NCBI GenBank assembly: GCA_015075545.1
Contig: JABTUC010000002.1
Coordinates: forward strand, 620,001-684,000
DNA from: Ideonella sp.
GTDB lineage: Bacteria; Pseudomonadota; Gammaproteobacteria; Burkholderiales; Burkholderiaceae_C
Reading direction: 5' to 3'
DNA: 64,000 bases
Numbering within the stretch: the stretch's first letter is position 1; the number at the start of each line of letters is the position of its first letter. Positions 1-64,000 of the stretch are shown here, piece by piece. Made by a program: the position numbers and the translations under genes. Under the pieces are notes generated by a model. The model made no database searches. It saw only the letters and a program-made list of their open reading frames with translations, and had not been told where the DNA came from.

Positions 1-1216
<1,216 letters not shown>

Positions 1217-1235
1217 GGTGTGTGCCCGCTCCGTG

Positions 1236-2138
1236 ATGGGTCGCCTGCAACGTTGGATTATCGGGGCCTGCCTGTTGCTGCTCGCCGGTTGCAGCGCGCT
1301 GCGGCTGGCCTACGGCCAGGCACCCAACCTGATGTACTGGTGGCTCGACGGCTATGTCGATTTCGAGGGCGCGCAGCGCGAGCGCGTGCGCGACGCGCTG
1401 ACGGCCTGGTTTGCCTGGCATCGTGCCACGCAGCTGCCGGACTATGCGGCCCTGCTGGCCGGCGCGCAGCGGCAGGTCCTGCACGACATCACGCCGGCCG
1501 CGGTGTGCCGGTGGGTCGAGGTGCTGCGCGCGCGCCTCGAGGCCGGCTACGAGCAGGGGGTGCCCGCGCTGGCGGAGATGGTGCACACGCTCGACGAGCG
1601 GCAGCTGCAGCGCATCGAGCGCCGCTTCCGCAAGGCCGACGACGAGTTCCGCGACGAGTACCTGCAGCCGACGCGCGCCGACCAGCACGCCGCGTCGGCG
1701 CGGCGGGTGATCGCCCGCGCCGAGCGGGTGTACGGCGAGCTCGACGACGCCCAGCGCGCCTTGCTCGTGCAGGGCGTCGCCGACGCGCCGTTCGATCCGC
1801 AACTCTGGCTGCACGAGCGCCAACTGCGCCAGCGCGAGATCGTCGACACGCTGCGTGCGTTGCGAGGCGAGCGGGCCGGTGCCGCACGCACGGAGGCGGC
1901 GTTGCGCTTGTTCGCAGCGCATGCGGCGCACTCGCCGCGTGCGCCCTACCGCGAGTACCAGCAGCGGCTGTTCGACCACTACTGCCGGCTGATTGCCCGC
2001 CTGCACGACAGCACCACCACCGAGCAGCGCCGGCACGGCGCCGCCAGGTTCGCCGCCTGGGAGGCCGACCTGCGCGCGTTGGCCAGCGAGCGCAACGACG
2101 CGGTGCGCGCTGGCGTCACGGAGGCAGGGTCACGGTGA
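1236..2138 (+). CDS. DUF6279-type lipoprotein, function unknown
   Basis: About 300 residues. The ATG at 1236 gives a short basic N-terminus, a hydrophobic run and a lipobox LLAGC with Cys19, so a lipid-anchored periplasmic protein is predicted. An upstream in-frame GTG (1233) and an ATG at 1215 are alternatives. The mature part is rich in charged helices (many Arg, Glu and Gln) with no catalytic motif I know. It resembles the proteobacterial lipoprotein family DUF6279, whose role is unknown to me. It is divergent from glmU, with the two starts 20 bases apart, and its 3' end overlaps the convergent DUF4136 gene by 23 bases. Confidence 0.8.
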   Translation: MGRLQRWIIGACLLLLAGCSALRLAYGQAPNLMYWWLDGYVDFEGAQRERVRDALTAWFAWHRATQLPDYAALLAGAQRQVLHDITPAAVCRWVEVLRARLEAGYEQGVPALAEMVHTLDERQLQRIERRFRKADDEFRDEYLQPTRADQHAASARRVIARAERVYGELDDAQRALLVQGVADAPFDPQLWLHERQLRQREIVDTLRALRGERAGAARTEAALRLFAAHAAHSPRAPYREYQQRLFDHYCRLIARLHDSTTTEQRRHGAARFAAWEADLRALASERNDAVRAGVTEAGSR

Positions 2139-2718
2139 CGCTGTGCGGCACGCTGCTGCTCTTCGGGAAATCGGCGAGCGCGGCGCGGAACATCGCGCTC
2201 AGCGTGGCGCTGCTGTTGCTGTAGGCGTCGCTGCTGGCATGCGCCTCGTACAGCGGGGCGCCGCTGGTGCGGTCGCGCAGCAGCAGGCCGACCTCGCGGT
2301 CGTAGACGGGCCGGCCGCCGTAGACCCCGGCCCAATAGGGATAGGGGCCGACCCACGGATGGTGATACCAGCGGCCGAAGCCGAAGCCGCCATACCACCA
2401 CGGGCCGGTCCATGGCCCGGGATCGTAGCGCGTGACGCTGGCGCCGATCTCCACCAGCACGTCGGGCTGGGTGCCCGGTGCCGCCGCGCTGAAGCCGGCG
2501 GCCGTGAGCGCACTGTGCGCGGCGTCCTCGAGCCGCTGCTGCGCCTCGGGCTGCGCCTGCTGCGACGGCAACCGCTCGAAGGCATAGGTGCCGGGTGCGC
2601 GGCCGGCCGGCCACTGCCCGTAGCTGCTGATCTGCGCCTGCAGCGTCGAAATCGACGCACAACCGGCCAGCAGGCCGGCGGCGGCCACCATCAGGGCGAT
2701 GCGGATCAATCCCTTCAT
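2116..2718 (-). CDS. DUF4136 lipoprotein
   Basis: 200 residues with a clear lipoprotein signal: MKGLIRIAL, a hydrophobic stretch and LLAGC with Cys20. The middle is rich in Trp, Tyr, Gly and Pro (GPWWYGGFGFGRWYHH and the following WVGPYPYW), typical of DUF4136 proteins, which are predicted to sit at the periplasmic face of a membrane. Function is unknown. The stop codon lies inside the 3' end of the convergent lipoprotein gene, so the two reading frames share 23 bases. Confidence 0.85.
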   Translation of the reverse strand: MKGLIRIALMVAAAGLLAGCASISTLQAQISSYGQWPAGRAPGTYAFERLPSQQAQPEAQQRLEDAAHSALTAAGFSAAAPGTQPDVLVEIGASVTRYDPGPWTGPWWYGGFGFGRWYHHPWVGPYPYWAGVYGGRPVYDREVGLLLRDRTSGAPLYEAHASSDAYSNSSATLSAMFRAALADFPKSSSVPHSVTVTLPP

Positions 2719-2762
2719 CGATGCCTCGGCTTACGCGCAGGGCAGCCCCATGCTTGCATGCT

Positions 2763-3674
2763 TTACACGACGCGCACCGGCTGCCCGACTCGCGCGTCGC
2801 CGCAATCCTCGTCGTCGTCGAACGCCTTGTCGCCGTCGCGCTCGGCCACGCCGGTGACTTGGAGCGTGGTGAACGGGTGCAGGTTCCGGTCCATCAGGTG
2901 CGAGGGCGTGATGCGGCCCATGGCGGCGGCCATGTTGTCGATGCGTCCGGGGAAGCGCCGCTCCCACTCGCGCAGCATCTGCCTGATCTGTGCGCGCTGC
3001 AGGTTGACCTGGCTGCCGCACAGGTTGCACGGAATGATCGGGAAGGCGCGCTGCTCGGCGAAGTGCTCGAGGTCGCTCTCGGCCACGTAGGCCAGCGGCC
3101 GGATCACCATGTGCCGCCCGTCGTCGCTCACCAGCTTGGGCGGCATGCCTTTCAGCCGTGCGCCGAAGAACATGTTCATCAGCAGCGTGGCCACCATGTC
3201 GTCGCGGTGGTGGCCGAGCGCGATCTTGGTGGCGCCGAGTTCGTCGGCCACCCGGTACAGCACGCCGCGGCGCAGCCGCGAGCACAGCGAGCACATCGTC
3301 TGGCCCTCGGGCACCAGGCGCTTGACGATCGAGTAGGTGTCCTGCTCCTCGATGCGAAACGGCACCCCGCGCGACCTCAGATACTCGGGCAGCACGTGCG
3401 CCGGGAAGCCGGGCTGCTTCTGGTCGAGGTTGACCGCCACCAGTTCGAACGGCACCGGCGCACGCGCGCGCAGGCCGAGCAGGATGTCGAGCAGCGCGTA
3501 GCTGTCCTTGCCGCCGGAGACGCACACCATCACCTTGTCGCCCGGCTCGATCATCGCGAAGTCGCCGATCGCCTGGCCCACCTGACGGTGCAGCCGCTTG
3601 GCCAGCTTGTTGGCCTCGAGCCGTTGGCGGCGTTGCTCCGGAAGCAGCGCCGCGGCCTCGGGGATCGCATTCAT
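2763..3674 (-). CDS. ttcA: TtcA, tRNA 2-thiocytidine(32) synthetase
   Basis: 303 residues. Thiolates C32 of certain tRNAs using ATP and an iron-sulfur cluster. The PP-loop SGGKDS is present, followed by the two CxxC motifs of the family (CSLC and CNLC) that hold the [4Fe-4S] cluster. The start ATG at 3674 overlaps the folB stop as ATGA, indicating translational coupling in the order SDR, folB, ttcA. The C-terminal tail is acidic (DDDEDCGD). Identification is secure. Confidence 0.96.
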
Positions 3675-4042
3675 GAGGTACCTCGCGCATCGGGTTGCAG
3701 GCGCACCTCGACGCTGACCGAGTCGCAGTCGGCGAACACCTGCGGCTTGGCCACGCGCACCCGCGCCGCGGCCACCTGCGGCAGCGCCAGCGCGCGCTGC
3801 GCGATGCGCCCGGCCAGCGTCTCCAGCAGGTGGGTGTGCTCGCGCTCGGCCTCGGCCTTGGCCAGCTCGCGCAGATGCCGGTAGTCGAGCACCTGCGACA
3901 GCTCGTCGCGCAGCGGCACGGCCGGCGCGTCGGGCATGTCCACCGACACGCTGATCAACACCGGCTGCGGGGCGCCGAACTCGTGCGCCAGCACGCCGAC
4001 CTGAGCCAGCACGTGCAGGCCCTCGAGAGTGATGGTTCTCAT
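3671..4042 (-). CDS. folB: FolB, dihydroneopterin aldolase
   Basis: 123 residues, the usual size. Converts dihydroneopterin to 6-hydroxymethyl-dihydropterin plus glycolaldehyde in folate synthesis. The protein begins [17 protein letters not shown] and contains a VLDYRHL segment and ETLAGRIAQ with the conserved glutamate region. Its start overlaps the SDR stop (ATGA) and its stop overlaps the ttcA start (ATGA). The neighbouring pteridine-reductase-like SDR supports a pterin role. Confidence 0.93.
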
Positions 4043-4827
4043 GGGGTGAGGCCGTGGGAATCGGTGAACGCGAAGTCGCGCGTGCGCGGCTGCAGGTGGC
4101 TGCCGGCGTCGACCAGCAGCGTGCTGCCGGTGAGCGCCGGGTTGTCGAGCACGAAGCGCACCGCGTGTGCAACGTCGCGCGCCTCGACGCCGTGGCCGAG
4201 CGGGCCCTGCGCCTTCAGCGCGGCGAGCCGCCGCGCGTCGATCTGCGGGCCCTCGAGCGTCAGGCCGGGCGCCACGCCGCACACGCGCAGCGCCGGTGCC
4301 AGCGCGCGCGCCAGCAGCGGCGTGGCCGCATGCAGCGCCGCCTTCGACAGCGTGTACGACAGATGGTCGGGGTTGGGGTTGAACAGCTTCTCGTCGAGCA
4401 GGTTGACGACGCAGCCGTCGCTGCCGTCCCAGCCGCCTTGCGTGCGGTGGCGGTGCAGCGCGCGCGCCAGCACGATCGCCGGCGCGGCGTTGCTGCGCCA
4501 GTGGCGTGCCAGCGTGTCGTAGCGCAGGCTCGTGACGTCGTCGTGCTCGAACAGCGAGGCGTTGTTCACCAGCGCGCTCAGCCGGCCCATGCGTTGCACC
4601 ACCTGCGGCAGCAGCGCCTCGCACTGCGCCTCGTCGGCGAGGTCGGCCGCGAACGCCTCGGCCTGCGCACCGGCGGCGCGCAGCGCGGCCACGGTGTCGT
4701 GCGCGTCGGCCTGCGAGCGGCGGTAGTGCACGGCGACATTCCAGCCGTGCGTGGCCAGCTCCAGCGCGATCGCGCGCCCCAGGCGCCGGGCGGCACCGGT
4801 GACGAGCACGAGCCTGCGTTCGGTCAT
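4039..4827 (-). CDS. SDR oxidoreductase, pteridine reductase / FolM-like
   Basis: 262 residues of the short-chain dehydrogenase fold. The cofactor motif is TGAARRLG, a variant with Arg-Arg that resembles pteridine reductases rather than the usual TGxxxGIG. NNAS follows, and the catalytic YxxxK appears as SYTLSKAAL. Linkage to folB by an ATGA overlap suggests reduction of dihydropterin or dihydromonapterin, as in FolM. Substrate is inferred from context only. The start lies head to head with the MidA-type methyltransferase gene. Confidence 0.85.
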
Positions 4828-4834
4828 GGCTTCC

Positions 4835-4840
4835 TACAAT
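4835..4840 (+). promoter_or_regulatory. -10-like TACAAT immediately before the MidA-type gene
   Basis: TACAAT ends six bases before the ATG at 4847, so transcription would begin at or next to the start codon. No convincing -35 hexamer is visible at 16-18 bases upstream. It is part of a recurrent arrangement in this window. Confidence 0.5.
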
Positions 4841-4846
4841 GCGGCG

Positions 4847-5947
4847 ATGGGCGATGCGGTGCAGCCGGACAGTGTATCGAGCCGGCTGCACGCGACGATC
4901 GTGCGGGCCATCGAGGCCGCGGGCGGCTGGCTGCCGTTCGACCGCTACATGGCGCTGGCGCTGTATGCGCCGGGGCTCGGCTACTACGCGCGCGCCGAAC
5001 GGCCATTCGGCCGCTGGCCGGGCGGCAGCGACTTCGTCACCGCGCCTGAGCTGACGCCGCTGTTCGGCCAGGCGCTCGCGCGCCAGGTCGGGCAGGCGCT
5101 GCAGGCGTGCGACACCGGCACCGTGGTCGAGTTCGGCGCCGGCTCGGGCGCCCTGGCCGAAACGCTGCTCGACGCGCTGGCCCCGGCCTTGCTGCGGCAG
5201 TACGCCATCGTCGAGCTGTCCGGCGCCTTGCGCTCGAGTCAGGCGGCGCGGCTGGCGCGCTTTGCCGACCGCGTGCAGTGGCTGGAGCGGCTGCCCGCTG
5301 CGCTGAACGCGGTGGTGATCGGCAACGAGGTGCTCGACGCGATGCCGGTGCAACTGATCGCCTTCGACGGGGCGCACTGGCTCGAACGCGGGGTGGCGCT
5401 CGACGCGGGCGTGTTCGTCTGGCGCGATCGCCCCACTGCGCTGCGGCCGCCGCACGAGGCCGACTTCGTGCCGGGCAGCGTGACCGAACTGCACGCGCAG
5501 GCGCAGGCGTTCGTCGCCACGCTGGGGCGCTCGCTGCAGCGCGGCGCGGCGTTCTTCGTCGACTACGGGTTTCCGGCTGCCGAGTACTACCACCCGCAGC
5601 GCCGCGGCGGCACGCTGATGTGCCATCGCGCGCACCGCGCCGACGACGACCCGTTGCGCGATGTCGGAGCCAAGGACATCACGGCGCACGTCGATTTCAC
5701 CGGCATTGCGCTGGCTGCGCAGGACGCCGGGTTCGACGTCGTCGGCTACACGTCGCAGGCCCGCTTCCTGATCAATTGCGGCCTGGCCGAGGCGATGCTG
5801 CACGTGGGCCCGGCAGCGCGCGCGGCCGCCCACCCGCTGATCGCCGAGCACGAGATGGGCGAGCTGTTCAAGGTGATCGGCCTGGCCAAGGGCTGTCGCC
5901 TCGATGCGCTGGGCTTCGCCGAGGGCGATCGAACGCATCGCCTGTAG
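4847..5947 (+). CDS. MidA/NDUFAF7-family (DUF185) SAM-dependent methyltransferase
   Basis: About 366 residues. The SAM-binding motif is VVEFGAGSGALAETLL. GNEVLDAMPVQL is a family signature and FFVDYGFPAAEYY is the typical late block. In eukaryotes the homologue methylates an arginine of respiratory complex I; the bacterial substrate is not established. I chose the ATG at 4847; an upstream ATG at 4826 would overlap the divergent SDR start. No operon partner lies downstream on this strand. Confidence 0.87.
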   Translation: MGDAVQPDSVSSRLHATIVRAIEAAGGWLPFDRYMALALYAPGLGYYARAERPFGRWPGGSDFVTAPELTPLFGQALARQVGQALQACDTGTVVEFGAGSGALAETLLDALAPALLRQYAIVELSGALRSSQAARLARFADRVQWLERLPAALNAVVIGNEVLDAMPVQLIAFDGAHWLERGVALDAGVFVWRDRPTALRPPHEADFVPGSVTELHAQAQAFVATLGRSLQRGAAFFVDYGFPAAEYYHPQRRGGTLMCHRAHRADDDPLRDVGAKDITAHVDFTGIALAAQDAGFDVVGYTSQARFLINCGLAEAMLHVGPAARAAAHPLIAEHEMGELFKVIGLAKGCRLDALGFAEGDRTHRL

Positions 5948-5964
5948 CGCTGGCGATCAGCGCA

Positions 5965-6345
5965 TCAGTCTTCGATCGACCACTGATGCGAGCAGTTGCG
6001 GCAGCGCACGGTGAGCGTCTGCGACGCGGGCTGCGCACCGACCAGGGTGAAGCGCGCGTAAGTGCCGCAGGCCGGACAGTCGGCCTGATTGGCCGCGTGC
6101 TCGGCGTGCATCAGCAGGAAGAGGTAGCGCCGCACGGCCCACAGGCCGATGCCCGCCGAGACCAGCACGGCCAGCGCATCGAACAGCCGGTCGGCCCAGT
6201 CGCTGAACAGCTCGTTGGCCTCCACGGCGCCCAGCAGCGCCAGCGCGCACAGGATGGTCAGCGCGAGGTGGGCATGGCTGCACAGCAGTTCGCGCTCGTA
6301 CCACTTGCGAAACCCGAACCGACGGATGCCGTCGACCAACTGCAT
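5965..6345 (-). CDS. Small membrane protein with C-terminal zinc-ribbon-like cysteines, unknown function
   Basis: 126 residues. Two hydrophobic segments (around residues 26-45 and 55-80) are followed by a cytosolic-looking tail with two CxxC pairs: CPAC, and CRNC near the end. Four cysteines in that spacing suggest a zinc ribbon. No family is recognised. It lies downstream of cca on the same strand with a 46-base gap. Confidence 0.72.
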   Translation of the reverse strand: MQLVDGIRRFGFRKWYERELLCSHAHLALTILCALALLGAVEANELFSDWADRLFDALAVLVSAGIGLWAVRRYLFLLMHAEHAANQADCPACGTYARFTLVGAQPASQTLTVRCRNCSHQWSIED

Positions 6346-6391
6346 GGATCGGGTTATGCCGCAGTTCGCGGTGTCGCCGGGTCGCGGCCGC

Positions 6392-7555
6392 TCAAGCCCG
6401 AGCTAATGCCTGGGCGATTGCCTGCAGCCGGGCCTCGCGCAGCGCCTGGCCGAGTGCCTCTCCCGGGCCAGCGCGCAGCGGCGCCGGCAGCGAGGCCACG
6501 CGCACCGCGCCGGCAGCGTGCAGGGCGCGACGCAGCAACGCGCCGCGCCGCTGCAGCAGGGCCTTGACGGCCGCCTCGTCCGCCGCCGCCGCCAGCGTGT
6601 CGATGGCGATCAATGCGTCGGCCAGCCGTGCGGGGCGCCGCCAGGCGTCGCAGCGTTGCAGCAGCGCCAGGCATTGCGACGGCCCGAACTCGGCATCGCC
6701 ACGCTGCAGCAGCGGCCGCTCGCGCGCCACCAGCAGCGCCATCTCGCGGCTGTCGGTGTCGACCCGCCAGTGCTCGCACAGCGCACGCAGCCGCGGCTGG
6801 CCCGCAACGTCGCCGTCCGCGTCCAGCGCGTGGCACAGGCAGGCGAAGCGCAGCGCCAGTGGCGGCGGCGCGGCGTCGATGGCCCGCAGCGACCAATGCC
6901 GCGGCGCCGCGTCGGCCAGTCCGGCGTCCAGCATAGGTGCCAGGCGCGCCAGGGCGCCCCAGGCGCGCAACAGCTCGATCATGCGGCTCGGCCTGGCCTC
7001 GCGCAGCCCACGCGCCACCTCCTGCCAGACCCGTTCGGGTACCAGCGCGTCGACCTCGCCGCCGGCCACCAGGCGCAGCAGCAGGACTCGGGTCTCGTCG
7101 GCGATCGCGAACTGCGGCCAGCGCGCGGCGAAGCGTGCCAGGCGCAGCAGCCGCACGGGGTCGTCGGCGAATGCCGGCGAGACGTGGCGCAGCACGCGCT
7201 GCTCGAGATCGCGCCGGCCGCCGAACGGGTCGATCAGGGTGCCGCTCGCGGGGTCTTCGGCGATGGCATTGATCGTCAGGTCGCGCCGCTCGAGGTCCTG
7301 CTCGAGGGTGACGTCGGGGGCCGCATGGAAGACGAAGCCGTGGTAGCCGCGGCCGGCCTTGCGCTCGGTGCGCGCCAGCGCGTACTGCTCGTGCGTCACC
7401 GGGTGCAGGAAGACCGGGAAGTCGCGGCCCACCGGCGTGTAGCCTGCGGCCACCAGTTGCTCGGGAGTGGCGCCGACGACGACCCAGTCGCGGTCGCGCA
7501 CCGGTTCGCCGAGCAGGCGGTCGCGCACGGCGCCGCCGACGACGTAGGCCTTCAT
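6392..7555 (-). CDS. cca: Cca, CCA tRNA nucleotidyltransferase
   Basis: 387 residues. Adds or repairs the 3' CCA of tRNAs from CTP and ATP without a template. The class II head domain is clear: YVVGGAVRDRLLG, the metal-binding DRDW, an ALARTERK block, then RRDLTINAIA and the DDPVRLLRLARFAAR motif that selects bases. At 387 residues it is slightly shorter than the E. coli enzyme (412), and I do not see an obvious HD phosphohydrolase motif in the C-terminal part. Downstream of the lytic transglycosylase, 31 bases apart. Confidence 0.95.
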   Translation of the reverse strand: MKAYVVGGAVRDRLLGEPVRDRDWVVVGATPEQLVAAGYTPVGRDFPVFLHPVTHEQYALARTERKAGRGYHGFVFHAAPDVTLEQDLERRDLTINAIAEDPASGTLIDPFGGRRDLEQRVLRHVSPAFADDPVRLLRLARFAARWPQFAIADETRVLLLRLVAGGEVDALVPERVWQEVARGLREARPSRMIELLRAWGALARLAPMLDAGLADAAPRHWSLRAIDAAPPPLALRFACLCHALDADGDVAGQPRLRALCEHWRVDTDSREMALLVARERPLLQRGDAEFGPSQCLALLQRCDAWRRPARLADALIAIDTLAAAADEAAVKALLQRRGALLRRALHAAGAVRVASLPAPLRAGPGEALGQALREARLQAIAQALARA

Positions 7556-7586
7556 CGGGCGCTGCGACTGCCGCGCTGCGTGTGGC

Positions 7587-9611
7587 TCAAGGCAGATCGG
7601 CGTCGATCGCCGGGGCCGATGCCTCGCGCGGGCCGATCGCGCCGCTGCCGAGCCAAGTCTTCAGCGACAGCATGTGGCCGCCGTTGAGCATCGATGCGTA
7701 CACCGCCGCGTTGGACATCACCTTCTTCACGTAGTCGCGCGTCTCGTTGAATGGGATGTTCTCGGCCCAGATCGCCGGTTCGACGGGCGGGCCCTCGCGC
7801 CAGCGCCGCGGCCGGGTGGGGCCGGCGTTGTACGCCGCGGCCGCCATCGCCTGCGAGCCGCCGAAGTCGTCGAGCACGAGCTTCAGGTAGGCGGTGCCCA
7901 GTTTCAGGTTCATTGCCGGATCGGTGATCTGGTCGGGCTTGAAGTCGAGCGCCAGCTTGCGCGCGATCCAGCGTGCGGTCTTGGGCATCAACTGCATCAG
8001 CCCCACCGCGCCCACCGCCGAGCGAACGTCGGGGATGAAGCGCGATTCCTGGCGGATGACGCCGAACACGTAGGCCGGATCCAGGCCCGACTCCTTGCTG
8101 CGCGCCAGCACGATGTCGCGAAACGGCGTCGGGTAGCGCTGCTCGAGGTCGATATCCTGGCGCGTGCGGTCGCTGGTGTTGATGCAGCGGTCCCACACCT
8201 CGCGCTGACACGCCAGCTCGGCGGCGGCGAACAGTTCGCGCTCGCTCATGCCGCGCAGCGTGAAGTTCCATTCGCGCACGCCTTCGCTGCGCAGGCCCAG
8301 CCCGATCAGCATCAGCGCCCGCGCCAGGCCGGGCGTGTCGCGCGCCTGCGCAAGGTCGGCCTCGTCGGGCTGTGGCGACATCGACGGCAGGTCGGGCGTG
8401 AAGTTCAGCTCCTCGGCGGCCAGCTTGCCGTAGAACGTCAGCGGCCCTGCGATGCGCGCCAGCAGCGCTCTCGCGCGCTCGCGCTGCGCCAGGCCGTCGG
8501 CGCTGTCGCCGGCGGTGGCAGTCAACGCACGGGCCTTCCAGTACACCCATGTCGGCTCGGCGCGCTCGGCCTCGCTCATCGCGTCGATCGCGCGCAGCAC
8601 CAGCGGCCAGCGCTCGGCGCCACTGCCGGCGCGCAACGCGCTGCGCGCGGCCCAGCCGAGCATTTCGTCGGTCCATGGCGGGGCCGGCGTGGCGTCGGCC
8701 AGCGTGGCGAACGCGCGCTCGTAGTACTTCGGGGCGTCGCTCGACAGGCGCAGCGCGGCCTGCTTGCCGATCACCGCCCACGCCCACGCAGCGCGCGCGG
8801 ACCCGAGCGCCCGGTGCCAGCGCTCGTCCATCAACGCGGCCGCGGCGTCGGGGTCGCTGGTGGCGGTGCGAATGATCGCCAGCAGCGCCAGCTCGGTCTG
8901 CTGCGGCGTCGGCGTCGCGCCGCGGCGTCGCAACTGGCGCGCCGGACTCTCGAGCAGATCGCCGACGTCGCTGGCGACCTGCGAGTCGATCAGCGGCGCG
9001 GCCGCGCGCGCGGCCCGCGGGCGGTTGGCCTCGACGGCCAGCCGCAGCTTCAACCAGATGTCGTCGGCGCGGAAGACCTTCGATTCGGCCAGACGGCTGG
9101 CCATCAGCGTGCAGCCGTCGTCGGCATCGCGCTGCGCCAGCCACAGCGCGAGTGCCGGCTCGTAGACGCGTTTGCCGGCGATGTGCTGGGTGAGCTGCCA
9201 GTAGCAGCTCACCTCGCGATCGTCGTTCATGCGAAACCGCGGATAGTCGCGAACGAAGGCCAGCCAGTCGCGGCGACGGCCGAGCTCGAGCAGCCAGTCG
9301 TTGCGCAGCCTGTCTTCGACGTACGTGCCGCTCCAGCGCTGGTAGAAGGCCTCGACCTCCTCCACGCTGGCCTCGCCGATGCGGTTGCCGAGCTCCCAGT
9401 AGTCGACCCACTGCGCCAGCGGGTGCTTGTCGGCCAGCGCGGCGTTGCGCAGAGACGCCAGGCGCCGGGCGTCGCGCTTGCGCAGCGCGTCGTGCGCCTC
9501 GAGGATCGGATCGTTCGGTGCGCTCGGCGCCGCGATGGCGATCGCGCCACCCAGCCACAGCGCGCAACACGCCACGCGCAAGCAGCCGACAAGCAGGGAG
9601 GACATCGACAT
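7587..9611 (-). CDS. slt: Soluble lytic murein transglycosylase (Slt70-like)
   Basis: 674 residues. Periplasmic enzyme cleaving peptidoglycan to 1,6-anhydro-muropeptides. A signal peptide (hydrophobic, ending near AIAIAAPSA) is followed by a long superhelical alpha domain and then the C-terminal catalytic domain. That domain has GVIRQESRF with the catalytic glutamate, GAVGLMQLMPKTA, and AAYNAGPTRPRRW. Starts at 9611 and 9605 are two Met codons apart; the longer is taken. The size matches the Slt family. The 130 bases upstream hold no recognisable gene. Confidence 0.93.
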   Translation of the reverse strand: MSMSSLLVGCLRVACCALWLGGAIAIAAPSAPNDPILEAHDALRKRDARRLASLRNAALADKHPLAQWVDYWELGNRIGEASVEEVEAFYQRWSGTYVEDRLRNDWLLELGRRRDWLAFVRDYPRFRMNDDREVSCYWQLTQHIAGKRVYEPALALWLAQRDADDGCTLMASRLAESKVFRADDIWLKLRLAVEANRPRAARAAAPLIDSQVASDVGDLLESPARQLRRRGATPTPQQTELALLAIIRTATSDPDAAAALMDERWHRALGSARAAWAWAVIGKQAALRLSSDAPKYYERAFATLADATPAPPWTDEMLGWAARSALRAGSGAERWPLVLRAIDAMSEAERAEPTWVYWKARALTATAGDSADGLAQRERARALLARIAGPLTFYGKLAAEELNFTPDLPSMSPQPDEADLAQARDTPGLARALMLIGLGLRSEGVREWNFTLRGMSERELFAAAELACQREVWDRCINTSDRTRQDIDLEQRYPTPFRDIVLARSKESGLDPAYVFGVIRQESRFIPDVRSAVGAVGLMQLMPKTARWIARKLALDFKPDQITDPAMNLKLGTAYLKLVLDDFGGSQAMAAAAYNAGPTRPRRWREGPPVEPAIWAENIPFNETRDYVKKVMSNAAVYASMLNGGHMLSLKTWLGSGAIGPREASAPAIDADLP

Positions 9612-9741
9612 CGGACGACAGCGAGGCGGTGCGTGATCGGGCCACCGGCACGAGAGGGCGACGCGGCGTGCGCTCACGCGACGGCACTGTAGCTCAGCAC
9701 GCCTCGTGCGGTCGGCCGCGGCGCGCGGATGCAGGGGTGAT

Positions 9742-10428
9742 TCAGCGCTCGCGCGAGCTGCGGTACGGCTCCTCGAACTGCAGGAAATCGCGCTCGACCA
9801 GCGCCTCGCGCACCCATGCCGCGACCCCGGGGCTGGCCCACACGCGATCGGCGTAGGCCTGCGTCGGTGCATCCAGCGGCAGCCCGTAGGTGCGCAGGCG
9901 CCCGACCACCGGCGCGAAGTAGGCGTCGGCGATGCCGAAAGCGCCGAACAGGAACGGGCCGCCACTGGCGTGCAGCGCATCGGTCCACATCGCCTGCAGG
10001 CGCTGTAGGTCGGCTTGCACTGCGCTGTGCTCGCGCAGGATTCGCTGGCCCACTTCGGGCAACGACGCCTCGATGTTCTGCGGGCAGGCACTGCGCAGCG
10101 CCGAGAAGCCCGAGTGCATCTCGGCGCACAGGCTGCGGGCGCGGGCGCGCTCGCGCATGCCGGAGGGCCACAGCGGGTGCTCGCTGAAGCGCTCGGCCAG
10201 GTACTCGGCGATGGCCAGGGTGTCCCAGACCGCCAGGCCGTCGTCGACCAGCACCGGCACGCTCCCGGTGGGCGTCACCCCGGCCATGCGCTGCTTGAAC
10301 AGCGAGCCGGCCTCCATGCTGTCGAAGCGGACCATCACCTCGTCGAAGGCGATCGCGAAGTGCCGCATCAACACCCACGGCCGCATCGACCACGACGAGT
10401 AGTTCTTGTTGCCGATGTAGAGCTGCAT
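9742..10428 (-). CDS. Glutathione S-transferase family protein
   Basis: 228 residues. The N-terminal thioredoxin-like domain begins MQLYIGNKNYSSWSMRPW, with a serine-rich active-site loop, a TPTGSVPVLVDDG block (the cis-Pro glutathione site) and the following DTLAIAEYLAE. The C-terminal half is helical. The start at 10428 is supported by GGAGGAC six to nine bases upstream. Substrate cannot be told from sequence. It is 100 bases downstream of the LysR gene on the same strand. Confidence 0.88.
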   Translation of the reverse strand: MQLYIGNKNYSSWSMRPWVLMRHFAIAFDEVMVRFDSMEAGSLFKQRMAGVTPTGSVPVLVDDGLAVWDTLAIAEYLAERFSEHPLWPSGMRERARARSLCAEMHSGFSALRSACPQNIEASLPEVGQRILREHSAVQADLQRLQAMWTDALHASGGPFLFGAFGIADAYFAPVVGRLRTYGLPLDAPTQAYADRVWASPGVAAWVREALVERDFLQFEEPYRSSRER

Positions 10429-10528
10429 GCGTCCTCCGTGGGTTGGCCTGGTGCATCGTAGGGCGGGCGCTGCTGTCGCGTGATGGGCGACCGGCATCGC
10501 CGCGCCGCCGGCCCGGCATCGCGCCGCG

Positions 10529-11512
10529 TCAGCCGCGTTCGGGCGCGAGGGCGGTCTCGCCCAGCGCGCGCCGGGTCGTCGCCGTCTCGCCGCGCGCCCA
10601 TTGCACGAACCGCGTCAGCTCGGGGCGCCGCTGCGCGAGCGGCAGCTCGATCAGGAAGTAGCCGTAGCTGCCGGCGATGCGGCAGCGGCCATCGAACAAC
10701 TCCACCAGCTCGCCGCCTTCGAGCAGTTCGTGCACCAGCGCCAGCCGCGCCAGTGCAATGCCCTGGCCGGCGAGCGCGCCTTGCACCTGCTGATAGGTGA
10801 AGTTCAGGTACAGCCAGCGCTGCGGCTGCAGACCGCCCATGCCGTGCTCGTCGAGCCAGCGCCGCCAGCTGAGCTGGTACGACGTACCGGGCCGCGGGTC
10901 GTCTTCCTCGAGCAGCGTGTGGCGCACGACGTCCGCGGGTTGCTCCAACGGCGGGGCCGCGCCCGAACGCGCTTGCGCCAGCAGGTGCGGGCTGGCCACC
11001 GGTGTGATGAGTTCACCGAACATGTGCTCGGCGATCGGCGGGGCCGCACCGGGCTCGCAGTAGCGCAGCACCACGTCCTGCTCGGGGTCGTCGAGCGAGG
11101 TCAGGCGATCGGTCGTCGACAGCCGGATATCGAAGTCGGGGTTGGCCTTCTGGAACGCGGTCAGCCGTGGCATCAGCCACAGCGACGCGAACGACGCGAA
11201 GGTCGACACGCTGACCCGCGGGCGACCGCCGCTGACGCGCAGATCGCGCACCACGCGATCGACCTGATCGAGCAGCGGCGCAACCGCGTGACGCAGCGCG
11301 CTGCCCGCTGCGCTCAACTCGACGTGCCGCGTGCCACGGTTGAACAACGGCGCGCCGAGTTCGTCTTCCAGCGACTTGATCTGCCGGCTGACGGCGCTCT
11401 GTGTCAGATGCAGCTCGTCGGCGGCGGCGCTGAATGACAGCCGCCGCGCGACGGCGTCGAAGGTGCGCATGTGGGTGAGCTGCAGCGGCCGTTGTCGCGG
11501 GGCTTTATTCAT
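10529..11512 (-). CDS. LysR-family transcriptional regulator, GcvA-like
   Basis: 327 residues. The N-terminal winged helix-turn-helix covers roughly residues 15-75 (SFSAAADELHLTQSAVSRQI, then LEDELGAPLFNR). The effector domain has the GcvA-type strand STFASFASLWLMPRL. Targets are unknown. It is divergent from a DUF2917 gene, the usual position for an autoregulating LysR protein whose operator lies in the shared 125-base interval. Confidence 0.92.
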   Translation of the reverse strand: MNKAPRQRPLQLTHMRTFDAVARRLSFSAAADELHLTQSAVSRQIKSLEDELGAPLFNRGTRHVELSAAGSALRHAVAPLLDQVDRVVRDLRVSGGRPRVSVSTFASFASLWLMPRLTAFQKANPDFDIRLSTTDRLTSLDDPEQDVVLRYCEPGAAPPIAEHMFGELITPVASPHLLAQARSGAAPPLEQPADVVRHTLLEEDDPRPGTSYQLSWRRWLDEHGMGGLQPQRWLYLNFTYQQVQGALAGQGIALARLALVHELLEGGELVELFDGRCRIAGSYGYFLIELPLAQRRPELTRFVQWARGETATTRRALGETALAPERG

Positions 11513-11637
11513 TCTGTTGCATCATCAATTTGCAGCGTAGATGTCATTGGATTTCAGCCGCGATCATGCTCACCATCGCCTCTGGCGTATCGCAAAGCAT
11601 ATGCTGAATTCTGGTAGCGGATCGACAGGAGCGATTG
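11513..11637. promoter_or_regulatory. Divergent promoter region, LysR regulator / DUF2917 gene
   Basis: This interval is more AT-rich than its surroundings. It holds TGCA-N9-TGCA close to the LysR start and a perfect 10-bp palindrome AGCATATGCT at 11596-11605. LysR proteins bind dyads of the T-N11-A kind, so either could be an operator; this is inference. AGGAG at 11627-11631 is the ribosome-binding site of the rightward gene. Confidence 0.5.
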
Positions 11638-12060
11638 ATGATGATCTCGCAATATCGAACGATCGCGGCATGGCTTGCGGACGGGCCGCTGGCGGCATGC
11701 GGGGCGACGCGCCTGCGTTCGCGCCGGGCGGGCCGTCTGACGGTCCGCAGCGGGCAAGCGTGGATCACGCGCGAGGGCGACCCCGAGGATCACGTGCTGG
11801 CAGCCGGCGAGGCGCTGACCATGGGCGCCCGCCAGGAAGTGCTGGTCGAGCCCTGGGTGGGCGGTGCGCCGGTGCGCCTGGCTTGGCGTAGCGACGAGCC
11901 GCCGACGTGGGCGGCGCGCGTCTCGCAGTTGCTGGCGAGCGTCGGGCTGCGCGCGGCGGCCGCCGGGTCCGGCAGCGCCTGCGCGGCGGCCGCGACCGAC
12001 GATTCGTCGTCGGCCGAGCCGGCCGTGGGGGTGACCGCGCTGCGCTGCTGCCTCGAGTAG
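11638..12060 (+). CDS. DUF2917 protein
   Basis: 140 residues. A cupin-like beta segment matches DUF2917: GRLTVRSGQAWITREGD followed by DHVLAAGEALTM. The C-terminus is low-complexity Ala/Ser and ends in CCLE. The ATG at 11638 follows AGGAG with good spacing. Function unknown; its pairing with a divergent LysR gene suggests it is regulated by that protein. Confidence 0.8.
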   Translation: MMISQYRTIAAWLADGPLAACGATRLRSRRAGRLTVRSGQAWITREGDPEDHVLAAGEALTMGARQEVLVEPWVGGAPVRLAWRSDEPPTWAARVSQLLASVGLRAAAAGSGSACAAAATDDSSSAEPAVGVTALRCCLE

Positions 12061-12105
12061 GCCGAGGTGCGGGCATCCAATGGGCCGCAAGGCAAGGGGC
12101 GGCGG

Positions 12106-12111
12106 CACAAT
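12106..12111 (+). promoter_or_regulatory. -10-like CACAAT just before the fau gene
   Basis: CACAAT ends six bases before the ATG at 12118. It shares its position with the hexamers before several other first genes here. No clear -35 is seen. Confidence 0.35.
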
Positions 12112-12117
12112 CGCCGC

Positions 12118-12714
12118 ATGACGCTGCCGTTCTCGCTGCCGCTCGAGCCTGCGCGCGACAAGCCCACGCTGCGCAAGCAGTTGCAGGCCGAGCGGCTGGC
12201 GATGGCCGATCGGCACCAGCGTGCGATGCACCTGCAGGAGGTGCTGCGCGTATGGCTGCTGACGCGGCGCGACACCAGCATCGGCGCCTACTGGCCGATC
12301 AAGGGCGAGTTCGATGCGCTGCCGGCGTTGTACCGCTGGAGCGAGGCCGACGGCGCGCGCCGCATCGGCCTGCCGGTGATCGACCGCGACACCCGGCAGT
12401 TGCGCTTTCACGTGTGGTTCCCCGGCTGCCCGATGGAGGAAGACGCCTACGGCATCCCCAAGCCCAAGGGCACCGAGGTGTTCGAGCCGACGCTGCTGCT
12501 GGTGCCGTGCGTCGGCTACGGCCCGATGGGTACGCGGCTGGGCTATGGCGGCGGCTTCTACGACCGCACGCTGGCGGCACTGCGGCCGCGGCCCACCGCG
12601 GTGGGGGTGGGCTATGCGCATGGCTTCGTGCCGTGGCTGGTTGCCGAACCACACGACATGCCGCTCGACGCGATGCTCACCGAAGACGGCGTCGCTTGGC
12701 AGCGCGACGACTGA
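12118..12714 (+). CDS. fau: 5-formyltetrahydrofolate cyclo-ligase
   Basis: 198 residues. ATP-dependent conversion of 5-formyl-THF to 5,10-methenyl-THF. The N-terminus has DKPTLRKQLQAERLAM. The middle has PIKGEFD, and the family signature is GTRLGYGGGFYDRTL, followed by a GVGYAHGF segment. The ATG at 12118 fits the family start; an in-frame extension upstream (from 12067) lacks similarity. Convergent with the PfkB kinase gene. Confidence 0.92.
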   Translation: MTLPFSLPLEPARDKPTLRKQLQAERLAMADRHQRAMHLQEVLRVWLLTRRDTSIGAYWPIKGEFDALPALYRWSEADGARRIGLPVIDRDTRQLRFHVWFPGCPMEEDAYGIPKPKGTEVFEPTLLLVPCVGYGPMGTRLGYGGGFYDRTLAALRPRPTAVGVGYAHGFVPWLVAEPHDMPLDAMLTEDGVAWQRDD

Positions 12715-12726
12715 GAACGCCAGCGC

Positions 12727-12742
12727 GCCGCCGGCGGGCGGC
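12727..12742. terminator. GC-rich hairpin between convergent genes
   Basis: GCCGCC-GGCG-GGCGGC forms a 6-bp stem and 4-base loop in the 30 bases between the convergent stops. There is no T-run on either strand, so termination is only suggested by position. Confidence 0.35.
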
Positions 12743-12744
12743 GG

Positions 12745-13653
12745 CTACCGCGAAGCCAGCAACTCCGGACCCAGCGGGTGGTTCTGGCCGCCGCGATGCG
12801 CGATCTTCAACGCGCCGGCACGGTTGCCGAGCGCCGCGCAGCGCTCCAGCGACCAGCCCCGCTGCAGACCGTACAGCAGGGCGCCGCGCAACGCGTCGCC
12901 GCAGCCGGTGGGATCGACAACACGCACGGCCGCCACGCCGGGCACCACGGTGCGCAGCCCCCGCTGCCAGACTTCGCAGCCCTGCGCGCCCAGCGTCACC
13001 ACCACGCCGCGCAGATGGCTGTCCGACAGCGCCTGCAGCGTGGTACCCATGCGGTCGCACAGCATCTTCGCCTCGTAGTCGTTGAGGGCGACCCAGGTGG
13101 CCTGCCCGACCAAATGGCGCAGCGTGTCGCCGTCGAACATCGGCAACTGCTGGCCCGGGTCGAACACGAACGGAATCTTCAGCTCGTGCAGTTGCCGCGC
13201 GTTCTGCAGCATCGCGTCGCGGCCGTCGGGGGCGATGATCGCCAGCTCGATGCCCTTGCCGGCCGGCACCGATGTCGCGTGCGCGAGCTGCATCGCGCCC
13301 GGGTGGAACGCGGTGATCTGGTTGTTGTCGGTGTCGGTGATGATGATCGCCTGCGCGGTGTAGCTGTCGGGCGCCACGTGCACCAGCGAGGTGTCGAGCC
13401 CCCAGCCGCGCAGCCGCCCCAGATAGTCTTGGCCGTCGCTGCCGAGCGCGGCCTTCACCAGCGGCGTGCCGCCCAGACGGTGCAGCGTGTAGGCGATGTT
13501 GCCGGCACAGCCGCCGAACTCGCGACGCAGCGTCGGCACCAGGAACGAGACGTTCAGGATGTGCACCTGGTCGGGCAGGATCTGCTGCGCGAAGCGGCCC
13601 GGAAAATCGGCAATGGTGTCGAACGCCAGCGAACCGCAGATCAGGACGGACAT
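12745..13653 (-). CDS. PfkB-family carbohydrate/nucleoside kinase
   Basis: 302 residues of the ribokinase fold. The N-terminus has CGSLAFDTIADFPGRF, then a GGCAGNIAYTLHRLGG block (the PfkB-1 region). The C-terminal catalytic motif is VDPTGCGDALRGALLYG, with Cys where many members have Ala in GAGD. The pattern is that of adenosine-kinase-like or ribokinase-like proteins found across betaproteobacteria; the sugar or nucleoside cannot be named. Its start follows GGGAGTGAC, a usable ribosome-binding site, 13 bases after the DUF3426 gene. Confidence 0.88.
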   Translation of the reverse strand: MSVLICGSLAFDTIADFPGRFAQQILPDQVHILNVSFLVPTLRREFGGCAGNIAYTLHRLGGTPLVKAALGSDGQDYLGRLRGWGLDTSLVHVAPDSYTAQAIIITDTDNNQITAFHPGAMQLAHATSVPAGKGIELAIIAPDGRDAMLQNARQLHELKIPFVFDPGQQLPMFDGDTLRHLVGQATWVALNDYEAKMLCDRMGTTLQALSDSHLRGVVVTLGAQGCEVWQRGLRTVVPGVAAVRVVDPTGCGDALRGALLYGLQRGWSLERCAALGNRAGALKIAHRGGQNHPLGPELLASR

Positions 13654-13666
13654 GTCACTCCCGGAG

Positions 13667-15157
13667 TCAAGGGTAGAAGATCTCGATCGTGTAGCCGGCC
13701 AGCGTGCGCTCGGCCGACAGCAGCAAGGCTTGCAGCGGCAGCTCCTGGCCGGCGCCGATGGTCGTGCGTGGGGTGCCGAGGTCGGCGGCGGTGAACATGC
13801 GGCGCGACACCAGCGCGCCGCCGGCATCGGTCAGCACCAGGTCGATCGACGGTATCAGCAGCGCCGTGTCGCCACGATTGCGCAACACCAGCACCAGGCG
13901 GTACACGGGCCCGTCGTCGATGCGGGTGAGACCGCTGCTGTCGACGCCGAGCAGGTCGATGCGGCGCAGCGGCTCGATGCGGCATTCGAGCGGCGCGCAC
14001 AGCGCCTGCGCCAGCGGCCGCAACTCGGGCCAGCGCGCAACCACGGCGTCGCGCTGCGCCACCAGCAGTTGCGCCGCCAGCAGCACCACGAGCCCGAGCG
14101 CTGCCAGCGCTATCGCCATGCGCACCCAGGGGCGCCGCCAGCGCTCGGCGCGATCGGCCTGCTGCACGAAGGTGAGCAGCCGTGAGTCGACAGCGTCGTC
14201 GAGCGGCGCGGGCTGCAGATCGCTGTCGAGGTTGATGTCGAGGTCGCCGGCGGTGTCGGGCGGCGCCATCTCGCCGTCGCTGTGCACCAGTGCGTCGATC
14301 GCCTCGTCGGGTGCGGAGACTTCGATCTCGGTGGTGCCGGGTACGGGCAGAGGTTCGTCGCGGATGGCGATGCCACCGTCGAGGCGCGGCGCGGCCACCT
14401 GCGGCTGCGCGACTGCGCTCGTCGTCGGCGCCGGCATCGCCTCGGGCGGCACGCCCGCGGCCTCGAGCCTGCCGGGCCGGGTCGAAGGGGGTGTCTGCGG
14501 CGGAGCTGGCGCGGGCGCCTGCGGTGCGGCCACCTGCGGCGCGGTGATCGGCGGCGGCGACGGTTGCGGCGCAGCGGCTTGCGGCAGGGTTGCCTGCGCC
14601 GGTGGTGCCGTGTCGGCGCGGGGCGACAAGGGCGGCGGTACACGCGCCGCTTGCGGCGCAGGGGCCGGCGCTGCGGGGCCGCCGGCGGGCTTGGGCAGTG
14701 CGGGTCCGGTGGCAGGCTTCGGGGGTGCGGGGGTTGCGCTGCGGCTCGCCGCGCCGGAGGCAGTGGCAAAGGGCGCAGCGCGGGGCGCATTGGCGGGCGG
14801 TGCCGTGACGGCCGAGCCGGCAGCGGACGCGACGGTGGCCGGCGCAGCGGCCGAGGCGCGCGCTACTGGCCGCGTCGTCGGGCCCGGTGGTGCGGGCCGC
14901 ACGTCACCTTCGAATTCGTCGCCCCAGGTCGACGGCCTGGGCTGCCGGTTGCGCGTGGCGAGATCTTCGAGCACGCGTTGCGAAGGCGTGGGCTGCCGCG
15001 TGGCCGGAAACTCGCGTTCGAGGTCGAACAGCCCTTCGAACGCGTTGAACACCTTGGCGCAACGCCCGCAGCGCACCCAGCCCTCGGAGACCTTGAGCTG
15101 GTCCTGCACGACGCGGAACACCGTTTGGCAGACGGGGCAGCGGGTGGCCAGGCTCAT
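13667..15157 (-). CDS. MJ0042 zinc-ribbon / DUF3426 membrane protein
   Basis: 496 residues in four parts. The first is an N-terminal zinc finger (RCPVC and CGRC) with the FRVVQDQL block. Then comes a very Pro/Ala-rich linker of about 200 residues, a transmembrane helix (AIALAALGLVVLLAAQLL, around residue 350) and a periplasmic DUF3426 domain. The long low-complexity linker is the unusual part; it suggests an inner-membrane protein with a cytosolic metal-binding sensor head. Function unknown. It follows prmA on the same strand (37-base gap), a common pairing in Burkholderiales. Confidence 0.88.
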   Translation of the reverse strand: MSLATRCPVCQTVFRVVQDQLKVSEGWVRCGRCAKVFNAFEGLFDLEREFPATRQPTPSQRVLEDLATRNRQPRPSTWGDEFEGDVRPAPPGPTTRPVARASAAAPATVASAAGSAVTAPPANAPRAAPFATASGAASRSATPAPPKPATGPALPKPAGGPAAPAPAPQAARVPPPLSPRADTAPPAQATLPQAAAPQPSPPPITAPQVAAPQAPAPAPPQTPPSTRPGRLEAAGVPPEAMPAPTTSAVAQPQVAAPRLDGGIAIRDEPLPVPGTTEIEVSAPDEAIDALVHSDGEMAPPDTAGDLDINLDSDLQPAPLDDAVDSRLLTFVQQADRAERWRRPWVRMAIALAALGLVVLLAAQLLVAQRDAVVARWPELRPLAQALCAPLECRIEPLRRIDLLGVDSSGLTRIDDGPVYRLVLVLRNRGDTALLIPSIDLVLTDAGGALVSRRMFTAADLGTPRTTIGAGQELPLQALLLSAERTLAGYTIEIFYP

Positions 15158-15194
15158 GCGGAAATCATGCCACGCGCCCTTCGCGCGGCCGTGC

Positions 15195-16094
15195 TCAGGC
15201 GCCGCGCTGAGCGTGCATCAGCACCCAGCCGTCGTCGTGGTCGGCCACCTGCAGCGAAAGCCACGGCGCATAGGTCTGCGCCAGTTCGTCGGCCTGGCGT
15301 TGCAGGATGCCCGACAGCAGCAGATGCCCGCGCACGGCCACATGGGCCGCGAGCAGCGGCGCCAGCAGGCGCAACGGTGTGGCGAGGATGTTGGCCAGTA
15401 CCAGGTCGTAGGCGCCTGCGGCCGACTCGGGTGTGCCGCAGTGCAGGCTGACGCCATTGGCGGCGGCGTTGGCGCGCGTGGCCTCGACCGCCGCGGGGTC
15501 GATGTCGACCGCATCGATGGCTTGCGCGCCGTGCAGCGCGGCGGCGATCGCCAGCACGCCCGAACCGCAGCCGTAGTCGAGCGTGCGTCGCCACGATGGC
15601 GCCCAGCGGGCCCGCTGCGCGATCCAGCGCAGGCACATGCGCGTGGTCGGGTGGGTGCCGGTGCCGAAGGCCAGCCCGGGGTCGAGGCGCAGCACGCGCT
15701 GCGCTTGCGCCGGCACCTCGTGCCAGCTTGGCACGATCCAGAAGCGGTCGGTGATCGCCACCGGTTCGAACTGCGATTGCGTCAGCCGTACCCAGTCCTG
15801 ATCGGCGAGTTCGCGCAGGGCTTCCAGACGCACCTCTTGCTCGCCGTGGTGCGCCAGCACCACGGCCGCGGCCGCCTGCGCAACGGCCCGGTCGGCGAAC
15901 AGCGCGATCACGCGCGAGTGGCGCCACGCCGCGCGCGGGGCGGGCAGACCGGGCTCGTCGAACTGCGCCTGCTCGCCGGGGCTCGCCGCCTCGGCATCCT
16001 CCACCGATGCCGACAGCGCCTGCAACGAATCGAGCAATTCGTCGGTCAGCGCGTCGACCGCCGCTTCGTCGGCCCGCAGCACCAGCTCGAACAT
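15195..16094 (-). CDS. prmA: PrmA, ribosomal protein L11 methyltransferase
   Basis: 299 residues. Trimethylates ribosomal protein L11. The N-terminal substrate-recognition region starts MFELVL. The methyltransferase domain has FGTGTHPTTRMCL, TLDYGCGSGVLAIAA (SAM motif), VDIDPAAVEATR and DLVLANILATPL, all diagnostic. It lies 13 bases after accC in the accB-accC-prmA order well known in proteobacteria. Confidence 0.96.
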   Translation of the reverse strand: MFELVLRADEAAVDALTDELLDSLQALSASVEDAEAASPGEQAQFDEPGLPAPRAAWRHSRVIALFADRAVAQAAAAVVLAHHGEQEVRLEALRELADQDWVRLTQSQFEPVAITDRFWIVPSWHEVPAQAQRVLRLDPGLAFGTGTHPTTRMCLRWIAQRARWAPSWRRTLDYGCGSGVLAIAAALHGAQAIDAVDIDPAAVEATRANAAANGVSLHCGTPESAAGAYDLVLANILATPLRLLAPLLAAHVAVRGHLLLSGILQRQADELAQTYAPWLSLQVADHDDGWVLMHAQRGA

Positions 16095-16107
16095 CGGTGG
16101 CCCGGCT

Positions 16108-17457
16108 TCAGCGCTTGCGCTGCGACAGCCAGTGCTCGAGGTAGTGGATGCTGGTGCCGCCCTCGATGAACTTGGCGTCGGCCATCAGCTCGCGGTGCAG
16201 CGGCACGTTGGTGTGGATGCCCTCGACCACGGTCTCCGACAGCGCGGTGCGCATGCGCGCCAGCGCCTGCTCGCGGGTGTCGCCGTGGACGATGATCTTG
16301 CCGATCATCGAGTCGTAGTTCGGCGGCACCATGTAGTTGGCGTAGGCGTGCGAGTCGACGCGCACGCCGGGGCCGCCCGGTGGATGCCAGACCGTGATGC
16401 GGCCGGGCGACGGCGTGAACTTGTACGGATCCTCGGCGTTGATGCGGCATTCGATCGCGTGGCCGCGCATCTGGATCTGGCGCTGCGTGAACGGCAGCTT
16501 CTCGCCGGCTGCGATCCGGATCTGCGCCTGCACGATGTCGATGCCGGTGACCCACTCGGTGACCGGGTGCTCGACCTGCACGCGCGTGTTCATCTCGATG
16601 AAGTAGAACTCGCCGTCCTCGTACAGGAACTCGAAGGTGCCGGCGCCGCGATAGCCCATCTTCTTGCAGGCCGCGGCGCAGCGGTCGCCGATGCGTTCGA
16701 TGGCGCGGCGCGCGATGCCTGGTGCGGGCGCCTCCTCGATGATCTTCTGGTGGCGGCGCTGCATCGAGCAGTCACGCTCGCCGAGCCAGACCGCGTTCTT
16801 CTGCGTGTCGGCCAGCACCTGGATCTCGATGTGCCGCGGGCGCTCGAGGAACTTCTCCATGTAGACCGCCGGGTTGCCGAACGCGGCCTGCGCCTCGCCG
16901 CGCGTGGTGGCCACCGCGTGCACCAGCGCCGCCTCGGTGTGCACCACGCGCATGCCGCGGCCGCCGCCGCCGCCCGCGGCCTTGATGATCACCGGGTAGC
17001 CGATGCCGCGCGCGATGCGGATCGTTTCCTTGGGGTCGTCGGGCAGCGCGCCTTCGGAACCAGGCACGCAAGGCACGCCGGCCTTGATCATGGTCTGCTT
17101 GGCGGTGACCTTGTCGCCCATCAGGCGGATCGAGTCGGGCGTCGGTCCGATGAACACGAACCCGCTGCGCTCGACGCGCTCGGCGAAGTCGGCGTTCTCC
17201 GACAGGAACCCGTAGCCCGGATGCACGGCCTCGGCATCGGTGACCTCGGCGGTGGCGATGATCGCCGGCATGTTGAGGTAGCTCTGCGCCGACGGCGCCG
17301 GCCCGATGCACACCGCCTCGTCGGCCAGCTTGACGTACTTGGCGTCGCGGTCGGCCTGCGAATACACCATCACCGACTGGATGCCCATCTCGCGGCAGGC
17401 GCGCTGGATGCGCAAGGCGATTTCGCCTCGGTTTGCGATCAGGATCTTCTTGAACAT
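16108..17457 (-). CDS. accC: AccC, biotin carboxylase subunit of acetyl-CoA carboxylase
   Basis: 449 residues, exactly the usual length. Carboxylates biotin on BCCP with ATP and bicarbonate. It begins [16 protein letters not shown], contains the glycine-rich ATP-grasp loop [14 protein letters not shown], the EAPAPGI block and [13 protein letters not shown]. The start at 17457 matches the family exactly; a longer in-frame start upstream is not needed. Operon accB-accC-prmA. Confidence 0.97.
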
Positions 17458-17475
17458 GGCGGCTCGGCTCAATCG

Positions 17476-17496
17476 CCGCGCGCGCTGCGCGCGCGG
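17476..17496. other. Strong alternating-CG hairpin in the accB-accC gap
   Basis: CCGCGCGC, a 5-base loop (GCTGC) and GCGCGCGG form a perfect 8-bp stem inside the 70-base gap between accB and accC. There is no T-run. It could stabilise or process the accB message or thin out transcription into accC; position is the only evidence. Confidence 0.5.
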
Positions 17497-17527
17497 GGGG
17501 CGTCTGGCCGCGCCAGCGAGCGCGCGC

Positions 17528-18001
17528 TCACTCGATGACCACCAGCGGCTGATCGAACTCGATCGCCTGGCCGTTCTCGACCAGGATCTTGGTCACCGTG
17601 CCGGCCTTGTCGGCGTCGATCTCGTTCATGATCTTCATCGCCTCGATGATGCAGATCGGGTCGCCCTCCTTGACCGCCTGACCGACCTCGACCAGCGGCT
17701 TGCCGCCCGGACTCGACGCCCGGTAGAAGGTGCCGACCATCGGCGAGCGGATCACATGGCCGGTTTCGGGCGGCACCACCGGGGCGGTGGGGGCTGGCGC
17801 GGGCGTGACACCGGCGGCGGGCGCCGGCGCGGCAGTGACCATGGGTGTGGCTGGCGCCATGGCCCATGCGACCGCCGGCCGTGCGAGGCTGGGGTCGGCC
17901 TTGACGATACGCACCTTGCCGTCGGCCTCGGTGATTTCGAGTTCCGAGATGTTCGACTCGGACACCAGGTCGACCAGCGTCTTCAGTTTGCGCAGATCCA
18001 T
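17528..18001 (-). CDS. accB: AccB, biotin carboxyl carrier protein
   Basis: 157 residues. The carrier carries biotin on the lysine of EAMKIMNEI. An N-terminal helical segment ([13 protein letters not shown]) is followed by a Pro/Ala-rich flexible linker and the C-terminal biotinyl domain ([15 protein letters not shown], then [18 protein letters not shown]). The start at 18001 has an excellent Shine-Dalgarno sequence, GGAGGAA. First gene of accB-accC-prmA. Confidence 0.97.
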
Positions 18002-18280
18002 GCCATTCCTCCGGCCACGCCATCAGCAGCCGCGTCAAAGGCCCACCGACTCGCTCGTTCTCGATTCATTCGCTCCGCCGGCCTCGGCCGCAGTTGCCGG
18101 CCGGCTCGCCATCGCAAGCGATAGAGCACACGACTGGGCCCGCCACGACAACGCTTCGAGCTTCGGCGACGGACCGTGCTGCCTCCGCCAGTGCGCGGCA
18201 ACTCTAGCCGATTTCGCTGCAGATCCGCGCTGATCGACGAAAAAAAGCGTCCGAAGGCGCGTTTGCGTAATACGCCCGGA
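18002..18280. promoter_or_regulatory. accB upstream region
   Basis: The 279 bases between accB and the TlpA-like gene hold no credible gene. On the minus strand the accB-proximal end carries its ribosome-binding site. The far end carries the terminator of the upstream operon. I see no sigma-70 promoter good enough to mark. Confidence 0.5.
18240..18260 (-). terminator. Intrinsic terminator after the TlpA-like gene
   Basis: Read on the minus strand: GCGCC-TTCG-GACGC followed by seven T residues, 20 bases past the stop codon. The stem has one mismatch but a stable TTCG loop, and the T-run is the longest in the window. Confidence 0.75.
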
Positions 18281-18826
18281 TCAACCGCTGCCTGCGATCT
18301 CCGTCGCCCACTGCACCAGCTCGTCGTAGTGCGACTCGCCAAGCCGACGTTGCCGGACGCGCCCGCGCGGGTCGAGCACGACGCTATAGGGCAGGCCGCC
18401 GGCACGGTTGCCCATCGCGCGTTGCCACTCCAGGCCATCGATGCCGGCCATCGCCACCGGTAGCTCGAGCTTGAAGCGTGCGATGAACTCGAGCACCGGT
18501 ACCGGCTGGTCGACCGCCAGTGCGATGACTCGCCAACCTTGCGCGGCGTGTTCGCGCGCAAACCGTTGCAGTGCCGGCAGCTCGCGTATGCAGGGTGCGC
18601 ACCAAGTGGCCCAGAAGTTGATGACCAGCGGCTTGCCGCGGTAGTTGGCCATCGCCAACGTGCCGCCCTCCGGGCGCTCGAATCGCATCGACCACAACGC
18701 GTCCACGGCACGCACATCGACATCACCCTGTCGATGGCGCCACCAGGCAACAGCCGCACCAGCGGCGGCCGCGGCGAGGCCGACCGTGATGCCGATGACC
18801 GCGCGCCGGCTGAAGGGCGCGCTCAC
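18281..18826 (-). CDS. TlpA-family thiol-disulfide oxidoreductase
   Basis: 181 residues from a GTG start that overlaps the preceding stop (GTGA). A single N-terminal membrane anchor (about residues 8-28) is followed by a periplasmic thioredoxin fold. The active site is INFWATWCAPCIREL, and GGLPYSVVLDPRG carries the cis-proline. Probably a reductant for periplasmic thiols or cytochrome c assembly; the exact partner is unknown. The gene ends 20 bases before a good terminator. Confidence 0.9.
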   Translation of the reverse strand: MSAPFSRRAVIGITVGLAAAAAGAAVAWWRHRQGDVDVRAVDALWSMRFERPEGGTLAMANYRGKPLVINFWATWCAPCIRELPALQRFAREHAAQGWRVIALAVDQPVPVLEFIARFKLELPVAMAGIDGLEWQRAMGNRAGGLPYSVVLDPRGRVRQRRLGESHYDELVQWATEIAGSG

Positions 18827-19407
18827 GATGCGGCCTGCATCAGGCGCTGCAATGCGGGCAGATCGCCCCGCCAGCTGCGGCCACGGTTGTCGGGCTTGAG
18901 CCCACCGCGCAGATCGTCGCGGTCGAGCACGTGCAGGAACAGCGATACGGCCTCGCCGAGTTGCGCACAAGGCACATCGACGCGCAGCACATCGGGCCCG
19001 TCGGGCTCGCCCACCGGGTCGAAGCTGATGTGCCGGTCGAGCAAGCCGATCTCGGCGGCCTTCGGGTCGTCGCAGTACAGCTCGATCTGGATCGCCGATC
19101 GCCGCGTGGCGGTACCGCGCCAGACGGCGCCGGTCAGATGCGGCCGAAAATCGGCCAGCCGCGTCATCCAGGCGAGCGCGAGACAGCGCAGCGCATCGAG
19201 CTCGGCGGGCTGGGTTTCGGCCTGAAACAGGGCCAGGTACTCGCGCACTTCGTCCTCGACCGCCTCGTTGCTGGGCAGCTCGCTGCGGCGCACGCCCCGG
19301 CGTTCGAGTTCGCGCGCCGCCTTGCGCTTGGCGGCGCCGTATTCGAGGCCATCGTCGACCACCAGCCGTGCTGCGGCCTGCGCCAGCGTCTGCGGGATAC
19401 CGCTCAT
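18823..19407 (-). CDS. Conserved-looking protein of unknown function
   Basis: 194 residues with no signal peptide or membrane segment. Notable parts are GLEYGAAKRKAAREL, a VRRSELPSNEAVEDEVREYL helix, an IQIELYCDDPKAAEIGLLDRH strand-turn and a Leu-rich C-terminus. The N-terminal half looks helical and the middle resembles a small alpha/beta domain. I do not recognise a named family. It is coupled to the TlpA-like gene by GTGA. TAGAAT lies six bases before its ATG on the minus strand (19414-19419). Confidence 0.75.
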   Translation of the reverse strand: MSGIPQTLAQAAARLVVDDGLEYGAAKRKAARELERRGVRRSELPSNEAVEDEVREYLALFQAETQPAELDALRCLALAWMTRLADFRPHLTGAVWRGTATRRSAIQIELYCDDPKAAEIGLLDRHISFDPVGEPDGPDVLRVDVPCAQLGEAVSLFLHVLDRDDLRGGLKPDNRGRSWRGDLPALQRLMQAAS

Positions 19408-19460
19408 GGGCCCATTCTAGGAAGTGCGGCGCCGGTCGACGCCCGGCCCACGGCGCCGCT

Positions 19461-20207
19461 TCAGGGCAACTCGACGTCGTCCATGCGCGCCGCGATGGTG
19501 GCGGCGCGGCCGCTGACGTAAGCCGACCCCGGGTTGCGCTCGAAGCGCTTGGGTGCCGGCAGCAGCACCGCCAGGTGGGCGGCGGCCATCGTGCCCAGGC
19601 GCGACGCGTCCACGTGGTAATAGTGGCGCGCCGCGGCCTGCGCGCCGAAGATGCCTTCGCCCCATTCGACGCTGTTGAGGTAGATCTCCAGGATGCGGCG
19701 CTTGTCGAGCAGCGCCTCGAGCGTCCAGGTGAGCATGATCTCCTGCGCCTTGCGCGGCAGCGTGCGCTCTCCGGAGAGGAACAGGTTCTTCGCGAGCTGC
19801 TGCGTGATGGTCGAGCCGCCCACCAGCTTGACCGGCCGCAGCTTCGCGCCGGGCCTGGCGGCGCGACGGTCGTGGATCGTCTGGGCGCGCTGGTTGCGCT
19901 CCCACGCCCGCTCGATGGCGTCCCACTCGATGCCGCTGTGCTCGACGAAGCCGGCGTCCTCGCTGGCGATCACCGCGCGTTCGAGCGACTGCGCGATGCG
20001 ATCGTCGTCGACCCACTGCTGGCTCCAGTGCGCGGGCTCGGCGCGCCCCTGCGAGAGGCGCCACCACTCGCTGCGCTGGAAAGTGGTCGACTGCGGGTCG
20101 ACCCAGCGCATCAAGGCCACCCGTGCCACGAAGTAGAGCTGCAGGCTCACCAAAGCCACCAGCAGCAGCGCCAGCGCGCGCACCACGCCTTGCATCAGGC
20201 CTCGCAT
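19461..20207 (-). CDS. mtgA: MtgA, monofunctional biosynthetic peptidoglycan transglycosylase
   Basis: 248 residues. Polymerises lipid II into glycan strands at the inner membrane. One N-terminal transmembrane helix precedes a GT51 domain with ASEDAGFVEHSGIEWDAI (catalytic glutamate), GGSTITQQLAKNLFLS, and RKAQEIMLTWTLE plus EIYLNSVEWGEGIFG. There is no transpeptidase domain, so it is the monofunctional type. Its start ATG shares one base with the aroE stop. Confidence 0.95.
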   Translation of the reverse strand: MRGLMQGVVRALALLLVALVSLQLYFVARVALMRWVDPQSTTFQRSEWWRLSQGRAEPAHWSQQWVDDDRIAQSLERAVIASEDAGFVEHSGIEWDAIERAWERNQRAQTIHDRRAARPGAKLRPVKLVGGSTITQQLAKNLFLSGERTLPRKAQEIMLTWTLEALLDKRRILEIYLNSVEWGEGIFGAQAAARHYYHVDASRLGTMAAAHLAVLLPAPKRFERNPGSAYVSGRAATIAARMDDVELP

Positions 20208-21082
20208 CAAGCGGCCTCGCGTGCCAGCTGCTCGCGCAGCGCCTGCAACACCGGCGCCGTCTGCGGCCGCACACCGCGCCAGACGAAGAACGCCTCGGCG
20301 GCCTGCTCCACCAGCATGCCCAGGCCATCGCGGGCCTGCGCTCCCAGCGCGTGTGCCCAGGCGACGAACGGCTCGGCCGCCGCGCCGTACATGAGATCGA
20401 CCGCCAGCGCGCCGCGCCCGAGCACCGCGTCGGGTACCGGCGAGGCGAGCCCTTGCATGCTGCTGGAGGAGCTGTTGATCACCAGGTCGAACGGTCCGCC
20501 GCAGGCGCCCAATTCGCGCACCGCCAGCGGCAGCGAGCCGGCCAGCGCGCGGTGGCGCATCACGAGCACGTCGGCGTTCTCGAGCGTGCGGTTGGCGACC
20601 ACGATCTCGCGCGGCCCGGCCTCGATCAGCGGGCCCAGCACCCCGGCTGCGGCACCGCCGGCACCGATCAGCAGCACGCGCGCACCGGCGATCGCGAAGC
20701 CGGCGTGCGACTCGATGTCGCGCACGAGGCCGATGCCGTCGGTGTTGTCGGCGAACCAGCCGGCGTCGTCGAAGCGCAGCAGGTTGGCTGCCTGCGCGAG
20801 CGCGGCGCGTGCGCTGACGCGCTGCGCCAGCGCCGGCGCCTGCCGCTTGAACGGCACTGTGACGTTGCAGCCGCGCGCCGGTCCCTGGCCTCGCGGGCGT
20901 GACGCCGCGAACGTGCGCACGCTGGCGGCAAAACCATCGAGCGGGCACCACAAGCGGGCGTACTCGAGCGCCTGGCCGGTCTGCCGCGCGAACGCGGCGT
21001 GGATGAACGGCGAGCGACTGTGCGACACGGGGTTGCCCAGCACCGCGTAGCGGTCGGGCGCTGAAACGGCAGCGGCGCTCAC
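20207..21082 (-). CDS. aroE: AroE, shikimate dehydrogenase
   Basis: 291 residues. NADPH-dependent reduction of 3-dehydroshikimate. Motifs: NPVSHSRSPFIHAAF, NVTVPFK with the catalytic lysine, DNTDGIGLV with the catalytic aspartate, and GAGGAAAGVLGPL for NADPH. The start is GTG at 21082, overlapping the preceding TGA (GTGA). Confidence 0.95.
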   Translation of the reverse strand: MSAAAVSAPDRYAVLGNPVSHSRSPFIHAAFARQTGQALEYARLWCPLDGFAASVRTFAASRPRGQGPARGCNVTVPFKRQAPALAQRVSARAALAQAANLLRFDDAGWFADNTDGIGLVRDIESHAGFAIAGARVLLIGAGGAAAGVLGPLIEAGPREIVVANRTLENADVLVMRHRALAGSLPLAVRELGACGGPFDLVINSSSSSMQGLASPVPDAVLGRGALAVDLMYGAAAEPFVAWAHALGAQARDGLGMLVEQAAEAFFVWRGVRPQTAPVLQALREQLAREAA

Positions 21083-21945
21083 TGCTGCGGCAGCGCGCTG
21101 AGCGGCGTCGTCGCGAGGCCTTCTTCGCGCGTGAAACGGAAGCGCGAGGTGACCACGATCTGGTCGGCCTGGCCGCGCATCGCCTGCGTGAACGGGCCGA
21201 ACGGCGATGCCGCGAAGACGATGGCCACCGCGCGGCGGTCGAGCACGCGCGAGCTGGAAGGGTAGACGATGTCGGCTTCGACCACCCGACCCGCGGCGTC
21301 GACGGTGACGTTCATCGTCAGCTCGCCGTACAGCTTCTTGCCCTGGTACTCGGGGAAGTCGCGCGTGCCACGGTCCTCGATCTTGCGACGCAGGTGATCG
21401 TAGTAGGCGGCATACACCTCCTCGCGCGTGGCAGGACTGATGTAGCGCTTCTTCGGCCGCGCGTTCTCGTCGTTGATGCGCTTCTCGATCTCGGCCAGCA
21501 GCTTCAGCAACTGGCGCCGGCGCTCCTCCTGCTCGCGCTCCTGCGGGTTGCCGGCTTCGCGCCTCGGATCGGGCGGCGGCAGCATCGCCACCTGGCGGCG
21601 CACCTGTGCCAGCAACTGATGCTGCTGCTCCACCAGTTGATCGACCTTGCGTCGCGCCTCCTGCGGCGAATCGCCCAGCTCGACGGTGGCCGATGCAGGC
21701 AGCGGCGTGGTGGCGCGGCCCTTGTCGGCCTCGCCGCCGCCGGCGAGGTTGGCCTGCGCGATCGCCTGCGCCTTGGTCGGTGCCTCGACCGAGCGCGCGT
21801 TGACGAGGATCACCTCCAGCGGCGTGTCGCGAAACGCGCGCTCGAAGCGCTCGGGGTCGGCGATGCGAAAGGCCAGCAGCCCAGCGTGCGCACCGACCGA
21901 AACGATCAACGCCCAGTGCAGCGTGCTCAGGTGCTTCAGCGCCAT
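21079..21945 (-). CDS. TonB-like energy transducer / periplasmic TonB-C protein
   Basis: 288 residues from ATG 21945. An N-terminal membrane segment (HWALIVSVGAHAGLLAF) is followed by a basic/acidic coiled-coil region with many Glu, Arg and Gln, then a C-terminal TonB-like domain. That domain has ARRKVDQL early, YYDHLRRKIEDRGTRDFP, and GELTMNVTVDAAGRVVEADI. No PilZ or ExbBD genes are adjacent, so which outer-membrane receptor it serves is unclear. Start is four bases after the RNB gene stop; stop overlaps the aroE start. Confidence 0.85.
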   Translation of the reverse strand: MALKHLSTLHWALIVSVGAHAGLLAFRIADPERFERAFRDTPLEVILVNARSVEAPTKAQAIAQANLAGGGEADKGRATTPLPASATVELGDSPQEARRKVDQLVEQQHQLLAQVRRQVAMLPPPDPRREAGNPQEREQEERRRQLLKLLAEIEKRINDENARPKKRYISPATREEVYAAYYDHLRRKIEDRGTRDFPEYQGKKLYGELTMNVTVDAAGRVVEADIVYPSSSRVLDRRAVAIVFAASPFGPFTQAMRGQADQIVVTSRFRFTREEGLATTPLSALPQQ

Positions 21946-21949
21946 GGCA

Positions 21950-23983
21950 TCAAGGGGCGACGGAGTCCGCCGGCGACTCGGCAGCACCAGGCTCGCCCTC
22001 GACGTCGATCGCCAGCGCCAGAGCCAGCGGCTGTGCCGCCTCGTCATCGTCGGCCGGCGTCGTCGCGGCGTCGGTGCCCAGACGCGCCAGCAGCGTGGCA
22101 TGGACCTCCAGGGTCAGTGTGTCGAGCGACTGCAGCGCCACCCGCACGCGCGTGCCGCGCGGCAGCGACTCGCTGCCGGCGCAACGCAGCACCAGCGGCA
22201 GCGTGTCGGCGCGCACCAGGCCGTTGATCATGGTGGTCGCTTCGAGCTCGCGCGTGCCGTGCTGCTGCAGCCAGCGCAGCGTCCAGTAGCGCTCGATGGT
22301 CTGCTGGAAATCGTTGTACGCGCCGTAGGTGGCATCGAACGACGAGATGATCGAGAACAGGCTGGCATCACGCGGCTTGAACGGGGCGGCGAGCGCCGCG
22401 GTGCGGCCGTGGCGCGCGCAGGCGACGATTTGCCATTGGTTGACCAGGTCCACGTAGCGCCGCAGCGGCGAAGTCGCCCAAATGTACTGGCTGACTCCGA
22501 GGCCGGCATGCGGTGCCGGCTTGGAGCCCATGCGAACTTTCACGCCCGGCGCCAGACTCGCCTGGCTGCGGTAGACGCCCGGCACGTGGTGCGTCGCCAG
22601 CCAGCCGCCCCAGTGGCTGTTGGCCAGGATCATCATCTCGGCGACGATCATGTCCAGCGGCGCCCCGCGCAGGCGCGGCGCGATCTGCACCGCCTCGTCG
22701 CCGCACGGCTCGTCGGCGGCCTGCTCTTCGAGGCGGAACTGGTAGTCGGGCCGGGTGAAAGTCTCGGGTTTGCCGCGCACGCGTTCGCGCTCGGCTTTCA
22801 GATGCTGTGCCAGGCGGTACAGGAACGCCAGTTCCTGCGCGTGGTGGTAGTCGGCCGCGGCGTCGCCGCGCAGCGAGGCCTCGGTGATCACCTGGTCGAG
22901 CCGGTCGTGTCGCAGGTTGTCGCTGACGGTCAGCCGCTCGATGCAGGTGTCGAACTGGGTCAGCGCGAGGCTCGCTTCGTCGACCTGCACGTACAGGCTG
23001 AGTGCCGGCGTGGCGCGGCCGGCACCCAGCGTGAAGCGTTCGATCACCGCCTCGGGCAGCATCGTGATCTTGTGGCCGGGCATGTACACGGTCGACAGGC
23101 GCTCGCGCGCCACGCGGTCGAGCGGCGAGTCCGGCGCGATCGCCAGTGCCGGCGCCGCGATGTGGATGCCCAGCGTCACGCTGCCTTGCCCGAGGCCGCG
23201 CACCGACAGCGCGTCGTCGATCTCGGTGGTCGCGCTGTCGTCGATCGAGAACGCCTGCGCGTCGGCCAGCGGCAGTTCGCCGGCCACCTCGGGCACGGCG
23301 GCGGCGGCAAAGCCGGTGCCACGCGGGAACTGCTCGTAGAGAAAGCGCTGCCAGTGGAACTGATACGGCGACGCGATCGCGCCGGCGGCGCGCAGCAGAT
23401 CGAGCGGCGCGCGTTGCGCGCGCCGCGACGCTTCGACCACAGCCTTGTACTCGGCGGCGTTCTTGTCCGGCTTGAACAGGATGCGGTAGAGCTGGGCGCG
23501 GATCGGCTCGGGGCAGCGGCCGTCGATCAGCTCGCTGGCCCACGCCGCCACCTGCTGCGCCTGCGCGCGCTTGCGCTCGATCGCGGCGAGCGCGGCCTGC
23601 ACGGTCTCCTGACTGGCCTTGTGGAACACGCCCTTGCCGACACGGCGAAAGTAGTGCGGTGCCTGGAACAGGCCGAGCAGCATCGCCGCCTGCTGCACCG
23701 GGCCGGCCTTGGCGTCGAAGTACTCGCGCGCCAGCTCGCCGAAGCCGAAGTCGCCGTGCGGCGCGAACTCCCACGCCAGCGCGGGGTCGACCTCCGAAGC
23801 CAGCGCGCGAGCCTCCTCGAGCAGGCGCGCCGGCTCGGGCGCGTCGAAGCGCAGCAGCACGTGTGCCGCCTTGACCTTGACGCGACGCCCCGACTCCAGC
23901 TCGATCTGCAGCGAGGCGTCCGTCTGCGACATCACGCGGCCGGCGAGGAACTTGCCGGCGTCGTCGAACAGGGCGTAGCTCAC
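21950..23983 (-). CDS. RNB-domain 3'-5' exoribonuclease (RNase II/R family)
   Basis: About 677 residues from a GTG at 23983. The start is an inference: the frame stays open to a TTG at 24043, but GACAAT lies seven bases before the GTG. The catalytic domain shows AFSIDDSATTEIDDALSV with the metal-binding aspartates and VYMPGHKITMLPE. Later blocks are RRYVDLVNQWQI and a C-terminal S1-like part. Fewer cold-shock domains than RNase R are evident, so it is nearer to the short Burkholderiales RNB proteins. Confidence 0.88.
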   Translation of the reverse strand: MSYALFDDAGKFLAGRVMSQTDASLQIELESGRRVKVKAAHVLLRFDAPEPARLLEEARALASEVDPALAWEFAPHGDFGFGELAREYFDAKAGPVQQAAMLLGLFQAPHYFRRVGKGVFHKASQETVQAALAAIERKRAQAQQVAAWASELIDGRCPEPIRAQLYRILFKPDKNAAEYKAVVEASRRAQRAPLDLLRAAGAIASPYQFHWQRFLYEQFPRGTGFAAAAVPEVAGELPLADAQAFSIDDSATTEIDDALSVRGLGQGSVTLGIHIAAPALAIAPDSPLDRVARERLSTVYMPGHKITMLPEAVIERFTLGAGRATPALSLYVQVDEASLALTQFDTCIERLTVSDNLRHDRLDQVITEASLRGDAAADYHHAQELAFLYRLAQHLKAERERVRGKPETFTRPDYQFRLEEQAADEPCGDEAVQIAPRLRGAPLDMIVAEMMILANSHWGGWLATHHVPGVYRSQASLAPGVKVRMGSKPAPHAGLGVSQYIWATSPLRRYVDLVNQWQIVACARHGRTAALAAPFKPRDASLFSIISSFDATYGAYNDFQQTIERYWTLRWLQQHGTRELEATTMINGLVRADTLPLVLRCAGSESLPRGTRVRVALQSLDTLTLEVHATLLARLGTDAATTPADDDEAAQPLALALAIDVEGEPGAAESPADSVAP

Positions 23984-24072
23984 GGCGTCGATTGTCCCAT
24001 CGGCGAAACGGCGTGCCGCGGCGCTTGTGCTGCCGGCTGGCAACCAATCGTCATCGCGGCTGCGCCGCGCAG

Positions 24073-24663
24073 CTATGACGTCAGGCCGAGGAAGCCGAGC
24101 ACGAACGGCATCTGCTGCTCGAAGCCCGACAGCGCATGGTCACTGCCTTCGAGCAGCAGGATGCTTGCTCCTGCGTAGCGCGCGGACATCTCGCGCCAGT
24201 CGAGCAGCTCGTCGCCCTGGGCGATCACCGCGGCGTAGTGCTGCGGGTGCGCCAGTCGCGGCGGGCGCAGCGCGCGCAGTTCGTCGATGTACTCGGGCTT
24301 GAACTCGAAGTGCACGGCCGGGTCGTGATAGGCGGTCTGCCCGCCGACATGGCGCACCAGATCGCGTGCGGGGTCGACTGCCGGATTGAGTACCACGGCA
24401 CGGCAGCCCAGCTGCTCGGCCAGCGCGGTGGCGTAGAAGCCGCCCAGCGAACTGCCCAGTACCGCCATCGACGACACCGGCCAATCGCGGGTGCCGTCGG
24501 TCATCAGTTGCCACGCGTCGCGCGGCGACGGCGGCAGCTGCGGGCACCACCAGGTCACCGACGGCGCGTGCTGCTGCAGCCAGGCATGAAGCATTCGCGC
24601 CTTGAACGACTGCGGCGACGAGCGAAAGCCGTGCAGATACACGATGTGGCTGGTCGCGGCCAC
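24073..24663 (-). CDS. YqiA/YcfP-family alpha/beta-hydrolase (esterase)
   Basis: 196 residues starting with GTG at 24663. YLHGFRSSPQSFKARML is the oxyanion region, GSSLGGFYATALAEQ carries the nucleophilic serine, and NPAVDPARDLV follows. GSDHALSGFEQ near the end holds the probable catalytic histidine. Small acyl-ester hydrolase; substrate unknown. Six bases after mpl stop. Confidence 0.87.
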   Translation of the reverse strand: MAATSHIVYLHGFRSSPQSFKARMLHAWLQQHAPSVTWWCPQLPPSPRDAWQLMTDGTRDWPVSSMAVLGSSLGGFYATALAEQLGCRAVVLNPAVDPARDLVRHVGGQTAYHDPAVHFEFKPEYIDELRALRPPRLAHPQHYAAVIAQGDELLDWREMSARYAGASILLLEGSDHALSGFEQQMPFVLGFLGLTS

Positions 24664-24669
24664 GCGACC

Positions 24670-26055
24670 TCAGCGCCGCGCCTGCAGCGCGGCCAGCAGC
24701 TTGCCGTGGATGCCGCCGAAGCCGCCGTTGCTCATCACCAGCACGTGGTCGCCCGGGCGCGCCGCGCGCACCACGTGCTCCACCAGTTTGTCGACGCTGC
24801 CGGCCACCACCGCCTGCGCACCCATCGGCGCCAGCGCTGCGGCGGCATCCCAGCCGTAGTCGCCCTGCAGGCAGAACGCGAGGTCGGCCTCTTCGAGCGC
24901 CCACGGCAGGTGCGAGTTCATCGTGCCGAGCTTCATGGTGTTCGATCGCGGCTCGAACACCGCCAGGATGCGCTGCGGCGCCACGCCGGGCGACGTCAGT
25001 TCGTGGTCGATCTTGCGCCGCAGCCCGGCGATCGTCGTGTGGATCGCCGTCGGGTGGTGCGCGAAGTCGTCGTAGACCTTGACACCCGCGGCCTCGCCGC
25101 GCAGTTCGAGGCGGCGGCGCACGTTCTCGAAGCGCGCCAGGGCCGCGGCGGCGACGTCGGGGGCGACCCCCACGTGCTCGGCCGCCGCCAGCGCGGCCAG
25201 CGCGTTGAGCTGGTTGTGCTCGCCGAGCAGCGACCACTCGACGCGCGCGATCCTGAGGCTGCCGCGCAGCACGTCGAAGGCGTTGGGTTCGCCGCGCGCG
25301 CGCAGCGTTCCGGGCTCCTCCTTGCGTGCGCCGAAGCGTTGCACCTCGCTCCAGCAGCCGCGTTCGAGCACGCGCGCCAGCGACTGCTCGCGCGCGTTGA
25401 CGATCAGCCGCCCGTGCGCGGGTACCGTGCGCACCAGATGATGGAACTGTGTCTCGATCGCCGCCAGGTCGGGGAAGATGTCGGCGTGGTCCATCTCCAG
25501 GTTGTTGAGGATCGCCGTGCGCGGCCGGTAGTGGACGAACTTGCTGCGCTTGTCGAAGAACGCGGTGTCGTACTCGTCGGCCTCGATCACGAAGCAGCGC
25601 CCGCTGCCGGCGCGCGCCGAGATGCCGAAGTTCTGCGGCACACCGCCCACCAGGAAGCCGGGCTTCTGGTCCGCGCACTCGAGGATCCACGCCAGCATCG
25701 ACGTGGTCGTCGTCTTGCCGTGGGTGCCGGCCACCGCCAGCACGTGACGCCCCTGCAGCACGTGCTCGGCCAGCCATTGCGGGCCGCTGGTATACGCCGC
25801 GCCGGCGTCGAGCATCGCCTCGACCAGCGGGTTGCCTCGGGTCACGACGTTGCCGATCACGAACAGGTCGGGCGCGATCGCCATCTGGTCGGCGCCGTAG
25901 CCCTCGATCAGCTCGATGCCGAGCGCGCGCAACTGGTCGCTCATCGGCGGGTAGACGTTGGCATCGCAGCCGGTGACGCGGTGCCCTGCCTCGCGCGCGA
26001 TCGCGGCCAGCCCGCCCATGAAGGTGCCGCAGACGCCGAGGATGTGGATGTGCAT
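24670..26055 (-). CDS. mpl: Mpl, UDP-MurNAc:L-alanyl-gamma-D-glutamyl-meso-DAP ligase
   Basis: 461 residues. Recycles murein tripeptide onto UDP-MurNAc. MHIHILGVCGTFMGGLA is the N-terminal Rossmann, AGTHGKTTTTSMLAW the ATP-binding P-loop, EADEYDTAFFDKRSKF the family block, and DDFAHHPTAIHTT the C-terminal motif. This distinguishes it from MurC. The ATG at 26055 matches the family start. Confidence 0.96.
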   Translation of the reverse strand: MHIHILGVCGTFMGGLAAIAREAGHRVTGCDANVYPPMSDQLRALGIELIEGYGADQMAIAPDLFVIGNVVTRGNPLVEAMLDAGAAYTSGPQWLAEHVLQGRHVLAVAGTHGKTTTTSMLAWILECADQKPGFLVGGVPQNFGISARAGSGRCFVIEADEYDTAFFDKRSKFVHYRPRTAILNNLEMDHADIFPDLAAIETQFHHLVRTVPAHGRLIVNAREQSLARVLERGCWSEVQRFGARKEEPGTLRARGEPNAFDVLRGSLRIARVEWSLLGEHNQLNALAALAAAEHVGVAPDVAAAALARFENVRRRLELRGEAAGVKVYDDFAHHPTAIHTTIAGLRRKIDHELTSPGVAPQRILAVFEPRSNTMKLGTMNSHLPWALEEADLAFCLQGDYGWDAAAALAPMGAQAVVAGSVDKLVEHVVRAARPGDHVLVMSNGGFGGIHGKLLAALQARR

Positions 26056-26062
26056 GGGCCGG

Positions 26063-26068
26063 ATTCTA
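26063..26068 (-). promoter_or_regulatory. -10-like TAGAAT just before mpl
   Basis: On the minus strand TAGAAT ends seven bases before the mpl ATG, so the transcript would start at or near the initiation codon. A -35 element is not obvious. Confidence 0.45.
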
Positions 26069-26156
26069 GGTAGACGTTCCAGTGTCGACCGGTGGTCGGT
26101 TGCGCCGTCACCGCCGTCGGCGGGCCAGGCGATCGGAACCTGCTGGCCGGCGGCGA

Positions 26157-27449
26157 CTACGCGTCGAATGCTTCGCGGGCCGCAGCGCCAGTGGCCGCGA
26201 TGTCGTCGTCGCTGTGCGCTGCGCTGACGAAGCCCGCTTCGTACAGCGCCGGCGCCAGGTAGACGCCGCGCGCCAGCATGGCGTGGAAGAAGCGGTTGAA
26301 GCGCTCCTTGTCGCTGGCGATCACTGCGCCATAGTGTTGCGGCAGATGCTCGGCGAAGAAGAAGCCGAACATGCCGCCTTCGCTGTCGGCGCTGAACGCC
26401 ACGCCGCGCTCGCGCGCGGAAGCGCTCAGCGTCTCGACGAGCCGGCGCGTCTTGGCCGCCAGCGCGTCGAAGAAGCCCGGCTTGGCGATCTCGCGCAGCG
26501 TGGCCAGCCCGCACGCGGTGGCCACCGGGTTGCCGCTCAACGTGCCGGCCTGGTACACGGGCCCGAGCGGCGCGAGCTGCGACATGATGTCGCGCGTGGC
26601 GCCGAACGCAGCCAGCGGCATGCCGCCGCCGATCACCTTGCCGAACACGCTGATGTCGGGCCGAAAGCCGGGGATCGCGCGCGCATAGAGACTCTGCGCG
26701 CCGCCGAGCGCGACGCGAAAGCCCGTCATCACCTCGTCGAGCACCAGCAGCGCACCGTGCTGGGTGCACAGTTCGCGCAGCCGGTGCATGAACGGAACCT
26801 GCGCGCGCACGAAGTTCATGTTGCCGGCGATGGGCTCGATGATCGCGCAGGCGAGCTCACCCCCGTGCTGCGCGAACGCGGCCTCGAGCTGCGTCAGGTT
26901 GTTGTACTCGAGCACGATGGTGTGCTGCACCACCTCACGGGGCACGCCGGCACTGGTGGGGTGGCCGAAGGTAGCCAGCCCGGAGCCGGCCTTGACCAGC
27001 AGCGCATCGGCGTGGCCGTGGTAGCAGCCCTCGAACTTGATCAGCTTGGCGCGTCCGGTGGCGCCGCGCGCCAGGCGGATCGCGCTCATCGCCGCCTCGG
27101 TGCCGCTGGAAACGAGGCGCACCTGCTCGACGCTCGGCACGTGCGCGATGATCGCCTCGGCCAGTTCGATCTCGGCCTCGGTGGGCGCGCCGAAGCTTAG
27201 GCCGCGCGATGCAGCGCGCTGCACCGCATCGATCACCGCCGGGTGGCCGTGGCCGAGGATCATCGGGCCCCATGAGCCCACGTAGTCGATGTAGCGCCGG
27301 TCCTCGGCGTCCCAGAGATAGGCGCCCTGCGCACGGCTGATGAAGCGCGGCGTGCCGCCGACCGCGCGGAACGCGCGCACCGGCGAATTGACGCCGCCCG
27401 GGATCACGCGCTGTGCGCGCTCGAACAAGGCGTGGTTGCGATCGGTCAT
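26157..27449 (-). CDS. hemL: HemL, glutamate-1-semialdehyde 2,1-aminomutase
   Basis: 430 residues. Forms 5-aminolevulinate in the C5 heme pathway, with [18 protein letters not shown] opens the protein, [19 protein letters not shown] binds PLP phosphate, and [13 protein letters not shown] carries the Schiff-base lysine. Starts 11 bases after the thiD stop on the same strand. Confidence 0.97.
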
Positions 27450-27460
27450 CGGGTCCTGCG

Positions 27461-28462
27461 TCAATGAACGCGGCGCTGCGCCGGCTTGCCTTTGCCTTCG
27501 GATGGGTCGTTGCTCGGTTCGCTGCCCGTCGGCGCGCCGGCCTCGCCGCCTTCGGTGTCGTCTTGCGCTGGGGGCATGGCCCAGAAGAAGCGATCGGGGA
27601 GCACGCTGCCCATGCCGGGTCGAAAGCCGGCATCCAGGCTCTGATCCATGAAGGCGAGCGCCTCGCCTACCGCGGCTTGCAGTTCGTTGCCGGCGGCCAG
27701 CAGCGCCGCCAGCGCCGCCGACAGCGTGTCGCCGGCGCCGACGAAGGCGGTGTCGAACATCTCGAACTTCTCGCCGGTGAGGGCGCCCTGCGCCGATGCC
27801 AGCACGTTGTCGATGAATTGCTCGCTGCCCTTGGCCGGCAGCATGATGCCGGTGACCAGCACGAAACGCGTGCCGTGTTCGGCCGCGGCCACCGCCAGCT
27901 CGCGCGGTGACGCCGGGCGGTCGGACTCCCAATCGGGCAGCAGGAAGTCGGTCAGCGTCTTGTGGTTGCCCACCAGCACTTCGGTGGCCGGCAGGATCAG
28001 CTCGCGAAACGACTCCATGTAGTGGGTTGCTGCGTCGTCGTCGAGCCAGCCGAGGTTCGGCAGGTACGACACCAGCGGGATGTCGGGGTAGTCCGACAGC
28101 ACTTCGGCCACCGCGGCGACGCCCTCTGCGTTGCCGAGGAAGCCGACCTTCCAGCCGGCGATGGTGATGTCCTCGAGCACCGTGCGCGCCTGCTCGGCGA
28201 TCGCTTCGGGATCGACCGCGTGCTGGTCGAACACTTCGGCGCTGTCGCGCATCAGCAAGGTGGTGGTCACCGGCAGGCCGTGCGCGCCCATGGCGGCCAG
28301 CGTGGCCACGTCGCCCGCCGTGCCACCGGCGCCGCTGGGGTCGGCAGCGTTGAAGGTCATCACGCAGCTCGGCGCACTGTTGTCCTGCGCGGTGCCTTCG
28401 GCGGATTCGCCCGGGTTACTGAGCGTGGGCTCGGTGGCCATGAAAGGGTGCCGGTGCCCCAT
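27461..28462 (-). CDS. thiD: ThiD-like hydroxymethylpyrimidine/phosphomethylpyrimidine kinase
   Basis: 333 residues from ATG 28462; an ATG at 28441 would give 326. It is a ribokinase-fold protein: [19 protein letters not shown] matches the ThiD start block (usually AGSDSGGGAG), and [16 protein letters not shown] is the anion-hole/catalytic region. Predicted to phosphorylate HMP and HMP-P for thiamine synthesis. The C-terminal 35 residues form an acidic and Gly/Ser-rich tail that is not part of the fold. Divergent from the rubredoxin gene; co-directional with hemL. Confidence 0.85.
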
Positions 28463-28517
28463 GAGGGCCGATCTTCAGCGCGAAAACCGACCTCTAGGGG
28501 ATTGTGAAGAATGTTGT

Positions 28518-28529
28518 GTAGGTACCTAC
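28518..28529. promoter_or_regulatory. 12-bp palindrome in the thiD / rubredoxin interval
   Basis: GTAGGTACCTAC is a perfect palindrome between the divergent starts. It sits 32 bases upstream of the -10-like box of the rubredoxin gene, a plausible operator position. A TTGGC-T5-GCCAA dyad follows at 28536-28550. Confidence 0.45.
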
Positions 28530-28560
28530 GCGCCTTTGGCTTTTTGCCAATACGGGTGGA

Positions 28561-28580
28561 TACAATGATTCTTCATTGTA
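28561..28580. promoter_or_regulatory. Perfect 20-bp inverted repeat covering the rubredoxin -10 and abutting its start codon
   Basis: TACAATGA-TTCT-TCATTGTA: both arms match exactly. The left arm contains TACAAT, a good -10, and the right arm ends directly before the GTG at 28581. A protein bound here would block the promoter; in RNA only the right part would be transcribed. Confidence 0.6.
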
Positions 28581-28772
28581 GTGAGCGATGCGATCGACGT
28601 GAGCGAGACGCGCACCTGGATGTGCCTGATCTGCGGCTGGATCTACGACGAAGCTGCCGGCGATCCGGAGCACGGGGTGGCCCCCGGTACGAAGTGGAGC
28701 GACGTGCCGATGAACTGGACCTGCCCGGAATGCGGCGCGCGCAAGGAAGACTTCGAGATGGTGCAGGTCTAG
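28581..28772 (+). CDS. Rubredoxin
   Basis: 63 residues, or 57 if the GTG at 28599 is used. Small iron electron carrier with a single Fe bound by four cysteines: MCLICGWIYDE and NWTCPECGARKEDF, both CxxC pairs intact. DPEHGVAPGT is the typical middle. GTG 28581 has no Shine-Dalgarno sequence because an inverted repeat sits directly before it. It stands 52 bases before pilG, the usual Burkholderiales order, but a functional link to pili is not established. Confidence 0.93.
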   Translation: MSDAIDVSETRTWMCLICGWIYDEAAGDPEHGVAPGTKWSDVPMNWTCPECGARKEDFEMVQV

Positions 28773-28824
28773 GTGCAACGGCGACACCATCGACCCCTGA
28801 TGTGCAGCGACCCGAGGAGAGTCC

Positions 28825-29247
28825 GTGGATAACGCAATGTCCGAGGGGTCACCCTCTGCAGCCAAGGTCCTCGTCATCGACGACAGCAACACCATCCGCC
28901 GCAGCGCCGAGATCTTTCTGCGCCAGGGCGGCTACGAGGTGGTGCTCGCCGAGGATGGCTTCGATGCGCTGGCCAAGGTCAACGACCACGACCCGCAACT
29001 GATCTTCTGCGACATCCTGATGCCGCGGCTCGACGGCTATCAGACCTGCGCGATCATCAAGCGCAACCCGCGCTTCGCGCACGTGCCCGTGATCATGTTG
29101 TCATCCAAGGACGGCCTGTTCGACAAGGCGCGAGGCCGCATGGTGGGTTCCGAGGAATACCTGACAAAACCTTTCACGAAGGAACAACTGCTACGTGCCG
29201 TAGAGCAATTCAGCCGCTACGCTGAGAAAGGTACGCAGAGCGCGTGA
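28825..29247 (+). CDS. pilG: PilG, twitching-motility response regulator
   Basis: 140 residues, a single CheY-like receiver. VLVIDDSNTIRRSAE has the acidic pocket, LIFCDILMPRLDGY the phosphoacceptor aspartate, VIMLSSKDG the Thr/Ser switch and YLTKPFTKE the lysine. GTG at 28825 follows GAGGAGAG; an ATG at 28837 is an alternative. First of the pil chemosensory operon; in relatives PilG promotes pilus extension. Confidence 0.93.
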   Translation: MDNAMSEGSPSAAKVLVIDDSNTIRRSAEIFLRQGGYEVVLAEDGFDALAKVNDHDPQLIFCDILMPRLDGYQTCAIIKRNPRFAHVPVIMLSSKDGLFDKARGRMVGSEEYLTKPFTKEQLLRAVEQFSRYAEKGTQSA

Positions 29248-29285
29248 GGGCGGTGCTGTCCGCAGGCAGCCGGCAGGAGACTGAG

Positions 29286-29651
29286 ATGGCGATCAAGAAG
29301 GTGCTGTTGGTGGACGACTCGAAGACCGAGCTGCACCACCTGTCGGACATGCTGTCCAAGCGCGGCTACGCGGTGCGCACCGCCGAGAACGGCGAAGAGG
29401 CGATGCGCCGCCTGGCCGAGGACAAGCCCGATCTGATCCTGATGGACGTCGTGATGCCGGGGCAGAACGGATTCCAGCTCACGCGCGCGATCACCCGCGA
29501 CCCGGCGTTCGCCGATGTGCCGGTGATCATGTGCACCAGCAAGAACCAGGAGACCGACCGCGTCTGGGGCATGCGCCAGGGCGCGCGTGACTATGTGGTC
29601 AAGCCGGTGGTGGCCGACGAGCTGATCGCCAAGATCAAGGCCTTCGACTGA
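29286..29651 (+). CDS. pilH: PilH, twitching-motility response regulator
   Basis: 121 residues, a lone receiver. [32 protein letters not shown] with the phosphoacceptor, [12 protein letters not shown], and YVVKPV. The ATG at 29286 has AGGAG at a suitable distance. In the Pseudomonas system PilH opposes PilG by favouring retraction. Both regulators preceding one kinase is the classical layout. Confidence 0.93.
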
Positions 29652-29675
29652 CGAGGCGCTCGAGGACGGCGACCC

Positions 29676-30206
29676 ATGGCCAACAAGGAAGCCCTGCGAG
29701 AGCTGCAGACGCGCCTCGCCCAGCGCCTGCAGGTGGCGCGCAACGAGCCGGCGACGCACGCCTGGCTGGCCGTCGAGTGCGCAGGCCAGGGCCTGCTGTT
29801 GCCGCTGGAGCAGGCCGGCGAGATCTTCAACGCCGGACGGATCCTTGCCGTACCCCACACGCAGGCCTGGTTCGCCGGCGTCGCCAATCTGCGCGGCGGC
29901 CTGCATGGCGTGGTCGACCTGGCGGCGTTCCTGGGGTTGCGCGCACGCAGCGCGCAGGAGCACGGCGCCGAGGGCGCGCGCCTGGTGGCGCTGAGCCCGC
30001 AACTGGGCACCAACAGCGCCCTGCTGGTCGACCGGCTGGCCGGCCTGCGGCACGAGAACGAATTGAGTGGGCAGGCCGACGAGGCTGCGGCGTCGCGGCC
30101 GGCGTTCGCCGGCCCGCGCTGGCAGGACAAGGGCGGCCGCCCCTGGCAAGAGATCAACCTGGCCGCCTTGGCGGCTGACGTGCAGTTTCTCGCGATCGCA
30201 GCCTGA
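29676..30206 (+). CDS. pilI: PilI, CheW-like adaptor
   Basis: 176 residues with a CheW domain: WLAVECAGQGLLLPLEQAGEI and WFAGVANLRGGLHGVVDLAAFLG, the conserved receptor-coupling stretch. Links the PilJ receptor to the PilL kinase in an array at the cell pole. The ATG at 29676 begins MANKEALRELQ. Confidence 0.9.
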   Translation: MANKEALRELQTRLAQRLQVARNEPATHAWLAVECAGQGLLLPLEQAGEIFNAGRILAVPHTQAWFAGVANLRGGLHGVVDLAAFLGLRARSAQEHGAEGARLVALSPQLGTNSALLVDRLAGLRHENELSGQADEAAASRPAFAGPRWQDKGGRPWQEINLAALAADVQFLAIAA

Positions 30207-30272
30207 AGTCGGCTGAGCGCGTGGGTGGGAAGAGCGACCGGCACCAGGTGCCGAGACGACGAGAGGACTCGT

Positions 30273-32597
30273 ATGGGCTTCATGGAACGATTCAAGACGA
30301 AGGGCCGAGGTCACGGCGGCGTCGCGACAGCCGAGTTGTCCCCGTTCGACGAGATGGTGGTTGCGCAGGGTAGCGCCGCCGCCGATCGCGCGGGCAGTCA
30401 TGCCAGTACGGTATCCCTCGACATGCACCCGTCTCATGCCACCCGACAGATCAGCACCTCGATCATCTCCGAGGCGGCGCCGTCGGAGCTGGCGGCCGAC
30501 TTCAACGAATCGCGCCCGCAGCCGAGCGCCCCGGTGGCGGTGGCGTCGCTGCCGCTGATCGGCAACAAGACGGTGCCGGAGCAGCAACGCATCCTGTTCG
30601 GCGTCGTGATGCTCGGCCTGCTCGGGCTGGTGGTGGGCATGTTCCTGGCACTGAATGCGGCCAGTCGCGGCGCCGCCCAGGTGTCTGCCGTCGGTCAGGC
30701 GCTGATGCAGTCGCAGCGGCTGGCGAAATCGGTGTCGCAGGCGCTGGTCGGCAGCGCGCAGGCGTTCCCGGAAGTGCGCGATGCATCGACGGTGCTGGCC
30801 ACCAACATGCGCGGACTGCGCAACGGCGAGGGCGAGCTCGCAGCCGCGCCGGCCAACGTGCAGGACTCGATCGAGACCTTGTTGCCGCTGGTCGATCGTG
30901 CCGAGCGCAATGCCAATCGCGTGCTGAGCCAGCAGAAGACGCTGACGCAGGTCGGCCAGGCGCTGCGCACCATCAACCGCCAGTCGGCCGATCTGCTCGA
31001 GACTGCGGAAACGGTGTCGTCGCTCAAGCTGCAGCAGGATGCCACGCCGGCCGAACTGGCGGCGGTCGGTCAGTTGGTGATGCTGACTCAACGCATCGGC
31101 AAGTCGGCCAACGAGTTCCTCACCATCGAGGGCGTGAGCCCCGAGGCGGTGTTCCTGCTCGGCAAGGATCTGAACTCGTTTCGCGAGATCGCCGAGGGCC
31201 TGAACAACGGCAACCCCGAACTGCGCCTGCCCGGCACCAAGGACGCGCAGACCAAGGAGCGACTGCGCCAGCTCATCAAGCAATACGACGAGACGCGCGC
31301 GCAGGCGAGCGCCATTCTCGGCAACCTGCAGGGCCTTGTGACTGCGCGCGAAGCGCAGGCGGCGATCCTCGGCGACAGCGAGCCGCTGCGCAAGGGCCTG
31401 GAGACCTTGCAGGACCAGTTGGGCAAGGAGTCCGGCATCCGCGTGTCGCACCTGGCGGTGATGCTGCTGTCGGTGTTGGTGATGGTGGTCGGCGGTATCG
31501 GCTTCCTGCGCCTGTTCGTGCAGGACCAGGCTCAGCGCGCGCAGACCGCGGAATCGCAGCGCCAGGAGGCCGAACGCCAGGAGCAGGAGGCCAAGCGCGT
31601 CAACGACGCCAATCAGGCGGCCATTCTGCGTTTGATGAACGAGCTGCAGTCGGTCGCCGAAGGCGACCTGACCCAGCAGGCCACGGTGACCGAAGACATC
31701 ACCGGCGCCATCGCCGACTCGGTGAACTACACGGTGGAAGAGCTGCGCTCGCTGGTGGCGCAGGTGCAGGGCACGGCCAGCCGCGTGACGGAAACGACGC
31801 AGCAGGTCGAAGCCACGTCGACCGAACTGCTGGCGGCATCGACCGAACAGCTGCGCGAGATCCGCGACACCGGCGAGTCCGTGCTGCAGATGGCCAACCG
31901 CATCAACCAGGTGTCGACCCAGGCGCAGGAGACCGCGCAGGTGGCGCGCAAGTCGCTGCAGGCCGCCGAGTCGGGCCTGTCGGCGGTGCAGAACACCATC
32001 GGCGGCATGAACTCGATCCGCGATCAGATCCAGGAGACCTCCAAGCGGATCAAGCGGCTGGGCGAGTCGTCGCAGGAGATCGGCGAAATCACCGAGCTGA
32101 TCTCGGACATCACCGAGCAGACCAACGTGCTGGCGCTGAACGCGGCCATCCAGGCGGCGTCGGCCGGTGAAGCGGGTCGCGGCTTCTCGGTGGTGGCCGA
32201 GGAAGTGCAGCGGCTGGCCGAGCGCTCCGGCGACGCCACGCGCCAGATCGCGGCGCTGGTGAAGACCATTCAGACCGACACCCAGGACGCCGTGGCGGCC
32301 ATGGAGCGCTCGACGCAGGGTGTGGTCGACGGTGCACGCCTGTCCGACGCGGCCGGCGCCGCGCTCGGCGACATCGACCGCGTGACGCGTCAACTGGCGG
32401 AGCTGATCGAGAACATCTCGGCGCAGGCGTCGAGCGAGGCGCAGTCGGCCAACGTGGTGGCATCGAACATCCAGCACATCTTTGCGGTGACCGAGCAGAC
32501 CGGAGAAGGCACACGTTCGACGGCGCAGATGGTGCGCGAGCTGTCGCGCAGCGCCGAAGAGCTCAAGCAGTCGGTGGCGCGATTCAAGGTCGGTTGA
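30273..32597 (+). CDS. pilJ: PilJ, methyl-accepting chemotaxis protein of the type IV pilus system
   Basis: 774 residues. A cytosolic N-terminal stretch of about 105 residues is followed by TM1 (around 110-132, [15 protein letters not shown]), a periplasmic PilJ-type sensor of about 260 residues, TM2 (around 395-417), a HAMP region and a long MCP signalling coiled coil. The hairpin tip reads [29 protein letters not shown] 30273 follows GAGAGGAC. The long N-terminal cytosolic part is notable. No pilK (CheR) is seen in the operon. Confidence 0.93.
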
Positions 32598-32628
32598 ATC
32601 ACAACTCTCACAGCAGGGTGGATCGCAC

Positions 32629-35600
32629 ATGTCCGCTGCTCGCGACAACGAGGTGACCCACGACCTGAGCGCCCTGGCCTGGGTGCACGACGAATTGCGT
32701 CGTACGCTAGAGGCCGCGCACAAGTCGCTGCGTCGCTACCTGAAGGAAGCCGACGCCGCCGGCAGCTCCGACGTCGACACCGTCGACCCTGCGATCCTGC
32801 GCCATGCGCGCTCGCAGATGCACCAGGGCGCCGGCGCGCTCGAACTGGTGGGTCTGCCGACTGCCGCGCTGATGCTGCGGGCGTCCGAAGCGGCCGTCAC
32901 TCGCCTGGGCGCGCGAGTCGGCGCGCTCACGCCGGTGGCGGTCGACACCATCGAGCGCGGGTCGTTCGCACTGCTGGACTACCTCGCCCGCCTGTTGGCC
33001 GGCAAGCTGATGTCGCCGGCGGCGATGTTCCCGCAGTACAAGGCGCTGCAGGAGCTGGCCGGCGCGGGACGCATCCATCCGGCGGACCTGTGGACCAAGG
33101 ACTGGCAGTGGCGTCCGGTGGCGGCGGCCGACACGCGGCCGGCGCTGCGTGCGGATGCCGAAACACAGTCGCAGCTCGAGGCCGAGACCCTGGCGTTGAT
33201 GCGCGGGCGCGACGCGGGCGCGGCGCAACGCATGAGCGATCTGCTGGCCGGCCTGGCCGCCGGCAGCAAGGACCGGCTGGCCACGCTGTGGCAACTGGCT
33301 GCGGCCGTCTACGAAGGGCAGGCCCGGGGTCTGCTGAAGCCCGATCTGTACGGCAAGCGGCTGGCCTCGCGCCTGTTGGCCCAGTTGCGCGCGGGTGAAG
33401 GCGCCGACCCGTCGGATCGGCTGGCGCAGGATCTGCTTTTCTTCTGCGCGCAAGCGGTGCCGCGCAGCGACAGGGATCCCGGCCCACGGCTGGCCGCGGT
33501 GCGCAAGGCGTTCGAACTGAAGCCGACATCGTCGGTCGACTACGAGAGCGCGCGTCTGGGCCGCTTCGACCCTGCCGTGCTGGCGCAGGCGCGCAAGCGC
33601 GTGGCCGGTGCGAAGGACGTCTGGTCGGCGGTGGCTGGTGGCGACAACCAGCGCCTGGCAGGGCTGGCCGAGCAGTTCGCGCTGGTGGGCGAGTCGCTGC
33701 AGAAGTTGTACCCCGAAGGCGAGACGCTGGCCAAGTCGCTGCTGCAATCGGCCGCGCACGCGGTGCATGCGGCGGGCCAGGTGACGCCCGAGCACGCGAT
33801 GGAGGTCGCCACCGCGCTGCTGTACGTCGATGCCTCGCTGGAAGACCAGGATCTCGATCACCCGGAGCTGGCGGGCCGCGTGCTGCGGCTGGCGCAGCGT
33901 GTCGACGGCGTGCGCCAGGGCCACTCTCCGGGCGCGCTCGAAGTCTGGATGGAAGACCTCTATCGCCGGGTCTCCGATCGCCAGACGATGGGCAGCGTGG
34001 TGCAGGAGTTGCGCGCCTCGCTGTCGGAGATCGAAAAGCACATCGACGAGTTCTTCCGCAATCCGGCGCAGCGCGAGGTGCTGATCTCGGTGCCGGGCCA
34101 GCTGTCGTCGATGCGCGGCGTGCTGTCGGTGCTCGGTCAAGACCACGCCTCTCACGCCGTCGTGCGCATGCGCGACGACGTCGATGCCCTGATCGCGGCC
34201 GACGCGGTCGACGCGGCGCCGCATCAGGTGGCGTTCGAACGGCTGGCCGACAACCTGGGCGCACTCAGCTTCCTGATCGACATGCTCAGCGTGCAGCCGC
34301 AGATGGCGAAGTCGCTGTTCCGGTTCGACAGCGGCAGCGGCAACCTGATGTCGGTGATGGACCGCGCGCATCGGCCGTCGGTGTTCGGATCGTTCGACGA
34401 GTTGCCGTCTGCGGATCACGGCTTGACCGAGCAGGCCGACGCGATCGCCAAGTCGGCTGCTGCCGGCGCCGATGCCGGCGCCGTCGCCCGTGAACTCGAG
34501 CGGTTGGCGCGCCAGGCCGAGGCAGCCGACCAGCGCGGCATCGCCAGCGCGGCCGACAAGGCGCATCGGGCGCTGGAGAAAGCCGCTTCCGGCCAGGAGC
34601 GCAAGGAGGCGCTGGCCCAGGCGGCGCAGGTGATGAACGAGCTGGCCAAGCCGCGCCGCGAGGCGCAGCCGAGCCGCCCGGCGCCGTTGAAGCCGTTGCC
34701 CGTGCCGCCCGCGGCGCCGGTGGTCGGCACGCCCACCGGCCTCGAAGACGACGCCGAGATGCGCGAGATCTTTCTCGAGGAGGCGCGAGAGGTGATGCAG
34801 ACCGCCCGGGACGCGCTGGCGCAACTCGCCAGGAGCCCGGGCGATGCCGGCGAGATGACCTCGGTGCGACGCGCGTTCCACACGCTCAAGGGCAGCTCGC
34901 GCATGGTCGGGCTGAAGGACTTCGGCGAAGCCGCCTGGGGCTGCGAGCAGTTGTACAACGCACGCTTGGCCGACGGCGGCCCCGCCGACGCCGATCTGCT
35001 GGGATTCAGCGGCGAGGCGCTCGACTACCTTGGCCGCTGGATCGATGCGGTGGCCGCCGGCGACACCGCGGGCTTCCAGCACCGCGCCGTCGGCCGTGCG
35101 GCGGACTCGCTGCGCAACGATCGGCGTCGCATTGCGGTGAGCGACAGCGCGGTCAGCGAGCACGGCGCGCTGGCCGCAGCGGCAGCGCCCGCGCCGGCGG
35201 TCAAGCCCGTCGCGCCGGCGATGCCCGCCGCGCCGGTGACGCCGGTGGTGCCGGTCACGCCGAAGGCCGCGGTGCCGCCGGCCCAGGCGGCCAAGCCTGC
35301 CGTGGCGGCCGAGCCGCCAGCGCAGGTGCCCACCCTGTCCCCCGACGTGTCGATCGATCTCGACTTCGGTGCTGACGAGCCGACCGAGACGCTCACCTTG
35401 TCGGGCATGCCCACCGAGACGATGCCCGTCGGCGAGGTTGCCGAGGTGCCGCGCAAGCCCGACGCCGTCGAGCTGATCGCGCTCGAGCTGCCGGAGGTCG
35501 AAGCCGAGCCGCTGGCACCGCGCGACGTGTCGATGGCGCCCGAAACGCAACCCGACGCGTTGCAGACGATGCCGGCGGCGCTGGGGCCGTTCATCGATTC

Positions 35601-38600
35601 GGAGACCGGGCGCCTGCACGACGAGCCGGCATTGAGCCGTCGCGTCGACCTCGACATGACGCCGGCCGAACCGGCTGTGACGGCAGCGCCTATCGGCGAT
35701 GCCGATCAGATCAAGGTGATCGGGTCACTGCGAATTCCGATCCCGCTGTTCAACATCTTCCTCAACGAAGCTGACGAGCACTCTCGGCGGTTGGTGACCG
35801 AGCTGGCCGAGTGGTCGCATGAGTTGCAGCGACCCGTCGGCGAGAGCACGGTCGCACACGCCCACTCCCTGGCTGGCAACTGCGCCACGGTGGGGTACAC
35901 CGACCTGTCGAATCTGGCGCGTTCGCTCGAGCACGCGCTGGCGCGCACCCACGCGCGCGGCCACGGCATTGCCGAGGAGGCGCAGCTGTTCGCCGCCGCC
36001 GCCGAGGAGATCCGCCGTCTGCTGCACCAGTTCGCTGCCGGCTTCCTGAAGGCGCCCGATCCCGACCTGCTGCGCTTCCTGGTCGAGCACGAACACCTGG
36101 CGGTGGCGGCGCCACCGCCCGCCCCCGCGGTCGAACGCCGATCGTCGGATTTCGCGCCGATCGCGTCGCGGCAGGCGTTCACCGAGTTCGGCGGCACCGA
36201 GCTGCGTGCGCTGGCCGATCTGCCCGTTGCGGGCGCACGCGACTCGGCGCCCATGGCGGCCTCGGCGCGCCCGGACGCGCTCGACGACGAGGACGACATC
36301 GATGCGGTCGATGCGGTCGATCCGGAGCTGTTCCCGATCTTCGAGGAAGAAGGCCAGGAGCTGATCCCGCAACTGCAATCGCGCCTGCGCGAGTGGATGC
36401 GCCGGCCCACCGAGGCCGCTGCGGCTTCGGCTTGCATGCGCACCTTGCACACGCTCAAGGGCGGCGCGCGCCTGGCCGGCGCGATGCGCCTGGGCGAGAT
36501 GGCGCACCGCCTCGAGACCGCGATCGAACACCTGATCGGCCGCGGCCACGCGAGCGCGGCCGACGTCGAGCGCTTGGTCGGCCGCGTCGACGCGATCGAG
36601 ACGCGGTTCGAGATGCTGCGTCGCGGCGAAGTCGATCACTCGCAGCCGATGGCGCTGGACTCGCCGCCAGCCGACGAGAAGGCCGAACAGCCAAAGGTGG
36701 CGACGGCGATGGCGCCGCTGGTCGCGATGCCCGAGGTGACCGTGCCGGTGCAACCGGCCAGTGCGCCGGAACCGGCCGAACCGGCCGCGGTGCAGCCTGC
36801 CGCCGCGCCGTCGATCGCAGCGCCGGTCGCTGCGGCTCGGCCACCCGCGCCGATCGCATCGGCATCGATCGACTGGAGCCGCTTCTCGGCGGCGAGCGGC
36901 GGGCCGGCCGCGGCGCCGGTCGACCCGGCGGCCGCCGCAGCGAACAGCCAGGCGGCGGTGCGCGTGCGCTCGCAACTGCTCGATCGACTGGTGAGCCATG
37001 CCGGCGAGGTGTCGATCACGCGCTCGCGCATCGAATCCGACGTCGCGCAGTTGAAGTCGGCGCTCGGCGACCTCACCGAGAACCTCGAGCGCTTGCGGCG
37101 CCAGCTGCGCGACCTCGAACTGCAGGCCGAGACGCAGATCAGCTCGCGCATGGAGGCTGCCAAGGCGTCGTCGCAGGAGTTCGACCCGCTGGAGATGGAT
37201 CGCTTCACGCGGTTCCAGGAACTCACCCGCATGATGGCCGAGTCGGTCAACGACGTCGCCACCGTGCAGCGCGGCCTGCAGCGCACGCTGCAGTCGACCG
37301 AAGACGAACTCGCCGCGCAGGCGCGGCTGACGCGTGACCTGCAAGACGACCTGCTGCGCACGCGCATGGTCGAGTTCGAGAGCATGTCCGAGCGCCTGTA
37401 TCGCCTGGTGCGGCAGGCGGCCAAGGAAACCGGCAAGCAGGTGCGGCTCGATATCGTCGGCGGCGCGATCGAAATCGACCGCGGCGTGCTCGACCGCATG
37501 ACCGGGGCTTTCGAGCATCTGCTGCGCAACTGCGTGACGCACGGCATCGAGTCGCCGGCGGCGCGCGCTGCCGCCAGCAAGGATCCGACGGGGTCGATCG
37601 TCATCACCCTGACGCAGGAAGGCAACGAGGTCTCGGTGGAGTTCCGCGACGACGGTGCCGGCCTGAACCTGCCGCGCATCCGCGAGAAGGGCCGCGCGTT
37701 GGGGTTGATCACCGCCGCCAGCAGCCCGAGCGATGCCGAGCTGGCGAACCTGATCTTCATGCCCGGCTTCTCGACGGCCGATGCGGTGACAGGCCTGGCC
37801 GGCCGCGGCGTCGGCATGGACGTGGTGCGCGCCGACGTCAACGCGATGGGCGGCCGCATCGAAACCGCCACTGCAGCGGGGCGCGGCACCAGCTTCCGAC
37901 TGGTGCTGCCGCTGACCACCGCGGTGACGCAGGTGGTGATGCTGCGTTGCGGCGAGTTCAAGGTGGCGGTGCCGTCGACGCTGGTGGAGATCGTCAAGCG
38001 CTCGCCGCAGACCGAGCTCGAGACCGCCTACGCAACCAGCGCGTTCCGCATCGACGACCGCAGCCTGCCGTTCTTCTGGCTCGGTGCGCTGCTGCAGGCC
38101 AACGCGCGCAGCGCGCCGGCCACGCGCTCGCAGCCGGTGGTCATCATCCGTTCGGCCGCGCAGCGCATCGCGTTGCACGTCGACGAAGTGCTCGGCAACC
38201 AGGAAGTGGTGGTCAAGAACCTGGGGCCGCAACTGGCGCGCCTGCCGGGCCTTGCCGGCATGACGCTGCTGCCCTCGGGCGAACCCGCGCTGATCTACAA
38301 CCCGGTGGCGCTGGCCACGCTGTACGGCGAATCGGCATGGGCGATGACGCGCGCGGCCATCGCCTCCCCCGAGACCCCGGTGGCAGCGCAGAGCGCCGAA
38401 CCGCAGGCACCGCTGGTGCTGGTGGTCGACGACTCGCTGACGGTGCGACGGGTCACGCAGCGGCTGCTGCAGCGCGAGGGCTATCGCGTCACGCTGGCCA
38501 AGGACGGCCTCGAGGGCCTCGAGAAGCTCAACGAGGAGCGGCCGGCGGTGCTGCTGTCGGACATCGAGATGCCGCGCATGGACGGTTTCGATCTGGTGCG

Positions 38601-38784
38601 CAACCTGCGTGCCGACCCCAAGCTGGCCGACCTGCCGGTGATCATGATCACTTCGCGCATCGCGCAGAAACACCGCGACTACGCGGCCGAGCTGGGGGTC
38701 GACCACTACCTCGGCAAGCCGTACGCCGAGGAAGACCTGCTGTCGCTGGTGGCGCGCTACGCCAAGGCGGCGGCCAACGCCTGA
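32629..38784 (+). CDS. pilL: PilL/ChpA, hybrid CheA-type histidine kinase with C-terminal receiver
   Basis: 2051 residues, one of the longest genes in the window. Phosphotransfer histidines lie in HTLKGSSRMVGL (near residue 751) and HTLKGGARLAGA (near 1274). A diverged third appears as AHSLAGNCATVG (near 1079), and an N-terminal histidine-containing helix bundle may be a degenerate relative. Pro/Ala-rich linkers separate them. The kinase core has LLDRLVSHAGEV, a long dimerisation coil, HLLRNCVTHGIES and DDGAGLNLPRI for ATP. Next is a CheW-like domain, then a receiver (from about 1927) with VVDDSLTVRRVT and LLSDIEMPRMDGFD. Drives PilG/PilH. Smaller than Pseudomonas ChpA (about 2470), with fewer visible HPt domains. 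Confidence 0.92.
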   Translation: MSAARDNEVTHDLSALAWVHDELRRTLEAAHKSLRRYLKEADAAGSSDVDTVDPAILRHARSQMHQGAGALELVGLPTAALMLRASEAAVTRLGARVGALTPVAVDTIERGSFALLDYLARLLAGKLMSPAAMFPQYKALQELAGAGRIHPADLWTKDWQWRPVAAADTRPALRADAETQSQLEAETLALMRGRDAGAAQRMSDLLAGLAAGSKDRLATLWQLAAAVYEGQARGLLKPDLYGKRLASRLLAQLRAGEGADPSDRLAQDLLFFCAQAVPRSDRDPGPRLAAVRKAFELKPTSSVDYESARLGRFDPAVLAQARKRVAGAKDVWSAVAGGDNQRLAGLAEQFALVGESLQKLYPEGETLAKSLLQSAAHAVHAAGQVTPEHAMEVATALLYVDASLEDQDLDHPELAGRVLRLAQRVDGVRQGHSPGALEVWMEDLYRRVSDRQTMGSVVQELRASLSEIEKHIDEFFRNPAQREVLISVPGQLSSMRGVLSVLGQDHASHAVVRMRDDVDALIAADAVDAAPHQVAFERLADNLGALSFLIDMLSVQPQMAKSLFRFDSGSGNLMSVMDRAHRPSVFGSFDELPSADHGLTEQADAIAKSAAAGADAGAVARELERLARQAEAADQRGIASAADKAHRALEKAASGQERKEALAQAAQVMNELAKPRREAQPSRPAPLKPLPVPPAAPVVGTPTGLEDDAEMREIFLEEAREVMQTARDALAQLARSPGDAGEMTSVRRAFHTLKGSSRMVGLKDFGEAAWGCEQLYNARLADGGPADADLLGFSGEALDYLGRWIDAVAAGDTAGFQHRAVGRAADSLRNDRRRIAVSDSAVSEHGALAAAAAPAPAVKPVAPAMPAAPVTPVVPVTPKAAVPPAQAAKPAVAAEPPAQVPTLSPDVSIDLDFGADEPTETLTLSGMPTETMPVGEVAEVPRKPDAVELIALELPEVEAEPLAPRDVSMAPETQPDALQTMPAALGPFIDSETGRLHDEPALSRRVDLDMTPAEPAVTAAPIGDADQIKVIGSLRIPIPLFNIFLNEADEHSRRLVTELAEWSHELQRPVGESTVAHAHSLAGNCATVGYTDLSNLARSLEHALARTHARGHGIAEEAQLFAAAAEEIRRLLHQFAAGFLKAPDPDLLRFLVEHEHLAVAAPPPAPAVERRSSDFAPIASRQAFTEFGGTELRALADLPVAGARDSAPMAASARPDALDDEDDIDAVDAVDPELFPIFEEEGQELIPQLQSRLREWMRRPTEAAAASACMRTLHTLKGGARLAGAMRLGEMAHRLETAIEHLIGRGHASAADVERLVGRVDAIETRFEMLRRGEVDHSQPMALDSPPADEKAEQPKVATAMAPLVAMPEVTVPVQPASAPEPAEPAAVQPAAAPSIAAPVAAARPPAPIASASIDWSRFSAASGGPAAAPVDPAAAAANSQAAVRVRSQLLDRLVSHAGEVSITRSRIESDVAQLKSALGDLTENLERLRRQLRDLELQAETQISSRMEAAKASSQEFDPLEMDRFTRFQELTRMMAESVNDVATVQRGLQRTLQSTEDELAAQARLTRDLQDDLLRTRMVEFESMSERLYRLVRQAAKETGKQVRLDIVGGAIEIDRGVLDRMTGAFEHLLRNCVTHGIESPAARAAASKDPTGSIVITLTQEGNEVSVEFRDDGAGLNLPRIREKGRALGLITAASSPSDAELANLIFMPGFSTADAVTGLAGRGVGMDVVRADVNAMGGRIETATAAGRGTSFRLVLPLTTAVTQVVMLRCGEFKVAVPSTLVEIVKRSPQTELETAYATSAFRIDDRSLPFFWLGALLQANARSAPATRSQPVVIIRSAAQRIALHVDEVLGNQEVVVKNLGPQLARLPGLAGMTLLPSGEPALIYNPVALATLYGESAWAMTRAAIASPETPVAAQSAEPQAPLVLVVDDSLTVRRVTQRLLQREGYRVTLAKDGLEGLEKLNEERPAVLLSDIEMPRMDGFDLVRNLRADPKLADLPVIMITSRIAQKHRDYAAELGVDHYLGKPYAEEDLLSLVARYAKAAANA

Positions 38785-38812
38785 GGGCGGCGACCGCGGC
38801 CGCGCACGCACC

Positions 38813-39847
38813 ATGGCCGGCGCGCCCTATGTTGCGGACCACCTCGCCGAGCTCACCGGCTTTCGCGACCGCGACGTGCTCGACACCACGCTCGCCGGCG
38901 TGCTGCGCGAGTTGCTGCAGCCGTTGGCGGTGACCGTCTGTCATCGTGTCGGCGAAGGCGATCAGCAGCGCTGGCTCGTGCGCGCGCGCCTCTCGGAGGC
39001 CGACGTTGCAGCGAGCGCTGATTCGGTGTGGGCCGAACTCGACGAACTGCCGAAGCTGGAGGCGTTTCCGGCCCGCCAGGAGTGCCTGACCAGACAGGAG
39101 CCGGTCGAGGTGCCCGGCGCCACCCACGTCACCTGTTTCCCGTTGCTGACCGACCTCGACGCGGTGGGTGTGCTCGAGATCGAGAGCCGCAGCGACCTCG
39201 ACGCCGACCAGCTGCGCGCCGTCAGCAGCATGCTGCGCGTCTATCGCAACGTGCAGGGCCTGCTCGATTACAGCGAGCGCGACATGCTGACGGGCCTGCT
39301 CAACCGCAAGACGTTCGACGAGGCGTTCTACAAGGCCTTCTCCAGTGCGGGCGAGAACCAGGTGCTGGGCGAGACGCGGCGCGAAACGCGCCGCAGCATG
39401 CAAGCCTATCTCGGCATCATCGACATCGACCACTTCAAGCGGGTCAACGATCGCCACGGGCATCTGATCGGCGACGAGGTGCTGCTGCTGTTGTCGCGAT
39501 TGATGCGCGCCAGCTTTCGCTTCCACGACCGGCTCTATCGCTTCGGCGGCGAGGAGTTCGTCGTGCTGCTGCGTTGTGCCACCGACGACCATGCGCGGGA
39601 GGCGTTCGAACGCCTGCGCGCGGCCACCGAGGCCTACGGCTTCCCCCAGGTCGGCCACATCACGGTGTCGATCGGTTTCACCGACCTGCGACCCGGCGAC
39701 AATCCGACCACGGCGTTCGAGCGCGCCGACAAGGCGGTGTACTGGGCCAAGTCTCACGGTCGCAATCAGGTGGCCGAGCATGCCGATCTGTTGCAGCGCG
39801 GCGAGCTGATCGAGACGCAGAAGGCCGGCGACGTCGAGTTGTTCTGA
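38813..39847 (+). CDS. Diguanylate cyclase with N-terminal GAF-like domain
   Basis: 344 residues. The N-terminal 160 residues form a GAF-like sensory region. The GGDEF domain carries RDMLTGLLNRKTFDEA, IIDIDHFKRVND and RFGGEEFVV, the active GGEEF form. An RxxD inhibitory site (RFHD) stands five residues before GGEEF, so product inhibition is expected. The gene starts 28 bases after pilL on the same strand and may belong to the same transcript, linking cyclic di-GMP to the pilus chemosensory system. Confidence 0.92.
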   Translation: MAGAPYVADHLAELTGFRDRDVLDTTLAGVLRELLQPLAVTVCHRVGEGDQQRWLVRARLSEADVAASADSVWAELDELPKLEAFPARQECLTRQEPVEVPGATHVTCFPLLTDLDAVGVLEIESRSDLDADQLRAVSSMLRVYRNVQGLLDYSERDMLTGLLNRKTFDEAFYKAFSSAGENQVLGETRRETRRSMQAYLGIIDIDHFKRVNDRHGHLIGDEVLLLLSRLMRASFRFHDRLYRFGGEEFVVLLRCATDDHAREAFERLRAATEAYGFPQVGHITVSIGFTDLRPGDNPTTAFERADKAVYWAKSHGRNQVAEHADLLQRGELIETQKAGDVELF

Positions 39848-39858
39848 GCCAGTGCCAG

Positions 39859-39874
39859 GCCGGGGCTTGCCCCG
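39859..39874. terminator. GC hairpin after the diguanylate cyclase
   Basis: CCGGGG-CTTG-CCCCGG is a perfect 6-bp stem 12 bases past the stop. It lacks a T-run, so it may be rho-assisted or not a terminator at all. Confidence 0.4.
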
Positions 39875-39911
39875 GGAGATCATGCGGCCTGGTCCGGCGC
39901 TGTCCGGCGCA

Positions 39912-39917
39912 TAGAAT
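39912..39917 (+). promoter_or_regulatory. -10-like TAGAAT before yqgE
   Basis: TAGAAT ends nine bases before the yqgE ATG. It would serve the yqgE-ruvX-pyr operon. A -35 is not clear. Confidence 0.5.
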
Positions 39918-39926
39918 CGCACCGTC

Positions 39927-40502
39927 ATGGCCACGAGCCGCATCGACCTGACGAACCAGTTCCTGATTGCCATGCCCGGCATGGCCGACGACACGTTCGC
40001 CGGCGCGGTGGTCTACCTGTGCGAGCACACCGAGAAGGGCGCGCTCGGCTTGGTGATCAACAAGCCGATCGACATCAAGCTGCGCAATCTGTTCGAGAAG
40101 GTCGAGTTGTCGCTCGATCGCAAGGATCTGGCCGAGCAGCCGGTGTACTTCGGCGGGCCGGTGCAGACCGAGCGCGGCTTCGTGCTGCACGAGCGGCTCG
40201 GCGAAGAGAGCCCGTACACGTCGACGCTGGCGATCCCCGGCGGCCTGGAGATGACCACCAGCAAGGATGTGCTCGAGGCGATGTCGCACGGCGCCGGGCC
40301 GCGCCGCGTGCTGGTGACGCTCGGCTACAGCGGCTGGGGCGCCGGTCAGCTCGAAGAAGAGATCGGTCGCAACGGCTGGCTCACCGTCAACGCGTCGCCC
40401 GAGATCATCTTCGATACGCCGATCGAGCAGCGCTACGACAAGGCGCTGTCGCTGCTGGGCATCGACCCGCGCATGCTGAGCCAGGAGGCCGGGCACGCAT
40501 GA
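39927..40502 (+). CDS. yqgE: YqgE/AlgH family protein (UPF0301)
   Basis: 191 residues. NQFLIAMPGMADDTFAGAVV and GALGLVINKPID are the family hallmarks, with VYFGGPVQTERGF and LGYSGWGAGQLEEEI further on. The biochemical role is not known; it is usually linked to ruvX (yqgF). Stop codon overlaps the start of a 21-codon mini-ORF (ATGA). Confidence 0.95.
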   Translation: MATSRIDLTNQFLIAMPGMADDTFAGAVVYLCEHTEKGALGLVINKPIDIKLRNLFEKVELSLDRKDLAEQPVYFGGPVQTERGFVLHERLGEESPYTSTLAIPGGLEMTTSKDVLEAMSHGAGPRRVLVTLGYSGWGAGQLEEEIGRNGWLTVNASPEIIFDTPIEQRYDKALSLLGIDPRMLSQEAGHA

Positions 40503-40564
40503 ATGCGCACGGCCGCTCCGAAGCGCTCGTCCCCGAGCGCGCTGCGCGGCGGGTAGTCCAGTGA
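40499..40564 (+). repeat. Repeat copy A: 66-bp element encoding a 21-codon mini-ORF
   Basis: Starts with ATG inside the yqgE stop (ATGA) and ends in TGA that overlaps a further GTG (GTGA). The frame reads M-N-A-H-GRSEALVPE-R and ends in an Arg-rich tail. A second copy at 54284-54349 has the same length and matches 48 of 66 bases. Within it GCGCTCG-TCCC-CGAGCGC (40523-40540) is a perfect hairpin. Whether the peptide is made or the element is only a DNA repeat with an open frame is unknown. Confidence 0.7.
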
Positions 40565-40596
40565 GCGTGCGCGGCGTGCGCTGGGACCTCCGGTGA
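40561..40596 (+). other. Second mini-ORF (11 codons) bridging to ruvX
   Basis: GTG at 40561 overlaps the stop of the preceding mini-ORF and its own TGA overlaps the ruvX GTG (40593). With the 21-codon element it gives an unbroken series of 4-base overlaps from yqgE to ruvX. Expression is not shown; it may be a chance frame in GC-rich DNA. Confidence 0.4.
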
Positions 40597-41000
40597 GCAC
40601 GGCTGCGCCGCTGCGACGCCCCCGATCGTTCCTGGCCTTTGATTTCGGTGCGCGGCGCGTCGGCGTGGCGGTGGGCAACACGATGCTGAAGCAGGCGCAG
40701 CCGCTGGGTACCGTCTCGGCGCTGGGCGATGCGCGCTTCGCCGCCATCGGCCGCCTGGTTCGGGCGTGGCAACCCGATGCGCTGGTGGTCGGCGTGCCGA
40801 CGCACCCCGACGGCGCGCCGCACGACAACACGCGCCGTGCCTTGGTCTTCGCGCGCCAGTTGCACGGGCGCTTCAAGCTACCGGTGCACGAAGTGGACGA
40901 GCGGTACACGACGGCGGAGGCGCTGTCGCAGGGCGCGAGCGACGTCGACGCTGCAGCGGCGGCGCTGATCCTCGAGCAGTACTTGCGGGAATCCTCGTGA
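40593..41000 (+). CDS. ruvX: RuvX/YqgF, putative Holliday-junction resolvase or pre-16S rRNA nuclease
   Basis: 135 residues, GTG start. RNase H-like fold: FLAFDFGARRVGVAVGN with the catalytic aspartate, VVGVPTHPDGAPH, VDERYTTAEA and DAAAAALILEQYL. In E. coli the homologue matures 16S rRNA. Stop overlaps the pyrR start (GTGA). Confidence 0.93.
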   Translation: MSTAAPLRRPRSFLAFDFGARRVGVAVGNTMLKQAQPLGTVSALGDARFAAIGRLVRAWQPDALVVGVPTHPDGAPHDNTRRALVFARQLHGRFKLPVHEVDERYTTAEALSQGASDVDAAAAALILEQYLRESS

Positions 41001-41503
41001 GCACGCTCAGCCTCGACGCCGAAGCGCTGTACGCCGAGTTGCTGGCCGGCGTGCGCAGGTTGCTGCCGGCCGATGCCGCGCTGGTGGGCATCTGGTCGGG
41101 CGGCGCGTGGCTGGCCGAACGGCTGCAGGTCGACCTGCAGCGTGCGGGCGAGCACGGCGTGATCTCCAGCACGCTGCACCGCGATGACTACCGTGCGCGC
41201 GGGCTCGCCGGGGGCGGCGATGCCACGCGGCTGCCGTTCGCGATCGACGGCGCGCGCATTCTGCTGATCGACGACGTGCTGTTCACCGGGCGCACGATCC
41301 GCGCGGTGATCAACGAGCTGTACGACTTCGGCCGGCCGCGCGCGGTCGACCTGGCGGTGCTGGTCGACCGCGGCGGCCGCGAGCTGCCGATCCAGGCGTC
41401 GTTCGCGGCGGCCAAGGTGGTACTGCCGGCGTCGCAGCGGCTGAGGCTGGCGCGCGGCGACGACGGGCGCTTCGCGTTCTCGCTGCAAGAGCAGAAGGGC
41501 TGA
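40997..41503 (+). CDS. pyrR: PyrR, pyrimidine operon regulator / uracil phosphoribosyltransferase
   Basis: 168 residues, GTG start overlapping the ruvX stop. PRTase fold with GIWSGGAWLAERL, STLHRDDYRARGL, and the PRPP loop ILLIDDVLFTGRTIRAV. Next to pyrB it may regulate or salvage; I see no PyrR-type RNA anti-antiterminator before pyrB, so attenuation is not supported by the sequence. The pyrB start follows after three bases. Confidence 0.92.
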   Translation: MSTLSLDAEALYAELLAGVRRLLPADAALVGIWSGGAWLAERLQVDLQRAGEHGVISSTLHRDDYRARGLAGGGDATRLPFAIDGARILLIDDVLFTGRTIRAVINELYDFGRPRAVDLAVLVDRGGRELPIQASFAAAKVVLPASQRLRLARGDDGRFAFSLQEQKG

Positions 41504-41506
41504 CGC

Positions 41507-42469
41507 GTGCTGTCGCGCCGCAACCCGCAGCTCAACGCCCACGGCGAGCTGATCCACCTGCTGTCGATCGAAGGGCTGCCACGCGAGGTGCTGACGCAGA
41601 TTCTCGACACCGCCGGCACTTTTCTTTCGGTCAACGACCGCGAGGTCAAGAAGGTGCCACTGCTGCGCGGCAAGAGCGTGTTCAACCTGTTCTTCGAGAA
41701 CAGCACGCGCACGCGCACCACCTTCGAGATCGCCGCCAAACGTCTGTCGGCCGACGTGATCAACCTCGACATCGCGCGCTCGTCCACCGCCAAGGGCGAG
41801 AGCCTGCTCGACACGATCGCCAATCTATCGGCGATGCACGCCGACATGTTCATCGTGCGCCATGGCGAGTCCGGCGCGCCGTACCTGATCGCGCAGCACT
41901 GTGCGCCGCACGTGCACGTGATCAACGCCGGCGACGGCCGGCACGCGCATCCGACGCAGGGCCTGCTCGACATGTATGCGATCCGCCACTACAAGGGCGA
42001 TTTCTCGCGGCTCACGGTGGCGATCGTCGGCGATATCGTGCACTCGCGCGTCGCACGCTCCGACATCCACGCGCTGACCACACTCGGCGTGCCCGAGGTG
42101 CGCGTGGTCGGCCCGCGCACGCTGGTGCCGGGCGACCTGCGTGCGATGGGCGTGCGCGTCTGCCACGACATGGCCGAAGGAATCGCGGGTGCCGACGTGA
42201 TCGTCATGCTGCGGCTGCAGAACGAGCGCATGAGCGGCGCGATGCTGCCGAGCGCGGCGGAGTTCGCCAAGACTTTCGGCCTGACGCCCGAGAAGCTGGC
42301 GCTGGCCAAGCCCGACGCCATCGTGATGCACCCCGGCCCGATCAACCGCGGCGTCGAGATCGACTCCAGCGTGGCCGACGGCCGCGCCAGCGTGATCCTG
42401 CCGCAGGTGACCTTCGGCATCGCGGTGCGCATGGCGGTGATGTCGATCATCGCCGGCAACGAGGCGTGA
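41507..42469 (+). CDS. pyrB: PyrB, aspartate carbamoyltransferase catalytic subunit
   Basis: 320 residues, GTG start. Motifs: [19 protein letters not shown] (carbamoyl phosphate loop), [33 protein letters not shown] and [12 protein letters not shown]. No pyrI regulatory subunit follows. Instead the next gene is a dihydroorotase homologue joined by GTGA, the layout of class A ATCases that need a dihydroorotase-like partner. Confidence 0.96.
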
Positions 42470-43800
42470 CTGCGGCGGTGCGATTCGAGCCCACGATGAA
42501 GCTGCTGATCCACGACGGCCGGGTGATCGACCCCGCAACGGGCCGCGACGAGCGCGCCGATGTGGCGATCGCCGATGGCCACATCGCTGCGATCGGGCGC
42601 GCCGCTGATTTCGACGCCGAGCGTCGCATCGATGCGCGCGGCTGCATCGTGATGCCGGGCCTGGTCGACCTGGCGGTGCGCTTGCGCGAACCTGGCCGCG
42701 AGCACGAAGGCATGCTGCGCAGCGAGTTGCGTGCGGCCGCGGCAGGCGGCGTGACGAGCTTGGTGTGTCCGCCCGACACCGATCCGCCGCTCGACGAACC
42801 CGGTTTGGTCGAGATGCTCAAGTTTCGCGCGCGCCGGCAGTCCTCGTGCCGGCTGTTCCCGCTGGGGGCGCTGACGCGAGGGCTCGGCGGCGACGCGCTG
42901 ACCGAGATGGCGCACCTGAGCGAGGCCGGCTGTGTCGGTTTCTCGCAGGCCGATCATCCGCTGCGCGACACCAGCCTGCTGATGCGCGCGCTGCAGTACG
43001 CCGCGACTTTCGGCTACACGGTCTGGCTGCGGCCGCAGGACGCGTGGCTGTCCGGCGGCGTGGCCGCCAGCGGCGCGGTGGCCACGCGGCTGGGCCTCGC
43101 GGGCGTACCGGTGGCGGCCGAGACGGTGGCACTGCACACCATCGTCGAACTGGCGCGCGCCACCGGTGCGCGCGTGCACCTGTGCCGCCTGAGCAGCGCC
43201 GCCGGCGTCGAACTCGTGCGCCGCGCCAAGGCCGAAGGGCTGCCGTTGAGCGCCGATGTCAACGTGCACTCGCTGCACCTGACCGACGTCGACATCGGGT
43301 ACTTCAACGCCGACATGCGCCTGAACCCGCCGCTGCGCCAGCAGGCCGACCGCGCCGCGTTGCGGCGCGCGCTGGCCGACGGCACGATCGATGCCCTGGT
43401 GTCCGACCACAGTCCCGTGGCCGACGACGCGAAGAACCTGCCGTTCGCCGAGGCCGAGCCCGGGGCCAGCGCGGTCGAACTGCTGCTGAGCCTGGCGCTG
43501 AAGTGGGGCCGCGACGACGGCGTCGACCTGCCGCGCACCTTGGCGCGCGTCACCAGCGACCCGGCACGCGTGCTCGGTGCGAGCCTCGGTGCGCTGGGGG
43601 TCGGCCGTCTGGTCGAAGGCGCGGTGGCCGACCTCTGCGTGTTCGACCCCGACGCCACCTGGTCGGTCACCCGCGAGGTGCTCGTCAGCCAAGGCAAGCA
43701 CACGCCGTTCGACTTCACCGTCACCGGCACCGCGCTGCCCGGCCGCGTGCGCGCCACGGTGCTCGCCGGCGGCGTGTCGTATCAGGCAGCAGCGGTGTGA
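42466..43800 (+). CDS. pyrX: Dihydroorotase homologue PyrC'/PyrX, probably non-catalytic
   Basis: 444 residues from GTG 42466; ATG 42496 is an alternative start ([13 protein letters not shown]). Amidohydrolase fold, closest to class I dihydroorotases. The conserved HxH of the first strand is replaced: [11 protein letters not shown] has Ala70 and Arg72 where VDLHVHLREPG is expected. Other blocks such as [23 protein letters not shown] and VSDHSPV remain. Loss of both metal ligands makes catalysis unlikely. In Pseudomonas such a protein is structurally required by PyrB. The frame is open throughout, so this is not a simple frameshift. Confidence 0.88.
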
Positions 43801-44654
43801 GCGGGCTGCCGGCGGGCAGCCGCCGTGTGGCGGACACGGAGCCGGCGCACGCGCGCAACGGCTGGTCGGCCGTGCGCGTGCTCGTCGGCGGCTGGCGTCT
43901 GCTGCGCGTGACGCTGCACCTGCTGGTCGGCATCGGCATCGTGATGTTGCGCTTTCCGTGGCTCGATGCCGTGGCGCGGCAGCGGCGCATCGCCTGGTGG
44001 TCGCGCGGCCTGCTGAACGCCATGGGCGTGCGGCTGATCGCCGAGGGTGCCTTTCGCGCCGGCGCAAACCTGCTGGTGGCCAACCACATCTCGTGGCTCG
44101 ACGTCGCCGCGATGCACGCGGTGTGCCCGCGCGCGCGCTTCGTCTCCAAGGCCGATGTGCGCCGCTGGCCGTTGCTGGGCTGGCTGATCGGCGAGGTGGG
44201 CACGCTGTTCATCGAGCGCGAGCGCAAGCGCGATGCGCTGCGGGTCGTTCACCAGGTGGCCGAGGCGCTGCGCGCGGGCGAGGCCGTGGCCGTGTTTCCC
44301 GAAGGCACCACCGGCGACGGGCGAGCACTGCTGCCGTTTCATGCCAACCTGCTGCAGGCGGCGATCGCGGCGCAGGCGCCGGTGCAGCCGGTGGCGTTGC
44401 GCTACACCGAGCCGGGCCTCGAGTGGAGCCCGGCCGCGAGTTGGCTCGGCCCGATTCCGCTGGCGGCCAGCGTGTGGGCCATTGCCTGCGCGCGTGGCGT
44501 GCAGGTGCGGGTCGAGGTACTCAGCGCGCGCGGCAGTGCGCACGCCGATCGCCGCGCCCTTGCACGACGGCTGCAAGACGACATCGCCGGTGCACTCGGC
44601 CTGCCGCCTTGCGAAGCGGTGCCGGCCGAGGCGATGCCTCAGGCCTTGCCCTGA
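43797..44654 (+). CDS. plsC: 1-acylglycerol-3-phosphate acyltransferase (PlsC family)
   Basis: 285 residues, GTG start overlapping the preceding stop. One hydrophobic segment near the start ([17 protein letters not shown]) is followed by NHISWLD, the catalytic NHx4D block, [16 protein letters not shown] and [15 protein letters not shown]. Lysophospholipid acyltransferase for phosphatidic acid; some homologues acylate ornithine lipids. The last 16 bases overlap convergent gpmA. Confidence 0.9.
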
Positions 44655-45382
44655 CCAGCCACTGCCGCCGCGGCGCGGGCCACTGCGTCGGCGTCGCCGA
44701 GGTAGCGCCGCGACAGCGGCCGCAGCGCGGCGTCGAGTTCGTAGACGAGGGGGATGCCGTTGGGGATGTTGACGCCGACGATGTCGGCGTCGCTGATGCC
44801 ATCGAGGTACTTGACCAGTGCACGCATCGAGTTGCCGTGCGCGGCCACCAGCACACGCCGCCCGGCATGCAGCGCCGGCGCGAGGGTGTCGTGCCAGCAT
44901 GGCAGCACGCGGGCCACGGTGTCCTTCAGGCACTCGGTGAGCGGCACCTGCCCGGGCTGCAGCGCGGCATAGCGTGGATCGCTGCGCTCGCTGCGCGGGT
45001 CGTCGCTCGTCAGGGCCGGTGGCGGCGTGTCGTAGCTGCGCCGCCAGGCGAGCACCTGCTGCTCGCCGTACTGGCGCGCCATGTCGGCCTTGTTGAGGCC
45101 CTGCAGCGCGCCATAGTGGCGTTCGTTGAGTCGCCAGTCTTTGTGCACCGGCAGCCAGGTGCGCTGCATCGTGTCGAGCGCGTGCCACAGCGTCCAGATC
45201 GCCCTCCTGAGCACCGAGGTGTAGGCGACATCGAACTCGAAGCCCGACTGCGCCAGCAGCGTGCCGGCGTCGCGCGCCTGCTGCACGCCGGTCTCGGTGA
45301 GGCCGACGTCGGTCCAGCCGGTGAAGCGGTTCTCAAGATTCCAGGTCGATTCGCCGTGGCGCAGCAGCACGAGGGTGGGCAT
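44639..45382 (-). CDS. gpmA: GpmA, 2,3-bisphosphoglycerate-dependent phosphoglycerate mutase
   Basis: 247 residues. [20 protein letters not shown] with the phospho-histidine, then [19 protein letters not shown] and [19 protein letters not shown]. Interconverts 3- and 2-phosphoglycerate. Divergent from the rhodanese gene and overlapping plsC at its 3' end. Confidence 0.95.
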
Positions 45383-45414
45383 GGGGCAACGAGGGCGACG
45401 TGGGGCGGGAATTC

Positions 45415-45420
45415 TATAAT
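45415..45420 (+). promoter_or_regulatory. Consensus -10 TATAAT upstream of the rhodanese gene
   Basis: Exact TATAAT in an AT-rich pocket (GAATTCTATAATTC) 30 bases before the ATG at 45451. No strong -35 is present at 17 bases spacing, but the -10 is the best in the window. Confidence 0.65.
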
Positions 45421-45450
45421 TCGCGCCCTTTCACTTGCCGAACGCGCGCG

Positions 45451-45873
45451 ATGAACCTGCTGCAGTTTGCGCTCGAGAACTGGGTGCTGATCGTGGTGGC
45501 GCTGGCCTCCGGTGCGCTGCTGCTGTGGCCCTCGCTGAGCAAGCACGGCGGCGCCGCTGCAGTCGGCACCAGCGAGGCGGTGCGGCTGATCAACCGCGAG
45601 AAGGCGGTGCTGATCGACGTCAGCGAACCCGAGGAGTTCGCGCAGGGGCACGCGGCCGGTGCGCGCAACGTACCGCTCAAGGCCTTGCAGGGCGCCAAGG
45701 AATTGCCGTCGAACAAGCAACTGCCGCTGGTGCTGATGTGCAGCACCGGTGCCCGCGCGGCGCGCGCCGCCGGCGAGTTGCGCAAGGCGGGCCACCAGCG
45801 GGCGATTGCGCTGTCCGGCGGCCTCAAGGCGTGGCGCGAGGCCAATCTGCCGCTCGAGAAGTCCGCTGCGTGA
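45451..45873 (+). CDS. Membrane-anchored rhodanese-domain protein
   Basis: 140 residues. An N-terminal transmembrane helix (WVLIVVALASGALLLWP) is followed by a single rhodanese domain: AVLIDVSEPEEFAQGHAAGARNVP and MCSTGARAARAAGEL, where the active-site cysteine is in LMCSTG. Sulfur transfer or redox role on the membrane; partner unknown. Upstream of grxC and secB on the same strand, 80 bases before grxC. Confidence 0.9.
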   Translation: MNLLQFALENWVLIVVALASGALLLWPSLSKHGGAAAVGTSEAVRLINREKAVLIDVSEPEEFAQGHAAGARNVPLKALQGAKELPSNKQLPLVLMCSTGARAARAAGELRKAGHQRAIALSGGLKAWREANLPLEKSAA

Positions 45874-45953
45874 CGGGTGACATGACCCGGCGCCGTCCGG
45901 GGGCTGCGTCGTTGGCGACAATGGCGTCCTCGTCGTTGGCTGGCGGTTCCCGA

Positions 45954-46214
45954 ATGAAGCCCGTGCGCATGTACACCACCGAGGTGTGTCCGTTCTGCAA
46001 CCGTGCCAAGGCCCTGCTGCGCCAGCGCGGCGTGGCGCAGATCGACGAGGTGCGGGTCGATCTCGACCCAGCGCAGCGCCTGCGCATGATGGAGATCACC
46101 GGCCGCCGCACCGTGCCGCAGATCTTCATCGGCGACACCCACGTCGGCGGCTGCGACGACCTGATGGCGCTCGACCTGCGCGGCGCTCTGATGCCGCTGT
46201 TGGCCGACGCCTGA
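45954..46214 (+). CDS. grxC: GrxC, glutaredoxin 3
   Basis: 86 residues. The active site CPFC sits at residues 12-15, and [18 protein letters not shown] has the cis-proline and glutathione-binding Gly-Gly. The ATG at 45954 fits the family; an in-frame ATG at 45921 adds an 11-residue extension with no similarity. Confidence 0.95.
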
Positions 46215-46237
46215 GCCGCGCGCTCGATTGCGCCTGC

Positions 46238-46243
46238 GATAAT
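46238..46243 (+). promoter_or_regulatory. -10-like GATAAT of secB
   Basis: GATAAT lies 72 bases before the secB ATG and before a strong hairpin, so the secB message would carry that hairpin in its leader. Confidence 0.5.
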
Positions 46244-46267
46244 CGCGACCCAGCCCGGACCCACCCC

Positions 46268-46300
46268 ACGGCCCGCAACGACTGCGGGCCGTTTCGTTTC
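46268..46300 (+). terminator. Strong hairpin plus T-rich tail between grxC and secB
   Basis: ACGGCCCGCA, a 5-base loop (ACGAC) and TGCGGGCCGT give a perfect 10-bp stem followed by TTTCGTTTC. It is the best rho-independent terminator on this strand, ending grxC transcription. Because a -10-like box lies upstream of it, it could also attenuate secB. Confidence 0.75.
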
Positions 46301-46315
46301 CCCGAAAGCCTCGCC

Positions 46316-46795
46316 ATGGCCGATGCCGATACGACCCCCGTGTTCCAGATCCAGCGCATCTATCTGAAGGACCTGTCGCTGGAACAGCCCAACTCGCCGC
46401 AGATCCTGCTCGAGCAGCAGCAGCCGCAGGTCGACATCAACCTCGGGTTGTCGGCCGAGGGCGTCGGCGACGGCCTGTACGAGGTGTGCGTGACCGCCAC
46501 CGTCACCACCAAGGTGGCCGAACGCACGCTGTTCCTGGTGGAGGCCAAGCAGGCCGGCATCTTCGAGATCCGCAACCTGCCGCAGGACCAGGTGCAGGGC
46601 GTGCTCAGCGTCGTCTGCCCGCAGATGCTCTACCCGTACCTGCGCGCCATCGTGTCCGATGTCTGCACGCGCGCCGGCTTTCCGCCGATCCTGCTGACCG
46701 AGGTCAACTTCCAGGCCATGTACGAGGCGCAGCAGGCGCAGGCTGCCAAAGGCAACGGCAACGGCGGCAGCGGGTTGATCACCAGCGCCGCCTGA
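46316..46795 (+). CDS. secB: SecB, export chaperone
   Basis: 159 residues. Holds presecretory proteins unfolded and passes them to Sec[20 protein letters not shown] is the near-invariant start block. It also has [17 protein letters not shown] and [16 protein letters not shown]. Tail GNGNGGSG is flexible. gpsA follows 12 bases later, the common secB-gpsA order. Confidence 0.96.
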
Positions 46796-46807
46796 GCGCA
46801 CCTGGCC

Positions 46808-47788
46808 ATGCGCATCGCCGTGCTCGGCGCAGGCGCGTGGGGCACCGCGCTGGCCATCCACGCGGCCGCGGCCAACGAGGTGATGCTGTGGGGGCGCGAC
46901 GCCGCGCAAGTGCAGGCGATGCGTGCCCGACGCTGCAACGAGCGCTACCTGCCCGAGGTGCTCCTGCCCGAGGGCATCGCGTTGACCGCGCGGCGCGACG
47001 AAGCGGTGGCGTTCGCCCGCCGTGGCCTGACGATTGTGGCCACACCGATGTCGGCGCTGCGCGAGCAACTGTCCGCGTTGCCGCCTGCCGAGCCGGTGTG
47101 GTGGCTGAGCAAGGGCTTGGAGCAGGCCAGCGGCGCGCTTGGTCACGAGATCGCGCGCGTGGTGCACGCCGCGGCGCCGAGCGGCGTGCTGTCGGGGCCC
47201 AGTTTCGCGCTCGAGGTGGCGCGCGGCCAGCCCACCGCGCTGGTGGCGGCCAGCAGCGACGCGGCGCTGGTGGCGCGCGCGGTGCGCGCGCTGCATGGTC
47301 CGACGCTGCGCGTCTATGCGAGCGATGACCCGATCGGAGCCGAGGTCGGCGGCGCGGTGAAGAACGTGCTGGCGATCGCCACCGGCATCGCCGATGCACT
47401 GGCGCTCGGCTTGAACGCACGTGCCGCCTTGATCACGCGCGGTCTGGCCGAGATGACGCGGCTCGGCGTCGCCTTGGGTGCCCGCGCCGAAACCTTCATG
47501 GGCCTGTCGGGGCTCGGCGATCTCGTGCTCACCGCCACCGGCGATCTTTCGCGCAACCGCCGGGTCGGCATCGCCCTCGGGGAAGGGCGAGCGTTGCCGC
47601 AGATACTCGCACAGCTCGGCCACGTCGCCGAGGGCGTGAACAGCGCGCCGATGGTGCTGGCGCGTGCGCGCAGCGCGGGCGTGGAGATGCCACTGTGCGA
47701 AGCGGTCAGCCAGGTGATCGGCGGCCACATCACGCCGCGCGAGGCGCTCGAGCAATTGATGACGCGCGAGGCGCGTGCCGAGTCGTGA
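46808..47788 (+). CDS. gpsA: GpsA, NAD(P)-dependent glycerol-3-phosphate dehydrogenase
   Basis: 326 residues. [13 protein letters not shown] binds NAD(P), [15 protein letters not shown] and [17 protein letters not shown] carry the catalytic lysine region, and [20 protein letters not shown] is diagnostic. Makes glycerol-3-phosphate for phospholipids. Confidence 0.95.
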
Positions 47789-47822
47789 GCCGGTGGTGCC
47801 TCTCGCGGCGCCGGGAGGGCGC

Positions 47823-48335
47823 TCAGGCGGCGCCTTCGTAGTGCAACTGGCGCCACGCCTCGAACACGGCGACCGCCACCGCATTGCTCAAGTTCAGGCT
47901 GCGCTGACCCGCGCGCATCGGCAGCCGCACGTGCTGCGCATCGCGCAAGGCGTCGCGCAGCGTGGCGGGCAGCCCGCGCGACTCGCCGCCGAACACCAAC
48001 CAGTCGCCGCGCGCGAAGCGCTGCACCTGCAGCGGCGCAGCGGCGCGTGCGCTGAAGGCGAACACCCGCCGCGGGTCGCCGACCGTCGCCAGCCAGGCCG
48101 GCCACGAGCGATGCCGCACCACGCTGGCGAACTCGTGATAGTCGAGACCGGCGCGGCGCAACAGCTTGTCGTCCATCGAGAAGCCGAGCGGCTCGACCAG
48201 ATGCAGTTCGCCGCCGGTGTTGGCCGCCAGGCGGATGACGTTGCCGGTGTTGGGCGGGATCTCGGGCTCGACCAGCACGATGCGCAGCAGCGGTGTCGGC
48301 CACCGCGGTACGGGGCACGAGCCGCCACCGGTCAT
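47823..48335 (-). CDS. trmL: TrmL, tRNA (cytidine/uridine-34 2'-O)-methyltransferase
   Basis: 170 residues, SPOUT fold. [19 protein letters not shown] opens it, [10 protein letters not shown] is the knotted SAM site and [16 protein letters not shown] the final motif. Start overlaps the comF stop (ATGA). Methylates the wobble ribose of tRNA-Leu. The N-terminal ten residues before the first conserved block may be an artefact of start choice. Confidence 0.93.
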
Positions 48336-49069
48336 GCGCTGCCCAGCGGCGTGCGCGCGACCACCCAGACCTCGACGCCGGCGGCGCCCGCCCGCCTGAG
48401 CGCCAGCGCCGCGGCGTGCGCGGTGGCGCCGGTGGTCAACACATCGTCGATCAGCGCCACACGACGGCCTTGCAGCGCCACGGGCGTGTGCGGCATGACC
48501 CAGAAGGCGTCGCGCAGGTTGTGCTCGCGCTCGCGGCGCGTCATGCCGATCTGGTGCGCGGTGTCGCGGCCGCGCTGCAGCAGCGCCGGCGTGGCTTCGA
48601 TGCGCAGCCGTCGGCCGAGCCGCCGCGCGACCTCCCAGGCCTGGTTGTAGCCGCGCTCGCGCAGCCGCTCGCGCGACAGCGGCACCGGCAGCAACAGCGT
48701 CGGGCGCGCCTCGCCATCGCGCCACGCATGACGCAGCGCGCGCTCGACGACGCGTGCGAGCACCGCAGCGAGTTCGACCTGCTGATGGAACTTGAACGCG
48801 GTGATCAGGCGGTCCCACGGTGCCTCGTAGTCGGCCCCGGCGATGCAGCGCTCGAAGGCACTGGCCAGGGCGAGGCACTGGCCGCAGTGCGGCACGTCGT
48901 GCGGCGTCGCGTTGCCACAGGCCGCGCAACGGGGCCGCAGCGGCGCGAAACGCCGCAGGCAGTCGTCGCACAGGCCGCGCGCATCCCAGTCGCGGCACAC
49001 GGCACAGACGCCGGGCAGCGCGCGCGCCAATGCCCGCCCGGCGGCAGCGGTCGCGGCAGTGAACGACAT
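48332..49069 (-). CDS. comF: ComF-family phosphoribosyltransferase-like protein
   Basis: 245 residues. Two zinc-finger-like pairs near the N-terminus (CAVC with CDDC, and CAAC with CGQC) are followed by a PRTase fold: [19 protein letters not shown] and [16 protein letters not shown]. Homologues take part in DNA uptake during natural transformation; here no other com genes are nearby. It is divergent from the BioC-like gene. Confidence 0.9.
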
Positions 49070-49077
49070 CGACTCAA

Positions 49078-49083
49078 TATACT
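49078..49083 (+). promoter_or_regulatory. -10-like TATACT just before the BioC-like gene
   Basis: TATACT ends six bases before the ATG at 49090. In the 20-base gap from divergent comF there is no room for a leader, so a leaderless transcript is likely if this is the promoter. Confidence 0.5.
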
Positions 49084-49089
49084 GGCTGC

Positions 49090-49998
49090 ATGGCCAGCGG
49101 CGATCCGCCCGTCACAGCGCACACCGAGTTCGACGACGTGGCCGCGCAGCGCTTGCGCCGCCGCCTGGCGCGTGCGGCCCAGGCACCGTGGCTGCATGCA
49201 GAGGTGGCGCGCCGCATGGCCGATCGCCTGCCGATCATTCGCCAGCCGCCGCAACGCTGGCTCGACTGGTGGGCGCAACTCGGCGGCGGCGCACAGGCGG
49301 TGCGCACGGCGTACCCGAAGGCGCAGCGCACTGCGCTCGAGCCCGACAGGTTGCTGCGCGAGGCCAGCGCGACGCAAACGCCGCCGTGGTGGTCGCGCCG
49401 GCGCCGGCGCGCCGACGCGGTGTTGCTGCCCGGCGAGGTCGATCCCGCCAGTGCCGACATGGTGTGGGCCAACATGATGCTGCACGCCTGCGCCGACATC
49501 GCGGCTCAGTTCGCGTCGTGGCATCGGGCGCTCGCGGTCGACGGTTTCCTGATGTTCTCGACCCTCGGGCCGGGCACGCTGCCCGAGCTGCGGCAGTTGT
49601 ACCAGCGCGAGGGCTGGGGCCCGCCGTTCTATCCGTTCGCCGACATGCACGATCTCGGCGATGCGCTGGTGCATGCGGGATTCGCCGATCCGGTGATGGA
49701 CCAGGAACTGCTGACGCTGACGTGGTCGACGCCATCGGCTGCGCTGCACGAGCTGCGCGCGCTCGGCGGCAACCTGCATGCATCGCGCTTCGCGGGTCTG
49801 CGCACGCCGCGCTGGCGCGATCGGCTGCTGCAGCAGCTGGAACGGCGGCGCGACGCCGACGGCCGCGTGGCGCTCAGCTTCGAGGTCGTGTATGGCCATG
49901 CGGTGCGGCTGCGCGCGCGCGCGCGCGTGGCACCGGTGACCACCGTATCGCTGCAGGACATGCGGGCCGATCTGCTGCGCCAGCGGTCGCTGCCCTGA
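49090..49998 (+). CDS. BioC-like methyltransferase, degenerate SAM site
   Basis: 302 residues. Layout matches BioC/class I methyltransferases of Burkholderiales: an N-terminal helix block ([21 protein letters not shown]), then [20 protein letters not shown] where motif I is expected, [17 protein letters not shown], and [20 protein letters not shown]. Motif I is not a normal GxGxG: Trp-rich LDWW precedes GGG. Annotated relatives are called malonyl-ACP O-methyltransferase for biotin synthesis, but activity here is uncertain. A long alternating CG tract lies near 49911-49929. Confidence 0.7.
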
Positions 49999-50070
49999 AC
50001 CCATCGGCGCCGCCGCGCCATAGGCAAGAGTCCGGAGGGATCGGCCTCTGCACGAACGATGTGCTCCGCT

Positions 50071-50076
50071 TAGAAT
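50071..50076 (+). promoter_or_regulatory. -10-like TAGAAT upstream of the oxidase operon
   Basis: TAGAAT within GCTTAGAATCGC, about 150 bases before the DUF2244 start and with TCTGCAC roughly 17 bases upstream as a poor -35. The 226-base interval from the BioC-like stop to the DUF2244 start holds nothing else I can name. Probable main promoter of the DUF2244-cox cluster. Confidence 0.45.
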
Positions 50077-50224
50077 CGCCCGGCTTTCGCCGTGCCGGGT
50101 CCCGGGCTGGCGATGCGTGCGCCCGCCGATGACTGCCACCTTCGTTCCCGGTCCCTGGTCTGCCACTGCCGTCGCTGCGCGCACGGCCTGGCGGTTCGGT
50201 CGTCGGCTCGAGGGGCCGCTGGGC

Positions 50225-50659
50225 ATGCAATGGGTGATGAAGCGCAACTGCTCGATATCGCCGCGCGGCCTGACGGCCTTCTATCTGACGCTGTGCACGG
50301 TGTCGCTGGCGATCGCCGCGGCCTTCTGGTTCGCCGGCGCACGCTCGGTGCTGGCTTTCGCCGGGCTCGAGCTGCTGGCGCTGGGGGCGGCGCTGCTGGT
50401 GTACGCGCGCCACGCCGCCGACTGCGAGACCATCACGCTGGCCGGTCGTGAATTGGCGATCGAGCACCGCTGCGGTGTCGATGTCGAGCACGCGCGCTTT
50501 CGCGCCGAGTGGGTGCGCGTCGAGCCGGTGCGCAGCGATGGATCATTGATCGAGGTGTCCGGCGAGGGCCGGCGCACCTGCGTGGGCCGCTATCTGCGGC
50601 CCGAGTGGCGCGGCCAGCTGGCGCACGAGTTGCGCCTGGCGCTGCGCCTGCGGGATTGA
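50225..50659 (+). CDS. DUF2244 membrane protein of the oxidase locus
   Basis: About 144 residues from ATG 50225, chosen because GAGGGG precedes it. The frame is open to GTG 50117 and ATG 50129, so a longer form is possible. WVMKRNCSISPRGLTAFY is the family start. Two hydrophobic segments follow, then a soluble tail. Function unknown, but it commonly precedes coxB in betaproteobacteria. Confidence 0.83.
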   Translation: MQWVMKRNCSISPRGLTAFYLTLCTVSLAIAAAFWFAGARSVLAFAGLELLALGAALLVYARHAADCETITLAGRELAIEHRCGVDVEHARFRAEWVRVEPVRSDGSLIEVSGEGRRTCVGRYLRPEWRGQLAHELRLALRLRD

Positions 50660-50698
50660 CGACGGTTTCTGGCCTGGGATTCAACCTTTCGACGAAGC

Positions 50699-51865
50699 AT
50701 GAACAACCTCATGACGCGGCAACGTTGGCTGGGCGCCCTCGCAGCGCTGGCCGCATCGGCCTGGGCGCGGCCGGCGCTGGCGGTCAACGACCTGCCGGGC
50801 GGCCCGGCGGTCAACCAGATCGACCTGCATCCGCCAGCCAGCAAGATGGCCGCCGAGATCCTCTCGCTGCACAACGGCATGATGATCGTCTGCACGCTGA
50901 TCTTCATCGTCGTGTTCGGCGTCATGTTCTATTCGATCTTCAAGCACCGCAAGTCCAAGGGGCACCAGGCGGCGCATTTCCACGAGAGCGTGGCGGTCGA
51001 GATCGCGTGGACCGTGGTGCCGTTCATGATCGTCGTCGGCATGGGTGTGGCGGCCACCAAGACCGTGGTGGCGCAGAAGGACACCTCGAACTCCGACCTC
51101 ACCATCAAGGCCACCGGCTATCAGTGGAAGTGGGGCTACGACTACATCAAGGGCGAAGGCGAGGGCATCGGCTTTCTGTCGACGCTCGACGTCGCGCACC
51201 GCGAGATGTCCAACTCGGGCCACCCGCAGGGCGACGACTACCTGCTGAAGGTCGACAACCCGCTGGTGGTGCCGGTCAACAAGAAGGTGCGCGTCATCAC
51301 CACCGCCAACGACGTGATCCACGCCTGGATGGTGCCGGCGCTCGGCGTCAAGCAAGACGCGATTCCCGGTTTCGTGCGCGACATCTGGTTCCGCGCCGAC
51401 AAGACCGGCGACTTCTACGGCCAGTGCGCCGAGCTGTGCGGCAAGGAGCACGCGTTCATGCCGATCCACGTCAAGGTGCTGAGCGACAGCGACTACAGCG
51501 CGTGGGTTCTGGCCAAACTCAAGGAGATCGCCGCCAAGGCCGACGACCCGAGCAAGGTGTGGACGCTGGCCGATCTGGAGGCGCGCGGCGAGAAGGTCTA
51601 CAACGCCAACTGCGCCGTCTGCCACAAGCCCGACGGCACCGGTGGCGGCCCGATCAAGCCGCTCGACGGCTCGCCGGTGGTCAAGGATGCCGACAAGGCC
51701 AAGCAACTGCACGTGGTGCTCAACGGCACGGCCAACGGCATGCCGTCGTGGAAGCAGTTGTCGGACACCGACCTCGCGGCAGTGGTGACCTTCACCAAGA
51801 ACCACTGGAGCAACAAGACCGGACAGATCGTGCAGCCCGCCGACGTGGTTGCGGCGCGCAAGTGA
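50699..51865 (+). CDS. coxB: CoxB, cytochrome c oxidase subunit II fused to cytochrome c
   Basis: 388 residues. A signal peptide (ends near ARPALA) and two transmembrane helices (around 60-82 and 100-122) precede the CuA domain. That domain has [22 protein letters not shown] and [14 protein letters not shown] with Cys243 and Cys247. A C-terminal class I cytochrome c follows with heme motif CAVCH at residues 305-309. The fused cytochrome identifies a caa3-like entry domain, usual in Burkholderiales. Receives electrons from cytochrome c at the periplasmic side. Confidence 0.96.
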
Positions 51866-51899
51866 CCCGGACAACGCCCAAGGCTGCAAAGGACCAACG

Positions 51900-53525
51900 A
51901 TGAGCGCAGTGATCGACCACGGCCAGGTCGCCGGCCACCACGACGACCATGCCCACGGCGCCCCGCACGGCTGGCGGCGCTGGCTGTTCGCCACCAATCA
52001 CAAGGACATCGGCACGATGTACCTGCTGTTCAGCTTCTCGATGCTGATCGTCGGTGGCGTGCTGGCGATGGGCATCCGCGCGGAGCTGTTCGAGCCGGGG
52101 CTGCAGTTCTTCAACCCCGAGTTCTTCAACCAGCTCACCACGATGCACGGCCTGATCATGGTGTTCGGCGCCATCATGCCGGGCTTCGTGGGCTTCGCGA
52201 ACTGGCTGGTGCCGCTGCAGGTGGGCGCGGCCGACATGGCGTTCGCGCGCATGAACAACCTCAGCTTCTGGCTGCTGATCCCGGCGGCGGGTCTGCTGGT
52301 GGCGTCGTTCTTCGTGCCCGGCGGCGCCACTGCGGCCGGCTGGACGCTCTATGCGCCGCTGACGCTGCAGATGGGCACCGCGATGGACATGGCGATCTTC
52401 TCGCTGCACATCATGGGCGCCAGCTCGATCATGGGCTCGATCAACATCATCGTCACCATCCTGAACCTGCGCGCGCCGGGCATGACGCTGATGAAGATGC
52501 CGCTGTTCTCGTGGACCTGGCTGATCACCGCCTATCTGCTGATCGCGGTGATGCCGGTGCTCGCCGGCGCCATCACGATGACGCTGACCGACCGCCACTT
52601 CGGCACCAGCTTCTTCACGCCCTCGGGCGGCGGCGACCCGATCATGTACCAGCACATCTTCTGGTTCTTCGGGCACCCCGAGGTCTACATCATGATCCTG
52701 CCGGCGTTCGGCATCGTCAGCGCGATCGTCCCGACCTTCGCGCGCAAGCGCCTGTTCGGCTATACGTCGATGGTGTACGCCACGGCGTCGATCGCGATCC
52801 TGTCGTTCATCGTCTGGGCGCACCACATGTTCACCACCGGCATGCCGGTGACGGGCCAGTTGTTCTTCATGTACGCGACGATGCTGATCGCGGTGCCCAC
52901 CGGCGTGAAGATCTTCAACTGGGTGGCCACCATGTGGCGCGGCTCGATGACCTTCGAGACACCGATGCTGTGGGCGGTCGGCTTCATCTTCGTGTTCACG
53001 ATCGGCGGCTTCACCGGCCTGATCGTCGCGATGGCCCCGATCGACATCCAGCTCCAGGACACCTATTACGTGGTGGCGCACTTCCACTACGTGCTGGTGG
53101 CCGGATCGCTGTTCGCGATGTTCGGCGGCGTCTACTACTGGGGCCCGAAGTGGACCGGCGTGATGTACAGCGAGACGCGCGGCAAGATCCACTTCTGGGC
53201 CTCGATGATCTTCTTCAACCTCGCCTTCTTCCCGATGCACTTCCTCGGCCTGGCGGGCATGCCGCGCCGCTACGCCGACTACCCGATGCAGTTCGCCGAC
53301 TTCAACGCCATCGTGTCGATCGGCGCGTTCGGGTTCGGGCTGGCGCAGGTGTACTTCTTCTTCGCGGTGGCGTTGCCGATGATCCGTGGCCGCGGCGAGA
53401 AGGCGCCGCAGCGCCCGTGGGAGGGCGCCGAGGGGTTGGAGTGGGAGGTGCCGTCTCCCGCCCCGTGGCACACCTTCGAGACGCCGCCGCGGCTCGATGC
53501 CAGCGCGACCAAGGTCATCGGCTGA
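51900..53525 (+). CDS. coxA: CoxA, cytochrome c oxidase subunit I
   Basis: 541 residues with twelve hydrophobic segments. [12 protein letters not shown] starts the first helix, TMHGLIMVF carries a heme a ligand, and [21 protein letters not shown] the Glu-containing HPEVY with the CuB ligand and Tyr. [18 protein letters not shown] gives the paired CuB histidines and K-channel, and [15 protein letters not shown] the heme a3/a histidines. Heme-copper oxidase of the A1 type. ATG 51900 follows GGA. Confidence 0.97.
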
Positions 53526-53538
53526 GGGCGCGCGCGCG

Positions 53539-53652
53539 ATGACGCCCGACTCCAAGCGCAGGGCCAACATCCGACTGGCGTTGATTCTGGCGTCGGTCGC
53601 CCTGGCGTTCGGGCTCGGCTTCATGGCCAAGATCGCGCTGTTCTCGCACTGA
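53539..53652 (+). CDS. Small cytochrome oxidase assembly protein (37 residues)
   Basis: A basic N-terminus (MTPDSKRRANIRLAL) and one transmembrane helix of about 20 residues rich in Leu, Ala and Phe. It sits between coxA and ctaG, 13 and 17 bases from its neighbours, where relatives carry a small assembly protein. Identification rests on size, position and the single helix. Confidence 0.75.
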   Translation: MTPDSKRRANIRLALILASVALAFGLGFMAKIALFSH

Positions 53653-53669
53653 CGCGACGTTGCAACGCG

Positions 53670-54287
53670 ATGGACCGGCCGCGCACCCTGAGCAGCCTGC
53701 TGGGCTCCGACAACCGCCGCATGACGGTCAAGCTGGCAGTCGTCGCGGCGCTGATGTTCGGCTTCGGCTATGCGCTGGTGCCGATCTACCGCGCGGTCTG
53801 CAATGCGCTCGGCATCAACGTGCTGTCGGTGTTCGAGCGCGGCGGCCCGGTGGCGCGGCAGGTGCCGGCGAACACGCAGGTCGACCGCAGCCGCACCGTG
53901 ACCATCGAGTTCGACGCCAATTCCCGCGGGCCATGGGATTTCAAGCCCGCGCTGCACTCGATGCAGGTGCACCCGGGCGAGGTGGCCACCGTGATGTACG
54001 AGTTCCGCAACCGGCAGAACCGCACCATGGCGGCGCAGGCGATCGCCAGCTTCGCGCCGATGAACTCGGCCGCGCATTTCAACAAGCTCGAGTGCTTCTG
54101 CTTCAACGAGTACACGCTGGCGCCCGGCGAGAGCCGGCACTGGCCGGTGGTGTTCTACGTCGACAGCAAGCTGCCGAAGGACGTGACGACGATCACCCTC
54201 TCGTACACCTTCTTCGAGGTCGGCGGCAAGGTGCCGCCGGCGCCGGCGGGCCGGCAGGCCAAGGTGGCTGGCGGGGGTGCGACGTGA
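53670..54287 (+). CDS. ctaG: CtaG/Cox11, copper chaperone for CuB
   Basis: 205 residues. One N-terminal membrane helix (LAVVAALMFGFGYALVPIY) precedes a periplasmic beta-sandwich. LECFCFNEYTL carries the CFCF copper site and RAVCNALGIN near the membrane is the family block. Delivers Cu to subunit I. The stop codon overlaps the start of the 21-codon mini-ORF (GTGA). Confidence 0.95.
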   Translation: MDRPRTLSSLLGSDNRRMTVKLAVVAALMFGFGYALVPIYRAVCNALGINVLSVFERGGPVARQVPANTQVDRSRTVTIEFDANSRGPWDFKPALHSMQVHPGEVATVMYEFRNRQNRTMAAQAIASFAPMNSAAHFNKLECFCFNEYTLAPGESRHWPVVFYVDSKLPKDVTTITLSYTFFEVGGKVPPAPAGRQAKVAGGGAT

Positions 54288-54349
54288 GCGCACGCGGCCG
54301 CTGCGAAGCGCTCGCCCCGAAGCACGCAGTGCGCAGGGTGATCCCTTGA
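54284..54349 (+). repeat. Repeat copy B: 66-bp element encoding a 21-codon mini-ORF
   Basis: GTG overlaps the ctaG stop and the TGA overlaps the TTG of the DUF2970 gene (TTGA). The frame shares GR-x-EAL-x-P and the Arg-Arg-Val near the end with the copy at 40499-40564; 48 of 66 bases and 11 of 21 residues match. Mismatches fall at first, second and third codon positions as 4, 7 and 7, so conservation does not favour the protein sequence. Confidence 0.7.
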
Positions 54350-54591
54350 CCGAGAAGCCGCCGGCGCACGACGCTGCGCGGGTCACCGCGCGCAAGGGCT
54401 CGCTGCGCAACACCGCGCTCGCGGTGGCGTGGTCGTTCCTCGGCATCCGCCGGCGTGCCGACTATGCGCGCGACACCGCGCAGCTCAATCCCATTCACGT
54501 GGTGGTCGCCGGCATCGTCGGCGCTGCCGTGTTCGTGCTCGTGCTCGTGCTGCTGGTACGCTGGGTCGTCGCCAGCGGCGTCGCGACCTGA
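54346..54591 (+). CDS. DUF2970 small membrane protein
   Basis: 81 residues from a TTG start that overlaps the mini-ORF stop. A basic N-terminus with LRNTALAVAWSFLGIRRR is the DUF2970 signature, followed by one transmembrane helix (IHVVVAGIVGAAVFVLV). Function unknown; conserved between ctaG and coxC in this group. The TTG is inferred from coupling; no other start fits well. Confidence 0.78.
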   Translation: MTEKPPAHDAARVTARKGSLRNTALAVAWSFLGIRRRADYARDTAQLNPIHVVVAGIVGAAVFVLVLVLLVRWVVASGVAT

Positions 54592-54635
54592 GACCCCGCC
54601 AACCATTCGAACCCGTCGATCCCCGAGGAGCCACC

Positions 54636-55520
54636 ATGTCCGCCGCGACCAGCAAAGGGTCCATGCCGTACTACTTCGTGCCGGCGCCATCGCGTCATCC
54701 GGCGATGGCGGCGCTCGGCCTCGGCCTGATGATCCTCGGTGCCGGTCAGTGGGTGAACGATCAGATGTGGGGCATGTGGGTGTTCGTGCTGGGCGTGCTG
54801 ACCTGGCTGGCGACGCTGTTCGTCTGGTTTCGCGACGCCATCGGCGAGAGCGAAGGCGGTATGTACTCCGAGCGCGTCGACGTGTCGTACCGCTGGAGCA
54901 TGAGCTGGTTTATCTTCTCGGAGGTCATGTTCTTCGGCGCCTTCTTCGGCGCGCTGTACTGGGCGCGCGCCTTCGCGCTGCCGATGCTGGGCGACATCGA
55001 CCATCAGTTGCTGTGGCCCGATTTCAAGGCGGTGTGGCCCACCGTGGCGCCGGGCTACACCGCGTCGCCGACGGGGACGGTCGAGCCGTTCACGACGATG
55101 GGCCCGTGGCCGATCCCGACGCTGAACACGGCGCTGCTGCTGTCGTCGGGCGGCACGATCACGATCGCGCACCATGCCTTGCTGGCTGGCCGACGCGCAA
55201 AGACCATTTTCTGGATGTGGGTCACGGTCGCGCTCGGCCTGACGTTCCTCGGCTTCCAGGCCTACGAGTACATCCATGCCTACGAAGAGCTCAACCTGAA
55301 GCTGTCGTCGGGCATCTACGGTTCGACCTTCTTCATGCTGACCGGCTTCCACGGTTTCCACGTGTTCGTCGGTGCGACGATGCTCACCATCATCACGCTG
55401 CGGCTGATGAAAGGGCACTTCACGCCGCAGCGCCACTTCGGCTTCGAAGGCGCAGCCTGGTACTGGCACTTCGTCGACGTGGTCTGGTTGGGGCTGTATT
55501 TCCTCGTCTACTGGTTGTAG
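54636..55520 (+). CDS. coxC: CoxC, cytochrome c oxidase subunit III
   Basis: 294 residues with seven predicted helices. YYFVPAPSRHPAMAALG, FSEVMFFGAFFGALYWARAF with the conserved Glu, GFQAYEYIHAYEEL, and FFMLTGFHGFHVFVGATML plus FEGAAWYWHFVDVVWLGLY all match subunit III. ATG 54636 has GAGGAG nearby. Confidence 0.96.
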   Translation: MSAATSKGSMPYYFVPAPSRHPAMAALGLGLMILGAGQWVNDQMWGMWVFVLGVLTWLATLFVWFRDAIGESEGGMYSERVDVSYRWSMSWFIFSEVMFFGAFFGALYWARAFALPMLGDIDHQLLWPDFKAVWPTVAPGYTASPTGTVEPFTTMGPWPIPTLNTALLLSSGGTITIAHHALLAGRRAKTIFWMWVTVALGLTFLGFQAYEYIHAYEELNLKLSSGIYGSTFFMLTGFHGFHVFVGATMLTIITLRLMKGHFTPQRHFGFEGAAWYWHFVDVVWLGLYFLVYWL

Positions 55521-55525
55521 CGCGC

Positions 55526-55544
55526 ACGCCGCGGCCCGCGGCGT
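55526..55544. terminator. Perfect GC hairpin between convergent coxC and DUF2909 genes
   Basis: ACGCCGCG-GCC-CGCGGCGT, an 8-bp stem with a 3-base loop. It fills the 23-base gap and reaches into the DUF2909 stop. No T-run on either side; bidirectional termination is a positional inference. Confidence 0.5.
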
Positions 55545-55768
55545 CAGCGCGCGATCGGCAGACCGCTCGGCTGGATCCAGCCGAGCCACCATGCCAGCAG
55601 GATGAACAGGAACAGCGCGATCGACAGCGCAACGCGCAGCGCCAGCGCGCGTGCCATGCGCCGATCGGCGTGCGACTGGTCTGGCGGTGGCCGCCGGAGC
55701 ATCGCCACGCCCGCGCTGGCGAGCGCCGCCACGATCGCCAACAGCACCACCACGATCAACACCTTCAT
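55544..55768 (-). CDS. DUF2909 twin-transmembrane protein
   Basis: 74 residues made of two hydrophobic helices joined by a basic loop (RRPPPDQSHADRRMAR). The only leftward gene inside the oxidase cluster, divergent from surf1 with 21 bases between starts. Conserved at this place in relatives; probably an oxidase-associated membrane protein, though its role is unknown. Confidence 0.8.
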   Translation of the reverse strand: MKVLIVVVLLAIVAALASAGVAMLRRPPPDQSHADRRMARALALRVALSIALFLFILLAWWLGWIQPSGLPIAR

Positions 55769-55789
55769 GGGCGCAGCTTATCGCGGCCC

Positions 55790-56533
55790 ATGTGCAAGCG
55801 CATGAAGCGCCGGCGCGCGCAGTGGCTGGTCTGGCTCGGCGTGCTGGTGGCGATGGCGGCCACCGCGCGCCTGGGCATCTGGCAACTCGACCGCGCGGCA
55901 CAGAAGATCGCCATCGAACGAGCCTGGCAAGAACGCGCGCAACTCGCGCCGCTGCCGATGGCGGCGCTGCCGCGCGACGCTGCCGATCTGGCCGCGTTGC
56001 TGCATCGGCGCGTCGTGGTCGAGGGGCGCTGGCTGTCGCGCCATACGCTGTACCTCGACAACCGTGTGCACGATGGCGCAGCGGGCTTCGTCGTGGTCAC
56101 GCCGCTGCTGCTGGCCCCTGGCGACGCGGTGCTGGTGCAGCGCGGCTGGGCGCCGCGCGATGCCGGCGACCGCACACGCGTACCGGCGATGCCGCTGGCC
56201 GATGGCTCTGCGCGGCTCGAGGCGCGCATCGCGATCTGGCCGTCGCACCGGCTGGCGCTGTCGCCGGCGGCCGAGTCCGGCCCGATACGGCAAAATCTCG
56301 ACTCCGCGCAACTGGCGCGCGACCTCGGCGTGGCGCTGCGCCCGCTGTCGCTGCAGCAGTTGTCGGCGCCCGAACCGGCCGATGCGCTGCAGCGCGACTG
56401 GCCCGTGCCGGTACAGGATGTCTGGAAGAACCAGGGCTACGCCCTGCAATGGTTTGCGCTGTGCGCCCTGATCGCGGGGCTGGCGCTCTGGTACGGTTGG
56501 ATCTCACCGCGACGACGTGGACAAGAAGGCTGA
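55790..56533 (+). CDS. SURF1-family cytochrome oxidase assembly protein
   Basis: 247 residues from ATG 55790 (ATG 55802 is an alternative). Two terminal transmembrane helices flank a periplasmic domain. LGIWQLDRAAQKIAIERAWQ, VVVEGRWLSRHTLYLDNR and VLVQRGWAPRD match the family, and YALQWFALCALIAGLALWYGW is the C-terminal helix. Assists heme a insertion into subunit I. Confidence 0.92.
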   Translation: MCKRMKRRRAQWLVWLGVLVAMAATARLGIWQLDRAAQKIAIERAWQERAQLAPLPMAALPRDAADLAALLHRRVVVEGRWLSRHTLYLDNRVHDGAAGFVVVTPLLLAPGDAVLVQRGWAPRDAGDRTRVPAMPLADGSARLEARIAIWPSHRLALSPAAESGPIRQNLDSAQLARDLGVALRPLSLQQLSAPEPADALQRDWPVPVQDVWKNQGYALQWFALCALIAGLALWYGWISPRRRGQEG

Positions 56534-57200
56534 ACCGCTGGCGATGACCGTGCACTCGCTGCCGCTGGCTGCGCTGGACGAGCAGCAGCGTCGCACCTGG
56601 CGGGGCCGGCTGCAGGCGGCGTTGATCCTGCTGGTGTGCGTGGCGCCGGTGCTGGCCAGCTACTGGGCCTTCTACGTCGCGCGTCCGACGGGTGGCGGCG
56701 CGGCCTACGGCAGCCTGATCCAGCCGCCGGTCGCGATGCCCGATGTCGTGGCCACCGACCTGCGCGGAGCCAGCGTGCCGCTGCGCTCGCTGCAGGGGCA
56801 GTGGCTGCTGGTGGTGGCGGGGCCGGCTGCCTGCGATGCCGCTTGCGAGCGGCGCCTGTTCATGCAGCGGCAACTGCGCGAGATGCTCGGCCGCGATCGC
56901 GAGCGCATCGACAAGGTCTGGCTCATCACCGACGACGCCATGCCGAAAGCCGAACTGCGTCAGGCAATGGACACGCCGCCGGCAGTGACGATGCTGCGGC
57001 TGCCGCAGAAGGTGCTGGCGGCGTGGCTCGTGCCCGCTTCCGGCCATGCGCTTGCCGATCACCTGTACCTCGTCGATCCGCGCGGCGACTGGATGATGCG
57101 CATGCCGGCGTCGCCGGACCCGGCCAAGGTGCAGCACGATCTGCAGCGATTGCTGCGCGCCTCGTCGTGGTGGGACAAGCCCGGGAGGCCTGCACGATGA
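56517..57200 (+). CDS. Membrane-anchored SCO-like thioredoxin-fold protein
   Basis: 227 residues from GTG 56517, overlapping surf1 by 17 bases; ATG 56544 would give no overlap. A transmembrane anchor (ILLVCVAPVLASYWAFYVA) precedes a periplasmic thioredoxin-like domain. The usual SCO copper ligands seem kept: CDAAC (Cys106, Cys110) in place of CPDVC, and a histidine in ADHLYLVDPRG (His182). The flanking sequence is strongly diverged. Likely a copper-thiol factor for the oxidase; a typical SCO protein is encoded at 59236. Confidence 0.7.
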   Translation: MDKKAEPLAMTVHSLPLAALDEQQRRTWRGRLQAALILLVCVAPVLASYWAFYVARPTGGGAAYGSLIQPPVAMPDVVATDLRGASVPLRSLQGQWLLVVAGPAACDAACERRLFMQRQLREMLGRDRERIDKVWLITDDAMPKAELRQAMDTPPAVTMLRLPQKVLAAWLVPASGHALADHLYLVDPRGDWMMRMPASPDPAKVQHDLQRLLRASSWWDKPGRPAR

Positions 57201-58321
57201 ACGGCGTCGCGCTGGTCGACATGGCGCCCGCGCTCGAGCTGCTGGCGATCGCCACCTTGCTGGCCGGCATCGTGCTGGCACTGTGGTGGTGGCGCGCGCG
57301 GCGCACGACCGCGCTGGCGCGGCACGTGGCGCTGGCGGCGCTGACCGCTTTCCTCACCGCCGACCTGATCGTGTTCGGGTCGTTCACGCGGCTCACCGAC
57401 TCGGGTCTCGGCTGCCCCGATTGGCCGGGCTGCTACGGGCAGTCGAGTCCGTTTGCGGCGTCGACGCAGATCGGCCACGCCGAGCGCGCGCTGCCCAGCG
57501 GTCCGGTGACGGTGTCGAAGGCGTGGATCGAAATGATCCATCGCTACCTCGCGATGACCGTCGGCGCGCTGATCCTCGTGCTGACCGTGACGCTGTGGCG
57601 CGCGCGCGCCACGCTCGGCCGCGCGCCGTGGTGGGCGACTGCTGCGCTGGCATGGGTGCTGGTGCAGGGGCTGTTCGGCAAGTACACCGTGACGCTGCGG
57701 CTGTACCCTGCCGTCGTGACGGCGCACTTGCTCGGTGGCATGGTGCTGCTGGCGCTGCTGGTCGCGCAACTGCAAACGCTGCAGCGTGCGCCGGCGCTGC
57801 CGGTTGCGCGTGCCGCAGCGGCGGTGCTGGCGCTGGTGGCGGTGCAGATCGCGCTCGGCGGCTGGGTCAGCAGCAACTACGCCGTGCTGGCTTGTCGCGG
57901 TTTTCCACAGTGCAACGGCCAGTGGTGGCCCGAGGCCGACTTCGCTCAGGGCTTCACGCTGCTGCGCCAGCTCGGGCGCTCGACGCAAGGATTCGTCGAG
58001 TTCAACGCGCTGGTGGCGATCCAGCAGGTGCACCGCATCGCAGCTTTGGTGGTGGCGCTGGCGGTGATCGCACTGACGCTGCGCCTGCGGCGCGGTGGCC
58101 ACGCCGAGCGGCGCGCCGCCGTGTGGCTGCTGGCGCTGCTCGTGCTGCAGGTGGCTAGCGGCCTGAGCAATGTGCTGCTCGACTGGCCGCTGCTGGCCGC
58201 GCTGCTGCACACCGCGGGCGCTGCCGCGCTGGTGGCCGTGCTGACGGCGCTGGCCTGCCGGCGCGCGGCGCCTCGCGCGCCGGCCGCCGCCGAAGCGGCT
58301 TGGCGCCACCGTCGGGCCTGA
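57197..58321 (+). CDS. ctaA: CtaA/COX15, heme A synthase
   Basis: 374 residues, eight predicted helices. Oxidises the heme O methyl to formyl. SGLGCPDWPGCYGQ and ACRGFPQCNGQ give two extracellular cysteine pairs, and MIHRYLAMTVG and HLLGGMVLLAL the heme-ligand histidines. Start overlaps the preceding stop (ATGA). Confidence 0.94.
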   Translation: MNGVALVDMAPALELLAIATLLAGIVLALWWWRARRTTALARHVALAALTAFLTADLIVFGSFTRLTDSGLGCPDWPGCYGQSSPFAASTQIGHAERALPSGPVTVSKAWIEMIHRYLAMTVGALILVLTVTLWRARATLGRAPWWATAALAWVLVQGLFGKYTVTLRLYPAVVTAHLLGGMVLLALLVAQLQTLQRAPALPVARAAAAVLALVAVQIALGGWVSSNYAVLACRGFPQCNGQWWPEADFAQGFTLLRQLGRSTQGFVEFNALVAIQQVHRIAALVVALAVIALTLRLRRGGHAERRAAVWLLALLVLQVASGLSNVLLDWPLLAALLHTAGAAALVAVLTALACRRAAPRAPAAAEAAWRHRRA

Positions 58322-58324
58322 CCC

Positions 58325-59239
58325 ATGGCCGGCAGCACCCCGCTCCAGGTATCGACCGCGAGGCGCACGTCGCGGCTGGCGCAATACATGGCGCTGACCA
58401 AGCCGCGGGTGGTGCAGTTGATCGTGTTCTGCGCGGTGATCGGCATCCTGCTGGCGGTGCCCGGCGTGCCGCCGTGGCAACAGGCCGTGGCGGCCACCAT
58501 CGGCATCTGGCTGGTGGCCAGCGCGGCGGCGGCTTTCAACTGCCTGGTCGAGCGGCAGATCGACCGCCGCATGGCGCGCACCGCCTGGCGGCCCACCGCG
58601 CGCGGCGAACTGAGCGAGGCGCAGGCGCTGACCTTCTCGCTGCTGCTCGGCGCTGCCGGTTCCCTGCTGCTTTACTTGCAGGTCAATCTGCTGACGATGG
58701 CGCTCACGCTGGCCACCTTCGTCGGCTACGCGATCGTCTACACGGTGATCCTGAAGCCGCTGACGCCGCAGAACATCGTGATCGGCGGCGCCTCGGGGGC
58801 GATGCCGCCGGTGCTCGGCTGGGCCGCGATGCGCAACGACGTCGGCCCCGAGGCGATGTTGCTGTGCCTGATCATCTTCCTGTGGACGCCGCCGCACTTC
58901 TGGGCGTTGGCGCTGTACCGCAGCGAGGACTACCGGCGTGCCGGGCTGCCGATGCTGCCGGTGACGCACGGCTCGGAGTTCACACGGCTGCACGTGCTGC
59001 TGTATACGCTGGTGCTGTTCGCCGCCACGCTGCTGCCGTTCGTGCAGGGCATGAGCGGGCGGCTGTACCTGCTGGCCGCGGTGGTACTGGGACTGCGCTT
59101 CATCGCCTACGCCTGGCGGCTGTGGCGCGACTACAGCGATGCGCTGGCGCGCCGCACCTTCCGCTTCTCGATCTGGCACCTGTCGCTGCTGTTCGCGGCG
59201 TTGCTGCTGGATCACTATCTGCGACCATGGACCGGATGA
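58325..59239 (+). CDS. ctaB: CtaB/COX10, protoheme IX farnesyltransferase
   Basis: 304 residues, UbiA-fold with about nine helices. [37 protein letters not shown] (polyprenyl diphosphate site) and [19 protein letters not shown] are family blocks. Makes heme O, the substrate of CtaA encoded immediately upstream. Starts three bases after the ctaA stop. Confidence 0.95.
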
Positions 59240-59859
59240 CGACGATGCGACTGCGAGCGGCTGTTCTTGCGCTGATGCTGGGTGCGGGCCTGCTGGGCTG
59301 CGGCGACAAGGCCGCGAACCCGGCGCTGCCGAAGTCGTCGTTCCACTCGATCGACATCACCGGCGCCGAGTACGCGCGCACGTTCGAACTGCCCGACGCC
59401 GACGGCAGGATGCGCAACCTCGGCGAATTCAAGGGCAAGGTGGTCGTGGTCTTCTTCGGCTACACGCAATGCCCCGACGTGTGCCCGACCACGATGGCCG
59501 AGCTGGCGCAGGTCAGGCGCGCGCTCGGCAACGACGCCGCGAAGCTGCAGGGCGTCTTCGTCACGGTCGATCCGCAGCGCGACACCGCCGTCGTGCTGAA
59601 GGCCTATCTCGACAACTTCGGCGCCGGCTTCGTCGGCCTGCGCGGCAGCGACGAGCAGATCAAGCAGGTGGCGCGCGAGTTCAAGGTGTTCTACGCCAAG
59701 GTGCCGGGCAAGACGGATTCGACCTACACGGTCGATCACAGCGCCGGCGCCTACGTGTTCGACACGCAGGGCCGCATCCGCCTGTACAGCCGCTACGGGG
59801 CGGGCCCGAAGGCCCTGGAGGACGATATCCGCGCGTTGCTGCGCGAGGCCGCAGCCTGA
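59236..59859 (+). CDS. SCO1/SenC-family copper chaperone
   Basis: 207 residues from ATG 59236, which overlaps the ctaB stop (ATGA); ATG 59245 is possible. Lipoprotein signal with Cys22 (LLGC). The thioredoxin fold has [18 protein letters not shown] (Cys79 and Cys83) and [10 protein letters not shown] with the copper-ligand histidine (168). Delivers Cu to the CuA site of CoxB. Confidence 0.94.
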
Positions 59860-59873
59860 AGGCCGCGGCGCGA

Positions 59874-60797
<924 letters not shown>

Positions 60798-60840
60798 CGG
60801 GCGTTTCTGATCGCTCGCTGGGGATTTGGTTCCTGCGATG

Positions 60841-60867
60841 TTAGCACTCAATGGAAGAGAGTGCTAA
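60841..60867. promoter_or_regulatory. CIRCE element upstream of rpoH
   Basis: TTAGCACTC-N9-GAGTGCTAA, both arms and the spacer length matching the CIRCE consensus exactly. It is the binding site of the HrcA repressor. On the minus strand TTAGCA and TAACAT at its two ends are 18 bases apart and could themselves be the -35 and -10. hrcA is not in this window. Confidence 0.93.
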
Positions 60868-60904
60868 TCGATGAGAAGCGCTGAAAACAATGTCGGATTT
60901 GAGT

Positions 60905-60916
60905 GTTTGCGCAAAC
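60905..60916. promoter_or_regulatory. 12-bp palindrome between ychF and rpoH
   Basis: GTTTGCGCAAAC is perfectly symmetric, in an AT-rich interval 38 bases upstream of the CIRCE. It may be a second operator for rpoH. No matching known regulator site comes to mind. Confidence 0.4.
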
Positions 60917-60937
60917 TAACCTATTAACGTCAATGGC

Positions 60938-62032
60938 TCAGACGTTGAACAGGAAGTTCATCACGTCGCCGTCCTTGACGACGTAGTCCTTGCCTTCGGC
61001 GCGCATCTTGCCGGCCTCCTTGGCGCCTTGCTCGCCGCCGTGGGCAACGTAGTCGTCGTAGGCGATCGTCTGGGCACGGATGAAGCCGCGCTCGAAGTCG
61101 GTGTGAATCACGCCGGCGGCCTGCGGGGCCGTGTCGCCAATGTGGATCGTCCAGGCGCGCACCTCCTTGGGCCCGGCGGTGAAGTAGGTCTGGAGCCCCA
61201 GCAGCTTGAACGCCGCGCGCACCAGCCGGCTGAGGCCCGACTCGGTCAACCCCATCTCGGCCAGGAACAGCCGGCGGTCGTCGTCGTCCATCTCGGCCAG
61301 CTCGGCCTCGGTCTTGGCGCAGATCGCCACCACCGGGGTGGCGTGGCCGGCAGCGTGGTGCTCGAGCCGCTGCAGCAGCGGGTTGCCGGTGAAGCCGTCT
61401 TCGGCGACGTTGGCCACGATCATCGCCGGCTTGGCGGTGATGAGGCATAGTGGCTTGAGCACGGCGCGCTCCTCCTTGCTGAAGGCGATCGCGCGCACCG
61501 GGCGGCCCTGGTTCAGCGCCTCCTGGCAGCGGTTGAGCACGTCGACCAGTCGCTGCGCCTCCTTGTCGCCGCCGGCGCGGGCGAGCTTGGTCTGGCGCTG
61601 GAGCGCCTTCTCGACGGTGGCCAGGTCGGCCAGGCACAGCTCGGTCTGGATCACCTCGAGGTCGCCGACCGGGTCGACCTTGCCGGCGACGTGGACGACA
61701 TTGGGGTCGTCGAAGCAGCGCACGACGTTGACGATGGCGTCGGTTTCGCGGATGTGCGACAGGAACTGATTGCCCAGGCCTTCGCCCTTGCTGGCGCCGG
61801 CCACCAGCCCGGCAATGTCGACGAACTCGACGATCGCCGGCACCACCTTCTCGGGCCTGGCGATCTCGGCCAGCCTGGCCAGCCGCGGGTCAGGCAACTC
61901 GACGATACCGACGTTGGGCTCGATCGTGCAGAAGGGGTAGTTCTCGGCCGCGATACCGGCCTTGGTGAGGGCATTGAAGAGGGTGGACTTGCCGACGTTG
62001 GGCAGGCCCACGATGCCGCACTTCAGGCTCAT
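60938..62032 (-). CDS. ychF: YchF, ribosome-associated OLA1-type ATPase
   Basis: 364 residues, the usual length. G1 is [36 protein letters not shown] is G3, and the base-recognition motif reads NVAED instead of NKxD, which explains ATP preference. The C-terminal TGS domain has [15 protein letters not shown] and a final [11 protein letters not shown]. Divergent unit from the MOSC gene by 105 bases. Confidence 0.96.
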
Positions 62033-62137
62033 GGCGCTTTGGCGAGACTCAGGGATGGGTGCGCGACGCGGGCCGCGCGGGCGGGCAGCGATTCTATGGC
62101 GGGGCCGCGAATCGCCGGCCGCAGCCGGGCCGGCTCG

Positions 62138-62992
62138 TCAGTCGAAGCGGATCGTCGCGCGGCCGCCCGCGCCTAGCCGCAACCAGCGGTCGAAGCCGTG
62201 CTCGACGATCGCATTCATGCCGAAGGTGAGCTTGCCGTCGAAGCGCGCGTCGGCGCGGTAGGCCGACAGCTCGGGGCCGACCGCCTGGTCGAGTTCGCCG
62301 CGCTGCGGATCGACGTCGGGGATCGAGCAGCGGGTGCACGGCTTGACCAGCCGCAGCCCCACCGGGCCGTCGTCGGTATCGATCTCGATGCGGTCGATCG
62401 AGTCCTCGCCGTGGGCATCGAGTCCGTCGAGCACGAGGTTGGGCCGGAAGCGGTCCGACTGCACCGTCGTGGCGCCGCGCGCGGCCAGGCGGCGATTCAG
62501 CTCCGCCAGCGACGCCGACGACACCACCAGCAGCGCAAAGGCGTCGGCGAAGGCGGTGAGCGCTCGTGCATCGCCAGTCCAGCGGCGGTCGGACAACCGC
62601 TGCACCTCGGGGTCGAAGCGCGCCAGCCGCACCGGCCGGTGCAGGAAATCGCTGAACCACTGCGCCGCCAGGTCGCCCATGTCGCCGGCGCGCACGGTGT
62701 CGTCCCACACGCGCACCGTGGCCTCGCGCTCGATGGCGTCGAGGGCGAGGTGCAGCGCCAGCATGCCCGGCGCGCGCAGCACCAGGTCGCTCGCGCGCAG
62801 GGTCGGTCGCACCAGCGCAAGCCGCGGCTCGACGCGCTGCGTCAGGAACACGCCCTGCTCGTCGACCACCATCCACTGGCGGTCCCACTCGAGGCCGGTT
62901 TCGATGACCAACGCCTGGTCGACCCCGATGCGGGCACACGATTTCACCGGATGCACGTACAGCCCGGCGATCGAGACGGTTTGCTCACTCAT
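62138..62992 (-). CDS. MOSC-domain protein (YcbX-like)
   Basis: 284 residues. An N-terminal MOSC beta-barrel domain (VSIAGLYVHPVKSCARI, GLEWDRQWMVVDEQG) is followed by the MOSC domain with FRPNLVLDGLD and KPCTRCSIPDVDP, where Cys is the candidate Mo-cofactor ligand. Homologues reduce N-hydroxylated compounds with a molybdenum cofactor. It is divergent from the UbiH-type gene. Confidence 0.88.
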   Translation of the reverse strand: MSEQTVSIAGLYVHPVKSCARIGVDQALVIETGLEWDRQWMVVDEQGVFLTQRVEPRLALVRPTLRASDLVLRAPGMLALHLALDAIEREATVRVWDDTVRAGDMGDLAAQWFSDFLHRPVRLARFDPEVQRLSDRRWTGDARALTAFADAFALLVVSSASLAELNRRLAARGATTVQSDRFRPNLVLDGLDAHGEDSIDRIEIDTDDGPVGLRLVKPCTRCSIPDVDPQRGELDQAVGPELSAYRADARFDGKLTFGMNAIVEHGFDRWLRLGAGGRATIRFD

Positions 62993-63036
62993 GGCATGCC
63001 GATTCTGCCTTGCCGGCAGCGCGCGGATGCGCTGCC

Positions 63037-63042
63037 TACAAT
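63037..63042 (+). promoter_or_regulatory. -10-like TACAAT before the UbiH-type gene
   Basis: TACAAT ends five bases before the ATG at 63048 and eleven before ATG 63054, again too close for a normal leader. Confidence 0.45.
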
Positions 63043-63047
63043 GCCCC

Positions 63048-64000
63048 ATGTCAATGGCGGTGGATGTCGGCATCCGGGGGCGCGGCGCGGTGGCGACCAC
63101 CCTCGCCCTCGCGCTCGGCCAGCAGGGCCTGCGCGTCGCGCTGAGCGCCGCGATCGCCAACGATCCTTCGCGCAGCGACGTGCGCGCCTATGCGTTGAAC
63201 GCGGCGTCGAGGCGGTTGCTGCAGCGGCTCAAGGTCTGGGACGCCTTGCCGGGCGACGCCGTGACGCCGGTCTACGAGATGCACGTGCGCGGCGATGCTG
63301 GGGCCGGACGGCTGCGCTTCTCGTCGTGGACGCAGCGTGTCGACGCGCTGGCGTGGATCGTCGACGCTGCCGAGCTCGACCGCGCAGCGAACGACGCACT
63401 GCGTTTCGCCGCCCACGTGCAGCGCGGCGACGACGCGCCGCCGGCCGCGCTGACCGTGTACGCCGAGGGCAAGCACTCGGCCTCGCGCGCCGCGCTCGGC
63501 GCGCGCTTCGAGCGCCACGACTACGGCCAGACGGCGATCGCCGCGCGACTCACCGCCGCCGAGCCGCACCAGGGGGTGGCGCATCAGTGGTTCCGCGCGC
63601 CCGATGTGCTGGCGCTGCTGCCTTTCGATCGCCCGCAGGCGCAGCGGTCGTACGCGCTGGTGTGGTCGCTGCCGCGCGATCGCGCCGACGCGCTGATGGC
63701 GCTGGAGGCCGCCGACTTCGAGCGCGAGCTGAACTCCGCCGGAGCCGATCTGCCGACCGGCCTGAGCCTGGCCAGCGAGCGCTCGGCGTGGCCGCTGGCG
63801 CTGGCCAGCGCGCAGCCGAGCTGCGGCGAAGGCTGGGTGCTGATCGGTGACGCCGCGCATCTGGTGCATCCTTTGGCGGGGCAGGGGCTCAACCTCGGGC
63901 TGGGCGACGTGCAGGCGCTGGCCGACACGCTGGCCGGCCGCGAGCCGTGGCGGCGGCTCGGCGACGAGCGGCTGCTGCGACGTTACGCGCGCTCGCGCGC
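63048..64000 (+). CDS. UbiH/COQ6-type FAD monooxygenase (3' end cut by window edge)
   Basis: About 317 codons of a roughly 390-residue family are present. The FAD fold begins VGIRGRGAVATTLALALGQQ, where the third Gly of GxGxxG is Ala. ALNAASRRLLQRLKVWD follows, and the second FAD motif is GDAAHLVHPLAGQGLNLGLGD. Ring hydroxylase of ubiquinone synthesis or a relative; the exact position of hydroxylation is not clear. The DG motif region is diverged. Start 63048 or 63054. Confidence 0.8.
   Translation, partial: MSMAVDVGIRGRGAVATTLALALGQQGLRVALSAAIANDPSRSDVRAYALNAASRRLLQRLKVWDALPGDAVTPVYEMHVRGDAGAGRLRFSSWTQRVDALAWIVDAAELDRAANDALRFAAHVQRGDDAPPAALTVYAEGKHSASRAALGARFERHDYGQTAIAARLTAAEPHQGVAHQWFRAPDVLALLPFDRPQAQRSYALVWSLPRDRADALMALEAADFERELNSAGADLPTGLSLASERSAWPLALASAQPSCGEGWVLIGDAAHLVHPLAGQGLNLGLGDVQALADTLAGREPWRRLGDERLLRRYARSR

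Follow-up and report, generated by a model that had tools for sequence, protein, structure and literature searches.

How can a short piece of DNA lie between two genes whose stop and start codons overlap, at two separate junctions, and leave the overlaps in place? The question arises from a window (the whole 64,000-nucleotide stretch of Ideonella sp. DNA that was analysed) in which such an element stands between yqgE and ruvX (copy A) and again between cox11 and a DUF2970 gene (copy B). We found that the element belongs to a large, mobile and structured repeat family in Burkholderiales, and we consider it probable that the repeat is tolerated at coupled junctions through a small open reading frame (mini-ORF) that relays ribosomes.

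Two copies in the window

A first-pass annotation had described copy A as a 66-nt element whose 21-codon frame runs from the ATGA of yqgE to a GTGA, with the chain of overlaps reaching ruvX by way of a second mini-ORF. Both descriptions held on re-examination, the frame comprising 21 codons and a stop (Table 1). The second mini-ORF, judged by eye, may be a truncated second copy of the repeat. Copy B (GTGA to TTGA) has the same length and is identical to copy A at 48/66 bases, as had been noted, and the reported mismatches at codon positions 1, 2 and 3 (4, 7 and 7) were reproduced. The 66 nt count the overlaps on either side; the inserted length itself is 62 bp. At up to three mismatches the core of the element matched five times in the window against 1.05 expected, and two of the five matches were exact.

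Table 1. Positions of the two repeat copies, their parts and the adjoining genes, counted from the first base of the window.
Feature	Position	Strand	Remarks
yqgE (DUF179/AlgH-like, PF02622), 5' of copy A	39927..40502	+	ends within first ATGA
Coupling repeat copy A	40499..40564	+	21-codon mini-ORF, ATG(A) to (G)TGA; no AGG motif; 81.9 bits (covariance model)
Perfect hairpin GCGCTCG-TCCC-CGAGCGC, copy A	40523..40540	+	
Mini-ORF 3' of copy A, before ruvX	40561..40596	+	11 codons and stop
ruvX (PF03652), 3' of copy A and second mini-ORF	40593..41000	+	
cox11/ctaG (PF04442), 5' of copy B	53670..54287	+	
Coupling repeat copy B	54284..54349	+	66 nt; 21-codon mini-ORF, GTG(A) to (T)TGA
Hairpin 1, copy B	54284..54315	+	spans mini-ORF start codon and cox11 stop codon
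Hairpin 2, copy B	54316..54338	+	3' arm formed by GGG of Shine-Dalgarno-like AGGG
AGG motif, copy B	54335..54337	+	8 nt 5' of the TTG start of the DUF2970 gene
DUF2970 gene (PF11174), 3' of copy B	54346..54591	+	TTG start inside final TTGA of copy B

Size and host range of the family

The annotation had proposed a dispersed family and a count of copies in the genome and its relatives, and the count bears the proposal out, with many copies beyond the two in the window. Six copies in the window's genome carry the core with at most one mismatch. A covariance model built from 15 copies, with 150 candidates scored per genome, gave at least 28 matches there at E≤0.1 (16 at E≤1e-4) and at least 14, 17, 40, 56 and 82 matches in the other five genomes of the genus. 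Beyond the genus, 26/60 genomes of the bacterial family had model matches at E≤1e-4, and a blastn search with the consensus was positive in 143/399 family genomes, representing 67/141 genera. An exact pattern scan found at least 117 loci; record labels among the matches listed (80 of 117) include Rubrivivax, Leptothrix, Ideonella, Methylibium, Aquincola, Piscinibacter sakaiensis, Thiomonas, unnamed Burkholderiales and one Rhodanobacter.

At the level of the order, 24/300 genomes matched, many across the second hairpin only, and matches of at least 53/69 bases outside the bacterial family were found in G472, G558, G587, G604 and G629. A 22-nt stretch comprising hairpin 2 and the Shine-Dalgarno (SD)-like motif (query bases 34-55) occurs alone, and exact, in other families of the order, where it is listed one to three times per genome (G599, G628, G685, G669, G677, G430 and G434). 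Core matches at one mismatch at 12 loci outside the genus, and at L035 and L036 inside it, stand by eye without the remaining element. Tandem arrays occur, for example at L132 (period 60), L168 (period 62) and in G225. With one consensus as query, nothing in plasmid or phage records matched at E≤1e-3, and Rfam searches of eight loci at E≤1 placed no curated RNA family over the element. Two Rfam matches, both at L091, lie elsewhere; one spot at this locus (621-801, minus strand) resembles 6S RNA with 42.4 bits, just under the gathering score of 46.4.

Other repeats were noticed alongside the family. One forms a second palindromic family: it measures about 85-90 nt, bears a TGA close to its start and has 19 matches in the genus (L310, L313 and L384-L402, including the yqgE-ruvX junctions of G003 and G004, and also G000:C1:762496, C7:306555, C1:505114 and C8:77649). 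In the 19 places read, its TGA closes an upstream coding frame in nine and its far end opens one in four. At yqgE-ruvX it forms an in-phase 28-codon mini-ORF in G003 and is present as two tandem copies in G004. Longer or divergent relatives of the coupling repeat, with the head GGCCGCTCC / GGCCGCCCC, were seen at L264 and L271 (G004), L317 (G018) and L382 (G494), the last two lying by eye between ATGA and ATGA/GTGA; these four suggest a wider superfamily.

Mobility and empty sites

The coupling repeat is mobile, as near-identical copies lie within unrelated flanks. The best pairs of copies in G000, G004 and G005 are 95%, 98% and 98% identical, and ten pairs with 97-98% identity have 80-nt flanks that are 44-65% alike, the 95% range for random 80-mers being 46-65%. 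A 99% pair in G005 (L293/L298) was set aside, its equal flanks marking a duplicated region.

Empty sites were found in the nearest relative, G001, which has plain NTGA overlaps without the repeat at three junctions that are filled in the window's genome. Its yqgE-ruvX junction is 94 bp shorter (94 = 62 + 32), next to a yqgE that is 98% identical, and its junctions between cox11 and the DUF2970 gene and between a class IV aminotransferase and a zf-CHCC zinc-finger gene are each 62 bp shorter. The aminotransferase-zinc finger junction is likewise an ATGA without the element in G005, G002 and G003; in G004 (L406) it holds an independent 74-bp insert that ends in ATGA and appears related by eye. 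The filled sites end in GTGA and TTGA at cox11 and in ATGA and ATGA at the aminotransferase gene, and from these bases we conclude that TGA, perhaps NTGA, is duplicated. We suppose that a separate enzyme mobilises the element.

Placement at gene junctions

Placement was described with a score of codon usage (training set: 171 long frames) that asks whether the first TGA of a copy closes a gene and whether its last NTG opens one. The exact pattern scan (at least 117 loci) yielded 136 exact-core copies, of which 113 have flanks and 82 are solitary. Two genes are joined by 49/82 solitary copies, whereas within these 117 loci the other [AG]TGAGC sites do so in 42/1021 cases; the corresponding values for the first 80 loci are 36/55 copies, 26/680 [AG]TGAGC sites and 109/6400 random positions. 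Copies thus sit at NTGA junctions far more often than control sites, the comparison that the annotation had called for.

The wider collection comprises 275 copies (228 + 47). The 228 were kept from 282 model hits after copies at edges and exact duplicates were dropped, and a step meant to exclude four Ideonella sp. H5_PRO6 loci from them removed no more; the 47 form a third sample, kept from 57 hits at 37 further loci (seven near an edge and three duplicates were dropped). At least one gene end is touched by 243 of the 275 copies and two genes are joined by 114; contact with a gene end is thus the rule, while joining of two genes is found in under half. By the codon test, joining copies make up 35/80, 55/101 and 14/45 of those with both ends in the three samples. 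Flanking genes are strongly biased in orientation: both lie in the sense of the repeat for 234 copies and both antisense for three, and 38 are mixed. Other filled junctions lie between two branched-chain amino acid ABC ATPase genes and between the alpha and beta genes of nitrile hydratase. Some copies precede a gene without a same-sense upstream partner; the last ATG of L281 (G000:C13:45676), for example, opens a formyltransferase (purN-like) gene with no same-sense gene upstream, and its mini-ORF would work as an upstream ORF.

Reading frame and peptide

The usual lengths from the first to the last NTGA are 66, 63, 67, 64 and 69, and the net length is usually 62 and often 59 or 65 bp. The frame was examined within the genus on 94/103 hits from G000, G004 and G005, nine tandem partners or partial hits being left out; the 103 are part of 166 matches in these three genomes, and G001-G003 were not included. 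Both ends are present in 80 of the 94 copies. An open mini-ORF ending at the last TGA was found in 34/35 copies that join two genes and in 24/45 others (p=7e-6), and solitary copies are in phase in 26/28 and 12/26 cases, respectively (p=2e-4). Thus, in these three genomes, in-phase lengths prevail where two genes are joined.

The second sample, outside the genus, has 101/113 copies with both ends, and 54/55 joining copies are in phase against 36/46 others; removing L094, which lies in the genus genome G004, gives 54/55 against 35/45. Among solitary copies outside the genus the context effect is absent (31/32 against 10/11), and the out-of-phase copies there are mostly in tandem arrays. The 37 further loci of the third sample gave 13/14 joining and 23/31 other copies in phase (p=0.24). 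Because this sample added no context effect, our confidence in the favoured reading was lowered slightly, to the level stated here. In the 80 genus copies the mini-ORF frame is no more free of stops than frame 2, each being open in 74/80. A relay into a gene-like frame was observed in 121/146 cases and in 76% of random replacements of the element, a weak contrast that we do not count in favour of the relay.

Pairwise differences between copies are 0.140, 0.199 and 0.213 at codon positions 1, 2 and 3. Together with the covarying hairpins described below, these values agree with the earlier suggestion, drawn from the mismatches between copies A and B, that structure and not peptide is kept.

Shine-Dalgarno-like motif and hairpins

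An AGG lies within 20 nt 5' of the last NTG in 192/204 copies, with a spacing of 7-8 nt in 157, and in 44/46 further copies (236/250 in total), whereas native coupled junctions carry it in 24/58 cases (p about 2e-17 against 192/204). By eye, an AGGAGG stands shortly 5' of the yqgE ATGA.

The perfect hairpin that the annotation singled out in copy A is there, but its exact form recurs in only 1/225 distinct copies, and a perfect stem at this site reaches at least seven pairs in six copies and at least six in 65. Covariation supports two other hairpins. In a 103-copy alignment fitted to the model, 14/18 pairs have changed on both sides; there are 168 cells with changes on both sides against 51.5 in shuffled alignments and 8-15 in slid structures, and the covariation score of 0.276 (0.107 shuffled) was reached by 0/500 shuffles. 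Independently of that alignment, G-C, C-G and T-A are all found at the pair that closes the inner hairpin; this pair is Watson-Crick in 198/218 distinct copies against 98 expected.

Folding of six sequences gave both hairpins in copy B, the consensus, L242 and L296, while hairpin 1 is absent from the folds of copy A and a 63-nt copy. In the folds of copy B and the consensus, hairpin 1 covers the first start codon and hairpin 2 covers part of the SD motif. Folding energies of the six sequences are not below those of shuffles (z from -1.39 to 0.92), and the consensus centroid is unpaired. G-U and A-C cells, compared as a possible sign of a sense-strand RNA, number 21 and 16 in hairpin 2 and 0 and 6 in the inner pair; over all pairs they number 70 and 39, in an alignment fitted to the structure, and 37 and 17 once the start-codon pairs and one weak pair are set aside.

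How the repeat may work, and the alternatives

We favour the following reading as probable. A short, non-autonomous mobile repeat would insert so that it is bounded on each side by a TGA (or NTGA); the upstream gene would then keep its stop and the downstream gene its start. The repeat would supply a frame of about 20-22 codons, leading from the upstream stop into the downstream start, and an SD-like AGG, usually 7-8 nt 5' of that start, which would replace a native SD stranded in the upstream gene. A ribosome finishing the upstream gene may restart on the mini-ORF and, in translating it, open hairpin 2, in which the 3' arm and the SD motif overlap; it may then restart on the downstream gene or permit fresh initiation there. 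Hairpins would in this manner gate the start, and the mini-ORF, if translated, would relay ribosomes and maintain translational coupling, which would explain why the repeat is tolerated at coupled junctions. Harmful copies elsewhere would be lost through selection, and such loss may have produced the present distribution, from which the role of selection is deduced.

Several observations weigh against a relay. The phase contrast outside the genus stems from tandem arrays and not from solitary copies, random replacements of the element keep a relay in most trials, and frame 2 is equally free of stops. Additionally, only 114/275 copies join two genes, copy A has no AGG and folding energies resemble those of shuffles.

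A second explanation, which we regard as quite possible even though we lean away from it, is that the element is no more than a selfish palindromic DNA repeat whose target contains TGA and whose hairpins serve transposition only. Gene ends would be its least harmful sites, and the open frame would be a by-product of GC-rich sequence and few founders. The weakly kept peptide fits such a repeat, as do the 161/275 copies that join one gene end or none, the solitary copies outside the genus, which are in phase irrespective of joining two genes, the G-U cells that do not clearly exceed A-C cells, and a second palindromic family found likewise at TGA stops. It accounts less well for phase and open frame varying with context in the genus and for an SD-like motif at a fixed spacing. 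The sense bias also speaks against it, though an asymmetric target could produce the same.

A bolder form of the ribosome-relay reading, which we think unlikely, makes the repeat a portable strict coupler. Hairpin 1 would hide the repeat's own start codon and hairpin 2 the downstream SD, so that expression of the downstream gene would require translation of the upstream one; termination-reinitiation sites may even be the target of insertion. If true, the spread of the repeat would rewire operon dosage coupling across a bacterial family.

Two further explanations are very improbable. One is that a RAYT/Y1 transposase of the IS200/IS605 kind mobilises the repeat as a REP element. In its favour, the hairpin repeats are short and dispersed, form subfamilies and show compensatory changes, but the Y1 transposase (PF01797) was found in 0/6 genus genomes (68-99% complete) by a search that was positive in 5/14 controls, and we rejected this candidate on that absence. 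Y1 is also commoner in family genomes poor in matches: among 60 genomes it is missing from 6/10 with at least eight matches and from 7/50 others (p=0.004), an association that depends on the threshold (p=0.21, 0.025 and 0.018 at 1, 5 and 10 matches).

The other, which we doubt just as strongly, is that selection acts on the 21-residue peptide, as a small protein that recurs from operon to operon. Some residues are indeed conserved (G5 in 122, R6 in 123 and A9 in 119 of 125 distinct 66-nt copies). Codon positions 2 and 3 nevertheless differ nearly equally (0.199 and 0.213), residues 4 and 8 are variable (P/H and Q/K/E) with bases that covary as a pair, and the frames of tandem copies are found both separate and fused, a frame continuing into the next copy where the array period is a multiple of 3. 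Chance likeness of two GC-rich intergenic stretches can be dismissed: although 70% GC makes loose core matches common (the 19-nt core at three mismatches is too loose, with 135 matches against 47 for a reversed control), model matches reach E values of 1e-18, all six searched genus genomes are positive and three empty sites exist.

Comparison with known systems

The closest parallel lies in mycobacteria. MIRUs are mycobacterial interspersed repetitive units, attributed to Supply et al. (1997). They are not known to have dyad symmetry, and we know of no other described repeat with such behaviour. The first-pass annotation knew of no element of this kind, a claim that the MIRU literature overturns: a review portrays MIRUs as repeats, apparently mobile, that insert at start codons and whose internal ORF, coupled at -4 nt, likely limits the effect on the gene (PMC12548453). 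They are put at 40-100 bp in 41 places of one genome (PMC2734929), with a copy number that varies at some loci (PMC12548453, PMC2734929). Both repeats are short, dispersed over many loci and found in tandem arrays, and in both an internal ORF overlaps the upstream stop and downstream start at NTGA, here in part of the copies. The present host belongs to Burkholderiales, and the likeness that we draw concerns the way of working. The two covarying hairpins and the internal SD-like motif set the Burkholderiales repeat apart, and because of the hairpins we call it MIRU-like in its working and do not class it as a MIRU. By analogy, it probably works in the same way.

Other known systems share single traits. 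REP elements with RAYT transposases are short dispersed hairpin repeats with subfamilies, as here, whereas no Y1 gene was found in our genus and the repeat has a mini-ORF, often at coding overlaps. Rickettsia palindromic elements are likewise palindromic repeats compatible with translation, but they lie inside genes, in frame, while the coupling repeat stands between genes as a separate mini-ORF. For coupling at start/stop overlaps, PMC12548453 sets out two models: in one, a structure that covers the downstream start is unfolded; in the other, a single ribosome terminates and then initiates again. The repeat occupies the same -4 NTGA junctions and its anatomy fits both models; the difference is that the overlap is here borne by a mobile repeat.

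Literature searches, which covered titles and the openings of abstracts among the papers listed, gave no description of this repeat in Burkholderiales. What is new is a coupling-repeat family in Burkholderiales, of a kind known from mycobacteria. Our data also suggest that copies of the repeat, not genes, may underlie some of the short 'hypothetical proteins' at operon junctions of these bacteria. Mycobacteria are slow and difficult to work with, and the family described here offers a structured analogue in free-living bacteria, with more than 200 model matches across six genomes, together with empty sites and subfamilies. It would make testable both whether an inserted mini-ORF relays ribosomes and what mobilises such repeats.
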